From contig CASDZW010000016.1 of the NCBI GenBank assembly GCA_949285915.1, positions 1 through 53,096 of the forward strand: a stretch of DNA of 53,096 bases. The letters are read 5' to 3'. Of this stretch, positions 1-53,096 are shown piece by piece. Under the pieces are notes generated by a model, which worked only from the letters and a program-made list of their open reading frames with translations, ran no database searches and was not told the DNA's origin. The stretch's first letter is position 1. Every line of letters starts with the position of its first letter. Source of the stretch: an uncultured Collinsella sp. (GTDB taxonomy: Bacteria; Actinomycetota; Coriobacteriia; Coriobacteriales; Coriobacteriaceae). A program made the position numbers and the translations under genes.

Positions 1-1
1 C

Positions 2-700
2 ATCATGACCAAGATGATTGACCGCAACACCACGATCCCGACCTCCAAGACCGAGATCTACTCCACGGCGGCCGACAACCAGACTTCCGTCGAGATCAAC
101 GTGCTCCAGGGCGAGCGCGAGCTGGCGCGCGACAACAAGTCGCTCGGCAAGTTCCAGCTCACCGGCATTCCGGCTGCTCGCCGTGGCGTCCCGCAGATCG
201 AGGTTACCTTCGACATCGACGCCAACGGCATCGTGAAGGTCTCCGCTAAGGACAAGGGTACCGGCAAGGAGCAGCAGATCACCATCTCCGGCTCCACCGC
301 TCTTTCCGACGAGGAAGTCGATCGCATGGTGAAGGACGCCGAGGCTCACGCCGAGGAGGACAAGAAGCAGAAGGAGGAGGTCGAGGTCCGCAACCAGACC
401 GACAGCCTCTGCTACTCCACCGAGCAGACCCTCTCCGAGCTGGGCGACAAGGTGCCCGCTGACGTGAAGAGCGACGCCGAGGCCGCTATCTCCGCTGCCA
501 AGTCTGCGCTCGAGGGCTCTGACGTCGAGGCGATCAAGGCCGCCGGCGACAAGCTTCAGGACGTTGCCTACAAGCTTGCCCAGATTGTCTACAGTGACGC
601 TCAGGCCCAGGCCGACGGTGGCGCTCAGGCTACCGCGGGCTCCGATGACGATGTGGTCGACGCCGAGTACGAGGTTGTCGACGATGAGGACGCGAAGTAA
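2..700 (+). CDS. dnaK: Chaperone DnaK (Hsp70), C-terminal part only
   Basis: This is the 3' end of the Hsp70 gene; its start lies left of the window. About 232 codons remain, covering most of the substrate-binding beta-sandwich ([33 protein letters not shown]) and the helical lid, ending in an acidic tail ([15 protein letters not shown]) typical of bacterial DnaK. The ATPase domain is not visible. It folds client proteins in the cytoplasm with GrpE and DnaJ, whose genes follow directly. The stop codon is only 2 nt before the grpE start, so the two are co-transcribed and probably translationally coupled. Confidence 0.97.
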
Positions 701-702
701 TC

Positions 703-1551
703 ATGGCTGCGCGCGATGCTCGCACGGAGGCGGACGTGACCGCCGCCTCCGCTGACTCTGAGGAGAAGGACGTGAAGATACCCGTAGAGGACGCCGACGA
801 GGCCCGTGCCGACGAGGTTGCCGACACTGCGGCCGAGACGCCCGTCGAGGGCGAGGGTGGCGAGAGCGCTGCCGCCGAGATGACCGAGGACGAGATGATC
901 GAGGCTGCGATTCGCGCTGGCGAAGAGGCGGCGGAGAACGACTTCAAGGTCAAGTACGAGCAGGCTCAAAACGAGCTTGTCGAGCTGCGCCGTCAGCTCG
1001 CTGAGGCCGAGGAGACGTGCGACAGCGCCGATGCCCGCGTGCGCGAGGCTCAGGATCGCGCGACGCGCCTGCAGGCCGACTGGGAGAACTTCCGTCGCCG
1101 CACGGCTGCCGAGCGCATCGCCGAGCGCGAGCGCGCGACCGAGAAGCTCGTGACCGCGCTCCTTCCGGTGATTGACGATATGGAGCGCGCCATCGATCAT
1201 GCGCGTTCGCAGGAGATGGCAGACGACCTCAAGCAGTTTGTCGACGGTGTGGACGCGGTCCACACCAAGATGGTCGACGTGCTCGCGCACGAGGGCGTCG
1301 AGGCCATCGATCCGACGGGGGAGCCGTTTGACCCGCTCGAGCACCCGGCCGTTGGCCGCGTCGAGGACCCGAGCGTCTACGAAGAGACGGTGCGCGACGT
1401 GTACCAGAAGGGCTACCGCATGGCGGATCGTATCCTTCGCTCGGCGATGGTTACGGTGACCTATGGCGGCGCCAAACGACCGGCGCCGGAGCCCGAGGAC
1501 GCTCACGAGGGCGATGCCGAAGGGGCAGAGCCCGAGGCGTCTCAAGAGTAA
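703..1551 (+). CDS. grpE: GrpE, nucleotide exchange factor for DnaK
   Basis: GrpE releases ADP from DnaK to restart the chaperone cycle. The protein is 282 residues. The first 85 or so are very acidic and low complexity, longer than in many GrpE proteins. They are followed by a predicted coiled coil (KVKYEQAQNELVELRRQLAEA) and the family core (LQADWENFRRRT, DPFDPLEHPAVG, VYQKGYRMADRILRSAMVTV). The ATG lies 2 nt after the dnaK stop, so coupling to dnaK translation is likely. A strong hairpin with a U-run lies immediately downstream, before dnaJ. Confidence 0.96.
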   Translation: MAARDARTEADVTAASADSEEKDVKIPVEDADEARADEVADTAAETPVEGEGGESAAAEMTEDEMIEAAIRAGEEAAENDFKVKYEQAQNELVELRRQLAEAEETCDSADARVREAQDRATRLQADWENFRRRTAAERIAERERATEKLVTALLPVIDDMERAIDHARSQEMADDLKQFVDGVDAVHTKMVDVLAHEGVEAIDPTGEPFDPLEHPAVGRVEDPSVYEETVRDVYQKGYRMADRILRSAMVTVTYGGAKRPAPEPEDAHEGDAEGAEPEASQE

Positions 1552-1556
1552 GTGAC

Positions 1557-1589
1557 GGGGCTCCGGGGCAGTGACCCCGGAGCCCTTTT
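1557..1589 (+). terminator. Terminator-like hairpin between grpE and dnaJ
   Basis: An 11-bp GC-rich stem (1558-1568 pairs perfectly with 1575-1585, loop CAGTGA) is followed by TTTT. It sits inside the chaperone operon, so it may lower dnaJ and hspR expression relative to dnaK and grpE, or mark a processing site. Confidence 0.7.
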
Positions 1590-1610
1590 ATACGAAAGGG
1601 GGCAAGGCGT

Positions 1611-2570
1611 ATGCCGCAAGGTAAGAATTTCTACGATGTTCTCGGCGTCAAGCGCGACGCCTCCGAGAAAGAGATCAAGAGCGCCTTTCGCAAGCTCGCT
1701 CAGAAGTATCACCCCGATGCGGGCGGCGACGAGGCCAAGTTCAAGGAGATTAGCGAGGCGTACGACACGCTCTCCAATCCCGAGAAGCGCAAAGAGTACG
1801 ACCAGCTGCTCATGTTTGGCGGCATCCCCGGTGCGGGCGGGCGTCCGGGTGGCGCCTACAGCTACGCTGGCGGTCCCGGCGCGGGCGGCTGGAGCGATAT
1901 CTTTAGCAGCATCTTTAACGGCGACGGAGCCTTTGGTGGCGACTGGGCCCAGGGCTTTGGCGGCATGGGCGGCCAGCGCGCCGCGTCACGCCCGCAGCGG
2001 GGCAGCGACCTGTCGCTTACCGTTGATGTCTCGGCCGAGGACGCCTTTATGGGCGCCACGCGCAAGGTGACCTACCGCATCCCCTCCACCGGCGAGCAGC
2101 AGGTCATCACCGTGTCGGTCCCGGCGGGCGCGGTCGATGGCGGCAAGCTCCGCTACAAGCGCAAGGGCGAGTACGGTGCAAATGGCGGCGAGCGCGGCGA
2201 CTTGGTGGTCACCACGCACGTTGAGGAGCACCCGCTCTTTAAGCGCAAGGGCGCCGACGTAACCATGACGCTGCCCATATCCGTTACCGAGGCGGCGCTG
2301 GGCTGCCAGGTGGATGTGCCCACGCCCGGTGGCGCCACGGTGCGCCTCAAGGTGCCGGCGGGCACGCAGACGGGCAAGACGTTCCGCTTCAAGGAGATGG
2401 GCGCCCCGGATGTGAAGCGCCGCGGCCGCAAGGGTGCGCTGTTGGTGAAGATCGAGGTTGAGGTGCCGACGCGCCTGTCGGATGCCGAGCGCCGCGCCTT
2501 TGAGCAGCTGCGCGACCTCGACGAGAGAAACTACCGCGAGAACGTGGACCGGTATCGCGCAAGAGTGTAG
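1611..2570 (+). CDS. dnaJ: DnaJ-family co-chaperone without zinc finger (CbpA-like)
   Basis: This is a 319-residue J-domain co-chaperone that stimulates DnaK ATPase and delivers substrates. The J domain spans about residues 5-70 with the HPD motif at 34-36. A Gly/Phe/Trp-rich linker (about 73-125) and two C-terminal beta domains follow. The CxxCxGxG zinc repeats of classical DnaJ are absent, so it is a type II (CbpA/DnaJ2) protein. This matches its position before hspR in other actinobacterial heat-shock operons. An AAAGGGGG ribosome-binding site precedes the ATG. A full-length zinc-finger DnaJ may exist elsewhere in the genome. Confidence 0.93.
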
Positions 2571-2637
2571 GACATGACGGCACCGCGCCCTCGCCCCCGT
2601 GAGGGGCGGGGCGCCGGCACCGAGGGAGTTGGTTGAG

Positions 2638-3051
2638 ATGGCTCAGGCAGATCGCGACAAGCCGCTGTACATGATCAGCGTAGCGGCGGAGCTGACGGGT
2701 ATGCACCCGCAGACCCTGCGCGTCTATGAGTCGAAGGGCCTCGTGAACCCCAAGCGCTCGGGCGGCAACACGCGCCTGTACTCGCGCTCTGACATTGAGC
2801 GCCTCGAGCTCATCAACCAGCTCACCGACGAGGGCATCAACCTTGCCGGTGTGGTGCGCATCCTCGACATGAAGGAGCGCGCCGAGAAGCGTGAGGCCGA
2901 GATTGAAGAGCTGCGTGCCCGCGTGCGCCAGTTGGAGGACGAGGTTGCCGAGTACAAGGTCCAGAAGAAGATCACCGCGCTCGTGCCGCGCGGCGGCTCG
3001 GCCGACCCGGAGCAGGTGCTCCGCGGCCTGTTGGGCGGCGGCGGTATCTAG
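2638..3051 (+). CDS. hspR: HspR, MerR-family heat-shock repressor
   Basis: HspR represses the dnaK operon by binding HAIR-type inverted repeats, with DnaK as co-repressor in Streptomyces and mycobacteria. The protein has 137 residues. An N-terminal winged helix (YMISVAAELTGMHPQTLRVYE, then GLVNPKRSGGNTRLYS) precedes a coiled coil (EKREAEIEELRARVRQLEDE). The ATG at 2638 is preferred over an upstream in-frame GTG at 2599 because a GAGGGAG ribosome-binding site lies 9-10 nt before it and homology begins there. The operator it would bind lies upstream of dnaK, outside the window. Confidence 0.93.
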   Translation: MAQADRDKPLYMISVAAELTGMHPQTLRVYESKGLVNPKRSGGNTRLYSRSDIERLELINQLTDEGINLAGVVRILDMKERAEKREAEIEELRARVRQLEDEVAEYKVQKKITALVPRGGSADPEQVLRGLLGGGGI

Positions 3052-3077
3052 GTTGTCCGGTGCGTGATGGCCGATAA

Positions 3078-3189
3078 GCTGGTTTAAGCCAGCATAAGCT
3101 GGTAAACGTGGTTTTGCGATGGCGTCGTTTTGCCAAAACCGCGTTTGCCAGCGTTTTTGGGTGCTGGAGCGCTGGTAAACGCGGTTTTA
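3078..3189. repeat. Three copies of a 19-bp repeat plus a palindrome between convergent genes
   Basis: Copies of GCTGGYAAACGYGGTTTTR lie at 3098-3116 (plus), 3134-3152 (minus) and 3171-3189 (plus). The first two form a hairpin with 19-nt arms and a 17-nt loop. A separate palindrome GCTGGTTTAAGCCAGC lies at 3078-3093. The stretch lies between hspR and the oppositely oriented ecfT, so it could terminate transcription from both sides, or be a dispersed intergenic repeat. Confidence 0.6.
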
Positions 3190-3225
3190 AGGAATCGCCG
3201 CCTCACTCGAGGTGAGGTAAGCGGG

Positions 3226-4035
3226 TTATATGCCGAGCGCAAAGAGTGCAACGAGGGTAACGAGGTAGGCGGCGACCAGCAGGGCGAATGGCGCATCGCG
3301 GCGGACGACAAAGCGCAGCTCATGGTAATGGGTGCGACCCGCCGGCCCGGTGTAGCAGCGCGCCTCCATGGCACGGCCGAGGTTCTCGGCATGACGGAGC
3401 GCGCTGGTAAAGAGCGGCACCAAAAGCGGCGCGCATGCGCGGGCGTAGGCGATGGGCCCCTTGCCCTCGAGGTCTGCCCCGCGCGCCGTTTGGGCGGCGA
3501 CGATATCACGTGCTTCCTGCGAGAGCGCGGGCACGAGCCCGAGCGCGATGGAGATGACGAGCGCCGTCTCGCCCGCGGATACACCCAAGCGCTCGAGGGG
3601 CCCCAAAAGCCAGGCCAGCGCATCGGTGAGCCCGACCGGTGTGGTCGTGAGCATAAGAAGGGATCCGGCTACCAGCAGCAAGAAGAATCGCACGGTGTAG
3701 AGAACGGCCGCCTCGACGCCTCCTGCATGGAGCGCGATGGGGCCGAGCGTGGCGACGATATTGCCCGTCTGGATGAAGAACAGGTTGATAAGCGAGGTCA
3801 CGGCAAGAAAGATTGCTAGTGGCCGTACCTGCGCAAGAAGGCGCCCTGCGGGAACGCGGGACGCTGCCGCGGCGGCGCCAACGGCGATGAGGGCGACGGC
3901 GAGTGTCGCGGGGCTTTGCACCATAAGGCAGCTCACCATGAAGGCGATGGTGGCAACGAGCTTTGCCCGTGGGTCGACGCGGTGGAGCGGTGAATTGGCG
4001 GTGTAGTACTGGCCGATGCTAACGCGAAGCGCCAT
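3226..4035 (-). CDS. ecfT: ECF transporter transmembrane component EcfT
   Basis: EcfT is the membrane coupling subunit of an energy-coupling factor vitamin or metal importer. The 269-residue protein has several hydrophobic segments (ATLAVALIAVGAAAAASR, FFLLLVAGSLLML, FALLVAAYLVTLVALFALGI) and a cytoplasmic region with an Ala-Arg-Gly motif (QTARGAD), typical of EcfT coupling helices. The chosen start (MALRVSIGQYYTANSPLHRVDPRAK) matches the usual N-terminus. It overlaps the 3' end of the ATPase gene by 17 nt, indicating coupled translation. No substrate-binding S component lies nearby, so this is probably a shared (group II) energising module. Confidence 0.9.
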   Translation of the reverse strand: MALRVSIGQYYTANSPLHRVDPRAKLVATIAFMVSCLMVQSPATLAVALIAVGAAAAASRVPAGRLLAQVRPLAIFLAVTSLINLFFIQTGNIVATLGPIALHAGGVEAAVLYTVRFFLLLVAGSLLMLTTTPVGLTDALAWLLGPLERLGVSAGETALVISIALGLVPALSQEARDIVAAQTARGADLEGKGPIAYARACAPLLVPLFTSALRHAENLGRAMEARCYTGPAGRTHYHELRFVVRRDAPFALLVAAYLVTLVALFALGI

Positions 4036-5923
4036 GGTCCACCTCCTCGATGAGCGCGCGGACGAGCTCGGTGCCCGTAAGGGGGTATTCCGGCAGGAGA
4101 GCGCCGTGTGCGGCGAGCGTGCGGGAAAGGGCGAGGGCTGCGGGCACACCTGGCGCGGTGCCCGAGGAGAAGACCTCGCGCGGCGTACCGTTTGCGACAA
4201 CGCGCCCGCCCTCGAGGACCACAACGCGGTCGGCAAGCTCCGCCACATCGTCCATGTTATGCGTGACCATAAGCAGGGTCGTGCCTTGTGCGCGGAGGCG
4301 CGCGATGAGCGCGCGCATGCGCGCCTGACCGCGCGGGTCGAGGCCCGCCATGGGCTCGTCGAGTACAAGAACCGGAGTCTTGAGGGCAAGAACGCCGGCG
4401 AGGGCGACGCTGCGCTGCTGCCCGCCCGAAAGGGCGAACGGCGAGCGCGCGAGGAGCGCGGGCGCGGGCTCGAGACCCACGAGGGCAAGGGCGTCGTGCA
4501 CGCGGGCACGCACCTCGTCTTCGGCAAGGCCGAGGTTGCGCGGGCCAAAGGCAACATCGTCAAACACCGTCTCGGCAAACAGCTGGCGCGCGGGGAACTG
4601 CGATACGTAGCCGATCTGCGCGCGCAAAAGCCGGCGACGGGCGCGGTCGGCAGTGTCGATGCTGCCGACGGCTACGCTGCCTGTCAGGGGATACTTGAGC
4701 GCGCAGACGAGCTCGACGGTGGTCGATTTGCCAGCGCCCGTGCGTCCTATGAGCGCGGTGAGCGATCCTGTGGGGACCGCGAACGAGACATCCGAGAGCG
4801 CGAGCGGCAGCTCCGCTTGGGCGGCGTCCCGGCGACGGATGAGCCCGCGCCGCCGGCGGGTGGGGCGATCGGCGGCGTAGGAGAACGATACGTGGGAGAG
4901 GCGCACCGCGGCTGCATCTGTTGCGTTGGAGCCTGCGGCGGGTGAGCCCGCGGTGGCAGGCGCGCTGTTGCGTGGGCTGGCGCCCGGTTGCCCTGGCGTC
5001 GCATCGTGGCGAAGGCTCACGCGCATGCGCTCGGCAATGGCGCGGGCGAGTTCCTCGGTATCTGTTATGCGCTCCAGCCCGGCAAAAACAGGGGAGTAGC
5101 GGCCGAGTTCCTCGGCAAGGCCAGCGGCAAACGGCAGCTCGAGCCCCAGATGTCGGAGCGTTTCCCCCTCGGCAAAGACCTCGGCAGGTGTGCCGTTACG
5201 GGCGATGAGCCCGCGGTCAAGCACCACCACGCGGTCCGCGGCGAGTGCGTCTTCCATATCGTGCGTAACATGAACGATGGTGATGCCCCGCCCGCGCAGA
5301 TCTGCGATAATGCGCCGTATGTCCTGCTTGCCGGCGTCATCAAGAAACGCACCCGGCTCGTCGAGTAAAAGAACCTCGGGCTCCATGGCGAGCGCCCCGG
5401 CGATGGCGACCCTCTGGCGCTGCCCGCCCGACAAGTCGGCGGGGTCCGCCTGGGCGTAGTCGCTCATGCGCACGGCGGCGAGCGCGCGGTCCACGCGCTC
5501 GGCAATCTCGGTTGCGGGCACGCCCAGGTTCTCGGGGCCAAAGGCAACGTCGTCGGCGACGATGCTCGTCACCATCTGGTCCTCGGGGCGCTGGAACACC
5601 ATTGCGCAGCGCCGGCGGACGGCGGCGGCATCTTGGGCGTTGGTGACCGGCTGGCCAAGAACCTCGACCGTGCCGTCGGTTGGGGTCAAAAGCCCGTTGA
5701 TGAGCTGAATGAGGGTGGACTTGCCCGACCCGTTGGCGCCAAGCACGCAGACGTGCTCGCCGGGGGCGATGGTGAGCGTGATACCGGCGAGTGCCTCGGC
5801 GCAGCCGCCCGCGTGCGCGGCATCTTCCTTTGGCACGGGGGTGCCGGGATAGGAGAAGCGCGCGTTGCGCAGGACGATCGCCGGGCGCGGCGCGGTTTGT
5901 GCGGTGTCGGTCTGCATATCCAT
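4019..5923 (-). CDS. Fused dual-ATPase of an ECF transporter (EcfA1-EcfA2)
   Basis: This 634-residue protein carries two complete ABC ATPase domains, normally two separate EcfA proteins. Domain 1 has Walker A GANGSGKS (about 62-69), signature LSGGQRQR, Walker B VLLLDEP and H-loop VTHD. Domain 2 has Walker A GRTGAGKS (about 393-400), signature LSGGQQR, Walker B VLVLDEP and VTHN. A linker of about 80 residues, partly Pro/Ala/Ser-rich, joins them. ATP hydrolysis would drive uptake through EcfT. The start at 5923 (MDMQTD) has no clear ribosome-binding site; 5917 is the alternative. Upstream it is divergent from murB. Confidence 0.9.
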   Translation of the reverse strand: MDMQTDTAQTAPRPAIVLRNARFSYPGTPVPKEDAAHAGGCAEALAGITLTIAPGEHVCVLGANGSGKSTLIQLINGLLTPTDGTVEVLGQPVTNAQDAAAVRRRCAMVFQRPEDQMVTSIVADDVAFGPENLGVPATEIAERVDRALAAVRMSDYAQADPADLSGGQRQRVAIAGALAMEPEVLLLDEPGAFLDDAGKQDIRRIIADLRGRGITIVHVTHDMEDALAADRVVVLDRGLIARNGTPAEVFAEGETLRHLGLELPFAAGLAEELGRYSPVFAGLERITDTEELARAIAERMRVSLRHDATPGQPGASPRNSAPATAGSPAAGSNATDAAAVRLSHVSFSYAADRPTRRRRGLIRRRDAAQAELPLALSDVSFAVPTGSLTALIGRTGAGKSTTVELVCALKYPLTGSVAVGSIDTADRARRRLLRAQIGYVSQFPARQLFAETVFDDVAFGPRNLGLAEDEVRARVHDALALVGLEPAPALLARSPFALSGGQQRSVALAGVLALKTPVLVLDEPMAGLDPRGQARMRALIARLRAQGTTLLMVTHNMDDVAELADRVVVLEGGRVVANGTPREVFSSGTAPGVPAALALSRTLAAHGALLPEYPLTGTELVRALIEEVDHGASR

Positions 5924-5962
5924 AGGGGTTATGGTAACGGTAAAGGCGCGGGCGCGGTACGG

Positions 5963-5968
5963 TAGAAT
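5963..5968 (+). promoter_or_regulatory. Candidate -10 element (TAGAAT) for murB
   Basis: GGTAGAAT lies 77 nt before the murB ATG in the divergent ecfA/murB gap. The same GGTAGAAT string precedes the dCMP deaminase gene at 20453-20460. No convincing -35 hexamer is seen. Confidence 0.35.
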
Positions 5969-6044
5969 CGGGAGGATAGATCGCGGGCGCTTAGCGTCCA
6001 CCGCCGCGGCGCGGTCGCGGCAACAACAGCGAAGGCGGTGCGCC

Positions 6045-7004
6045 ATGCACGAATACGATAGCTTGAGCGAAGACGTTATCTGCACGCTTGCGGCAGCGGC
6101 GGGCGAGGACAATGTGGCGATGGTTGAGCCCATGAGCCAGCACACCACGTTTAAGATCGGCGGTCCGGCCGACGTGCTCGTCACGCCCGAGACGCCCGAG
6201 GCCCTCGTAAAGGTGCTCGACACCTGTGCCATCGCCGGCGTGCCCGTAACGATTGTGGGCAACGGCAGCGACCTGCTGGTGGGCGACCGCGGCATCCGCG
6301 GTGTGGTGGTGCTCCTGCGCGAGAACTACGCTCACATAGCCCTCGACGGTACGCGTATAACGGCCGAGGCGGGCGCGCTTCTGCGCGACGTTGCGCTTGT
6401 TGCGGCAGATGCCGGGCTCACGGGTATGGAGGCGCTCTCGGGCATTCCCGCAACGGTGGGCGGTGCCTGCTTTATGAACGCCGGCGCTTACGATGCCTGC
6501 ACGGCAGACGTTCTCGAGTCGGTGACGGTGTACGTGCCTGGCGGTCCGGACGAGGGTGCGGCGCGCCTGCGTGGCACGGTAAAGACGCTCGGTCGCGACG
6601 AGCTCGGCATGGGGTATCGCAAGAGCCGCGTTGCCGCCGAGGGGCTCATCGTCATCTCTGCCACCTTTAGCCTCTCGCCGGGTAACGCCGCCATGATTCG
6701 TGCGGATATGGATACCTACCAGCAGCGCCGCGAGGAGAAGCAGCCGCTTGAGCTGCCGAGCGCAGGTTCCACGTTCAAGCGCCCCGAGGGTTACTTTGCC
6801 GGCAAACTCATCATGGATGCCGGCCTTGCCGGTGCGCGCGTGGGCGGGGCCGAGGTCTCGACCAAGCACTGCGGCTTTGTGGTCAACACCGGCGGCGCCA
6901 CGGCGGCCGACGTGTGCGCGCTCATCGAGCACGTGCAGGATACGGTTCGTGAGAAGTTTGGCGTCGAGCTCGAGCCCGAGGTGCGCCGTATCGGCGAGTT
7001 CTAG
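6045..7004 (+). CDS. murB: UDP-N-acetylenolpyruvoylglucosamine reductase MurB
   Basis: MurB reduces the enolpyruvyl group of UDP-GlcNAc with NADPH and FAD, giving UDP-MurNAc for peptidoglycan synthesis. The 319-residue protein has the FAD-binding segment (TTFKIGGPADVLVTP, VGNGSDLLVGDRG, SGIPATVGGACFMNAGAY) and the catalytic SAGSTFKRP at 239-247. GYRKSRV matches the family substrate-binding region. The ATG at 6045 has GAAGGCGGTG upstream; an in-frame extension to 5865 would read through the promoter region and has no homology. It converges on apbE with a gap of only 29 nt. Confidence 0.95.
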   Translation: MHEYDSLSEDVICTLAAAAGEDNVAMVEPMSQHTTFKIGGPADVLVTPETPEALVKVLDTCAIAGVPVTIVGNGSDLLVGDRGIRGVVVLLRENYAHIALDGTRITAEAGALLRDVALVAADAGLTGMEALSGIPATVGGACFMNAGAYDACTADVLESVTVYVPGGPDEGAARLRGTVKTLGRDELGMGYRKSRVAAEGLIVISATFSLSPGNAAMIRADMDTYQQRREEKQPLELPSAGSTFKRPEGYFAGKLIMDAGLAGARVGGAEVSTKHCGFVVNTGGATAADVCALIEHVQDTVREKFGVELEPEVRRIGEF

Positions 7005-7033
7005 GTGCGAACCCGCCCAGTGAGAGCCCTCAG

Positions 7034-8107
7034 CTAGTCGGTAAGCTCCTGCCACCGCGCGCTCTCGCGCGTGGAGCCGTCGGCCAGAATGAAGTAGGCG
7101 GCGGTGTTCTCGTAGCTATCCACAAGGGTGATGCCGCGTTCGCTGCCTGCCACAAAGAGTGCCGTCGACAGGGCGTCTGCCTGCGTGGACGAGGGACAGC
7201 AAACGGTCACGCTCTCCACGTCGGTCTCAACGGGCATGCCTGTTTGAGGGTCGAGGATATGCCAATACGTGACGCCGTCGAGTTCAAAGGTGCGTTCGTA
7301 GAGGCCGCTCGTCACAAGCGAGACCGCGCCCGCGCTGGTATCCGGCGTGCTCGTGGCATGTACGTGCGCCGTTCCCATCACGGTAGATCCGCCGGGGTCG
7401 TTGGGGTCGCGGATGCCGATGTCCCACGAGCCGCCATCGGGTTTGTCCCCATAGCAGATGATGTTGCCGCCGAGCGAGATGACGGCGGCGGTTGCCTTGG
7501 TCTTAGCGCGCAGGGTTTTCACCAGGCGATCGGCGATGAAGCCTTTGGCAATGCCACCGAGGTCGAGTGCAGCCTGCGCGTCGGCAAGCGTGATGGTGGG
7601 TGCCTCGGGATGAGAGGTATCGACCGCAACACCGCGCCAATCGACATGGGCGAGCGCGGCGGCAATCTCCTCATCGCTCGGGCGGACGCCTTCCGCAAAA
7701 TCCCAAAGCTGCGACACTGCGCCGATGGTGATGTCAAAAAGGTCGCCCGCCTCGGCGCAGAAGGCGAGCGCCTGCTCGACGACCTCTGCCGTTGCGGGGT
7801 CGACCGTCACGGGCGCGCCGGCAGCGGCGTTTACGCGCGCAATGTCGCTCGCAGGGTCGTAGAGGTCAAACAGCTCGTCGTAGCGGGCGCACTCGCGCGC
7901 GAGCAGGGCGGGCGCGGTCGCGTCGCCATAGACGGTAAACGTGCAGTAGGTGTCAAAGGCAAAGGTAGAGTTCGTACTCGGTTCGGCTTCCGCGTTCGCC
8001 TGATCGCGGGGGGCGTCGGTAGCGTCGCTGCTTTGGCAGGCGGTGAGCGCCGCTGCCGAGGGGGCGGCGAGTGCGGCGAGGGCAAGGAGGGCACGACGGC
8101 TAAGCAC
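7034..8107 (-). CDS. apbE: FAD:protein FMN transferase ApbE (lipoprotein)
   Basis: ApbE covalently attaches FMN to Thr of S/TGAT motifs in membrane proteins such as RnfD and RnfG, both encoded in this window. The 357-residue protein has a lipoprotein signal with lipobox LTAC (Cys24), so it acts outside the membrane. Family motifs are LDLGGIAKGFIADR and HILDPQTGMPV. The GTG start at 8107 follows AAGGAGG at 6 nt spacing and overlaps the end of the upstream membrane-protein gene by 8 nt. An in-frame ATG at 8158 would place 17 residues before the signal peptide and is less likely. Confidence 0.94.
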   Translation of the reverse strand: MLSRRALLALAALAAPSAAALTACQSSDATDAPRDQANAEAEPSTNSTFAFDTYCTFTVYGDATAPALLARECARYDELFDLYDPASDIARVNAAAGAPVTVDPATAEVVEQALAFCAEAGDLFDITIGAVSQLWDFAEGVRPSDEEIAAALAHVDWRGVAVDTSHPEAPTITLADAQAALDLGGIAKGFIADRLVKTLRAKTKATAAVISLGGNIICYGDKPDGGSWDIGIRDPNDPGGSTVMGTAHVHATSTPDTSAGAVSLVTSGLYERTFELDGVTYWHILDPQTGMPVETDVESVTVCCPSSTQADALSTALFVAGSERGITLVDSYENTAAYFILADGSTRESARWQELTD

Positions 8108-8627
8108 GAGGGCCTCCTTCTGGAACAGCGGCAAGAAGCGCGCGCACAAGGATGCCAATCACAGCGCCGCAGAGGGCTCCCGCTATGGCGAGCACGGGCG
8201 TGTTCACCAGGGCGACCTGCGGCGAGAGCAGAAGGGCCACCATAAGGAGCTGGCCGGCGTTGTGTGCGATGCCACCCAGAATCGAGGTGGCGACGACCGA
8301 GAAGAGGCCGCTTCGCCATGCGAGTGCCATCACTGCCCAGGACAGCGCGCCTCCGGCGAGGCTGAAGGCGAGCATCTGCGGGTTGGCGAAGAGAATCGTC
8401 GAGCAAAGCACTTTGGCGAGCATGAGAAAGACGGCGGGTCGCGCACCCAAGCGCACGAGCGCAAAGAGCACAACGGCGTTGCCGAGGCCAAGCTTGACAC
8501 CCGGCACCGTGACGGGCAGGGGCACGAGCACCTCAAGATAGCCCGCGATGAGGGCAAGCGCCGTGAGGGCGCCGTAGAGCGCCACGCGACGGGCGGGGGA
8601 GGTCGGTATGTTCGCTCGATTTTCCAT
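8100..8627 (-). CDS. Gx transporter family membrane protein
   Basis: This 175-residue, strongly hydrophobic protein resembles the Gx_transp family (also labelled heptaprenyl diphosphate synthase component I), which is related to ECF substrate-binding components. Visible motifs are YLEVLVPLPVTVPGVKLGLGN and FANPQMLAFSLAGG. Genes of this family commonly sit beside apbE, as here with an 8-nt overlap. The substrate is unknown. The start at 8627 (MENRANIPTSPARRVALYG) is chosen because TATACT, a good -10 element, lies only 7 nt upstream, which suggests a leaderless transcript. An upstream in-frame start at 8681 has no support. Confidence 0.8.
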   Translation of the reverse strand: MENRANIPTSPARRVALYGALTALALIAGYLEVLVPLPVTVPGVKLGLGNAVVLFALVRLGARPAVFLMLAKVLCSTILFANPQMLAFSLAGGALSWAVMALAWRSGLFSVVATSILGGIAHNAGQLLMVALLLSPQVALVNTPVLAIAGALCGAVIGILVRALLAAVPEGGPRA

Positions 8628-8634
8628 GCGCACC

Positions 8635-8640
8635 AGTATA
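8635..8640 (-). promoter_or_regulatory. -10 element (TATACT) giving a possible leaderless mRNA
   Basis: Read on the minus strand, TATACT ends 7 nt before the ATG at 8627. Transcription would then start at or next to the ATG, and no ribosome-binding site is present. No good -35 is visible. Confidence 0.4.
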
Positions 8641-8745
8641 CGCGAGCCACGGCGGTTGTTTGTGTTACACGGTTTGGTCAAATGGGGGTGTGCGTAGCCC
8701 TGTGATGTGTCGGGCAGATTTCCTCGGCATCAGTATTATCCCATG

Positions 8746-8771
8746 GCGTACTCTAGTGTGCTAAAGTACGC
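8746..8771. promoter_or_regulatory. Operator-like inverted repeat upstream of hisZG
   Basis: GCGTACTCTAG (8746-8756) and CTAAAGTACGC (8761-8771) are inverted copies with one mismatch around TGTG. A TATTAT at 8734-8739 could be a -10, placing the repeat at the transcription start. The GTACT/AGTAC ends resemble sites of TrpR-family repressors. A histidine-responsive repressor is therefore plausible but unproven. Confidence 0.45.
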
Positions 8772-8809
8772 TGAACTCATCCGAGGTTACGAGTGAAGGA
8801 GGGCGCGCT

Positions 8810-10534
8810 ATGCCCGCGACCCCTTGGGGATTCAGAGACATCTTGCCGGAAGAAGCGCTTGTGCGCGAGGCGGTGGCCGATACCGTGCGCGGGGTGCTGC
8901 GACGTGCGGACTATCTGCCGGTGGAGACGCCGCTTCTGGAGGACAAGGCCGCGCTCGAGGCAGACCGCCGCATCGCGGATACGCCTTTCAAACTGTTTGA
9001 TGATGACAGCCGCCTTTTGGTGGTGCGCCCCGACAACACCCTCTCAATTGCGCGCATGGTGTCGGCCCGCATGCGCTCGGCGGCGCTGCCGGTGCGTCTG
9101 CGCTACGAGGCGCCGGTCGTGCGCGACCAGGCGCGCCTGGCCGGAGGGTCCCGCCAGTTTACCCAGCTTGGTTTTGAGCTCATCGGCTCGGGCGGCGCGG
9201 CGGGCGACGCCGAGGTGGTGGAGCTGGTGCACGAGGTAACGTATGCCCTTGGCATCGACGATGTGCGCATCGTCTGCGGGAGCGTGCGCCCCTTTACCGA
9301 GTTGCTCGCCCGCTGCGGCGACGCCGAGCTGGCGCAGGACGCGCTCTCGCTCGTCCATGCCAACAAGCTGGTGGATCTTGATGCGCGCTTGGCGCAGGCA
9401 GATCTTGTCGCTCCGCTTGCCCGCGCCATCTCGGAGCTGCCGCGCGTTGTGGGCGATGCACGCGCGCTCGACGAGGTCGATGCGCTGCTCGCTGGCGCGG
9501 GCGTTTCTGTCTCCGCAACGGCGGAGCTGCGGGAGCTTCTCCTCGAGCTCGAGCGCCGCGGTGCCAAGGCGGCTGCCGACCGCATTACCTTTGACTTCTC
9601 TATCACGAATTCGTTTGACTATTACACGGGCCTTGTGCTCAAGGTATACGCTGGCGAGCTTTCCGACCCCGTGGGCTCGGGCGGGCGGTATGACGCCATC
9701 TTTACCGGGACGTTTGCAGATAAGGACCAAGTTCCCGCCGCGGGCTTTGCCTTCTCGCTGGAGCGGCTTGCCGGAACCTGCCGGCTGCCAGAGCGGACCG
9801 GCCAGGTTGCCGTTGAGGGTGCGGTTACCCGTGAGGCTGCGGCGCCCCTGCGCATCGCGGTTCCCAAGGGATCGCTTTTTGCTGGAACGCTCGAGGTGCT
9901 CGAGGCGGCGGGACTCGCGGTGGACGAGCTGCGCGAGCCCGGTCGTCGCCTGATTGTCGCCGGGCGCGACCTTGTGGGCGCGGGCACAGAAGATGCCGAG
10001 ACGGACATCGGCGATGTCGAGTTCATCATCGTGCGCGCTACCGACGCGCCGGCGTTTGTGGCTTGTGGCGGCGCCGATTGCGGTTTTTGCGGGCGTGACT
10101 CGCTCATCGAGGCAGACCTCGACCTGCTCGAGCTTGTTGACATGGGCTACGGCGCCTGCCGCTTCATCGAGGCGGAGCCGGCCGGCAGCGCCGGCGCGGC
10201 GGAGCGCGCCTATGCGCGGCGCGGCAGCCTGCGCGTGGCAACCAAGTATCCGCGCATTGCCCGTAGCTGGTACGAGAGCCGTGGCATCACAGCGGATATC
10301 GTGGCGCTTCACGGCAACATCGAGCTCGGCCCTATCGTCGGCCTCTCCGACCGCATCGTCGATATCACCGCAACGGGAACGACCCTGCGTGAGAACGACC
10401 TCGTCATCACCGGGGAGATTATGACGTGCACGGCGCGCTTTTTTGCCAACCCCGGCCGCGCGCGCATCGACCCGCGCGTTCGCGCACTCGGCAGACGTCT
10501 GACGCGTGTTGCCACGTCGTGCGGGGTACAATAG
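8810..10534 (+). CDS. hisZG: HisZ-HisG fusion: ATP phosphoribosyltransferase, regulatory plus catalytic parts
   Basis: This 574-residue protein joins two normally separate subunits of the first enzyme of histidine synthesis. Residues 1 to about 330 are a HisRS-like HisZ domain (PWGFRDILPEEALVREAV, VVRPDNTLSIARMVSARM, GGRYDAIF). From about residue 345 to the end is a short-form HisG (LRIAVPKGSLFAGTLEVLEAAGL, then the family signature ELGPIVGLSDRIVDITATGTTL). HisG condenses ATP with PRPP; HisZ gives histidine feedback control. AAGGAGG precedes the ATG. No other his genes flank it, and an HPr gene follows after 45 nt. No frameshift is seen at the junction. Confidence 0.92.
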   Translation: MPATPWGFRDILPEEALVREAVADTVRGVLRRADYLPVETPLLEDKAALEADRRIADTPFKLFDDDSRLLVVRPDNTLSIARMVSARMRSAALPVRLRYEAPVVRDQARLAGGSRQFTQLGFELIGSGGAAGDAEVVELVHEVTYALGIDDVRIVCGSVRPFTELLARCGDAELAQDALSLVHANKLVDLDARLAQADLVAPLARAISELPRVVGDARALDEVDALLAGAGVSVSATAELRELLLELERRGAKAAADRITFDFSITNSFDYYTGLVLKVYAGELSDPVGSGGRYDAIFTGTFADKDQVPAAGFAFSLERLAGTCRLPERTGQVAVEGAVTREAAAPLRIAVPKGSLFAGTLEVLEAAGLAVDELREPGRRLIVAGRDLVGAGTEDAETDIGDVEFIIVRATDAPAFVACGGADCGFCGRDSLIEADLDLLELVDMGYGACRFIEAEPAGSAGAAERAYARRGSLRVATKYPRIARSWYESRGITADIVALHGNIELGPIVGLSDRIVDITATGTTLRENDLVITGEIMTCTARFFANPGRARIDPRVRALGRRLTRVATSCGVQ

Positions 10535-10579
10535 GCGGGCGAATTGCTGTTGCCGTCGATCCCGAGACGGGGGTTGCCC

Positions 10580-10837
10580 ATGATTTCCTTTACGCACGTC
10601 ATCGCCGGAGCGCAGGGGTTGCATGCGCGCCCTGTTGCCGAGATTGCGCGTCGCGCCCTTGATTGCGAGAGCCTCGTGACCTTCTCGGTGCGCAACCGCT
10701 CGACGGACGCTAAGGATATGGTGGGCCTCATGGGCCTCGATGCGCGGTGCGGCGAGACGGTCGAGGTGATGGTCGCGGGTGCCGACGAGGAGTCCGCGGC
10801 GGCAACCATGCAGGCCGTCTGCGAGGAGTTTCTGTAG
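10580..10837 (+). CDS. ptsH: HPr family phosphocarrier protein
   Basis: HPr carries phosphate from enzyme I to the sugar-specific PTS enzymes; several of these are encoded at 39400-50422. The 85-residue protein has the active-site loop QGLHARP with His15. At position 46, where Firmicutes HPr has the regulatory Ser (KSIMG), this protein has Asp (KDMVG). It therefore cannot be phosphorylated there by HPr kinase and may resemble the phosphorylated form. The ATG at 10580 gives the canonical N-terminus; an in-frame start at 10544 would add 12 unrelated residues. It probably shares a transcript with hisZG. A dedicated PTS paralogue (NPr-like) is the alternative. Confidence 0.88.
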   Translation: MISFTHVIAGAQGLHARPVAEIARRALDCESLVTFSVRNRSTDAKDMVGLMGLDARCGETVEVMVAGADEESAAATMQAVCEEFL

Positions 10838-10863
10838 CCGTATTCCGCTTTACATGCGTATGC

Positions 10864-10892
10864 TTGACGGCTGCATGTGGCTAAGATAGTCT
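10864..10892 (+). promoter_or_regulatory. Promoter of the YitT-like gene
   Basis: TTGACG (10864-10869), a 17-nt spacer and TAGTCT (10887-10892) lie 45 nt before the ATG at 10937. Confidence 0.5.
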
Positions 10893-10936
10893 GTAATCGG
10901 ACTAAATATCCAAACAATCTCAGGAGGATTGATACC

Positions 10937-11632
10937 ATGACCGCGGCTCATACCTTCCGGCCGCTCGTTCTGCCTGCCGATGCGCTGCAGCGCGTCGCCA
11001 AGCCTCACAACTTCCGCCGCGTGGCGTTCATCGCGCTCGGCGCCGCCATTCTTACTTTTGGCATCCACAACATCCATCAGGTAACAGGCATTACCGAGGG
11101 CGGCATCATCGGCGGCATGCTTCTCATCAACCACTGGTTTGGTATTCCCTCCTCTGCTGCGACGTTTGTGCTCGATGCCATCTGTTACGTGCTCGCCCTG
11201 CGCTACCTTGGCTGGCGCTTTTTGGTATGGTCTGGCGTCGCTACGTCGTTTACCTCGCTGTTCTACGCGCTGTGGGACGCCCTGCCGCATCTTCTGCCCG
11301 ACCTCTCCGCTCACCCGCTCGTGGCGGCACTCGCCGGCGGATGCTTTGTGGGCATCGGCTGCGGACTTATCGTGCGCCAGGGAGGGTCGTCGGGCGGTGA
11401 CGATGCGCTTGCGCTCGTGATCTCGCGCGTCACGGGGCTGCGCCTGTCCAAGTGCTATCTCGCGACGGACCTTTCGGTTCTTGCGCTGTCGCTTAGCTAT
11501 ATTCCGGTGCTCAAAATCGCCTGCTCACTGGTAACGGTGACCCTATCGTCGTTCCTTATCGACTGGGTGGTTGGTTTTGGCCAGCGCCCGGCGGAGGATG
11601 GTGCGCCGGAGCCTTCTGGGCGCGCTGCGTAA
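10937..11632 (+). CDS. YitT family membrane protein
   Basis: This 231-residue integral membrane protein matches the YitT/DUF161 family: FIALGAAILTFGIHNIHQVTGITEGGIIG, then NHWFGIPSSAATFVLDA, with GGSSGGDDALALVISR later. About five to six membrane segments are visible. The cytoplasmic C-terminal domain of many YitT proteins is missing; the protein ends in a short polar tail. Function is unknown for the family. A clear AGGAGG lies 8 nt before the ATG. It may be co-transcribed with manA, whose start is 46 nt downstream, although a separate -10 precedes manA. Confidence 0.82.
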   Translation: MTAAHTFRPLVLPADALQRVAKPHNFRRVAFIALGAAILTFGIHNIHQVTGITEGGIIGGMLLINHWFGIPSSAATFVLDAICYVLALRYLGWRFLVWSGVATSFTSLFYALWDALPHLLPDLSAHPLVAALAGGCFVGIGCGLIVRQGGSSGGDDALALVISRVTGLRLSKCYLATDLSVLALSLSYIPVLKIACSLVTVTLSSFLIDWVVGFGQRPAEDGAPEPSGRAA

Positions 11633-11638
11633 AACGGG

Positions 11639-11644
11639 TATACT
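11639..11644 (+). promoter_or_regulatory. Candidate -10 element (TATACT) for manA
   Basis: GGGTATACT lies 35 nt before the manA ATG. No recognisable -35 is present, so this is a weak call. Confidence 0.35.
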
Positions 11645-11678
11645 GGCTCGGGATTGTCTCATCTGCGGAGGATTGTCC

Positions 11679-12608
11679 ATGGATTCCATCATCACGCTCG
11701 ACCCCGTGTTCAAGCCCATGCTTTGGGGTGGCCGCAAGCTCGAGACCGAATTTGGGTTTGAGATTCCCGACGGTCGCATAGGGGAGTGCTGGTCCATCTC
11801 CGCACATCCCAACGGCGACTGCACCGTTTCGAGTGGCGCCTACGCTGGGCACGCGCTGTCTTGGCTGTGGGAGCATCATCGCGAGCTCTTTGGCAATGTC
11901 GAGGGCGACCGCTTTCCGCTGCTCATCAAGATCATTGATGCCGACGACGACCTCTCCATCCAGGTACACCCCGACGATTCTTATGCCGCGGTGAACGAGG
12001 ACGGCTCGCTCGGCAAGAAGGAGTGCTGGTACGTGCTCTCCGCCGAGCCTAACACCAAGATTGTGATTGGGCAGAACGCGCGCTCTCGCGAAGAGTTTGC
12101 GCAGATGGTGGCCGCGCAGCGTTGGGACGAGCTGGTAAACAGGATTCCCGTGCATACGGGAGATTTCTTCCAGATTGATGCGGGCACCGTGCACGCGATC
12201 CTGGGCGGCACGGTGATTCTCGAGGTGCAGCAGTCCTCTGACATCACCTACCGCGTGTACGACTTCGACCGCAAGCAAGCCAACGGGACGCTCCGCGAGC
12301 TCCATCTCGACCGCGCGCTCGACGTTATTGACTACGACGTCCCCACCCCCGCATCCGGTGAGATTCCGCCGGCGGAAGGTCCCGTGCAGGTGCTCGAGCA
12401 AAATGACCGTTACACCGTGGAGTGCGTTGAGGTTGCGGGCGAGCTCGCTGTGCCGACCCCGCATCCCTTCACCTGCGTGACGGTGACCAAGGGTGAGGGC
12501 ACGGTTTGCGGCCTGCCGGTACATCGCGGCTCCAGCCTGCTCGCGTTGGCCGCTTGCGAGGAGCTCGAGTTCAAGGGCGACATGGAAGTCGTTTTGGCGT
12601 ACTGCTAA
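11679..12608 (+). CDS. manA: Mannose-6-phosphate isomerase, class I type
   Basis: This enzyme interconverts mannose 6-phosphate and fructose 6-phosphate using zinc. The 309-residue length fits the short Bacillus/Clostridium type. Cupin motifs are visible: LLIKIIDADDDLSIQVHPDD (zinc-binding Gln and His), KKECWYVL (zinc-binding Glu), and GDFFQIDAGTVHAI (second zinc His). The later RELHLDRALDVIDY is also typical. GGAG lies before the ATG. It links mannose entering through the PTS to glycolysis. In-frame extension to 11571 overlaps the yitT-like gene and is rejected. Confidence 0.93.
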   Translation: MDSIITLDPVFKPMLWGGRKLETEFGFEIPDGRIGECWSISAHPNGDCTVSSGAYAGHALSWLWEHHRELFGNVEGDRFPLLIKIIDADDDLSIQVHPDDSYAAVNEDGSLGKKECWYVLSAEPNTKIVIGQNARSREEFAQMVAAQRWDELVNRIPVHTGDFFQIDAGTVHAILGGTVILEVQQSSDITYRVYDFDRKQANGTLRELHLDRALDVIDYDVPTPASGEIPPAEGPVQVLEQNDRYTVECVEVAGELAVPTPHPFTCVTVTKGEGTVCGLPVHRGSSLLALAACEELEFKGDMEVVLAYC

Positions 12609-12678
12609 ACACCGACTGACCCAAGCGGTGGCGCTCTAGTTGGTTTAAGCCGCTCGAATCGCGTTTCGCAAACTTTTG

Positions 12679-12728
12679 TTACCTTAGGCTAATTTGCTCT
12701 TCACAACACAGCTTTCTCGTGATAGTTT
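12679..12728 (+). promoter_or_regulatory. feo operon promoter with DtxR/IdeR-like iron box
   Basis: The minus strand of 12679-12697 reads GCAAATTAGCCTAAGGTAA, matching the DtxR consensus TTAGGTTAGCCTAACCTAA at 13 of 19 positions, including the central TTAGCCTAA. Directly downstream are TTCACA (12700-12705), a 17-nt spacer and TAGTTT (12723-12728). The rest of the 205-nt gap after manA (12609-12678) shows no gene. Confidence 0.6.
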
Positions 12729-12813
12729 ACGTAGGTGAACAAATGCAGGGGCCGCGCAGGCGGCCCTTGCGGTTCTGGCGTGTTCGCTGCGGTGATACGA
12801 GGAGGTGGTCTTT

Positions 12814-13053
12814 GTGGCGGAAGGTCCCACGATGCCGGCGATGCCGCTGTCGATGGTTCATGCCGGCGACACGGTCACGGTTCGACGCGTGCGCGGCAAC
12901 GAGGACATGAAGCGTCATCTGGGCAACCTCGGCTTTGTCGACGGCTCTCGCGTGCATGTGATCTCGTCAAGCGGGGGAAACATCATCGTGACCGTCAAGG
13001 GCGCCCGGTTTGGGCTCGATGCGCGTGTGGCGCAGCATGTCATGACCGTATAG
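12814..13053 (+). CDS. feoA: FeoA domain protein (first copy)
   Basis: This is a small SH3-like FeoA protein, about 79 residues, thought to assist FeoB in ferrous iron uptake from the cytoplasmic side. Core motifs are AGDTVTVRRVRGNEDMKRHLGNLGFVDGSRVHVI and GNIIVTVKGARFGLDARVAQHV. The GTG at 12814 has GAGGAGG 8 nt upstream and is preferred over the in-frame GTG at 12805, which overlaps that site. It is first of a feoA-feoA-feoB cluster behind an iron-box promoter. Confidence 0.88.
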   Translation: MAEGPTMPAMPLSMVHAGDTVTVRRVRGNEDMKRHLGNLGFVDGSRVHVISSSGGNIIVTVKGARFGLDARVAQHVMTV

Positions 13054-13112
13054 AGCGCAGCGCGGGCGATAAGCCGCGCGTTGCGACAGGCTATCAAGAA
13101 AGGGGGAATCCA

Positions 13113-13334
13113 ATGAAGACGATGGGCGAGGTGGCGATTGGAGACAGCGCCACAATCGTGAAGCTCCACGGGGACGGTGCGCTGCGCCGTCACCTCATGG
13201 ACCTGGGCCTCATCAAGGGCACGCAGTTCCGCGTGGTCAAGGTCGCGCCGCTCGGCGATCCGATCCAGATCAGCGTCCGCGGCTACGAGCTCTCCATCCG
13301 CAAGGAGGAGGCTGCGATCGTGGAGGTGCAGTAA
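13113..13334 (+). CDS. feoA: FeoA domain protein (second copy)
   Basis: This second FeoA paralogue has 73 residues: GEVAIGDSATIVKLHGDGALRRHLMDLGLIKGTQFRVVKVAPLGDPIQI, then RGYELSIRKEEAAIVEV. It is closer to classical FeoA than the upstream copy. AAAGGGGG lies before the ATG at 13113. Tandem FeoA genes before feoB occur in several anaerobes. A short hairpin with a run of seven T overlaps its stop codon. Confidence 0.93.
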   Translation: MKTMGEVAIGDSATIVKLHGDGALRRHLMDLGLIKGTQFRVVKVAPLGDPIQISVRGYELSIRKEEAAIVEVQ

Positions 13335-13345
13335 CCTCTTTTTTT
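13323..13345 (+). terminator. Weak terminator at the end of the second feoA
   Basis: GAGGT (13323-13327) pairs with ACCTC (13334-13338) and seven T follow. The stem is only 5-6 bp, so read-through into feoB is likely. Confidence 0.4.
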
Positions 13346-13355
13346 ACCGGTAGAG

Positions 13356-13409
13356 TTAGGCGAGGCTAACAAATGATACCGCACGAGAAGCATTTGTTAG
13401 CTAAGGTAA
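13356..13409. promoter_or_regulatory. Iron-box-like sites and inverted repeat upstream of feoB
   Basis: TTAGGCGAGGCTAACAAAT (13356-13374) matches the DtxR consensus at about 12 of 19 positions. GCTAACAAATG (13365-13375) and CATTTGTTAGC (13391-13401) are perfect inverted copies 15 nt apart. The second arm runs into TTAGCTAAGGTAA (13397-13409), nearly the same core as the box before the first feoA. Two repressor dimers could bind face to face. Confidence 0.55.
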
Positions 13410-13481
13410 ATATCTTTCACCCATATTCGGCGTCGCCTGACTCAGAACAACTTGCGTTTCAAAGCCAAGAAAGAAGGATAC

Positions 13482-15710
13482 ATGGCAGACACAGAGCTTC
13501 GCGTCGCATTGGCGGGAAACCCCAACTGCGGCAAGACGACCTTATTCAACCTCATCACCGGCCAGAACGGCTATGTGGGCAACTGGCCGGGCGTGACGGT
13601 GGAGAAGAAGCAGGCGCGTCTTACGAGTGATAAGAACGTCATTGTGACGGACCTCCCTGGCATCTACTCGCTTTCGCCCTACAGCCCCGAGGAGCGCGTC
13701 AGCCGCGACTATCTCATGAGCGGCGAGCCCGACGTGGTGATCCAGCTGCTGGACGCCACCAACCTCGAGCGCAACCTCTACCTCGCGCTGCAGGTCATCG
13801 AGTGCGGGCTGCCGGTTGTGGTGGCGCTCAACATGGCCGACCTGGTGGAGAAAAACGGCGACAAGATCGACACCGCCGCGCTCTCGCGCCGTCTCGGCTG
13901 CCCGGTCGTTATGGTTTCCGCCCTCAAGAACCAGGGTATCGACAAGCTCTTTGCTGAGGTGAAAAAGGCAGCCTCTCAGAAGGGCAAGGTGGCCGAGCAC
14001 GCATTCGACTCCGCTATCGAGGGCGTTCTCGAGAAGATCGAGGCGCTCCTGCCGGCATCGGTGCCGGCGGAGAAGCGCCGCTACTTTGCGGTCAAGCTCT
14101 TTGAGCGCGATGCCGACGCGCAGAAGAGCATCAACCTCACAAAGGACGCCGCGACGAGCGTCGAGGCGCTCATCGCCCAGTGCGAGAGCGACTGCGACGA
14201 CGATGCGGAGTCCATCATCACTGGCGAGCGCTACGCCGTGATCGCGCACATCATGGACGAGTGCGTGAAGAAGGCGCCGGTGCGCATGTCAACTTCCGAG
14301 AAGATCGACCGCATCGTTACGAACCGCATCCTGGGCCTTCCCATCTTCATCCTCATCATGTGGGCGGTCTATAGCATCGCCACGAGCGCCGACGCGTTCG
14401 GCACCGCGGGCACCGACTGGGTGAACGACAACCTCTTTGGTGAGGGCTTCGAGCTCTTTGGCATGGCGTTCCCGTCAATCCCCGGCGCTATCGAGGGCTG
14501 GCTCGTGTCGATCGGGGCGAGTGATCTTGTCCAGAGCCTCGTACTCGACGGCATCGTGGCGGGCGTTGGCGCGGTCCTCGGCTTTATCCCACAGATGTTT
14601 GTGCTGTTCGTGCTGCTGTCGTTCCTCGAGGACTGCGGGTACATGGCGCGCGTGGCCTTTGTGATGGACCGCGTGTTCCGTCGCTTCGGCCTGTCGGGCA
14701 AGTCGTTCATCCCCATGCTCGTCGCCACGGGCTGCGGCGTGCCGGGCGTGCTCGCTACCAAGACCATCGAGAACGAGAAAGACCGTCGTATGACGGTCAT
14801 GACCACCACGTTTATTCCCTGCGGCGCGAAGCTCCCCATCATCGCGCTGCTCATGGGCGCGCTCGTGGGCGACGCGGAGGCCAGCTGGATCAGTCCGCTC
14901 TTCTACTTCCTCGGCGTCATCGCCGTTATTGTCTCGGGCATCATGCTCAAGAAGACGAGGCTCTTTGCCGGGCGCCCCACGCCGTTTGTGATGGAGTTGC
15001 CGAGCTACCACTTCCCGTCCATCCGCTCGTGGGCGCTGCACGTGTGGGAGCGCGTCTCTGCCTACATCAAGAAGGCCTTTACGATCATCTTCGCCTCCAC
15101 GGTTGTGGTGTGGTTCCTCACCAACTTTGGCGTGTTCGAGGGCGGCTTTGGATTCCTCCCGGCCATGGAGGGCATCCCCGAGGAGTTCACCGACTACTCT
15201 GCGCTCGCTATGTTCGGCAGCATGATCGCTCCCATCTTTGCCCCGCTTGGCTTTGACTCGTGGCAGGCGACGGCCATGTCCATCACCGGACTTGTTGCCA
15301 AGGAGAACGTTGTTGCTACGGCAAGCTCGCTTCTTCACATCGCGGACGGCACCGAGACCGACCCGAACCTCTGGGCTGCCTTTGCTGGCATGTTCCCCAC
15401 GGTAGGCGCCATTGCCGCGTTCGGTGCGTTCAACCTGCTGTGCGCGCCGTGCTTTGCCGCGATGGGCACCATCCGCGCCCAGATGAACTCGGCCAAATGG
15501 ACCGCGATTGCCATCGGCTACGAGTGCGGCTTCGCGTGGGTCGTGGGGTTGATGATCAACCAGTTCTACCTCGCGGCAACCGGTGTGTTCAGCTTCTGGA
15601 CCATCGTGGCGGTGGCGTGCGCGGCCGCGATGCTCTTCCAGCTCTTCCGTCCCATGCCCCGCTACGCATGGACCGACGAGCACGATACCGCGGTGGCTGC
15701 CACCGCGTAG
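13482..15710 (+). CDS. feoB: Ferrous iron transporter FeoB
   Basis: FeoB is the membrane ferrous-iron permease with an N-terminal GTPase. The protein is 742 residues. G1 is GNPNCGKTTLFN (about 12-23), G2/G3 region GNWPGVTVEKK and DLPGIYSLSPYSPEE, G4 NMAD, G5 SALKNQG. The membrane part carries the two conserved gate-like segments (GCGVPGVLATKTIENEKDRR and CGAKLPIIALL) and many transmembrane helices. The ATG at 13482 follows AAGAAGGATAC; an in-frame start at 13452 adds a basic stretch not seen in FeoB. Iron-box-like sites lie upstream. Confidence 0.97.
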   Translation: MADTELRVALAGNPNCGKTTLFNLITGQNGYVGNWPGVTVEKKQARLTSDKNVIVTDLPGIYSLSPYSPEERVSRDYLMSGEPDVVIQLLDATNLERNLYLALQVIECGLPVVVALNMADLVEKNGDKIDTAALSRRLGCPVVMVSALKNQGIDKLFAEVKKAASQKGKVAEHAFDSAIEGVLEKIEALLPASVPAEKRRYFAVKLFERDADAQKSINLTKDAATSVEALIAQCESDCDDDAESIITGERYAVIAHIMDECVKKAPVRMSTSEKIDRIVTNRILGLPIFILIMWAVYSIATSADAFGTAGTDWVNDNLFGEGFELFGMAFPSIPGAIEGWLVSIGASDLVQSLVLDGIVAGVGAVLGFIPQMFVLFVLLSFLEDCGYMARVAFVMDRVFRRFGLSGKSFIPMLVATGCGVPGVLATKTIENEKDRRMTVMTTTFIPCGAKLPIIALLMGALVGDAEASWISPLFYFLGVIAVIVSGIMLKKTRLFAGRPTPFVMELPSYHFPSIRSWALHVWERVSAYIKKAFTIIFASTVVVWFLTNFGVFEGGFGFLPAMEGIPEEFTDYSALAMFGSMIAPIFAPLGFDSWQATAMSITGLVAKENVVATASSLLHIADGTETDPNLWAAFAGMFPTVGAIAAFGAFNLLCAPCFAAMGTIRAQMNSAKWTAIAIGYECGFAWVVGLMINQFYLAATGVFSFWTIVAVACAAAMLFQLFRPMPRYAWTDEHDTAVAATA

Positions 15711-15711
15711 C

Positions 15712-15916
15712 GTTCGTTTTGCACGGAGCGTGTGCATCCAGCACGCTCCGTGTGCAATTCGCACGCCCTGTGTGCATCTGTAACGCTCCGTGTGCAATTC
15801 GCACGCCCTATGTGCAACTTGCACGGAAAAAGCCGCGTGAAGCGTGCGAGATGCACACGAGGTGTGCAGACTGCACATAATGCGTGACGAACGCACACAG
15901 GGCGTGCAGATTGCAC
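15712..15916. repeat. Array of 20-bp-spaced GTGC-N5-GCAC palindromes in two clusters
   Basis: Nine 13-bp dyads of form GTGC-N5-GCAC begin at 15732, 15752, 15772, 15792, 15812 and, in inverted orientation, at 15844, 15864, 15884 and 15904. Spacing is exactly 20 nt within each cluster, with a 32-nt step between clusters. A degenerate tenth unit begins at 15712. Some dyads are nearly perfect (GTGCAACTTGCAC). Because the clusters are inverted, 15761-15775 can pair perfectly with 15893-15907. The array fills the gap between feoB and the Cys-rich partner gene. Confidence 0.85.
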
Positions 15917-15958
15917 ACAAAGCGGGTAGAGTAAGCACCAGCAAACTTAGGAGGAGCC

Positions 15959-16165
15959 ATGTCCCCAGCCGATATCGTCATTCTCGCGCTTATCGCCGTG
16001 GCGTTCGCGGCTGTCTGCGTGCGCATCAAACGGCACGGCACGTGCGCGGACTGCGCGGAGGGCGGCGCGTGCTCGGGGCACTGCTCTGTCTCGCAGAAGA
16101 AGAGCTGCCCTGCCTGCAAGGGCGTGGACGCTGTTGCCGAGGAGCTCGGCCGCGGCGTTAGGTAG
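15959..16165 (+). CDS. FeoB-associated Cys-rich membrane protein
   Basis: This is a 68-residue protein with one N-terminal membrane helix (ADIVILALIAVAFAAVCV) followed by a Cys-rich tail: TCADCAEGGACSGHC, then SCPACKG. That layout matches the FeoB-associated Cys-rich membrane protein family, which sits beside feoB and may hand over or sense iron. AGGAGGAG lies directly before the ATG. A GGGTAGAGT at 15924-15932 could be part of its own promoter, at the edge of the palindrome array. Confidence 0.85.
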   Translation: MSPADIVILALIAVAFAAVCVRIKRHGTCADCAEGGACSGHCSVSQKKSCPACKGVDAVAEELGRGVR

Positions 16166-16260
16166 CCCTGTTCGGCACACTTTCGACCAAGAATATTGAG
16201 TCGCGCGGGATGTTTGATTGCATGACTTGCGCGTATCAGATGGGCCATGGTTCTTTTGCG

Positions 16261-16278
16261 AGGACCGTGGTCCTTTTT
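16261..16278 (+). terminator. Terminator after the feo cluster
   Basis: AGGAC (16261-16265) pairs with GTCCT (16270-16274), loop CGTG, followed by TTTT. The stem is short. Confidence 0.5.
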
Positions 16279-16283
16279 CATGA

Positions 16284-16299
16284 GAAACTTCACGGTAAC
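16284..16299 (+). promoter_or_regulatory. GlnR-box-like site upstream of the glnA-like gene
   Basis: GAAAC, six bases, GTAAC fits half of the actinobacterial GlnR consensus (GTNAC-N6-GAAAC repeats). It lies 67 nt before the ATG, and a GlnR-type regulator is encoded directly after this gene. Only one pair of half sites is clear. Confidence 0.45.
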
Positions 16300-16365
16300 A
16301 AACGTGTGAGAGAGTAAGTCAATCTGCGTTATGCCGGGGATCCGGCTGCGGGCGAAAGGATATCC

Positions 16366-17706
16366 ATGGACCAGCAGCAGTACATAGACTTCGTTCTGCG
16401 CACCGTCGAGGAGCGCGACATCCGCTTCATCCGCCTATGGTTCTGCGACGTGCTCGGGCGCCTCAAGAGCTTCGCGATTGCGCCGGAGGATCTTGAGGCG
16501 GCCTTTGAGGAGGGCATTGGCTTCGACGGCTCTGCCATCGAGGGCTTCACGCCCAAGGAAGAGGCCGATATGCTGGCCTTCCCCGATCCGTCAACCTTCC
16601 AGGTGCTTCCGTGGCGTCCCAAGCACGACGGCGCGGCGCGCATGTTCTGTGACGTCTGCACCCCCGATCGTAAGCCCTTTGCAGGTGACCCGCGCGAGGC
16701 CCTGCGCCGCATGTTCTATCGTGCCGAGGCGCGCGGCTACCTGCTGAACGTAGGCGCTGAGCTCGAGTACTACTACTTCCCCAACGACCATACGCCCGAG
16801 CCGCTTGACGACGTGGGATACTTTGACCTCACGCCGGACGACTCGGCGCGCGACCTGCGCCGCGAGACGGTCCTCATGCTCGAGAAGATGAGCATTCCGG
16901 TCGAGTACACCTTCCACTCGTCGGGCCGCTCGCAGCATGGGATCTCGCTGCGCCACGCCGAGGCGCTCACGGCGTCCGACGCCATCACCACGGCAAAGCA
17001 CGTCATCCGTCTCGAGGCCTATCAGGCGGGCATCCACGCGTCGTTCATGCCCAAGCCCATCAAGGGCGAGGCGGCTAGCGCCATGATGCTCCACCAGTCG
17101 CTTTTCGACCACAACGGCAACAACGTTTTCTGGGGCCCGGACGACCCGGTCTACCACCTGTCGCCCATCGCAAAGAGCTACATGGCAGGCGTGCTTGCCC
17201 ACGCGCGCGAGATGGCCGCCATCACTAACCCCACGGTCAACTCCTACAAGCGCATCCTCGGCGATGAGGGTCCCACGCCCAAGGCTGCTACCTGGGGTTT
17301 GCGCAACCGCGCCGCGATGATCCGCGTCCCCATCTACAAGCCGGACAAGGAGCTCTCCACGCGCATCGAGCTGCGCTCGCCCGATCCCATGGCAAATCCG
17401 TACCTCGTGAACGCCGTGACGCTCGCGGCGGGTCTCGACGGTATCGAGCGCGGCCTCACACTGCCGGCGGAGAGCACGGCCGACGTGCTCAACATGTCGG
17501 CCGATGAGCTCGAGGCCGCGGGCATCGCATCGCTGCCGCGCAACCTCGACGAGGCGCTCGACATCTTTGAGGCGTCCGACTTTATGAAAGACGCGCTCGG
17601 CGAGCACATCCACACGTTCTTCCTCGCAAAGAAGCGCGACGAGTGGAACAAGTTCGCCTCGACGGTGACCGAGTGGGAGGTCAGGCACTACCTGGCAAAC
17701 TCGTAA
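16366..17706 (+). CDS. glnA: Type I glutamine-synthetase-like protein with altered metal site
   Basis: This 446-residue protein matches GSI along its length: FDGSAIEGF, NVGAELEYYYF (Glu132, Glu134), GIHASFMPKP, NPTVNSYKR, TWGLRNRAAMIRVP and STRIELRSPDPMANPY. Compared by eye with Bacillus subtilis GlnA, three metal ligands are replaced: the two Glu of HHEVAPGQHEI become Ser185 and Gly192 (FHSSGRSQHGI), and the His of NGSGMH becomes Met241 (AASAMM). I re-read these codons in the DNA. Normal glutamine synthesis is therefore doubtful. It may be a regulatory pseudo-enzyme, or act on another amine. A GlnR-like box precedes it and glnR follows. Confidence 0.85.
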   Translation: MDQQQYIDFVLRTVEERDIRFIRLWFCDVLGRLKSFAIAPEDLEAAFEEGIGFDGSAIEGFTPKEEADMLAFPDPSTFQVLPWRPKHDGAARMFCDVCTPDRKPFAGDPREALRRMFYRAEARGYLLNVGAELEYYYFPNDHTPEPLDDVGYFDLTPDDSARDLRRETVLMLEKMSIPVEYTFHSSGRSQHGISLRHAEALTASDAITTAKHVIRLEAYQAGIHASFMPKPIKGEAASAMMLHQSLFDHNGNNVFWGPDDPVYHLSPIAKSYMAGVLAHAREMAAITNPTVNSYKRILGDEGPTPKAATWGLRNRAAMIRVPIYKPDKELSTRIELRSPDPMANPYLVNAVTLAAGLDGIERGLTLPAESTADVLNMSADELEAAGIASLPRNLDEALDIFEASDFMKDALGEHIHTFFLAKKRDEWNKFASTVTEWEVRHYLANS

Positions 17707-17816
17707 GGTCGCGTTGCCGAGAGACGCGCTCGCGAGCCCCTCGGCGTTATACAAAAGCCCGGCTGCGGGCGCACAGGCACCCGCGGTAGTTTGAACGTTT
17801 TTCTAGGAGGTGGAGC

Positions 17817-18479
17817 ATGGCGGAGAACAGCATCCTTTTCATGGCGCGCACGACGCGCTACAACGATTTTGCCCGCACGCTCGCCGAAACTGCCGGCTAC
17901 GAGGTTGTGCTCGCCACGCCCGATTCGCCCAACGCCGTGCACGATTTCTGTTTGCTGCTGCTCGATGCCGACGGTGTGCGCAACGACCGTATCGAGCAGA
18001 TCTCCAAGTGGCTCGAGGACCGCGGCGGCATCCCCATGCTCGTCATCGCCGATGACGAGGCGCTCGGCTCGCTGCACCTGCCGGCTCACTCGCACTCCGA
18101 CTTTGTGTGTCCCACGGCGACGCCGACCGAGCTCGCCGTGCGCGTGCGGCGTCTGGTGGGCCAGGAGGAATCGTTTGCCGCAGACGACGTGCTGCGCGTG
18201 GACGACATGGTCATCAACCTCGCGACCTATCAGGTCACCATCGAGGACGAGCCCGTGGACCTCACGCTCATGGAGTACTCGTTGCTCTCCTTCTTGGCGA
18301 CGCACCCCAACCGCGCCTACAGCCGCGAGGTGTTGCTGCACCGTGTGTGGGGCTTCGAGTACTGCGGCGGCACCCGCACAGTCGACGTGCACATCCGCCG
18401 TATCCGCTCCAAGGTGGGCCCGCAGATCGCGGCGCACATCACCACCGTGCGCGGCGTGGGATACCTCTTTAAGGACTGA
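17817..18479 (+). CDS. glnR: GlnR-type orphan response regulator (OmpR family)
   Basis: GlnR is the global nitrogen regulator of Actinobacteria. The 220-residue protein has an N-terminal receiver-like domain (about 1-115) that lacks the usual acidic pair near the start (NSILFMARTTRYNDF). The C-terminal winged helix contains LTLMEYSLLSFLATHPNRAYSREVLLHRVWG and FEYCGGTRTVDVHIRRIR, very close to the GGTRTVDVHVRRLRAKLG of Streptomyces GlnR. No histidine kinase is adjacent. Location 110 nt after a glutamine-synthetase-like gene supports a nitrogen role. TAGGAGGTGG precedes the ATG. Confidence 0.82.
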   Translation: MAENSILFMARTTRYNDFARTLAETAGYEVVLATPDSPNAVHDFCLLLLDADGVRNDRIEQISKWLEDRGGIPMLVIADDEALGSLHLPAHSHSDFVCPTATPTELAVRVRRLVGQEESFAADDVLRVDDMVINLATYQVTIEDEPVDLTLMEYSLLSFLATHPNRAYSREVLLHRVWGFEYCGGTRTVDVHIRRIRSKVGPQIAAHITTVRGVGYLFKD

Positions 18480-18490
18480 CGCTGCATCCC

Positions 18491-18506
18491 GAAACAGGGC
18501 GGAAAC
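18491..18506 (+). promoter_or_regulatory. GAAAC-N6-GAAAC repeat after glnR
   Basis: Two GAAAC motifs six bases apart lie in the 128-nt gap between glnR and htrA, and a third GAAAC occurs at 18523-18527. The spacing is that of GlnR half sites, but the GTNAC partner is missing. The nearby TGAAACC/GGTTTTCA hairpin could be a weak terminator. Confidence 0.25.
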
Positions 18507-18607
18507 CATTCTTAAGAAGCAGTGAAACCGGGGGGTTTTCATTCACCGTGCCGGTGAGATGGGGTACAACGTAGCAGAACTTCAATTCTAGGAAAGGAAG
18601 CACTGCT

Positions 18608-20044
18608 ATGGATAACGAGCACACGCCTGAGCGCTCCGAGTGGGGGAGCAACGCCGGCGGTCCCACGCCACCGCGCATGGCAGTTGAGCCGACTCCGCAG
18701 AACAGCGACGACGAGTCGTCTGAGACGACGCAGATGCCGGGTTCCGGCACACAGGATGGCACGGGCGCGACCGAGCACATCCCCTTTGTCCCCTCGACTG
18801 CGACCGATACCCGCACCGTGGTTAAGGTCAAGACCAAAAAGCTCCCGGTCTTTTTGGCCTCGCTCGGCGGCTTGGTAGTTGGCGCGGTGCTGGTGATCGC
18901 GCTTGTTATGGTGGGCGCGTTCCGCATTTCCGACACCGATGTCTCGGCCGAGGTCCCTGTGACCCAGACAATCGACATCGATCCCGAGGACACCACGCTT
19001 GCCGAGGCGGTTGCCGCCAAGTGCCTGCCGTCTGTTGTGTCCATCTCCACCGAGACCCAGGAGGGCGGCGGCGTTGGCTCCGGCGCCATCATCGATACGG
19101 ACGGCAACATCCTCACTAACTACCATGTTATCGAGGGCGCCACGGCCATTTCGGTCACCGTCAACGACGAGACGAGCTACGAGGCCGAGGTCGTGGGCAC
19201 CGACGAGTCGAGCGACCTGGCTGTCATCCGCCTGGTGGATGCCGACACCTCGACGCTCACGCCTATCGAGATTGGTGACTCCGACGATCTTTCCGTGGGC
19301 GAGTGGGTCATGGCAATCGGCAGCCCGTTTGGCAACGAGCAGTCTGTCTCCACGGGCATCGTGAGCGCGCTTTACCGCTCCACGGCCATGCAGTCCTCCA
19401 CGGGCACTTCGATCTACGCCAACATGATCCAGACCGACGCTGCCATTAACCCGGGCAACTCCGGTGGCGCGCTCGTCAACGCCGAGGGCCAGCTCATCGG
19501 CATCAACTCGATTATCGAGAGCTACTCCGGCTCGAGCTCGGGCGTGGGCTTTGCGATTCCCGTCAACTATGCGATGCAGATTGCCGAGCAGATCATCGCC
19601 GGCGAGACGCCTGCGCATCCGTATCTGGGCGTGAGCGTGACCTCGGTGAACCCCTTCACCGCACGTCGTGAGAACCTCTCGGTTTCCGAAGGCGCGCTTG
19701 TGGCCGAGGTGAACGAGGGCACACCGGCAGCTGAGGCGGGCCTTCAGGTGAACGACATCGTTACGGCGGTCGACGGCGATGCGGTGACCTCAGCAGACGG
19801 TCTCATCATCGCGCTGCGCGAGCACGCCGTGGGCGACACGGTCACCCTCACGGTTGTTCGTGGCAACGACACCATGGACGTGGATGTGACACTCGGCTCC
19901 GACGCCGACCTGCAGACCGAGCAGCAGGACACCTCTTCGGGCAACGGCTCGTCCATGACCGAGGAAGAGTTCCTGCAGTACCTCGAGGAGCTCATGGGCG
20001 GTCGCTACGGCGGCGGTCAGGGCCAGGGCCGCCAAATCGGATAG
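18608..20044 (+). CDS. htrA: HtrA/DegP-like membrane-anchored serine protease
   Basis: This protein degrades or refolds damaged extracytoplasmic proteins. The 478-residue sequence has a polar cytoplasmic N-terminus (1-78), one membrane helix (about 80-103), a trypsin-like domain with the triad His173 (TNYHVIEG), Asp203 (SSDLAVI) and Ser285 (NPGNSGGAL), and one PDZ domain (about 345-440). It ends in a Gly-rich tail. The Tyr before His173 replaces the usual Ala of TNAHV. AGGAAAGGAAG lies before the ATG. It follows glnR but is probably transcribed separately and ends at a very strong terminator. Confidence 0.93.
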   Translation: MDNEHTPERSEWGSNAGGPTPPRMAVEPTPQNSDDESSETTQMPGSGTQDGTGATEHIPFVPSTATDTRTVVKVKTKKLPVFLASLGGLVVGAVLVIALVMVGAFRISDTDVSAEVPVTQTIDIDPEDTTLAEAVAAKCLPSVVSISTETQEGGGVGSGAIIDTDGNILTNYHVIEGATAISVTVNDETSYEAEVVGTDESSDLAVIRLVDADTSTLTPIEIGDSDDLSVGEWVMAIGSPFGNEQSVSTGIVSALYRSTAMQSSTGTSIYANMIQTDAAINPGNSGGALVNAEGQLIGINSIIESYSGSSSGVGFAIPVNYAMQIAEQIIAGETPAHPYLGVSVTSVNPFTARRENLSVSEGALVAEVNEGTPAAEAGLQVNDIVTAVDGDAVTSADGLIIALREHAVGDTVTLTVVRGNDTMDVDVTLGSDADLQTEQQDTSSGNGSSMTEEEFLQYLEELMGGRYGGGQGQGRQIG

Positions 20045-20064
20045 CGATACACGAAACTGCCAAG

Positions 20065-20160
20065 AGGCCCTCCCGGGTTCCTCTGAGGCGTGGTCCTCGC
20101 CGCTTTGCGGCTGCGGGAAACGCCTCCGAGGAACCCGGGGGGGGGCTCTTTGCGTTTATT
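20065..20160 (+). terminator. Long terminator hairpin after htrA
   Basis: 20072-20090 pairs with 20121-20139 over 19 positions with one mismatch (CCCGGGTTCCTC...GAGGAACCCGGG). The 30-nt apex holds its own small stem. GAGGCCC and GGGGGCTC extend the base. TTTGCGTTTATTT follows. Confidence 0.75.
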
Positions 20161-20213
20161 TCGGTTGTCTATCTTATGGGCGGGCCTTCTTGTTTTTGAG
20201 ATTTGCCCCGAGA

Positions 20214-20409
20214 TGGTCAGAGACCCCCGCAGAATAATAAAGAACCCCTTTGTAGCGAGGAATTCAGGGCTATTTTGAGGCTTGGATTCGAATGGATTGC
20301 AACGTTTGGGCAGGATTTGAAGTTCCGGTGCGATAGGACTTGCTTGGATACCCGGTCAAAAACCCTTGAAGTAGGGGGTTGTTTATTATTCTACGGGGGT
20401 CTCTGACCA
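20214..20409. mobile_element. MITE-like element with 36-bp terminal inverted repeats
   Basis: The 36-nt ends 20214-20249 and 20374-20409 are inverted copies matching at 33 of 36 positions, both starting TGGTCAGAGACCCCCG. They enclose 124 bp with no plausible gene and visibly lower GC than the surroundings. No transposase and no clear target duplication are seen. It lies between the htrA terminator and the dCMP deaminase promoter. A dispersed non-autonomous element is most likely; a large hairpin regulator is the alternative. Confidence 0.7.
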
Positions 20410-20431
20410 CGGAGTCGTTCGCATGCCCATC

Positions 20432-20460
20432 TGGCATAGGCCACTTGAAGCGGGTAGAAT
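20432..20460 (+). promoter_or_regulatory. Candidate promoter of the dCMP deaminase gene
   Basis: TAGAAT (20455-20460) lies 29 nt before the ATG and is preceded by a weak -35 TGGCAT at 17-nt spacing. The GGTAGAAT string is shared with the murB promoter region. Confidence 0.4.
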
Positions 20461-20489
20461 GGCCCTACCTAAACGACGAGGAGGTTGCC

Positions 20490-20960
20490 ATGCCGGGCAA
20501 GCGTCAGGATGTCATCAGCTGGGACGAGTTTTTCATGCGCGCCGCCGTTGCGGCGAGCCTGCGCTCGAAGGACCCCAACACGCAGGTGGGCGCCTGCATT
20601 GCCGATACCAACAACCGCATCCTGTCGGTTGGCTACAACGGCACGCCCTCGGCGCTCAACGATGACGACTTCCCGTGGGGCACGGCTGACGATCCGTTGC
20701 ACGACAAGCACAACTACGTCATCCATGCAGAGGCAAACGCGATTCTTAACTACCGCGGCTCGCTCAAGGACATGGCGGGCGCTACCGTCTACGTGACGCT
20801 CTTCCCGTGCCATGAGTGTGCCAAGACCCTGGTCCAGGCGGGCATCGGCGAGGTCGTCTATCTCGATGACAAGTATTGCGGCACCGAGGACAACCTCATC
20901 TCCAAGAACATCTTTGACCGCTGCGGCATTCGCTATCGCCAGATCGAGCTTTCCGATTAA
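20490..20960 (+). CDS. Deoxycytidylate (dCMP) deaminase
   Basis: This enzyme converts dCMP to dUMP for thymidylate synthesis. The 156-residue protein has the zinc and catalytic motif HAEANAI (His79, Glu81) and PCHEC (Cys107, Cys110) of the cytidine/deoxycytidylate deaminase family. It also has ISWDEFFMRAAVAASLRSKDPNTQVGACI, typical of dCMP deaminases and ComEB. GAGGAGG lies just before the ATG. No other nucleotide genes lie nearby. Confidence 0.93.
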   Translation: MPGKRQDVISWDEFFMRAAVAASLRSKDPNTQVGACIADTNNRILSVGYNGTPSALNDDDFPWGTADDPLHDKHNYVIHAEANAILNYRGSLKDMAGATVYVTLFPCHECAKTLVQAGIGEVVYLDDKYCGTEDNLISKNIFDRCGIRYRQIELSD

Positions 20961-21011
20961 CGGCGGTAGCTGGCCGCCCCGATAAGGTGCGCTAGTTCAT
21001 GTTTTCTACCA

Positions 21012-21053
21012 AGGCGCTCTCTTTATTCTTCAAAAAGAATAAAGAGAGCGCCT
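21012..21053. other. Perfect 19-bp hairpin without U-tract
   Basis: 21012-21030 and 21035-21053 are perfect inverted copies (AGGCGCTCTCTTTATTCTT and its complement) with loop CAAA. It lies between the deaminase gene and the rnf promoter. No T-run follows on either strand, so it is an atypical terminator or RNA-stability element. Confidence 0.6.
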
Positions 21054-21083
21054 ATTGTGCGCGCTTCAACTCGCATTCTCGTG

Positions 21084-21112
21084 TTCAAAATGTGAAGGTA
21101 TGCCGTTACAAT
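21084..21112 (+). promoter_or_regulatory. Promoter of the rnf operon
   Basis: TTCAAA (21084-21089), a 17-nt spacer and TACAAT (21107-21112) lie 81 nt before the rnfC ATG. Confidence 0.55.
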
Positions 21113-21192
21113 AGAGTGCATGCATGTATAGACACCGTTCTGTCTGCCGGGAGAGCCTGCTTTCGGCAGAGCATGAGGGGGAAGGGGAGTTG

Positions 21193-22530
21193 ATGTTCTC
21201 TCTGCACAAGACGTTAGGCGGTGTGCATCCGCCGCAGTGCAAGGACACGCGGGACTGCCCCGTCACGTCGATCGAGCCTCCCAAGCAGGTGCGCATCCCG
21301 CTGAACATGCACATCGGGGCCCCTGCCAAGCCGGTGGTGAACGTGGGCGACCACGTCTACATCGGTACGCTCATCGGCGATGGCGAAGGCCTCTGCGCGC
21401 CCGTGCACGCCACGGTTTCGGGCACGGTCACTTCGGTTGCCGAGGAGACGCTGCCCACGGGGCAGCACGCCCCGGTCGTCCAGATCGAGTCGGACGGCAA
21501 GATGGAGAACGATCCGGCGCTCGTAAAGCCGACGTACTCCAATAAGGACGAGTTCATCGAGTGCGTCCGCAAGTCGGGCGTTGTGGGCCTCGGCGGCGCT
21601 TCGTTCCCGTCGTGGTTCAAGATGAAGTGCCCTCCGGGCAAGAAGTTCGAGTTCGTCGTCGTCAACGGTATGGAGTGCGAGCCGTTCATCACGAGCGACT
21701 ACCGCCAGATGATGGAGCACGCCGAGCGCGTGGTCGACGGCGTTGCCCGTATCGCCCGTGCGCTGGAGATCCCCGCTGCCGTCATTGGCGTCGAGGATAA
21801 CAAGCCCGAGGCGGTCGACAAGCTCAACGAGGCCATCAAGACCAAGGGCGTTGGCGACTTTGTCGAGGTCCTCATGGTTCCCACGAAGTACCCCATGGGC
21901 GGCGAGAAGGTCCTCATCCAGTCCACCACGGGCCGCACGGTTCCTGCGGGCGGACTTCCTGTCGATGCGGGCTGCCTCGTGCTGAACGTCACCACGGTCT
22001 CGCGTATTGAGGAGTACTTCCGTTACGGTGTGCCGCTGGTCCGCAAGACCGTCACCATTGCCGGTGACTGCGTCAAGAACCCCGGTAACTACCGTATCCC
22101 CATCGGCATGAGCGTGCACGATGTGGTGGAGGCCACGGGCGGCCTTATCAAGGAGCCGCGCAAGATTATCATGGGTGGTCCCATGATGGGTCGCACCATC
22201 ACCGATATCGATTGCCCGATTCTCAAGGCCAACAACGCCATCCTCTGCCTCGAGGACAAGGCGATTCTGCCCGACGAGACGCCCTGCATCCGCTGCGGTC
22301 GTTGTGTGCGCGTGTGCCCCTTGGGCCTCATGCCCTTCCAGCTCGATGCTGCCTCCCGCAGCCATGACGTGGTCAAGCTCGACGAGTACGCCGTCATGAA
22401 CTGCATGGAGTGCGGCTCCTGCGCCTACACCTGCCCGGCGCACCGTCGCATCACCGCCTCGATTCGCGAGGGCAAGGGCTTCTACCGCTCCGAGACCGCG
22501 CGTCTCACGCAACCCGCGAAGGAGGCGTAA
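21193..22530 (+). CDS. rnfC: RnfC, ion-translocating oxidoreductase subunit C
   Basis: RnfC is the NADH-binding peripheral subunit of the Rnf complex, which couples ferredoxin:NAD+ electron transfer to Na+ or H+ pumping. The protein is 445 residues. An N-terminal RnfC domain (GGVHPPQCKDTRD) is followed by an NADH/FMN-binding core (VVGLGGASFPSWFKMKCP, VVNGMECEPFITSDYRQM) and two [4Fe-4S] motifs: CIRCGRCVRVCP near 365 and CMECGSCAYTCP near 404. The ATG at 21193 follows GGGGAG; an in-frame start at 21124 lies too close to the promoter. Confidence 0.96.
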   Translation: MFSLHKTLGGVHPPQCKDTRDCPVTSIEPPKQVRIPLNMHIGAPAKPVVNVGDHVYIGTLIGDGEGLCAPVHATVSGTVTSVAEETLPTGQHAPVVQIESDGKMENDPALVKPTYSNKDEFIECVRKSGVVGLGGASFPSWFKMKCPPGKKFEFVVVNGMECEPFITSDYRQMMEHAERVVDGVARIARALEIPAAVIGVEDNKPEAVDKLNEAIKTKGVGDFVEVLMVPTKYPMGGEKVLIQSTTGRTVPAGGLPVDAGCLVLNVTTVSRIEEYFRYGVPLVRKTVTIAGDCVKNPGNYRIPIGMSVHDVVEATGGLIKEPRKIIMGGPMMGRTITDIDCPILKANNAILCLEDKAILPDETPCIRCGRCVRVCPLGLMPFQLDAASRSHDVVKLDEYAVMNCMECGSCAYTCPAHRRITASIREGKGFYRSETARLTQPAKEA

Positions 22531-22535
22531 AGCGC

Positions 22536-23468
22536 ATGAACCTCATCAATGAAGCCTCCCCGCATTTCCACGGGAAGTCGCTTACCTGGCAGATCATGGG
22601 CGCCGTTTGCCTGGCGCTTCTGCCGACGCTCATCGCGGCGACCGCGCTCTACGGTCTCGCCGCTCCGCTTCTGGTGCTCGTCTGCATCGCCACGGCGCTC
22701 GTCTGCGAGCACGTGTGCTGCATGATCATGCACCGCGAGTCCACCGCCGGTGACTTCTCCTGCGTTGTTACGGCGATGCTTCTCGCCTATACGCTGCCCG
22801 CGACCTGCCCCTTCCATGTGGCTGTTGCCGGCACCGCATTTGCGATCATCGTGGTCAAGATGCTCTTCGGCGGCATCGGCTCCAACGTGTTCAACCCCGC
22901 CGTCGCCGGCCGTATCTTCATCATGGTGGCGTTCCCGTCGGCGCTCTCGAGCTACCCTGCCGTTCAGGGCACGCCTCTTGACGCCATCACCGGTGCAACC
23001 CCGCTTGCGGAGGCCGCCTCGGGCGCTCCCACCGCAAGCTACCTCGACCTTCTGCTCGGCACCCATGCGGGCGCCCTTGGCGAGACCTGCATCATCACGC
23101 TGCTCATCGGCTACATCTTCCTGCTTGCTGTGCGCGTGGTTGACGCATGGGCGACGGTGCCCTTCATCGCCACGGTCGCCATCATCACGGGCATCGGCGG
23201 CGAGGACGTCATCTATCAGGTGCTCGCCGGCGGTCTGGCCCTCGGCGCGTTCTTCATGGCGACGGATTACACCACCACTCCCATGACGCCCAAGGGCAAG
23301 ATCATCTTCGGCATTGGCTGCGGTGTCATTACCGCACTCGTGCGCCTGTTTGCCTCCGCCCCCGAGGGCGTGGCGTTCTCCATTCTCTTCATGAACATGT
23401 TCGTTCCGCTGATCGACCGCTACACGCGGACGCAGCCGGTGGGAGGTGTCAAGAATGCCCTCGTCTAA
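22536..23468 (+). CDS. rnfD: RnfD, membrane flavoprotein subunit
   Basis: RnfD is an integral membrane subunit carrying covalent FMN. The 310-residue protein has about eight to ten hydrophobic segments and the flavinylation motif TGAT in LDAITGATPLAEA, the Thr acceptor for ApbE, whose gene is at 7034-8107. GIGSNVFNPAVAGRIFIM is a family signature. It starts 5 nt after rnfC, with GAAGGAGG overlapping the rnfC end, and overlaps the start of rnfG by 14 nt. Confidence 0.95.
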   Translation: MNLINEASPHFHGKSLTWQIMGAVCLALLPTLIAATALYGLAAPLLVLVCIATALVCEHVCCMIMHRESTAGDFSCVVTAMLLAYTLPATCPFHVAVAGTAFAIIVVKMLFGGIGSNVFNPAVAGRIFIMVAFPSALSSYPAVQGTPLDAITGATPLAEAASGAPTASYLDLLLGTHAGALGETCIITLLIGYIFLLAVRVVDAWATVPFIATVAIITGIGGEDVIYQVLAGGLALGAFFMATDYTTTPMTPKGKIIFGIGCGVITALVRLFASAPEGVAFSILFMNMFVPLIDRYTRTQPVGGVKNALV

Positions 23469-24069
23469 CGAGACTCCCCAGAAGCTCTCCTGGATCGCCC
23501 GCCATCGTAACGGCTCTCTGTACGCCTTCGTGTGCGTGCTCGTTGCGGCTGTGGTGTGCGGCGGCGTGCTTGGCTTTGCCTATTACCAGGGCCAGTGGGC
23601 TACCTCTGCGTTCGCCGACGCCGACGCCCGCCTCGACGAGGCACAGGGCGGCGCCCAGCGCGCGCTCCTCTTCCCGGACGCCGCGAGCTTTGAGAAGCTC
23701 GACGCCCCGGCAATCGAGGGCCTCAACTCCGCGTATGTGACCGACGCGGGCGACTACGTCTTCGACGTCCAGTCCGCCGGCTACGCTGGTGACGTCCAGC
23801 TCATGATCGGTATCGCGTCCGACGGTACGGTCGCCGGTATCCAGGTTGTCTCCGAGCAGGAGACCGACGGCATCGGCACTAACGCCCTCACCGAGGACTT
23901 CTTCGGTACGTTCACCGGCCTTGCCGCCGAGGGAACGCTGACCGTCGAGGAGCCCGGCTCGGGTGAGACCCAGGTGGACGGCGTCTCCGGCGCGACCTTC
24001 ACCTCCAACGCTGTCGTCGCCGACCTGAACATCGCCTTCGAGGCTTACGCTCAGTTGGGAGGTAACTAA
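23455..24069 (+). CDS. rnfG: RnfG, FMN-carrying subunit
   Basis: RnfG has one membrane helix and an extracytoplasmic FMN domain. The 204-residue protein shows an N-terminal helix (LYAFVCVLVAAVVCGGVLGFAYY), the DGTVAGIQVVSEQETDGIG core and the flavinylation motif SGAT (DGVSGATFTSNAVV). The ATG at 23455 has GGAGGTG 8 nt upstream. An in-frame GTG at 23446 overlaps that site and is rejected. The start lies within the last codons of rnfD, showing translational coupling. Confidence 0.95.
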   Translation: MPSSNETPQKLSWIARHRNGSLYAFVCVLVAAVVCGGVLGFAYYQGQWATSAFADADARLDEAQGGAQRALLFPDAASFEKLDAPAIEGLNSAYVTDAGDYVFDVQSAGYAGDVQLMIGIASDGTVAGIQVVSEQETDGIGTNALTEDFFGTFTGLAAEGTLTVEEPGSGETQVDGVSGATFTSNAVVADLNIAFEAYAQLGGN

Positions 24070-24070
24070 T

Positions 24071-24709
24071 ATGGCTCTCAATGAGAACGTAGTGCGCGAG
24101 CAGAACGAGCGCATCGCCGACCTCGTGCGCACGCCGGCCTTCCTCGTGGCTGCCGGTTCGCTTACCGGCCTCGCTGCGGCGACTTCGGTTGAGAACGGTA
24201 TCGCTATCGGTGCGGTGAGCGCCATCGCCATCGTGGTTATGGCCGTGCTCGCTCGTCCTCTTCGCTCTATCACGGGCGTCTGGGCGCGCATCCCGGTGCT
24301 TCTTATGGTGAGCGCCACGGTCGTTGTGCTGCTCTCGTTTGCGATGCGCATCATCGACCCGCTCATCTACCAGAACCTCGGCATCTACCTGCCGCTCGCT
24401 GCGGTGAACGGCCTGGTTGCCGCCTTCATTTACGATGACGGCTTTACGGCAGGCCCCGCCAAGTGCCCGCTCGGCACCGCCGTGTTCTGCGCGGTGTGCA
24501 CGTTTGTGACGCTCGTCTTTGTGGGCTTTATCAACGGCATGTTTGCCACGGGTGCGGTCTTTGGCCTCACCATGCGTGAGCTCGCCGCCTCGCCCATCGC
24601 GATCTTCGGTACGCCCGCTGGGTCGCTTCTGGTGCTCGCGCTCGTGTGCACCTTCGTGAACTCGATCGTCGACGCCGCTCGCAAGAGCGCAGAGGGAGGT
24701 GAGCGTTAA
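24071..24709 (+). CDS. rnfE: RnfE, membrane subunit
   Basis: RnfE is a six-helix membrane protein of the RnfA/RnfE pair that forms the ion path and holds a membrane iron-sulfur centre. The 212-residue protein starts with a short polar N-terminus (NENVVREQNERIADLVRTPAFLV). Its family motifs include IYLPLAAVNGLV and CPLGTAVF, the latter containing one of few Cys. It begins 1 nt after rnfG and its stop overlaps the rnfA ATG (TAATG). The N-terminal region differs from many RnfE proteins but the position is standard. Confidence 0.92.
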   Translation: MALNENVVREQNERIADLVRTPAFLVAAGSLTGLAAATSVENGIAIGAVSAIAIVVMAVLARPLRSITGVWARIPVLLMVSATVVVLLSFAMRIIDPLIYQNLGIYLPLAAVNGLVAAFIYDDGFTAGPAKCPLGTAVFCAVCTFVTLVFVGFINGMFATGAVFGLTMRELAASPIAIFGTPAGSLLVLALVCTFVNSIVDAARKSAEGGER

Positions 24710-25305
24710 TGGAGTTCCTCAACGCTCTGTTCTCTGCAGCGCTCGACCAGAACATCGTCTTTGGCCAGCTTGTGGGTATGGTCATCGTTTTTCTGGCTGC
24801 TGAGCGCCCGCAGGACGCCTTCCGCTTGGGCGGCGCCCTTTGGGCGGCGTGCTTTGCTGCCGGTCTCATCGGTTGGCCGGTCTACGCTGGCATCTTGGCA
24901 CCCTGGGGTATCGATTACATGGCGCCTGTGGTCTACCTGCTGGTGAGCGCCGCGGTCATTTTCGCTGGCGGTGCCATCGCTGCCGCTTCGCGCGCACGTG
25001 CCGAGCGTTCGCGCATCTATCAGCTCTGCGCGCTTCTCGCCGTCAACGCTGCCGTGCTCGCCACCCCGCTTTCGATGGCCGCTTCTGCTGATGTGGCGAC
25101 CTTCGACGTTGCCCTCGGCACCGCTTTTGGTACTGGCATGGGCATCTTCATCGCTGTGGTTGCCTTCGCCTTCATCCATGACCGCATCGACGAGCGCCTC
25201 GTTCCGGGCGTTCTCCGCGGTGTGCCCATCTCGCTCATCACGGCGGCCCTTATGGCTCTCGCCTTCACGGGCGTTGCGGGCATCGCCGGCGGAATGTTCG
25301 TGTAA
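24709..25305 (+). CDS. rnfA: RnfA, membrane subunit
   Basis: RnfA is the six-helix partner of RnfE. The 198-residue protein (MEFLNALFSAALDQNIVFGQLVGM) has the expected length, with repeated hydrophobic segments and ALLAVNAAVLATP matching the CLVNC-type helix, though here without the usual Cys (VNAAVL). Start and rnfE stop share TAATG. The order C-D-G-E-A is the Gram-positive rnf order, so rnfB is expected next. The missing Cys in the half-helix motif is unusual, because RnfA and RnfE Cys residues hold a membrane [2Fe-2S] cluster. Confidence 0.88.
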   Translation: MEFLNALFSAALDQNIVFGQLVGMVIVFLAAERPQDAFRLGGALWAACFAAGLIGWPVYAGILAPWGIDYMAPVVYLLVSAAVIFAGGAIAAASRARAERSRIYQLCALLAVNAAVLATPLSMAASADVATFDVALGTAFGTGMGIFIAVVAFAFIHDRIDERLVPGVLRGVPISLITAALMALAFTGVAGIAGGMFV

Positions 25306-25318
25306 GGGGGTTGGAGCT

Positions 25319-25498
25319 ATGGGAATCTACCTCATCGCACCGCCGATCATGATCCTCGTGCTTGCGGTCATCCCCGCTGCGGTGATCGGCTTTGCTTCGC
25401 GCGCCGTCCGCCGTGCCGATTGGCTCGAGGCCAAGGCTGCAGCAGAGGCTGCTGAAGCCGCCGAGGCAACCGAGGAAACGGACGCTGCTCAGGCGTAG
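25319..25498 (+). CDS. RnfB reduced to its membrane anchor (59 residues)
   Basis: This small protein occupies the rnfB position. Its sequence is one hydrophobic helix (IMILVLAVIPAAVIGFASRAVRR) followed by an Ala/Glu-rich tail (KAAAEAAEAAEATEE). The helix resembles the RnfB N-terminus (in E. coli RsxB, AFGAILGYASRRF). It contains no Cys, so the 4Fe-4S domains that accept electrons from ferredoxin are absent. GGGGTTGGAG precedes the ATG at 25319. The next 637 bp hold no iron-sulfur motif in any frame I examined, and the stop is followed by a good terminator, so this is not simply a missed frameshift. Confidence 0.75.
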   Translation: MGIYLIAPPIMILVLAVIPAAVIGFASRAVRRADWLEAKAAAEAAEAAEATEETDAAQA

Positions 25499-25527
25499 GG
25501 CGTCTTGCCAACATATGCTGCGACGAG

Positions 25528-25562
25528 GCGCGGCGTGCTCCAAGGGGCGCGCCGCGCTTTTT
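25528..25562 (+). terminator. Terminator of the rnf operon
   Basis: GCGCGGCG (25528-25535) pairs with CGCCGCGC (25550-25557) and TTTTT follows at 25558-25562. Confidence 0.8.
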
Positions 25563-25918
25563 GCGGAACAAAACGGCGTGACACACAAGGGGATGGGCGG
25601 ACAGAGGCCTGTTGAAGAAAAACCTGCGAAGTAAGTGGGCTCTGCAAGGATACGAGATGGCACCTCAAAGGGGCTTGTGCATCAACTGGGAAAACGCGCT
25701 CACAATGAACCGGAAGCGAGCAGTCTGGACGGTTTGTTTGAAGTAGGCCACTTACTTCACGTGTTTTTCGGAAAGGGGACTTTGTACTGCACGGATCATA
25801 TGAAGTGCTCCGCCCAGCTCGAGCATTTGGAGAGTCCCGAAGGTCTGGTTCGTAGGCGCATTGCCCACAGGCTTTTACGTAAGTCTCTAGCACATCTTCA
25901 GCGTGCCCTCTTGGAAAC
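25563..25918. other. Non-coding, repeat-bearing stretch after rnf
   Basis: No convincing gene is present; ORFs of 99 (plus) and 167 (minus) codons overlap here but have no ribosome-binding site or recognisable motif. GAAGTAAGTGGGC (25628-25640) and GGCCACTTACTTC (25746-25758) are inverted copies with one mismatch. Base composition is less GC-rich than the neighbours, which suggests inserted or decayed DNA. Confidence 0.5.
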
Positions 25919-28388
<2,470 letters not shown>

Positions 28389-28394
28389 GCGCGT

Positions 28395-28437
28395 CTTACC
28401 GATTCCTTACCAAATCCGTCATCTCCCCTTACCGAAT
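28395..28437 (+). repeat. Three helically phased direct repeats CTTACCRAWT
   Basis: Copies start at 28395, 28406 and 28428, spaced 11 and 22 nt, so all lie on one DNA face. They sit just after the ligA stop and about 60-100 nt upstream of the sigI promoter. Such phased repeats are typical targets of OmpR-type regulators. Confidence 0.5.
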
Positions 28438-28493
28438 GTGCGCCGGCGACCCGGTACGCTCGACGTTCCAGCAGTTTTGACCAATCTGCCCGC

Positions 28494-28530
28494 GCGACCC
28501 CAAAACGCGCGTGCGCGCTGCGCATCCTAT
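28494..28530 (+). promoter_or_regulatory. Candidate SigI-type promoter of the sigI operon
   Basis: GCGACCCC (28494-28501), a 19-nt spacer and CGCATCCTAT (28521-28530) precede sigI. The same two elements with the same 19-nt spacing occur before the lipoprotein gene (30125-30161). ACCCC-type -35 elements are known for SigI of Firmicutes, so autoregulation is inferred. Confidence 0.6.
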
Positions 28531-28547
28531 GGGCAGAAGGGGAGACC

Positions 28548-29303
28548 ATGGGTTTGCGGAACGACATTGCCGCGCGCGTGCGGGCGGCGCAGAGGGATGC
28601 GCATCGGGCAGATGACCTGGTACGCGACTACCTGCCGTTCATCAAGGCCGAGACCGCAAAGTTCACGGGGCGAAGCCCCCAAGAGGGGTCTGATGACGAG
28701 CTGGGAATCGCTATGTTTGCGTTTCACGAGGCAGTGATGGCATATGATGCGCGCCGCGGCGCGTTCCTGCCGCTTGCGGCCCGCTTCATCAAAAACCGCC
28801 TCATCGACTACCGCCGCCGCGAGGCGCGCCACCTCACGGTCGTGTCGCTCGACAGCGCAACCGACGACACCGACGGTGACGAGCGTCCCGCTCTGGTGGA
28901 CCAAATCGCCACTGAACATTCGGATATGGACGAGGGCATGGTTCGCGAGGCGACGCGAAAAGAGATTCGCGAGCTCGCCGCGCTCCTCGAGACCTACGGC
29001 GTGTCGTTTGCTGACGTAGCGGACAATTGCCCTAAGCAGGACCGCACACTCGATACCTGCCGGACCGCCATCCGCTATGCGCGCGAGCATTTTGAGCTCA
29101 TCGAGCAGCTTGAGGCAACGGGTAAGCTACCGCTTGCCGCCATAGCCTCAGGCGCGGGTGTCGAGCGCAAGACGCTCGAGCGCCACCGTCGCTACCTTGT
29201 GGCGATGCTTCTCATCTATACCAACGGCTTCGACATCATTCGAGACCACCTCTACAAGGTGGTTGGTGCCGCGCCCGAGGTAGCGGGGGGTGATGCGGCA
29301 TGA
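28548..29303 (+). CDS. sigI: RNA polymerase sigma factor SigI
   Basis: This 251-residue alternative sigma factor belongs to the SigI subfamily, known from heat shock in Bacillus and cellulosome control in Clostridium thermocellum. Region 2 is seen in RDYLPFIKAETAKFTGR, DDELGIAMFAFHEAVMAYD and FLPLAARFIKNRLIDYRRRE. The C-terminal part (SGAGVERKTLERHRRYLVAMLLIYTNGFDIIRDHL) is the SigI-specific helix-turn-helix, with ERHRRYL typical. AGAAGGGGAG lies before the ATG. Its stop overlaps the start of the anti-sigma gene (ATGA), showing coupled synthesis. Confidence 0.92.
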   Translation: MGLRNDIAARVRAAQRDAHRADDLVRDYLPFIKAETAKFTGRSPQEGSDDELGIAMFAFHEAVMAYDARRGAFLPLAARFIKNRLIDYRRREARHLTVVSLDSATDDTDGDERPALVDQIATEHSDMDEGMVREATRKEIRELAALLETYGVSFADVADNCPKQDRTLDTCRTAIRYAREHFELIEQLEATGKLPLAAIASGAGVERKTLERHRRYLVAMLLIYTNGFDIIRDHLYKVVGAAPEVAGGDAA

Positions 29304-30064
29304 GGTACCTGGTGCTCGAGTGCGCTCTGAGCTTTGCCGTCGTGCTCGACGAAGAGGGCCGCGTGCGGCGCGTGCCCAACCTGGGCTACGCCGTGGGCGA
29401 GGTGCGGGAGGATATCTACCTTGCCGATACGCCCATAGACGACGCCGCGGTCCGGCGCCGCGGTCCGGCGCGCACGGTGTGGTGGCTGGCGGCTGCGGCT
29501 TGCCTTTGCGCTGCCATCATCGGCGGTGCGTGGTTCTGGCAGACGCCGCGAGGTACCGTGCACTTGGAGATTAACCCATCTGTTGCCATTGAGGTCAACC
29601 GGTTTGACCGTGTGGTTGGGCTTGCTGGTGAGAATGCCGACGGCGAGGCCCTTATCGAGGGCTATTGGTCCTACGGCAAGGAGGCCGAGACGGTGGTCTT
29701 TGAGCTCACCGACCGCGCGGCCGACGCGGGGGATCTTGCAGCAGGTGGCGCGGTGGCACTTGATGTGGCTTCGGACGACGAACCATGGCGCGCCGAGACC
29801 GAGGAGCGTCTGATCGCTGACCTCTCCGCCCACGTGGGCGAGGACATCATGGTCGCTCGCAGGGCAGACATCGAGGCCGCGCAGGCAGCTGCTGACGATC
29901 TGCTTGAGGAGGTAGTCGTCGAGGTGCCCGAGCCGGAGCCCGCGGACCCCGCGCCTGCGCTGGCAGCGCCCGCGCCTGCGCCTGCCCCCGCCCCGACGCC
30001 TGAGCCAACCTATAGCGATGACAGCGGCTACGGGAACTCCGGTTACAGCGGTTACGACGATTAA
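29300..30064 (+). CDS. rsgI: RsgI-like transmembrane anti-sigma factor
   Basis: This 254-residue protein should hold SigI inactive at the membrane until an outside signal. The N-terminal cytoplasmic RsgI domain (about 1-55: LVLECALSFAVVLDEEGRVRRVPN) is followed by one membrane helix (about 59-80: TVWWLAAAACLCAAIIGGAWFW) and the RsgI extracellular core (HLEINPSVAIEVNRFDRVVGLAGENADGEALI). Instead of a carbohydrate-binding module, the outer part ends in a Pro/Ala-rich stretch and a Gly/Tyr/Ser/Asp tail (SGYGNSGYSGYDD). That tail resembles the end of the lipoprotein encoded next. Confidence 0.9.
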   Translation: MRYLVLECALSFAVVLDEEGRVRRVPNLGYAVGEVREDIYLADTPIDDAAVRRRGPARTVWWLAAAACLCAAIIGGAWFWQTPRGTVHLEINPSVAIEVNRFDRVVGLAGENADGEALIEGYWSYGKEAETVVFELTDRAADAGDLAAGGAVALDVASDDEPWRAETEERLIADLSAHVGEDIMVARRADIEAAQAAADDLLEEVVVEVPEPEPADPAPALAAPAPAPAPAPTPEPTYSDDSGYGNSGYSGYDD

Positions 30065-30124
30065 CGCTCGCGTTCTGGCTTCTCCTGCGTAGCGGCAAGA
30101 AAAAAAGTCCAAAAAAGTATTCGT

Positions 30125-30161
30125 GCGACCCCGGTTTGGGAATGGGTCCTCCGCAACCTAT
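30125..30161 (+). promoter_or_regulatory. Second SigI-type promoter, before the lipoprotein gene
   Basis: GCGACCCC (30125-30132), 19 nt, CGCAACCTAT (30152-30161) reproduces the sigI promoter signature, differing by one base in the -10-like block. The intervening 19 nt are unrelated, so the match is not a simple duplication. CAGAAGGG follows both copies. Confidence 0.6.
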
Positions 30162-30209
30162 CACTGTCAGAAGGGAAAACCGGAAGAACCGGTGACCAAA
30201 GGAGGAAAC

Positions 30210-31316
30210 ATGTTGGCTACAAGGACTCTCTCCCGCATCGCAGGCATCGGCGTGTGCGCTGCCCTGATAGCCGGGCTTAGCGGCTGCGGAACGCTGCTCC
30301 CCTCAACTCCCTCGGGTAGTGGCACGGCGGCCATCGGTAGCGTTCTTTTGAGCGTGAACCCCGAGATTGAGATCGCCTATGACAGCCAGGGCGACGTGGT
30401 GGCGGTTTCTGGCGCCAATGAGGACGGCAAGAGCGTGCTTGCCGATTTTGACAACGCTATCGGTCGGCCGGCGACGATGGTTGCGGGTGAGCTCGTCGGC
30501 GAGATTGATGACGATGGCTACTTTGAGAACGGCATCGGCGGGCGCGAGCGCAATATCGTTCTCAAGATCGCGGACGGGTCGCGGGCGCCTTCCGATAGCT
30601 TTATGGATGACATGGCGGCAAGTGTGCAGAAGGCGGCAAGCGACCGCGGTTTGGGCTCGAGCGCCTACGCCATCGGAGATGACGACCTGGACGATACCGG
30701 ACTCATTGGCATCGATGCTGCCAAGCAGCTGGTATTGGGGCAGCTGGGGCTCGATCCGGCGACGGTGACCTTCCACGAGCGCGAGTATGAACTCGATGAC
30801 GGCGTGTATGAGTTCGAGTTCACAGCGAACGGCACCGAATACGACTTTGAGGTTGACGCTCGTACCGGCAAGGTGCTCGAGGCCGACTTTGACCGCAACG
30901 ATGACTGGGACGACCGCGATACGTGGGATGATGGCAATTCTGGCTACGACGACGGCAACTCGGCATACGATGATGGAAACTCCGCCTATGATGACGGCAA
31001 CTCGGCCTACGATGATGGAAATTCGGCATACGACGACGGCAACTCTGGCTATGACGACGATATGGACGACTACGACGACGGAAATTCCGCGTATGACGAC
31101 GGTGTGAGCGACTACGGCGTGACCGCAACGGTCTCGACTGCCGCCCCCGCCCCAGCTCCCGCTCCGGAGCCCACTTCAGCACCCGCTCCCGCCCCGTCAC
31201 CCTCCTACGATAGCGACAGTGGGTATGACTACGACAGCGGATACGATTACGATGACGGAAACTCGGGCTACGACTCTGATAGCGGCTACGACGCTGACAG
31301 CGGATACGACGATTAG
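30210..31316 (+). CDS. Secreted lipoprotein with RsgI-type and PepSY domains and DDGNSAY repeats
   Basis: This 368-residue lipoprotein has a signal peptide with lipobox LSGC. Residues about 45-80 (SVLLSVNPEIEIAYDSQGDVVAVSGANEDGKSVL) match the extracellular core of RsgI. About 165-230 is PepSY-like (AAKQLVLGQLGLDPATVTFHEREYELDDGVYEFEF, VDARTGKVLEADFD). Then come eight 7-residue repeats (DDGNS[AG]Y, one degenerate), a Pro/Ala spacer and a second Asp/Ser/Gly/Tyr tail. The gene follows sigI-rsgI and has its own SigI-type promoter, so it is probably a SigI target. It may act as an extracellular sensor, decoy or cell-surface binder; function is unproven. AAAGGAGG precedes the ATG. Confidence 0.8.
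   Translation: MLATRTLSRIAGIGVCAALIAGLSGCGTLLPSTPSGSGTAAIGSVLLSVNPEIEIAYDSQGDVVAVSGANEDGKSVLADFDNAIGRPATMVAGELVGEIDDDGYFENGIGGRERNIVLKIADGSRAPSDSFMDDMAASVQKAASDRGLGSSAYAIGDDDLDDTGLIGIDAAKQLVLGQLGLDPATVTFHEREYELDDGVYEFEFTANGTEYDFEVDARTGKVLEADFDRNDDWDDRDTWDDGNSGYDDGNSAYDDGNSAYDDGNSAYDDGNSAYDDGNSGYDDDMDDYDDGNSAYDDGVSDYGVTATVSTAAPAPAPAPEPTSAPAPAPSPSYDSDSGYDYDSGYDYDDGNSGYDSDSGYDADSGYDD
30927..31094 (+). repeat. Tandem 21-bp coding repeats (DDGNS[AG]Y) in the lipoprotein
   Basis: Eight 21-bp units encode DDGNSGY or DDGNSAY; unit 7 is DDDMDDY. Codons vary between units (GATGAT/GACGAC, GGA/GGC, AAC/AAT) while the peptide stays constant, which points to selection on the protein. Such acidic repeats could bind calcium or other cations. 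Confidence 0.85.
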
Positions 31317-31388
31317 CGCATCTGAAAGTCTCCTACAGGGACGGCCCCAGCGGTTGCCCCTTTCGCATGTAGTGAGAACGCGTTTATC

Positions 31389-31419
31389 GCAACCGGCAAA
31401 ACGATTCTCTGTCGGTTGC
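31389..31419. other. Small inverted repeat upstream of the marR promoter
   Basis: GCAACCG (31389-31395) and CGGTTGC (31413-31419) can pair over a 17-nt loop in the 202-nt gap after the lipoprotein gene. No U-run follows. Nothing else is seen in 31317-31447. Confidence 0.3.
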
Positions 31420-31447
31420 AAGATAGTGACAAGCTGGTGCAACTGTC

Positions 31448-31508
31448 TTGACAGGCGTGATAGCGTGAAGTAATACTTGATAAGTCAACAATTGACATAT
31501 CAAGTATT
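31448..31508 (+). promoter_or_regulatory. Strong promoter with overlapping MarR operator
   Basis: TTGACA (31448-31453), 17 nt, TAATAC (31471-31476). A long inverted repeat, AATACTTGATAAGTCAA (31472-31488) and TTGACATATCAAGTATT (31492-31508), has 16 of 17 matching positions around CAA. It covers the -10 and start region and ends 10 nt before the marR ATG. Binding would block transcription, so MarR should repress its own operon. Confidence 0.8.
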
Positions 31509-31518
31509 GCGAGGAGCT

Positions 31519-32118
31519 ATGCAAGACAACGAACGTGCAAATTCCTCAGAGGCAGACGCGACCGATCAAGTCAATCTTGGTGCCTACCGTATGCTGCTCT
31601 TTAGGGCGTCTCATGCCCAGAAGCAGCTTATGCACCCTTACATGGCAAGCATTGGATTGGGGACCGGTCAGCCCAAGCTGCTGAGCTACTTGGCCGAGAA
31701 CGGTTCCTGCACGCCCCGCGAGCTCGCCGACTTTTACGAGCTCGATCCAGCGGGCGTCTCGCGCATGCTCGACGCGCTTGAGCGCAAGGGCTTTGTGAGT
31801 TTTGCTCCGCATGCGGACGACCGCCGCTGCAAGGTGGTTTCGCTAACCAGCGAGGGGGAGCGCGTTGCCCGCGCGTGGAACGCCGCATGCGTGGAGGAGG
31901 CACGCGCCATGCTCGACGGCTTTACGCCCAAGGAACGCGAGGCGTTTGCCGAGTACCTGCGCCGCGCGCATGCAAACCTGCGTACCTACGGACAGAAGCT
32001 CGCCGCCGCCGTGGCAGAGAGCCAGGCCACCGGCCGCACGCCCGCCGAGCCCGGCGCGAACGAAGCGCACGCCGCGGGCGAGTCGCGCACTGCAGGGGAG
32101 GCGGCCTCCCATGCATGA
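31519..32118 (+). CDS. MarR family transcriptional regulator
   Basis: This 199-residue regulator should repress the operon with the two exporter genes that follow. The winged helix-turn-helix is seen in QPKLLSYLAENGSCTPRELADFYELDPAGVSRMLDALERKGFVSFAPHADDRRCKVVSLTSEGE, with DDRR as the wing. The C-terminal 45 residues are an Ala/Glu-rich extension. The ATG has GAGGAG upstream; an in-frame start at 31477 lies inside the operator and is rejected. Its 3' end overlaps the first ABC gene by 8 nt. Confidence 0.93.
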   Translation: MQDNERANSSEADATDQVNLGAYRMLLFRASHAQKQLMHPYMASIGLGTGQPKLLSYLAENGSCTPRELADFYELDPAGVSRMLDALERKGFVSFAPHADDRRCKVVSLTSEGERVARAWNAACVEEARAMLDGFTPKEREAFAEYLRRAHANLRTYGQKLAAAVAESQATGRTPAEPGANEAHAAGESRTAGEAASHA

Positions 32119-33925
32119 GCTCTGTCGCATCATCTCCTACCTGGGCCAGTACCGCCGCGATGCCATCCTCGGCATTCTGCTCGTCATCGTCGAGAGTGCC
32201 TTTGAGATGGTGATCCCCATCCTCATGGCAGACATCATCGACGTGGGCGTGGCAAACCGTGACCTCGGCTACATTGCCGGTCAGGGTCTGCTCATGGGCG
32301 CCTGCGCCATCGCTGCCCTCATCACGGGCCTGCTTTACGCCCGCTTTGCGGCGCGCGCCGCCTACGGGCTCGGCGCGCACCTGCGCGCGGCGGAGTACCA
32401 GAAGGTGCAGGAGTACTCGTTTGCAAACCTCGACCACTTTGAGACGTCGTCGCTCGTCACCCGCATGACCACGGACGTGACGGTCATCCAAAACGCGCTT
32501 AACGCCGGTTTTCGCCCCATGGTGCGCGGGCCCGTGATGCTCATCATCGGCTTTGCGCTCGCCTTCTACCTCAATGCCGAGCTTGCGCTTGTCTTTTGCG
32601 GCGTGGTGCCGATCATGGCCATCGCCATCGTTATCATCGTGCGTCGTGTGAGCCCGCTCTACGGCGTGCTCCAGGCAACGGTCGATAAACTGAACGACGT
32701 GGTGCAAGAGATGCTCACGGCCGTGCGCGCAGTTAAAGCCTACGTCCGCGGCGACTACGAGTGCGAGGAGTTCCGCCGCGTGAACGAGGGGCTCGCCGCC
32801 ACAAGCGAGCGGACGTTCCGCCTGGCGGTCTTCAACATGCCCGTGCTTTATGTGTCGATGTACACGGCAACGACCCTCATCATGTGGTTCGGCGGGCAGA
32901 TGATCTTGGGCGGGGCGCTTCAGGTGGGCGAGCTCACGGGTTTTCTCTCCTACGTCATGCAGATCCTCAACTCGCTCATCATGATTTCCAATGTGTTTTT
33001 GCTGCTCACGCGTTCGCTCGCGAGCGTGCACCGCATCTCTGAGGTACTGGACGAGCACGTTGACCTCACCTCGCCGGAGGGAGCGCTGACCGAGGTTGCG
33101 GACGGGTCGGTTGCCTTTGACGATGTCTCCTTCAAGTACCGCGCCGACGCGCAGGAGTACGTGCTCGAGCACATCTCGCTCGCCATTCCCGCTGGCGCCA
33201 CGGTGGGCATCCTCGGCGGCACGGGCTCGGGCAAGACTACGCTCGTGCAGCTGATTCCGCGCCTCTACGACGCGACGGAGGGCGAGGTCCGCGTGGGCGG
33301 GCGTGACGTGCGCGCCTATGACCTGGCCGCCCTGCGCGACGCGGTTGCCATCGTGCTGCAGAAAAACGTGCTCTTCTCGGGCACGGTGCGCGAGAACCTG
33401 CGTTGGGGCAACCCCAAAGCGACCGACGAGGAGCTTCTTGCGGCCTGTCGGCAGGCGCGGGTGGACGAGTTTCTCGACCGTTTGCCGGGTGGACTCGACT
33501 ACGACCTCGGCCAGGGCGGCGTGAACGTCTCCGGCGGGCAGAAGCAGCGTCTCTGCATTGCGCGTGCGCTTCTGAAGCATCCCAAGGTCATCATCTTTGA
33601 CGACTCCACGAGCGCGGTCGACATGGCAACGGATGCGCAGATTCGCGCGGCGCTTGCCAAGCTCACCGGTGTGACCAAGATCATCATCGCGCAGCGCGTG
33701 AACTCGGTAGAAGACGCCGACCAGATTATCGTGCTCGACGACGGCCGTGTGAGCGCCGTTGGCACGCACGACGAGCTTCTCGCCAGCTCCGAGATCTACC
33801 GCGAGATCTACACCTCGCAGCAATACGGCACAGTTGGGGACGGGGTCGTTTCGTGCACGGTTGGGGACGGGGTCGTTTCGTGCGCTTCGACAGACATCTC
33901 CGCCTCGAAGGGAGGTGAGCGCTAA
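32111..33925 (+). CDS. ABC exporter half-transporter with degenerate ATP site (subunit 1)
   Basis: This 604-residue protein has a six-helix ABC exporter domain (about 1-310) and an ATPase domain (Walker A GGTGSGKTT, signature NVSGGQKQR). Two catalytic positions deviate: Walker B reads VIIFDDSTS, with Asp for Glu, and the switch His is Gln (IIAQRVNSV). This is the pattern of the degenerate site in heterodimeric exporters. The C-terminus ends in two in-frame 9-residue repeats (TVGDGVVSC) derived from a DNA repeat also present in the next gene. Substrate is unknown; MarR control suggests drug or toxic metabolite export. Confidence 0.93.
   Translation: MHELCRIISYLGQYRRDAILGILLVIVESAFEMVIPILMADIIDVGVANRDLGYIAGQGLLMGACAIAALITGLLYARFAARAAYGLGAHLRAAEYQKVQEYSFANLDHFETSSLVTRMTTDVTVIQNALNAGFRPMVRGPVMLIIGFALAFYLNAELALVFCGVVPIMAIAIVIIVRRVSPLYGVLQATVDKLNDVVQEMLTAVRAVKAYVRGDYECEEFRRVNEGLAATSERTFRLAVFNMPVLYVSMYTATTLIMWFGGQMILGGALQVGELTGFLSYVMQILNSLIMISNVFLLLTRSLASVHRISEVLDEHVDLTSPEGALTEVADGSVAFDDVSFKYRADAQEYVLEHISLAIPAGATVGILGGTGSGKTTLVQLIPRLYDATEGEVRVGGRDVRAYDLAALRDAVAIVLQKNVLFSGTVRENLRWGNPKATDEELLAACRQARVDEFLDRLPGGLDYDLGQGGVNVSGGQKQRLCIARALLKHPKVIIFDDSTSAVDMATDAQIRAALAKLTGVTKIIIAQRVNSVEDADQIIVLDDGRVSAVGTHDELLASSEIYREIYTSQQYGTVGDGVVSCTVGDGVVSCASTDISASKGGER
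33834..33883 (+). repeat. Two in-frame copies of a 23-bp repeat at the end of ABC subunit 1
   Basis: TTGGGGACGGGGTCGTTTCG with trailing TGC occurs at 33834-33856 and 33861-33883, a 27-nt period that preserves the frame. Most of the same string recurs at 35050-35070 in the partner gene. The codons here differ from ordinary exporter C-termini. Confidence 0.75.
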
Positions 33926-35892
33926 TGCCGGCACCGGGAAACAAGCCCAAAAACCTTCTGCACACCCTGCGTGAGCTCATGGCCTATCTTGGCCGTCACA
34001 AGCTGCTCTTCTTGGCCGTGGCGGTACTCGTTACCATCTCTGCGGTGGCCAATCTCGTCGGCACTTACATGATCCGCCCCGTGGTGGATGCGCTCGCCGC
34101 GGGCAACTACGATGCCTTCGTCAAAAACATCCTGCTCACCGCCGCCATTTATTGCGTGGGCGTACTCGCCACCTTTGGCTACACCCAAACGATGGTGCAC
34201 GCCGGACAGAAGGTGCTCGTCGATATCCGCCGCGACCTCTTTGCGCACATCCAGACACTGCCACTTCGCTACTTTGACTCGCGCAGCCGCGGCGACATCA
34301 TGAGCTACTTCACCAACGACGTCGACACCGTGGCAGAGGCCATGAACAACAGCTTTGCCATGGTCATCCAGAGCTTCATCATGATCGTGGGTACGCTCAC
34401 CATGATCTTTATCTTGAACTGGCAGCTCTCGCTCATTGTGGTCGTGGGCTATGCGGTGATGTTTGCCTACATCAGCTTCTCCACCCGCCGCAGCCGCCGG
34501 TACTTCCAAAAGCAGCAGGCGGTGCTCGGCGAGCTCGACGGCTATGTGGAGGAGATGGTCACCGGCCAGAAGGTCGTAAAGGTCTTTAACCACGAGTCGG
34601 CCAACGTGGCGGAGTTTGGCGATAAAAACGAGCAGCTGCGCGTCGCCGGTACGGGCGCGCAGGCCTACGCTGCGTCGATGATCCCCGCCGTAGTCTCCAT
34701 CAGTTACGTAAACTACGCCATCGTGGCGGCGGTCGGCGGCTGGATGGCCATTACCGGCGCGACCGACGTGGGCGCGCTTGCGAGTTACCTGGTCTTTGTG
34801 CGCCAGACCGCTATGCCCATCAACCAGTTCACACAGCAGTCGAACTTCCTGCTCTCGGCACTTGCCGGCGCGGAGCGCGTCTTTGCCGCCATGCACGAGA
34901 AGCCCGAGGTGGACGAGGGCCGCGTGCGGCTCGAGCAGACGGGTCGCGGCTCTTGGGTATGGCGCATTCCCGGGGGCTGGGGAATCGGCGCTTGGGGCTC
35001 GCTCGTTCAGGTCGCCGACGGCGGCACAAACGGGGGCGGCGGCACAAACGGGGACGGGGTCGTTTCGTGCACCCCTGCCGCCCTCGAGGCGGGCGCCAAG
35101 GTGAACGCCACCGCGCGCGGCGTCGATGGCACGCTACTTGCCGTGGGCGCGCTGCCACTCCGTGGCGACGTGCGTTTCCACGACGTGAGCTTTGGCTACG
35201 AGCCGGGCCACGAGGTGCTCCACGGCATCAACCTCTTTGCCGAGCCCGGCCAGACCATCGCCTTCGTGGGCTCCACGGGCGCTGGCAAGACCACTATCAC
35301 AAACCTCATCAACCGTTTTTACGATGTGCAGGAGGGCGAGATTACCTTCGACGGCATCAACGTCAAGAATATCGAAAAGGACTCGCTGCGCCGCTCGCTC
35401 GGCATCGTGCTGCAGGACACCCATCTCTTCACAGGGACCATCGCCGAGAACATCCGCTTCGGCAAGCTCGATGCCACAGACGAGGAAGTCCGCGCAGCCG
35501 CAAAGATCGCCAACGCAGACAGCTTCATCCGCCGTCTGCCGCAGGGCTACGACACCATGGTGACCTCTGACGGTGCGAACCTCTCCCAGGGCCAGCGCCA
35601 GCTGCTCGCCATCGCGCGCGCCGCTGTCGCCGACCCGCCCGTTCTCATTCTGGACGAGGCAACCTCTTCGATCGACACGCGTACCGAGATGCTCATCAGC
35701 CGCGGTATGAAGCAGCTCATGGAGGGACGCACGACCTTTATGATCGCGCATCGCCTCTCCACCGTGCGCGACGCCGATGCCATCATGGTGCTCGACCACG
35801 GTCGCATTATCGAGCGCGGCACGCACGACGAGCTCTACGCGCTTGGCGGGACGTACTGGGAGCTGTGCCAGGGGCTCAAGGAGCTCGATTAA
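33925..35892 (+). CDS. ABC exporter half-transporter with canonical ATP site (subunit 2)
   Basis: This is the 655-residue partner of the upstream subunit; stop and start share TAATG. The six-helix domain spans about 1-320 and the ATPase has Walker A GSTGAGKTT, signature LSQGQRQ, Walker B VLILDEATSSID and switch MIAHRLSTV, all canonical. Between them lies an unusually long linker (about 330-410) rich in Gly, Trp and Asn, containing GGTNGGGGTNGDGVVSCT. This is encoded by the same GC-rich repeat found at the end of subunit 1. Exporters of this kind usually need only a short linker, so the insert is probably acquired. Confidence 0.93.
   Translation: MPAPGNKPKNLLHTLRELMAYLGRHKLLFLAVAVLVTISAVANLVGTYMIRPVVDALAAGNYDAFVKNILLTAAIYCVGVLATFGYTQTMVHAGQKVLVDIRRDLFAHIQTLPLRYFDSRSRGDIMSYFTNDVDTVAEAMNNSFAMVIQSFIMIVGTLTMIFILNWQLSLIVVVGYAVMFAYISFSTRRSRRYFQKQQAVLGELDGYVEEMVTGQKVVKVFNHESANVAEFGDKNEQLRVAGTGAQAYAASMIPAVVSISYVNYAIVAAVGGWMAITGATDVGALASYLVFVRQTAMPINQFTQQSNFLLSALAGAERVFAAMHEKPEVDEGRVRLEQTGRGSWVWRIPGGWGIGAWGSLVQVADGGTNGGGGTNGDGVVSCTPAALEAGAKVNATARGVDGTLLAVGALPLRGDVRFHDVSFGYEPGHEVLHGINLFAEPGQTIAFVGSTGAGKTTITNLINRFYDVQEGEITFDGINVKNIEKDSLRRSLGIVLQDTHLFTGTIAENIRFGKLDATDEEVRAAAKIANADSFIRRLPQGYDTMVTSDGANLSQGQRQLLAIARAAVADPPVLILDEATSSIDTRTEMLISRGMKQLMEGRTTFMIAHRLSTVRDADAIMVLDHGRIIERGTHDELYALGGTYWELCQGLKELD
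35023..35070 (+). repeat. In-frame repeat insertion in the linker of ABC subunit 2
   Basis: GGCACAAACGGGG occurs at 35023-35035 and again at 35041-35053. The second copy continues into GGGGACGGGGTCGTTTCGTG (35050-35069), shared with 33834-33883. GCACAAACG and CGTTTCGTGC are near-inverted ends, so the unit resembles a small palindromic repeat. Confidence 0.7.
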
Positions 35893-35902
35893 TCGACCGG
35901 AT

Positions 35903-36003
35903 CGACCGGACTGCAGCGCGCCACCTCGCCTCTCAATCGTCGCTTGCGTACTTAGTACGCGGCGCTCCTCTTTCAAGGCGATCTGGCGCACCGCAGCCGG
36001 TCG
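35903..36003. repeat. Structured 101-bp intergenic repeat before moaA
   Basis: Long imperfect arms of about 34 nt fold back: CGACCGG...GCGCCA...TCGCCT on the left (35903-35936) and its complement on the right (35971-36003). In the middle is the palindrome GCGTACTTAGTACGC (35946-35960). It follows the exporter operon and may terminate it, or be a dispersed repeat. The rest of the gap to 36098 shows no gene. Confidence 0.6.
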
Positions 36004-36098
36004 TTTCCGTTGCAGACGTTTGCGCTTGCTTCATTCTGATGCGAGAATAAAGGTTCGAGCACAGAAGCTCGGTCCCAACGACAGAAGAGGAGATGCGC

Positions 36099-37190
36099 AT
36101 GGCAGAAGAGCTGCACGACGGCTTTGGCCGCGGTATCACCTACCTGCGCATCGCCGTGACGGACAAGTGCAACTTCCGCTGCGTGTACTGCATGCCCGAG
36201 GAGGGCGTGCCCGCCCGCGCGCACGATGAGCTGCTCTCTGCCGAGGAAATCGCCCGGTTCGTGCGCATCGCCGCCGCCGAGGGCGTGCGCCGCGTGCGCC
36301 TGACCGGGGGAGAGCCGCTCGTCTCGCATCGCATTGTGCCGCTCATTCGTGACATTCGCGCTATCCCTCAGATCGAGGACATCTCGCTCACCACCAATGG
36401 TGCGCTGCTGCCGCGCATGGCCGCGGAGCTCAAGGACGCCGGGCTCGATCGCGTGAACATCTCGCTCGACACGCTCGACCCCGCCCAGTTCTCGGCCATT
36501 ACCCGCCTGGGCCGCCTTGAGCAGACGCTCGCCGGCATCGATGCCGCGCTCGCATACGGCTTTGAGCCCGTGAAGGTCAACTGCGTGGTTGTGCGCCGGC
36601 TCGAGCAGGACGTCTTTGGCCTGGCCAAGCTATCACTCGAGCGACCGGTGCACGTGCGTTTTATTGAGTACATGCCCATCGGCAACGAAAAAACCGGGGC
36701 GGACCGGGCCCATGATGTGGCCGAGGACCTTGCTGGCGGCAAGGCGGCCGACCCGCACTGCCCGGGCGGCGTCGATGCGTCCGTGTGGGATGCGAGCGAC
36801 ACTGTCCCCTCCGCAGAGCTGCGCGAGCGCATCTCGCGCGCGGCTGAGGCTGCCGGTGTGGGCGCGCTCGAGCCGGTTGCCGCAGGCAACGGGCCCTCCG
36901 GAGCAGGCCCGGCGGCGTACTGGCGCTTCCCCGGCGCCGCGGGCACCGTCGGCTTCATCTCGGCCATGTCCAACCACTTCTGCAGCTCGTGCAACCGCAT
37001 GCGCCTGACGGCGGACGGTGCCATTCGCCCCTGCCTTTTCTCCGATGCCGAGTACCGCGTTCGCAACGCTCTCCGCGCCGGCGACGATGCGGCGGTTGCG
37101 ACGATCTGGCGCGACGCGGTGGCGCACAAACCCGAGGAACACCATGTCATCAACGGGACGGAGCGCTTCATGTCCCAGATCGGAGGCTGA
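36099..37190 (+). CDS. moaA: GTP 3',8-cyclase MoaA
   Basis: MoaA is a radical SAM enzyme that, with MoaC, converts GTP to cyclic pyranopterin monophosphate, the first step of molybdenum cofactor synthesis. The 363-residue protein has the SAM cluster CNFRCVYC (Cys24, 28, 31), RLTGGEPLV, and the C-terminal cluster [20 protein letters not shown]. An insert rich in Ala, Asp and Pro (about 210-275) separates the two parts and makes the protein longer than many MoaA. The ATG at 36099 has GAGGAG at 6 nt; the ATG at 36093 is too close to it. Confidence 0.95.
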
Positions 37191-37195
37191 TGACC

Positions 37196-38389
37196 ATGAC
37201 CGACGCTATGCCCGCGGGGGCGCGCGACGCCTATCGCGATGAGCTGACGCACGTAGACGAGCACGGTGATGTGCGCATGGTGGACGTCTCCGAGAAGGCG
37301 GAGACTCGCCGCCTCGCCATTGCCGAGGGCACCATCCTTATGCATCCCGAGACGCAGACCATGGTGCTTGAGGACCGCGCCAAGAAAGGCGACGTGCTCG
37401 CCTGCGCCCGCGTAGCCGGCATCATGGCGGCTAAGCGCACGAGCGACATCATCCCCATGTGCCATCCGCTCATGATCACCAAGGCAAAGGTGGACATCAC
37501 ACCCATCGCCGCGCCCGGCGCTCACGGCGGCGTCGATGCGCTACCGGAGGGCTGGGCTGCGCCCCGCGCGGACGGTCGCGTTGGTTTTCACGTGACGGCT
37601 ACCTGTGGCGTGACCGGCGTGACCGGCATCGAGATGGAGGCGCTCACGGCGGCGAGCGCGGCGTGTCTCACCATCTACGACATGTGCAAGGCGGTCGACC
37701 GCGGTATGGAGATCGTCGACGTGCGCTTGCTGCGCAAAGAGGGCGGGCGCTCCAGACTTTGGGAGCGCGCTGAGGCAACGGCGGACATCCCCGCCACCGA
37801 TGAGCCTGCGGCCTGCGTTAGCGCTTCAACCGCGGCTGAACATGCCGCCGACGACGCACCCGAGCGCCCCGCGCCTGCTCTTGCGTTTATCGGCTACCAA
37901 AACTCCGGCAAGACCACGCTGGTAGAGAAGGTCATCGCGGCGCTGACCGCGCGCGGGGTGCGCGTGGGCACCGTCAAACATCACGGCCACGCGGGCTTTG
38001 ATATCGATGTGCCCGGCAAGGATTCCTGGCGCCACGCCCAGGCGGGCAGCCGCCATGTGGGCGTTGTCTCGGCGATCCGCTACGCCGAGTACGCCGATAC
38101 CGAGGTAGAGTTTTCGCTCGACCGCCTGCTCGCGCGCTACACCGATGTCGATATCGTGCTGGTAGAGGGCTACAAGTCTGCCTGCCTCCCCAACATCGTG
38201 GTCGCCCGCTCGGGCGTCGATCGTCTGCGCGGCGCAAATTCGCTCGACCTGGTGGACGGGCGCACGGTGGCCATAGCCTGCAACGATGTCCTTATGCGCG
38301 ATGCGCGCCTCGAGATTTCCGCCGTGGACCTGAACGACGAGGAGGCCGTGGCCGACGTTGTGGAGCGCTGGCTGAAAGCGCTGGGCTGA
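37196..38389 (+). CDS. moaC: MoaC-MobB fusion protein
   Basis: This 397-residue protein joins two molybdenum cofactor functions. The N-terminal half (about 1-195) is MoaC, cyclic pyranopterin monophosphate synthase: [66 protein letters not shown]. After an Ala/Glu-rich linker, about residue 225 onward is MobB, a GTP-binding protein for molybdopterin nucleotide attachment: [37 protein letters not shown], 9 nt upstream, supports the ATG at 37196 over the one at 37190. It follows moaA by 5 nt. Confidence 0.93.
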
Positions 38390-38481
38390 TGCCGGCTGCC
38401 GTCTCGCAAGGCAATGGCGAGTAAAAGGCGCGAGACGCGGTGCGGGCTGCGCCGCTAGGTGATGCCGAGGGGAGGTGCGCT

Positions 38482-39201
38482 GTGGTCTACGTGTTGATAG
38501 TCGTCGCCTCGTTTGTCGGAGGCGTTCTGCAGGGCGTAACGGGCTTTGGAGCGGGGCTCGTGCTCATGATGGCGCTGCCCATGCTCTATCCCGTGCCCAC
38601 GGCCGCCGCCATCTCGGGCGTGGTCTTTTTCGTGCTCTGCATCTCGATGGTGTGGCGCTACCGCGCCCATCTGCGCGTGCGCGAGATTCTCGCCCCGCTT
38701 GCCTGTTACATGGTGCTGAGCGGCTCCTCTGCCTACCTCACCTCCGTTGCTCCCGACCAAGAACTCATCAAGCGGGTCTTTGGCGTCTTTCTTATCGCGC
38801 TCTCCGCGTATTACCTCTTTATTGGCGAGCGCGCAGAGACAAAGCCCCTGAGTCCTGCCTTGGGTTGGTTCTATGTGGCGCTATCGGGGTTCTGTGACGG
38901 GTTTTTCGGCATCGGCGGACCGCTTCTTGTGCTGTACTTCCTGCAGCGCTTCCCCAACCGTGAGGAGCGCCTAGGGTCGCTCCAGCTGTTTTTCGCCATC
39001 AACGTGGTCTACACGACCGTCATTCGTGCGGTGGCGGGCGCGTTTCCGCCCAACCCGCTGCCCATCATCGCGCTGGGTGCTGTGGCAATCTGCGCGGGGC
39101 TTGCCGTCGCCAACGTGCTGGCGCGCCATATCGATGATGCGCTGCTGCGTCGCCTCACCTATGTTCTCATCGGCATCTGCGGCTTGATGAACGTCTTTTA
39201 A
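38482..39201 (+). CDS. TauE/SafE family permease
   Basis: This 239-residue membrane protein belongs to the sulfite exporter TauE/SafE family. It begins VVYVLIVVASFVGGVLQGVTGFGAGLVLM and repeats the pattern at GWFYVALSGFCDGFFGIGGPLLVLYFLQ, the family's duplicated motif. About eight hydrophobic segments are present. Family members move sulfite, sulfoacetate or other organic anions. A GTG start at 38482 follows GGGGAGGTG at 7 nt; an in-frame start at 38440 has no support. It lies 92 nt after the moaC-mobB gene, and a link to molybdenum or sulfur metabolism is only a guess. Confidence 0.88.
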   Translation: MVYVLIVVASFVGGVLQGVTGFGAGLVLMMALPMLYPVPTAAAISGVVFFVLCISMVWRYRAHLRVREILAPLACYMVLSGSSAYLTSVAPDQELIKRVFGVFLIALSAYYLFIGERAETKPLSPALGWFYVALSGFCDGFFGIGGPLLVLYFLQRFPNREERLGSLQLFFAINVVYTTVIRAVAGAFPPNPLPIIALGAVAICAGLAVANVLARHIDDALLRRLTYVLIGICGLMNVF

Positions 39202-39399
39202 GCCCGCCCGAGCCACTTGGCCGCGTGGCACGTCCGCATCGGCGGCAGCTCGTCCGCACGCCGCAAAACGCCTACCGCACGGCGGAAACTCGTTCGATGT
39301 GGTGCAAGGGCCCCTGTGCTGCGCGCTATCGTCACCTCATAGGGCAATGCAGCAGATGGGGGATTTGCTGCGGCCCGCATTCGGGGGAAGGTGGTAGCC

Positions 39400-40701
39400 G
39401 TGTCCGCTCTCGATTCTCTAGCTCAGTCTCCTGCGATGGTGAAGTTGCAGGCGGCGGGCGAGCGCCTTCAGAAAAACCCGGCGTTTGGGGCGGTTTCCGG
39501 CGGCATGATGGGCACCATGGGGCTCATCTTGGCGGGCGCGATCTTTACCATCATCTCAACACTGCTCGACCTCGCCGGCGTGCTCGAGGTGACCGATGCC
39601 GTCTACCAATGGCTGCAGGTTCCCTACAACATGACCATGGGACTCATTTCCCTTGCCGTGGCCTTTGGCGTCGCCTATGCCTATACCGAGAACCTCGGCA
39701 TGCAGGGCGCCATGGCAAACGGCTTTGTGGCGCTGTTTCTCTTCCTCATGGTGAGCTCTCCGGCCGAGTCCGTCACGCTCGCAGACGGCACCACCAAAAC
39801 GGTGCTCGACACCACCTATCTGGGCGGTACCGGTATGTTCTGCGCTCTTATCCTGCCCATCATTGTGGTGCGCATCATCAAGCTTTGCGCAGACCGCCAC
39901 ATCGTCATCCGCATGCCCGATGCCGTACCGCAGTTTCTTTCCGATTCGTTTTCGGCGCTCATTCCGCTTGTGCTGAACATCGTGCTGTGGTGCGGCCTCA
40001 ACACGGCGGTCGAGGCGGCATGCGGCTTCAACATCCCCGGCGCTGTCATGGAGGTGCTCTCGATTCCGCTCGGCGTGCTCATCTCTGGGCCCGGCATGTT
40101 TGTGCTCATCACCATCTGCATGCTCTTCTGGTCGCTCGGCATCCACGGCACCTCGATCGTGGGCGTGGTCATCACCCCGGTCATGATTACGGCCTACCAG
40201 ACCAACGCCGAGCTCATCGCGGCGGGCGAGAATCCGGTATTCAACCCCACCATGCTCTTCCTCACGGTCTCGTGCTGCGGCGGTACGGGGAACCTCCTGC
40301 CGCTTGCAGTGTGCTGCCTGCGCGCCCGCTCCGAGCAACTGCGCGCGGTGGGCAAGGCGGGTTTGGTGCCGGCATGCTTTGGTATCTCGGAGCCCATGGT
40401 TTTTGGTGTGCCCGTTATGCTGAATCCCGTGATCGCCATTCCCTTCATCGTCAACACGGTTTTGACCTCGGCCATCGCCTTTGTGCTCTTCCAGATTGGT
40501 TTTCTGCGCCCGCCCTCGGTGCTTCTCATGACGGCGCTGCCCATCTTCTTCCCGGAGTTCCTGAGCTCCATGGCAATCCAGAACTGCGTGCTCCCGCTCA
40601 TTGGCTTTGCGGTGGGCTACCTTTGCTACGCGCCGTTTTTGGCGATGTACGACAAGCAGTGCCTCGAGCGCGAGCGGGCGGAGCGCACGCACACCGTTTA
40701 A
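39400..40701 (+). CDS. PTS sugar transporter subunit IIC, lactose/cellobiose family
   Basis: This 433-residue membrane protein imports a beta-glucoside or disaccharide while it is phosphorylated. Family features are RLQKNPAFGAVSGGMMGTMGLILAGAIF at the N-terminus, GIHGTSIVGVVITPVM near the middle and ACFGISEPMVFGVPVMLNPVIAIPF, which holds the sugar-binding Glu (SEP). The GTG at 39400 follows GGGGGAAGGTGG; a GTG at 39391 overlaps that site. A IIB gene follows after a hairpin, but no IIA gene is present in the window. The 198-nt gap upstream shows no clear promoter. Confidence 0.93.
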   Translation: MSALDSLAQSPAMVKLQAAGERLQKNPAFGAVSGGMMGTMGLILAGAIFTIISTLLDLAGVLEVTDAVYQWLQVPYNMTMGLISLAVAFGVAYAYTENLGMQGAMANGFVALFLFLMVSSPAESVTLADGTTKTVLDTTYLGGTGMFCALILPIIVVRIIKLCADRHIVIRMPDAVPQFLSDSFSALIPLVLNIVLWCGLNTAVEAACGFNIPGAVMEVLSIPLGVLISGPGMFVLITICMLFWSLGIHGTSIVGVVITPVMITAYQTNAELIAAGENPVFNPTMLFLTVSCCGGTGNLLPLAVCCLRARSEQLRAVGKAGLVPACFGISEPMVFGVPVMLNPVIAIPFIVNTVLTSAIAFVLFQIGFLRPPSVLLMTALPIFFPEFLSSMAIQNCVLPLIGFAVGYLCYAPFLAMYDKQCLERERAERTHTV

Positions 40702-40763
40702 AGATGGGGACCGTCTACGACGCCAAGCATTGTGGTATAAGAATCGATGTCGGCTGTAGCGAC

Positions 40764-40807
40764 CGGCACGCCGCGACGGAGCCAAAAGGTTCCGCTCCGG
40801 CGTGCCG
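40764..40807 (+). other. Hairpin between PTS IIC and IIB genes
   Basis: CGGCACGCCG (40764-40773) pairs with CGGCGTGCCG (40798-40807). Inside, GGAGCC and GGTTCC form a second stem around AAAA. No U-run follows. It may set the IIC:IIB ratio through mRNA processing or stability. Confidence 0.55.
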
Positions 40808-40829
40808 TGTCTTGATGAGAGGAAAGATG

Positions 40830-41126
40830 ATGAGGGTTCTTCTTGCATGCGCGGGCGGTATGTCAACATCGATGCTCATGAAAAAGATGGAGGCCTATGC
40901 GGCCGAGCATGGGATCGACGACTTCCACATTGATGCAGTAGGCATCGGCAAGTGCAAAGAGGTCTGGCAAAACTACGATTGTATTCTGTTGGGCCCGCAG
41001 GTGGGCTTCAACAAGGGCCAGGTGACCCGCTATGTCGAGATTCCCGTCGAGGTGATGGCACCGCTCGACTACGGCCGTCAGAACTGCGAGGCTATCTTCA
41101 AACAGATAGAGGGCATGCTCGGCTAG
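40830..41126 (+). CDS. PTS sugar transporter subunit IIB, lactose/cellobiose family
   Basis: This 98-residue cytoplasmic protein passes phosphate from IIA to the sugar. The active-site Cys lies in LLACAGGMSTSMLMKKM, as in cellobiose and lactose IIB proteins, followed by CILLGPQVGFNKGQV, the typical GPQV segment. Several ATGs cluster at 40815, 40827 and 40830; 40830 gives the usual MRVLLAC N-terminus with AGAGGAAA upstream. With the IIC gene it forms a two-gene transporter unit that needs a IIA from elsewhere. Confidence 0.92.
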   Translation: MRVLLACAGGMSTSMLMKKMEAYAAEHGIDDFHIDAVGIGKCKEVWQNYDCILLGPQVGFNKGQVTRYVEIPVEVMAPLDYGRQNCEAIFKQIEGMLG

Positions 41127-41160
41127 GGTTGCCTTGTCGATAATTGCACGCGTTGCGTGA

Positions 41161-42784
<1,624 letters not shown>

Positions 42785-42794
42785 GTCGCCGCCG

Positions 42795-42859
42795 ACCGCG
42801 CTGCGGTCGCAGGATGTATGAGATGTGCCGCTCGTGCGCTTATGGCGTGCGGGCGGCAC
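42795..42859 (+). terminator. Two hairpins after the broken GH1 gene
   Basis: GACCGC/GCGGTC (42795-42809) forms a small stem. GTGCCGC (42825-42831) and GCGGCAC (42853-42859) form the base of a larger imperfect one followed by GTTTAT. Termination is likely but weakly supported. Confidence 0.4.
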
Positions 42860-42968
42860 GTTTATACGTAAACTGCCAGCAAATTGGGTACCATAGGGAG
42901 ACCAACGGGTGCGTTTTCGCCGTGCGTGCCGAGGTAAGACCCACACGGCGTATCAAAAGGAGGCTCAC

Positions 42969-43667
42969 ATGAACGAGCTCGAACAGTACGAATCTCCCAT
43001 CTATACGGAGGAGGCGCACGGTCCTGCGCCGCGCCTCATCTCCCGCCGTATGTACAACCTGGTTCTGACCGGTCTTGTGCTCCTGTCGTTTGTGATCATG
43101 GGCGCTTGCTCGCAGATGACCTCGACGCTCGACTTCTGGATGTTCGTCGGGCGCAACCCCCTGATGTTCACCCTGCTCACGCTGGTGGGCTCCATCGGCG
43201 GCATCATCACCATGAGCATTGGGCGTGCGCGTGAGAGCCTCACGCTCGGCATGATCGGCTACACGCTTTTCACGCTCACCTTCGGCTTCACCACGTCGAT
43301 GACGCTTTCCATGTACTCGATGGAAAGCATCTCCGCCGCCTTCACGGCAACGGCGGGCATCATGATCGTTTTCGGTCTTGCCGGCATCGCGTTCCCGCGC
43401 TTCTTTGAGCGCATCGTGCCCGTCTGCTGCCTGGGACTTCTTGCCATCATCGTTGTGGAGTTTGCGCTCATGCTCTTTGGCATCCAGCAGACTCTCACCG
43501 ATATCGTGGTGATCCTGCTCTTCTGCGGCTTCATCGGCTATGACGTGCACCGTGCCGCCACGGCGGTGCCCACGCTCACCAACGCCGTGTGGTACGCCAT
43601 CGAGCTCTACCTCGACATCATCAACGTGTTCCTGCGCCTGCTCGCAATCTTTGGTCGTCGCGACTAG
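42969..43667 (+). CDS. Bax inhibitor-1 family membrane protein
   Basis: This 232-residue protein has a polar N-terminus (about 1-27) and seven or so membrane segments. It ends in IELYLDIINVFLRLLAIFGRRD, which matches the C-terminal signature of bacterial BI-1/YccA proteins (LYLDxINLFL...FG), and CGFIGYDVHRA matches their conserved Tyr-Asp segment. Bacterial members are linked to calcium leak and protease control, but the role here is unknown. AAAGGAGG lies 6 nt before the ATG. It is a single-gene unit between terminators, inserted in the beta-glucoside region. Confidence 0.87.
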   Translation: MNELEQYESPIYTEEAHGPAPRLISRRMYNLVLTGLVLLSFVIMGACSQMTSTLDFWMFVGRNPLMFTLLTLVGSIGGIITMSIGRARESLTLGMIGYTLFTLTFGFTTSMTLSMYSMESISAAFTATAGIMIVFGLAGIAFPRFFERIVPVCCLGLLAIIVVEFALMLFGIQQTLTDIVVILLFCGFIGYDVHRAATAVPTLTNAVWYAIELYLDIINVFLRLLAIFGRRD

Positions 43668-43697
43668 CGCCTGTCTTCATTGGTAACGAGGTCTCCG

Positions 43698-43730
43698 CGG
43701 CCCGTCGAGCACTGCTCGGCGGGCCGTTTT
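43698..43730 (+). terminator. Terminator between the BI-1 gene and rpiR
   Basis: CGGCCCG (43698-43704) pairs with CGGGCCG (43720-43726), and CGAGC with GCTCG inside. TTTT follows. It lies between converging genes and ends the BI-1 transcript. Confidence 0.85.
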
Positions 43731-43758
43731 GCGTTGCGACGCCTTCTACCTCTCCGCG

Positions 43759-44706
43759 TCAGCGCATGCTCTGAAGCATGTCGAGCGCGGTGCCGGCGCC
43801 GAGCGCCTCGCCGGGGCCGGAAGGGCTCAGGCCCACATGGCGCAACGCCCCTGTTTCGTCCGTGTGTCCCAGGTAGGGGAGGGAGTCGCGCAAAAAGCTC
43901 AGACCCTCGCGGTAGGCGCGGGCAAAAAAGCAGCTAAAAAGCGTGTCGAGGGCATATTGGACCGCAATGTGGCTTGCGAACTGGGTGATGCGGTTGCGCA
44001 GGCTCTCGCTATCGCTCACGTGCAGGTAGGCCGCCAAACCCGGATGTCGCCGCGCAGCGTAGGGCGTGCCGATGAGGATGACGGGGCAAGACCGCTCGCG
44101 CAGAACCGGCAGAAGATGGAAGATTTGATCGGCAAGTCCCGAGTACGAGATCATCACGGCCACATGCTCCTCGGTGGCGGCGAGCGCCGTCCGCGTCTGG
44201 CGCTCGAGCGACTCGTGGCAGGTGGCGGAGCGCCCTGCCGAGAGCAGGCGGTCGCAGAACATATTCGCCGGGTAGAGGTTGTGCGAGGTCGTGTAGATGT
44301 CCACCTGGCCGGCGCGATCGATGAGCTCTGCAGCGCGGTCGATTTCGTCGGCGTCGAGCATCTCGCGCGTCTCACGCAGCGTTTTGGCGTAGAGAAGTTC
44401 CATGCGGGGGCCTATATCGCGCGCGGTTTCTCCCGCTTTGAAGGGGAAGTTGATATCGACCGCATCCGCAGGGACGACGCGGCGCGCCTCCGACCGCGCA
44501 AGCTCAACCTTAAGCTCCTTGTAGCCTTCGAGCCCCAGCTTGCGGCAGAGGCGGTGGATGCTTGCGATCGAGGTCGACGTGGCGCTGGCGAGCTCCTTGA
44601 TGGTGAAGTCCTGGACACGTTCCCCCATGGCGAGCACGGTGTTGGCGAGGTGCTGCTCGGTGGGGGTGAGGTTGCGTGCGCCGCGTATGCGGTAGACGAT
44701 ATCCAA
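43759..44706 (-). CDS. RpiR family transcriptional regulator with SIS domain
   Basis: This 315-residue regulator probably controls the adjacent GH1 gene in response to a sugar phosphate. An N-terminal RpiR helix-turn-helix (NLTPTEQHLANTVLAMG, FTIKELASATSTSIASIHRLCRKLGLEGYKELK) is followed by a SIS domain (about 125-260: VDIYTTSHNLYPANMFCDRLL, VAVMISYSGLADQIFHLLPVLRER). The start codon is TTG at 44706, supported by TAAGGAG 5 nt upstream. It is divergent from the GH1 gene at 44900, with GTATCA direct repeats between them. Confidence 0.9.
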   Translation of the reverse strand: MDIVYRIRGARNLTPTEQHLANTVLAMGERVQDFTIKELASATSTSIASIHRLCRKLGLEGYKELKVELARSEARRVVPADAVDINFPFKAGETARDIGPRMELLYAKTLRETREMLDADEIDRAAELIDRAGQVDIYTTSHNLYPANMFCDRLLSAGRSATCHESLERQTRTALAATEEHVAVMISYSGLADQIFHLLPVLRERSCPVILIGTPYAARRHPGLAAYLHVSDSESLRNRITQFASHIAVQYALDTLFSCFFARAYREGLSFLRDSLPYLGHTDETGALRHVGLSPSGPGEALGAGTALDMLQSMR

Positions 44707-44719
44707 GTCTGCTCCTTAG

Positions 44720-44744
44720 GTATCAAAACGTATCAGAGGTATCA
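44720..44744. promoter_or_regulatory. Three GTATCA direct repeats in the rpiR/bgl gap
   Basis: GTATCA occurs at 44720-44725, 44730-44735 and 44739-44744, spaced 10 and 9 nt. On the minus strand a TATGAT at 44741-44746 could be the rpiR -10, so binding would block rpiR. This is a likely RpiR operator. The remaining gap (44747-44899) shows no gene. Confidence 0.5.
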
Positions 44745-44791
44745 TAGGCCACAAACCAGTTACTGAAAAGAAGTATCCGAAAGCCCGTTGA

Positions 44792-46342
<1,551 letters not shown>

Positions 46343-46345
46343 CCG

Positions 46346-46729
46346 ATGCGTATCGAGCACGTTGCCGCCTATGTGCGCGACCTCAACGCCGCGCGGGATT
46401 TCTTCGTCCGGTACTTCGGTGCCGTGGCGGGTGAGGAGTACCACAACCCGCGTACGGGGTTCCGGTCGTTCTTCCTCTCCTTCGAGGACGGTGCCCGCTT
46501 GGAGATCATGTCCAAGCAGGGCATCGAGGAGGCGGACCCTGCACTTGAGCGCATTGGCCTCACGCATCTTGCGTTCTCCGCGGGGTCGGCAGAAGCGGTT
46601 GACGCGCTCACCGAACGCTTTCGGTCGGACGGCTACGAGGTGGCGAGCGGGCCTCGCACCACAGGGGACGGCTACTATGAGAGCTGTGTTATAGGTATCG
46701 ACGGCTTGCGGCTCGAGATAACGGTGTAG
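46346..46729 (+). CDS. VOC family protein (glyoxalase fold)
   Basis: This 127-residue protein has the vicinal-oxygen-chelate fold: MRIEHVAAYVRDLNAARDFFVRYFGA, RSFFLSFEDGARLEIM and GLTHLAFSAGSAEAVDALTERFRSDGYEV. His5, Glu53 and His74 are placed like metal ligands of this superfamily. Family members range from glyoxalase I to antibiotic resistance proteins, so the reaction cannot be named. It starts 3 nt after the GH1 stop and is likely co-transcribed with it, suggesting a role in sugar by-product handling. Confidence 0.85.
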   Translation: MRIEHVAAYVRDLNAARDFFVRYFGAVAGEEYHNPRTGFRSFFLSFEDGARLEIMSKQGIEEADPALERIGLTHLAFSAGSAEAVDALTERFRSDGYEVASGPRTTGDGYYESCVIGIDGLRLEITV

Positions 46730-46797
46730 GTATTGCGGGGAGACGGGTCACTGGGCGCGTCGCCGTGCGCCCGTCACCCCGATGGCAGAAAGGATGG

Positions 46798-47658
46798 ATG
46801 GCAGTGTCCGACAAGAAGATCATCTTCCTCGACGTGGACGGCACCATCACCGACTACGAGAACAACATTCCCGAGTCGGCGAAGGCGGCCATCAAGCTCG
46901 CCCGCGCCAACGGGCACCGCGTCTACATGTGCACCGGCCGCAGCAAGGCCGAGAACCCGCCCGAGATCTGGGAGATCGGGTTCGACGGCATGATCGGCGG
47001 CAACGGCTGCTACGTGGAGGACCACGACCACGTGGTCATGCACCAGCTCATCACGCTCGAGCAGTGCCGCCACATCGTGGACTGGCTGCACAGCCGTGGT
47101 CTTGAGTTCTACCTCGAGTCCAACAATGGTCTCTTTGCGAGCGAGAACTTCCGCGAGGCATCGCGCCAGGTCATGATCCAGTACGCGCTCGGCAAGGGCG
47201 CCACCGAGGAGGACGCCGAGAAGAGCTCGCTTGAGTTTGCCGACAGCCTCATCTACGGTGGCGAGCTCTACCGCGACGACCTCAACAAGGTGAGCTTCAT
47301 CCTCTCGAGCTATCAGGACCACCTCGACTCCATCGAGGAGTTCCCCGATCTGGTGGCCAACACCTGGGGCGGCAAGGGCGAGCATGCGCTCTTTGGCGAC
47401 CTCGGCGTGAAAGGCATCGACAAAGCGCACGCCGTGCACGTGCTCGTGGACTACCTCAAGGCCGATATGGCCGATACCGTTGCTGTGGGCGATGCCAAGA
47501 TCGACATCCCCATGTTCGAGTGCTGCGCGCAGAGCGTGTGCATGGGCTCGGGCGGCGACGAGGCCAAGGCCGCGGCCGACTGGGTCACCACCGACGTGGA
47601 CGACGACGGCATGTGGAACGCCTTTGTGCACTTGGGGCTCATTGAGGACAACAGGTAA
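46798..47658 (+). CDS. HAD superfamily Cof-type phosphatase
   Basis: This 286-residue protein has HAD motif I (FLDVDGTITDYENNIP), motif II (MCTGRS), a Cof-type cap domain, the catalytic Lys region (GVKGIDKAHAVHVLVDYL) and motif IV (VAVGDAKIDIPMFECC). It probably dephosphorylates a sugar phosphate, in line with its place behind the GH1 gene. The usual GDxxND motif reads GDAKID, with Ile for Asn. The ATG at 46798 is chosen; a GTG at 46804 has better spacing from AAAGGA and cannot be excluded. Confidence 0.88.
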   Translation: MAVSDKKIIFLDVDGTITDYENNIPESAKAAIKLARANGHRVYMCTGRSKAENPPEIWEIGFDGMIGGNGCYVEDHDHVVMHQLITLEQCRHIVDWLHSRGLEFYLESNNGLFASENFREASRQVMIQYALGKGATEEDAEKSSLEFADSLIYGGELYRDDLNKVSFILSSYQDHLDSIEEFPDLVANTWGGKGEHALFGDLGVKGIDKAHAVHVLVDYLKADMADTVAVGDAKIDIPMFECCAQSVCMGSGGDEAKAAADWVTTDVDDDGMWNAFVHLGLIEDNR

Positions 47659-47796
47659 GGCGCAGACGCGCGGCGGCGAGTTGGCTGCGCATTGACGCGG
47701 GCGTTCGGCGGCGGGTTGATCGCGCTCTTCTGCGAAGTGCCGTAGCGTACCGCAAGCACCGTGGCGCTCTGCATGCAACATAGCTCCCTCTTCTGT

Positions 47797-47837
47797 GGGC
47801 GGCGGACCGGTGGGGAACGGTCCGCCGCCCGTTTTTT
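47797..47837 (+). terminator. Terminator after the HAD gene
   Basis: GGGCGGCGGACCG (47797-47809) pairs perfectly with CGGTCCGCCGCCC (47818-47830), then G and TTTTTT. Confidence 0.92.
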
Positions 47838-47912
47838 GCCGTTTGCGGATGAATTGCTACCGTTTACCGGAACTTGCATCATTGCTATCAAGGGAGGACG
47901 ATGGTACGGGAC

Positions 47913-47998
47913 TATAGTACATCCTTGTGTTAAGCGCACTTGTTACTCTCCAGGAGGCATCACGCGCACACGATAGTCGGGGGCCGTTTCGGCCGCCG
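47913..47998 (+). promoter_or_regulatory. Leader of the bglG-type gene: -10, RAT-like site and hairpin
   Basis: TATAGT (47913-47918) could be the -10. About 20 nt downstream, 47937-47964 resembles the ribonucleic antiterminator sites bound by BglG/LicT proteins: TTGTTACT, seven bases, then AGGCATCAC, where the E. coli bgl site has TTGTTACT-N8-AGGCAAAAC. A GGCCG/CGGCC hairpin follows (47982-47994) but without a U-run. Autoregulation by antitermination is inferred. Nothing else is seen in 47838-48033. Confidence 0.45.
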
Positions 47999-48033
47999 GT
48001 TGTGGTGCGTTGATGACATAGGGGAGTTTTTTC

Positions 48034-48867
48034 ATGCTCATTTTGAAGAAGATCAACAACAACGTCGCTCTTGCCGTCGGAGAGCGGCGCGACGAGATTG
48101 TGGTCTTTGGTCGAGGCATCGGCTTTCCCGAGATGCCCTATGAGCTTGAGGACGAATCGGTTATTCAACGCACGTTTGTCGGTGTTGATGAGTCGGTTGC
48201 CGGTGTTCTGGCGGGCATCTCCGACGAGGTGCTCATGGCCGCATCAGATATCGCCGACATGGCAGCCGATGCCCTCGACTGTAAGCTGGCGCCCAGCCTG
48301 CCCTTCTCCCTTGCCGACCACCTGCAATTCGCCGTTTCCCGCGATGATGAGAGCATCGTGGTGGCCAATCCGCTTTCCCACGAGGTGGCCTTTGTGTATC
48401 CGCGCGAGCACGAGATCGGTCTGAAGGGCATCGCTATCGTGCAAGAGCGAACGGGCGTGGAGATTCCCGAGGTGGAGGCAACTTCCATCGCCCTGCATAT
48501 CGTCAATGCCGAGGTTGACGGCATGGGGAGTGCGCAGGACATGGACCTTGTCATGAAAAGCACCTCCTCTATCCAAGCGATTACCGAGATTGTCGAGGCG
48601 CAGCTCGGCATCGAGCTCGATCGTACGTCATATGCCTATGTACGCTTCGTGGCTCACCTGCGCTTTCTCGTGCGGCGCCTTATGCGCGGCGGGCAGAAAG
48701 AGACGGAGAACTCGTCGCTTTTCCGGCAGGCTGCGCGCGATTTTGCCGACGCTTACTGCTGTGCCTCTGCCATCAACAACTATTTCATCAAAGCCCATAA
48801 CTGGAGCTGCTCTGACGAGGAGATGCTCTACCTCATGATGCACATCAATCGACTCAGGTCGAGTTGA
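48034..48867 (+). CDS. BglG/LicT family transcriptional antiterminator
   Basis: This 277-residue protein should bind nascent mRNA of beta-glucoside genes and prevent early termination, under control of PTS phosphorylation. The N-terminal RNA-binding domain (LKKINNNVALAVGERRDEIVVFGRGIGF) is typical. PRD1 has conserved His in ADHLQFAVSRDDE and PREHEIGLKG; PRD2 has FVAHLRFLVRRL and MMHINRLR. The PTS IIBC gene follows after 100 nt. Phosphorylation by HPr and by EIIB is the family mechanism. GGGGAG precedes the ATG. Confidence 0.94.
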   Translation: MLILKKINNNVALAVGERRDEIVVFGRGIGFPEMPYELEDESVIQRTFVGVDESVAGVLAGISDEVLMAASDIADMAADALDCKLAPSLPFSLADHLQFAVSRDDESIVVANPLSHEVAFVYPREHEIGLKGIAIVQERTGVEIPEVEATSIALHIVNAEVDGMGSAQDMDLVMKSTSSIQAITEIVEAQLGIELDRTSYAYVRFVAHLRFLVRRLMRGGQKETENSSLFRQAARDFADAYCCASAINNYFIKAHNWSCSDEEMLYLMMHINRLRSS

Positions 48868-48967
48868 TGCATCGGCCTTACGCTCCATTGGTGTCAACGT
48901 GTGACGACCCGCTAGCAGCGTTGCGCGTACACATAGAACGAACGCTTCGATACAGGAAGAGGGAACT

Positions 48968-50422
48968 ATGGCACATGCCAACTATGATGACTTTGCCGCC
49001 GAGCTCATCGAGCTCGTAGGTGGCAAGGGAAACGTCGACAGCGTGGCACACTGCATCACGCGTGTTCGCTTTAAGCTCAAGGACGAGTCAAAGGCTGATA
49101 CCGAGAAGATCGAGGCCAATGAGAATGTCATCAAGGTGATGATCGCCAACGGCCAGTATCAGGTTGTGGTGGGCAACGACAAGGTTGAGGACGTGTACGA
49201 CGCCGTAGTCAAGGCGGGCGGTTTCGCGGCGGGTGGCACCGTCGATGCGGACGAGGAGGAGGCCCCTAAGACGCTTGGCGCTAAGGCCATCGACCTCATT
49301 TCGGGCATCTTCCAGCCGATGCTCGGCGCCTTCGCCGCCGCCGGTATCATGAAGGGTGTGCTTGCCCTTATCACTCAGTTCTGGCCCGCGTTCGCCAATG
49401 ACGGCGCGTATACGGTGCTGTACACGGTGGCTGACGGCATGTTCTACTTCCTGCCCATCGTGCTGGCCATCACGGCTTCGCGCAAGTTCCGTCTGAGCGA
49501 GTTCACCGGTCTTGCCATCGGCCTTGCGCTCGTGTACCCCACGATGGTCTCGCTTACGGGCGGTGATGTGATCGGCAGCGTCGACCTAGGGTTCTTTGGC
49601 ACCTTCCAGTGGTACGCCACGTTCCTGGGGCTGCCCATCATCATGCCGGCCTCGGGCTACACGAGCTCGGTCATCCCGGTCATCTTCATGGTCTGGTTCG
49701 GTTCGGTTGTTGAGCACTGGGCCAAGAAGTGGATGCCCGCGTCGGTCAAGATGTTCTTTACGCCGCTGCTCACTATGACCGTAGCCATTGTGGTTGGCTA
49801 CCTTGTGATCGGTCCTGTGGCGACGCTTATCACCAACATCCTGAGCTCTATCTTCATGATTGTGTTCAATCTGCCGGTAGTTGGCGGTATTTTGGGTTGT
49901 ACGCTCGTCGGTGCGTTCTGGATGTGCCTCGTGATCTTTGGCTTCCATTGGAGCCTTATCCCGCTTGCCATCATGAATACCACTTCGCTTGGTTATGACT
50001 TCATTCTGGCGGGAACTATTGGGCACAGCTTCGCGCTCGGTGCCATTGTTTTCGCCATGTATCTTAAGAATAGGGACGAGAACTTCCGTGGCATTGCGCT
50101 GCCTGCTGCCATCTCGGCATTCTTCTTTGGTGTCACCGAGCCTGCCATCTACGGCGTTGCCCTGCCCAACAAGAAAGCGTTTGTGCTCGCATGCTGCTGC
50201 TCTGCAATCTGTGGCGCCATCATGGGCATTTTTGGTGCGTACAGCTATATGGCTGGTGGCCTTGGTGTGTTCAGCTGGTTGACCTATATCGACCCGGGTG
50301 TGCTTGGCAACGGCATGACCCACATGTGGGTTGCCATCGCTGGTTCGCTCATCGCGGCGGTTATCGGGTTCGTCGTCGAGTTCGCGACGTACAAGCCCGA
50401 GAAGGAGCATGCCACGGCATAG
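48968..50422 (+). CDS. PTS beta-glucoside transporter subunit IIBC
   Basis: This 484-residue protein joins a IIB domain (about 1-85) with phosphorylation Cys in VAHCITRVRFKLKDES to a IIC membrane domain of the glucose/beta-glucoside family (GIFQPMLGAFAAAGIMKGVLAL, FFGVTEPAIYGVALPNKKAFVLACC with the sugar-site GVTEPAIYG). No IIA domain is attached, unlike BglF of E. coli, so a separate IIA is required. AGAGGGAAC precedes the ATG. Adjacent genes (antiterminator, ROK kinase, GH1) support a beta-glucoside substrate. Confidence 0.95.
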   Translation: MAHANYDDFAAELIELVGGKGNVDSVAHCITRVRFKLKDESKADTEKIEANENVIKVMIANGQYQVVVGNDKVEDVYDAVVKAGGFAAGGTVDADEEEAPKTLGAKAIDLISGIFQPMLGAFAAAGIMKGVLALITQFWPAFANDGAYTVLYTVADGMFYFLPIVLAITASRKFRLSEFTGLAIGLALVYPTMVSLTGGDVIGSVDLGFFGTFQWYATFLGLPIIMPASGYTSSVIPVIFMVWFGSVVEHWAKKWMPASVKMFFTPLLTMTVAIVVGYLVIGPVATLITNILSSIFMIVFNLPVVGGILGCTLVGAFWMCLVIFGFHWSLIPLAIMNTTSLGYDFILAGTIGHSFALGAIVFAMYLKNRDENFRGIALPAAISAFFFGVTEPAIYGVALPNKKAFVLACCCSAICGAIMGIFGAYSYMAGGLGVFSWLTYIDPGVLGNGMTHMWVAIAGSLIAAVIGFVVEFATYKPEKEHATA

Positions 50423-50455
50423 GTCCTCATCGCTTGAGGATAGATGACAATAGGC

Positions 50456-50504
50456 CGAGAAATCGCGCCGCTGCCCGACTTGGGGCGGCGGCGTTTCTCG
50501 TTCT
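50456..50504 (+). terminator. Terminator after PTS IIBC
   Basis: CGAGAAA (50456-50462) pairs with TTTCTCG (50494-50500), with a GC-rich inner stem (CGCCGC/GCGGCG). TTCT follows. Only a modest U-run is present. Confidence 0.7.
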
Positions 50505-50598
50505 ACCGTACGCTTACCATAGCGAGCACCGGTGAGGATCCGGTGATAGCGCTGAACGGTTCTGTGGTGCCATGTGAGGCGCCGGGGAGGAGTTTCTC

Positions 50599-51525
50599 AT
50601 GAACGTAGTGGTTTTCGATGTGGGCGGCACGTCGGTCAAGTACGGCCTCATGCAGGACGGGGAGCTCAAGGCACAGGGCAAGGTACCCACGCCGCAGGGG
50701 CTGGATGCCACGCAGGAGGAGTTCCTGGCGGGGCTCGACGGCGTGATCGAGAAGCTCCGCGCCGAGGCGGGCGGGTCGCTCGACGGCGTGGCGATGTCGC
50801 TCCCCGGCACCATCGACGTGGACGCGCGCTACATCAAGACGGGCGGCGCGCTTCTCTACAACTACGAGACGGACGCCAACACCTGGGCCGAGCGCTGGGG
50901 TATGCCCGTTGAAGTCGAAAACGACGCGCGCTGCGCCACCATAGCCGAGTACGACCTCGGCAACCTCCAAGGCGCCAAAACCGGCGTGGTTCTTGCCTTT
51001 GGCACGGGCATCGGCGGCGGCATCATCATCAACGGCGAGGTCTACAAGGGCACGCATCTCTACGCGGGTGAGGCCAGCATGATCTACATCGAGACGCCGC
51101 CCGTGACCCAAGAGCTCGTCAGCGGCACCTCGTTCTCGGATAAATGCAGCACCGTGTCGCTCACCCGCCTTATGGCTGAGGCCAAGGGCGTGGAGAGCTG
51201 CTCGGGCGAGGAGGCGCTCGCATGGGTGAAGGCTGGCGACGAGGTCGCATGCCAGGTGTTCGACACCTACTTGGAGAACCTCTCGCGCGAGATCCATAAC
51301 ATCCAGTGCCTGCTCGATCCGGATGTTGTCTGCCTTGGCGGAGGCATCAGCCAGGATTCGTTCTTTGTGGAGAAGGTGCGCGAGGCCGTGCGTTACTTCA
51401 ACGAGGACCTGCTGCCCTTTGCCTTCCCCGTACCCGAGATCCACGCCTGCAAGTTCTTCAACGATGCGAACCTGGTGGGCGCCTACCGACATTTCCTCCG
51501 CATGCAGGCAAAGCGTGCCGTGTAA
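50599..51525 (+). CDS. ROK family sugar kinase
   Basis: This 308-residue kinase probably phosphorylates glucose released by the 6-phospho-beta-glucosidases, or a beta-glucoside. The ATP-binding DVGGTSVKYGLM, VENDARCATIAEYDLG (catalytic Asp) and GTGIGGGIIINGEVYKG are typical of ROK kinases. The zinc-binding CxCGxxGCxE motif of glucokinases and NAGK is missing, as in some beta-glucoside kinases. Context favours a role in this pathway. GGGGAGGAG precedes the ATG, and a GH1 gene follows after 133 nt. Confidence 0.9.
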   Translation: MNVVVFDVGGTSVKYGLMQDGELKAQGKVPTPQGLDATQEEFLAGLDGVIEKLRAEAGGSLDGVAMSLPGTIDVDARYIKTGGALLYNYETDANTWAERWGMPVEVENDARCATIAEYDLGNLQGAKTGVVLAFGTGIGGGIIINGEVYKGTHLYAGEASMIYIETPPVTQELVSGTSFSDKCSTVSLTRLMAEAKGVESCSGEEALAWVKAGDEVACQVFDTYLENLSREIHNIQCLLDPDVVCLGGGISQDSFFVEKVREAVRYFNEDLLPFAFPVPEIHACKFFNDANLVGAYRHFLRMQAKRAV

Positions 51526-51646
51526 ACAAGCCTGCGTTGCCGCGCGGGCAGTATGCGCGCTCACCGAAAAGCGTTTGACCGCTTATCGACCCATGTGCAA
51601 CAGAGGTGCGGGGATGGGTATTCCCGACTCTGCAGCGAAACTATGA

Positions 51647-53096
<1,450 letters not shown>

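Follow-up and report, generated by a model that had tools for sequence, protein, structure and literature searches.

The window, by which we mean the whole 53,096-nucleotide stretch of Collinsella sp. DNA analysed here, contains a sigI-rsgI operon and, directly downstream, a gene for a PepSY lipoprotein (Table 1), and this arrangement is on balance best read as a very small, apparently closed SigI circuit whose output resembles the sensor of its own anti-sigma factor. That the operon and the lipoprotein gene constitute a shared SigI regulon is very probable; a feedback loop, either through a shared ligand or through contact with RsgI, is proposed tentatively. What the sequence itself shows is gene order, the shared and conserved promoter, the near-absence of other sites, the domain composition of the proteins and their co-occurrence.

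Table 1. Features of the sigI-rsgI-lipoprotein region, in window coordinates.
Feature	Position	Strand	Basis or detail
Promoter of sigI-rsgI operon, SigI-type	28494..28530	+	-35 GCGACCCC, -10 CGCATCCTAT at 28521-28530
sigI, SigI-family sigma factor, 251 aa	28548..29303	+	Alignment to solved SigI6 and SigI1
rsgI, anti-sigma factor	29300..30064	+	PF23750 (RsgI_M) 60 bits; 4-base overlap with the end of sigI
Codons of RsgI Asn92-Pro93, predicted self-cleavage site	29573..29578	+	Alignment to 8hep_B
Promoter of lipoprotein gene, SigI-type	30125..30161	+	GCGACCCC, GGTTT tract, -10 CGCAACCTAT at 30152-30161
Lipoprotein gene, 368 aa	30210..31316	+	PF23750 46 bits, PF03413 39 bits
RsgI_M / SEAL-like domain of lipoprotein	30342..30641	+	Whole-genome family scan; Foldseek
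Codons of lipoprotein Asn50-Pro51, site equivalent to RsgI cleavage	30357..30362	+	Alignment, model
PepSY domain of lipoprotein, residues 183-224	30756..30881	+	PF03413; solved PepSY protein 9vy3, E 2.9e-8
Acidic repetitive tail of lipoprotein	30924..31313	+	Partly 21-base repeats

The SigI/RsgI operon named in the initial annotation is borne out by the overlap of the two genes, by the RsgI_M match of the second product, and by the alignment of the first, over its full length, to the solved SigI6 (5.8e-20, residues 10-234) and to SigI1 (C-terminal domain 6ivu, residues 136-235). The sigma factor combines a sigma-70 region 2 (PF04542, 31 bits) with a SigI-type C-terminal domain, and is encoded in an operon with rsgI behind its own SigI-type promoter. 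The NCBIfam SigI models score it at 95-166 bits, all under their cut-offs (NF006178, the best curated model, 166 bits against 306; TIGR02895, 146 against 185), which places it, as a SigI homologue, beyond these curated subgroups. The Lys-His-Arg minor-groove residues (170-172 of SigI6), described as conserved in the literature, are not retained: the aligned residues read P[KRQ]Q, with Gln at His171, in all 80 loci compared (the best 80 of 100 relatives), and in the window SigI it is the A-tract-reading His171 of SigI6 that Gln replaces.

RsgI is composed of an N-terminal beta domain, one transmembrane helix (residues 57-81), a SEAL-like outer domain, and a Pro/Ala and Gly/Tyr/Ser/Asp tail. The best folds for its AlphaFold2 model (pLDDT 85.6), which displays the N-terminal domain, the single helix and the outer domain, are RsgI domains; the matches include 6ivs, the N-terminal domain of RsgI1, as well as outer domains of RsgI proteins, and binding to SigI is predicted. 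Self-cleavage is predicted at Asn92-Pro93, since the outer chain of the solved RsgI1 (8hep_B) begins at the aligned Pro93, in a sequence match that is weak (E 0.01). The Asn-Pro pair is found in 72 of the 80 RsgI proteins and is absent from eight Ruminococcus loci (alignment A2 holds the window and 54 of the 80). The occurrence of NPS in RsgI and NPE in the lipoprotein was considered as a functional difference and rejected, because most RsgI also have NPE.

The lipoprotein begins with a signal peptide carrying the lipobox LSGC (Cys26), followed by a SEAL-like RsgI_M domain, a PepSY domain and an acidic tail. The initial annotation had recognized an RsgI-like extracellular segment in it, and the RsgI_M match, the RsgI fold and an invariant Asn-Pro all agree with this. 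By Foldseek the SEAL-like domain matches Bacillus subtilis RsgI (8t9n) with probability 1.00 and E 3.1e-6, and a profile match of the lipoprotein with RsgI gives E 3.4e-15. Both the lipobox Cys and the string V-N-P-E-I are unchanged in all 57 rows of alignment A1 (the window and 56 of 64 lipoproteins, leaving out seven near-duplicates and L112); in the structural model the Asn-Pro falls between strands 20-25 and 29-34, the first and second strands of the RsgI outer-domain fold. Only the signal peptide with its lipobox precedes this domain, and neither a cytoplasmic sigma-binding domain nor a transmembrane helix was found in the lipoprotein, which does not qualify as an anti-sigma factor itself.

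The sigI-rsgI-lipoprotein order is a conserved cassette that recurs in two phyla. Among the best 80 of 100 relatives, the lipoprotein gene lies beside sigI-rsgI in 65 of the 73 loci with enough sequence, distributed over Coriobacteriia and Clostridia, and the eight loci without it belong to one Ruminococcus clade, in which the tree places the loss of the lipoprotein and of the RsgI Asn-Pro as a single event; the lipoprotein is thus not indispensable to SigI. Coriobacteriia form one clade in the SigI tree. The cultured relatives Collinsella sp. An268 and An307 have a SigI that is 99% identical. Of 197 genomes of the class, 19 have SigI, and the same 19 have the full-length lipoprotein. The literature consulted places SigI in Bacilli and Clostridia, and the initial description of SigI as mainly a Firmicutes system is adjusted in that the module is not peculiar to Coriobacteriia, being common to gut Clostridia. 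Among the papers searched, none mentions RsgI together with PepSY.

It is possible, although somewhat unlikely, that the lipoprotein is simply an envelope effector under SigI control, which never meets RsgI or its ligand; the wall or secreted proteases would be the objects of its SEAL-like and PepSY domains, and the shared domain would reflect common ancestry alone. The evidence for a shared regulon fits this equally well, and a different acidic secreted protein takes over the SigI-type promoter in Ruminococcus. Further Coriobacteriia proteins with RsgI_M adjoin VTC-domain genes; SigI control of these was considered and rejected, no matching promoter being found ahead of them at five loci, and the domain is consequently not confined to anti-sigma factors. 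What the plain effector leaves unaccounted for is why the sole conserved target should share with its own anti-sigma factor a sensor domain as well as a type of tail.

The tail of the lipoprotein comprises 130 residues with 35 Asp, 1 Glu and no Lys or Arg. The Gly/Tyr/Ser/Asp tail that the initial annotation saw in both proteins is a real match, but the likeness is wider than that composition, the tails of the relatives compared being acidic with varying repeats: over 58 pairs, the median charge of the final 60 lipoprotein residues is -30, and that of the final 45 RsgI residues is -26. The two tails of one genome are more alike than those of mixed pairs (0 of 2000 shuffles), in a test that ignores relatedness and omits six of the 64 pairs, all cut by contig ends. 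Were these tails central, a cationic agent (antimicrobial peptides or calcium, for instance) would be sensed by the tail of RsgI and soaked up by that of the lipoprotein, in an immunity-type response. The charges, and the acidic nature of the replacement target in Ruminococcus, speak for this explanation, but surface proteins commonly bear acidic disordered tails and it gives no role to PepSY or to the invariant Asn-Pro; we consider it improbable.

The link between the operon and the lipoprotein gene is their promoter. Both copies of the signature GCGACCCC-N19-CGCAWCCTAT, as first described, are exact; with up to three mismatches it has three matches in the window against 0.10 expected, a number reached by none of 100 shuffles. 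The spacers, initially called unrelated, are not wholly so, because both open with an A/T tract (AAAA at 28502-28505 before sigI, GGTTT before the lipoprotein gene), which according to the literature is part of the SigI -35 element and stands in the window, as there, at the 3' end of that element. The published layout of A-tract and CGWA core is matched but for the third -10 base, a C here, which makes the window core CGCA. This core is found in most Coriobacteriia sites (the exceptions, at sigI in L048, L059 and L068, have CGTA) and CGTA in Clostridia sites, where most sites also have a T tract, so that the promoters of sigI and of the lipoprotein gene change together between the phyla. A residue accounting for CGCA versus CGTA was sought by eye in the SigI alignment and no clean one was found, lineage being a confounder. 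These features support reading the signature as a promoter of SigI type. Taking the C of CGCA as -14, its place in the published complexes of SigI, transcription would start near 28535 for sigI-rsgI and near 30166 for the lipoprotein gene.

A SigI-type site precedes sigI in 73 of the 80 loci (none was detectable in the other seven). The matrix trained on these sites, slightly blurred by a spurious upstream match at three Coriobacteriia loci (L049, L052 and L060), was applied to the lipoprotein genes and detected a promoter at 60 of 64 (32/35 in Coriobacteriia, 28/29 in Clostridia). The four genes missed show the site by pattern, bringing the count to 64 of 64; three have miscalled starts (L048, L062 and L067), and in L097 the site lies 166 bases ahead of the ORF start, beyond the stretch scanned. 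Of the five Clostridia "controls" scoring 26-35, one was the L085 lipoprotein gene, which is cut, and the other four were copies of the acidic protein from Ruminococcus. One relative has four tandem SigI-type promoters ahead of its lipoprotein gene.

Whole-genome patterns find almost only sigI, the lipoprotein gene and, in Ruminococcus, the one acidic secreted protein. The initial annotation had called for a search of related Coriobacteriia: in 65 Coriobacteriaceae genomes all 20 matches, distributed over 11 genomes, are at the sigI locus. The corresponding figures are 37 of 38 in 24 Coriobacteriia genome entries and 44 of 47 in 31 Clostridia entries, where the other three are a second, unlinked lipoprotein copy, the acidic protein of Ruminococcus, likewise unlinked, and a sigI promoter repeated at a contig end; as several assemblies seem to recur between the entry scan and the 65-genome scan (G252 and G164, for example, give identical positions), the counts are not additive. 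Four entries of each group (4/24 and 4/31) have no match, and in the 65-genome scan G187 has none, yet possesses the genes. The genome of origin is a draft of 1.88 Mb with a completeness of about 82%; searched for the signature with gaps of 18-20, it yields the two known places and no others (reversed control, 0). Allowing three mismatches adds three sites against three in the control, and the core pattern with two mismatches adds four against two in the reversed control; a larger regulon was accordingly rejected at this stringency, and the one extra site examined further (C7:17886) precedes an unrelated frame. The small closed regulon originally suggested thus holds as far as promoter patterns can show; the patterns derive from these same promoters and miss true sites, and with the incompleteness of the draft weaker targets could be missed. 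Window shuffles, reversed controls and the scan of relatives reject a chance repeat as the source of the signature. That it serves some other regulator as its operator, or is part of an RNA element, and stands by chance before both genes is very improbable, for although its core is CGCA against the published CGWA, the arrangement of two blocks 19-21 bases apart, with A/T tract and CG[CT]A core, agrees with SigI promoters described elsewhere, all 20 Coriobacteriaceae matches adjoin a SigI-type gene, and the eight matching genomes included in the class sample all have sigI.

The system resembles SigI6/RsgI6 and SigI1/RsgI1 of Clostridium thermocellum in full-length SigI homology, the sigI-rsgI operon, the RsgI outer domain fold, and a promoter, here predicted to be autoregulating, with an A-tract and a CGNA core. 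It departs from these systems in the CGCA core and in having Gln where SigI6 has His171. According to published accounts, SigI in C. thermocellum controls cellulosome genes and the RsgI proteins end in carbohydrate sensors, whereas here the only matching second target is the lipoprotein and the tail is acidic and disordered. The outer domain fold is shared with B. subtilis SigI/RsgI, 8t9n being the best structural match for both the window RsgI and the lipoprotein. Several wall genes are under SigI control in B. subtilis, which is not known to have an RsgI-like PepSY lipoprotein. The PepSY lipoprotein CD1622 of C. difficile (4exr) has weak similarity in the PepSY region (E 0.22 by sequence; by fold, E 0.093 and probability 0.10).

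In the circuit that we favor, RsgI would cross the membrane and retain SigI inside, exposing its SEAL-like domain and acidic disordered tail. The SEAL-like domain of known RsgI proteins is self-cleaving. An envelope condition reported by the outer part would lead to regulated proteolysis of RsgI and free SigI; we infer promoter use, RsgI self-cleavage, and the RseP and Clp steps from what is known of SigI and RsgI elsewhere. Free SigI would then read both matching promoters, producing more SigI and fresh inhibitor from its own operon, and one lipoprotein. The latter would repeat the design of the sensor on the external face of the membrane (lipid anchor, SEAL-like domain with the same Asn-Pro, PepSY, similar acidic tail), and is most likely the dedicated effector of the response, meeting the ligand or wall state that the outer part of RsgI senses. 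Feedback on RsgI is plausible, and the loop could be closed by the lipoprotein titrating the stimulus or binding the RsgI outer domain. In an unlikely, more specific version the lipoprotein acts as a decoy for the protein that regulates it: once it had cut itself, the first strand, held by the lipid anchor, and the releasable body could swap with the matching pieces of RsgI, so that rising lipoprotein would re-cap, or compete with, the cut sensor and reset SigI.

Most descriptions of alternative sigma factors give them many targets. In gut Coriobacteriia as in gut Clostridia, a SigI with no apparent targets beyond its own operon and a single RsgI-like lipoprotein would present the signalling core in isolation, and would make the setting and resetting of RsgI testable with three genes. 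The cassettes also offer natural promoter pairs with which to ask how sigma-I reads C or T at the third -10 position, and the A/T tract in the absence of His171. If the decoy version were true, this would be a sigma circuit whose sole output mimics its own anti-sigma sensor, kept in two phyla.

The initial annotation held that the sigI operon and the following lipoprotein gene carry the same two-part signature, and a scan of the source genome, a 1.88 Mb draft that is approximately 82% complete and of which the window is contig 16, bore this out. The signature GCGACCCC-N19-CGCAWCCTAT is located upstream of the sigI-rsgI operon and upstream of the lipoprotein gene, both copies within the window, and no further copy was found anywhere in the draft. 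Two relaxed versions added three and four sites, respectively, against three and two in the reversed control, the added sites being about as common as in that control.

Coordinates of genes, proteins and promoters in the window and in loci of relatives (L-handles)
Feature	Coordinates	Strand	Location
sigI	28548-29303	+	window
rsgI	29300-30064	+	window
lipoprotein gene	30210-31316	+	window
second-kind RsgI_M protein	860-1843		L200
second-kind RsgI_M protein	1007-1852		L201
second-kind RsgI_M protein	1227-2147		L202
second-kind RsgI_M protein	1032-1961		L203
second-kind RsgI_M protein	1037-1885		L204
acidic protein, SigI-type promoter	6924		L092
acidic protein, SigI-type promoter	4951		L093
acidic protein, SigI-type promoter	9470		L105
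acidic protein, SigI-type promoter	7936		L109
acidic protein, SigI-type promoter	836		L208
four tandem SigI-type promoters	8400-8770		L114
unlinked second lipoprotein copy	767-2020		L207

Scanning contigs with SigI yielded 100 relatives, the best 80 of which were kept as loci; Collinsella sp. An268 and An307 (SigI 99% identical) are the nearest named ones. The order sigI, rsgI, RsgI_M+PepSY gene is found in 64 of these 80 loci, and in L085 the contig ends inside the third gene. Since seven loci stop too early to judge (L047, L081, L082, L088, L090, L096 and L098) and eight lack the lipoprotein gene (L091, L092, L093, L105, L106, L109, L111 and L113), it is present in 65 of the 73 assessable loci. 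In the SigI tree these eight are a single clade (support 100/100), and their RsgI has no Asn-Pro, which is present in the other 72; the two absences represent a single event on the tree. The Coriobacteriia SigI sequences also form one clade (support 100/98, midpoint root), which fits either one transfer or one old origin followed by losses. Of 197 genomes sampled from the class, 19 have SigI, and these 19 are also the ones with a full-length lipoprotein (>280 bits).

Upstream of sigI, sites were found in 68 of the best 80 loci by a first pattern and in five more by a looser one, and by neither in L076, L078, L094, L097, L102, L104 and L114. A promoter matrix built from sigI sites alone (34 each for Coriobacteriia and Clostridia) was applied to the 180 bases preceding the lipoprotein gene. 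For Coriobacteriia, 32 of 35 upstream regions (9.9-32.1 bits) outscored all 271 controls (top control 5.8 bits); L048, L062 and L067 were missed owing to a wrong gene start, their site being visible in a separate comparison. For Clostridia, 28 of 29 scored 15.7-37.3, and in L097 the site lies just past the stretch scanned. Five of the 298 Clostridia controls scored 26-35, the remainder at most 4.6; these five are themselves SigI-type sites, belonging to the cut L085 lipoprotein gene and to four copies of the Ruminococcus acidic secreted protein. In Ruminococcus loci without the lipoprotein, this Pro/Glu/Lys-rich protein has the SigI-type promoter in its stead. In a Candidatus Heritagella MAG (L114), four such promoters, spaced approximately 105-115 bases apart, precede the lipoprotein gene. 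Coriobacteriia have CGCA as the -10 core of the sigI and lipoprotein promoters alike, with CGTA standing in its place only at sigI in L048, L059 and L068; in Clostridia the core is CGTA. PMC10575876 and PMC6056542 describe SigI promoters as an A-tract plus CGWA, whereas the Coriobacteriia promoters mostly carry CGCA.

A signature search in related Coriobacteriia, which the initial annotation had proposed as a check, placed the matches almost entirely at the sigI/lipoprotein locus. In 65 Coriobacteriaceae genomes the combined pattern gave 20 matches in 11 genomes (reversed control 1), and 20 of 20 adjoin a SigI-type gene. The 24 genomes reached via Coriobacteriia loci gave 38 matches (control 0), 37 of them at the locus (18 at sigI, 19 at the lipoprotein gene); the other, in genome G267, has a spacing of 17 and was judged a chance match. 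In the 31 genomes reached via Clostridia loci, 47 matches were found (control 0): 15 at sigI, 26 at the lipoprotein gene, three at the acidic protein of Ruminococcus where it is linked, and three off-locus, namely a second lipoprotein copy (L207), this acidic protein once more (L208) and a contig-end repeat of a sigI promoter (L209). The L207 copy, a SEAL-PepSY lipoprotein gene in the genome of L084, lies near a recombinase-like frame and has a SigI-type promoter of its own. The patterns overlook true sites, because G187, which has the genes, and four genomes in each of the sets of 24 and 31 give no match; weak additional SigI targets may lie beyond their reach.

The window SigI aligns over residues 10-234 with Clostridium thermocellum SigI6 (5.8e-20), and also with SigI1, while not reaching NCBIfam cut-offs. 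His171 of SigI6, described as essential for A-tract reading, is replaced by Gln, and P[KRQ]Q occupies the place of Lys170-His171 in all of the best 80 SigI sequences; this subgroup may read the A-tract differently.

The confident RsgI model comprises N-terminal beta strands, a helix (57-81) and an outer domain in which Asn92-Pro93 lies between strands 85-90 and 94-99. Its closest folds are RsgI domains, and the outer chain of the solved structure 8hep starts at a Pro aligned with Pro93 (weak sequence match, E 0.01). In the lipoprotein, a 130-residue acidic tail follows the lipobox (Cys26), RsgI_M and PepSY. A model of the folded part alone (pLDDT 86.3) shares the fold of Bacillus subtilis RsgI, the top match. 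Profile comparison aligns the lipoprotein (57 rows) with RsgI (55 rows) at E 3.4e-15, covering 67 columns; in all 57 lipoprotein rows, V-N-P-E-I and the Cys of the lipobox are invariant.

The tails of the lipoprotein and the anti-sigma factor, which the initial annotation had described as the same, were compared in 58 of 64 pairs, six cut by contig ends being omitted. Median charge is -30 over the last 60 residues of the lipoprotein and -26 over the last 45 of RsgI. Tails are closer within genomes than in mixed pairs, both in composition (0.89 vs 0.79) and in 3-mers (0.135 vs 0.070; 0 of 2000 shuffles), with kinship not removed.

RsgI_M also occurs outside the SigI cassette. A second kind of Coriobacteriia protein carries Asn-Pro and Gly/Tyr/Asn/Asp-rich repeats without PepSY; the adjoining frame encodes a VTC-domain (polyphosphate polymerase type) protein by Pfam in L200 and L203, the others looking alike, and no SigI-type promoter was found upstream in these five loci. 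In six other Coriobacteriia loci (L007, L010, L012, L015, L020 and L025), an RsgI_M protein adjoins a short frame that by eye resembles an ECF-type sigma factor, not SigI.

The individual parts of the circuit are of known kinds. SigI with an RsgI-like PepSY lipoprotein as its only conserved second target was not found in the literature searched, where a prior mention is possible: no paper joined RsgI with PepSY, and going by listing none combining PepSY, anti-sigma factor and lipoprotein concerned SigI, subscription papers being mostly outside coverage. As described in PMC12203970, the RsgI outer domain cuts itself, its first strand separates, and RseP and a Clp protease complete RsgI breakdown, upon which SigI acts. 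Freed SigI would then raise the levels of SigI itself and of RsgI, together with one lipoprotein sharing RsgI's outer plan. A close rival is that the lipoprotein is a plain effector without feedback on RsgI. For one conserved output repeating the sensor, the simplest reading is that the lipoprotein would meet the same stimulus as RsgI, and would thereby dampen or shape the signal.
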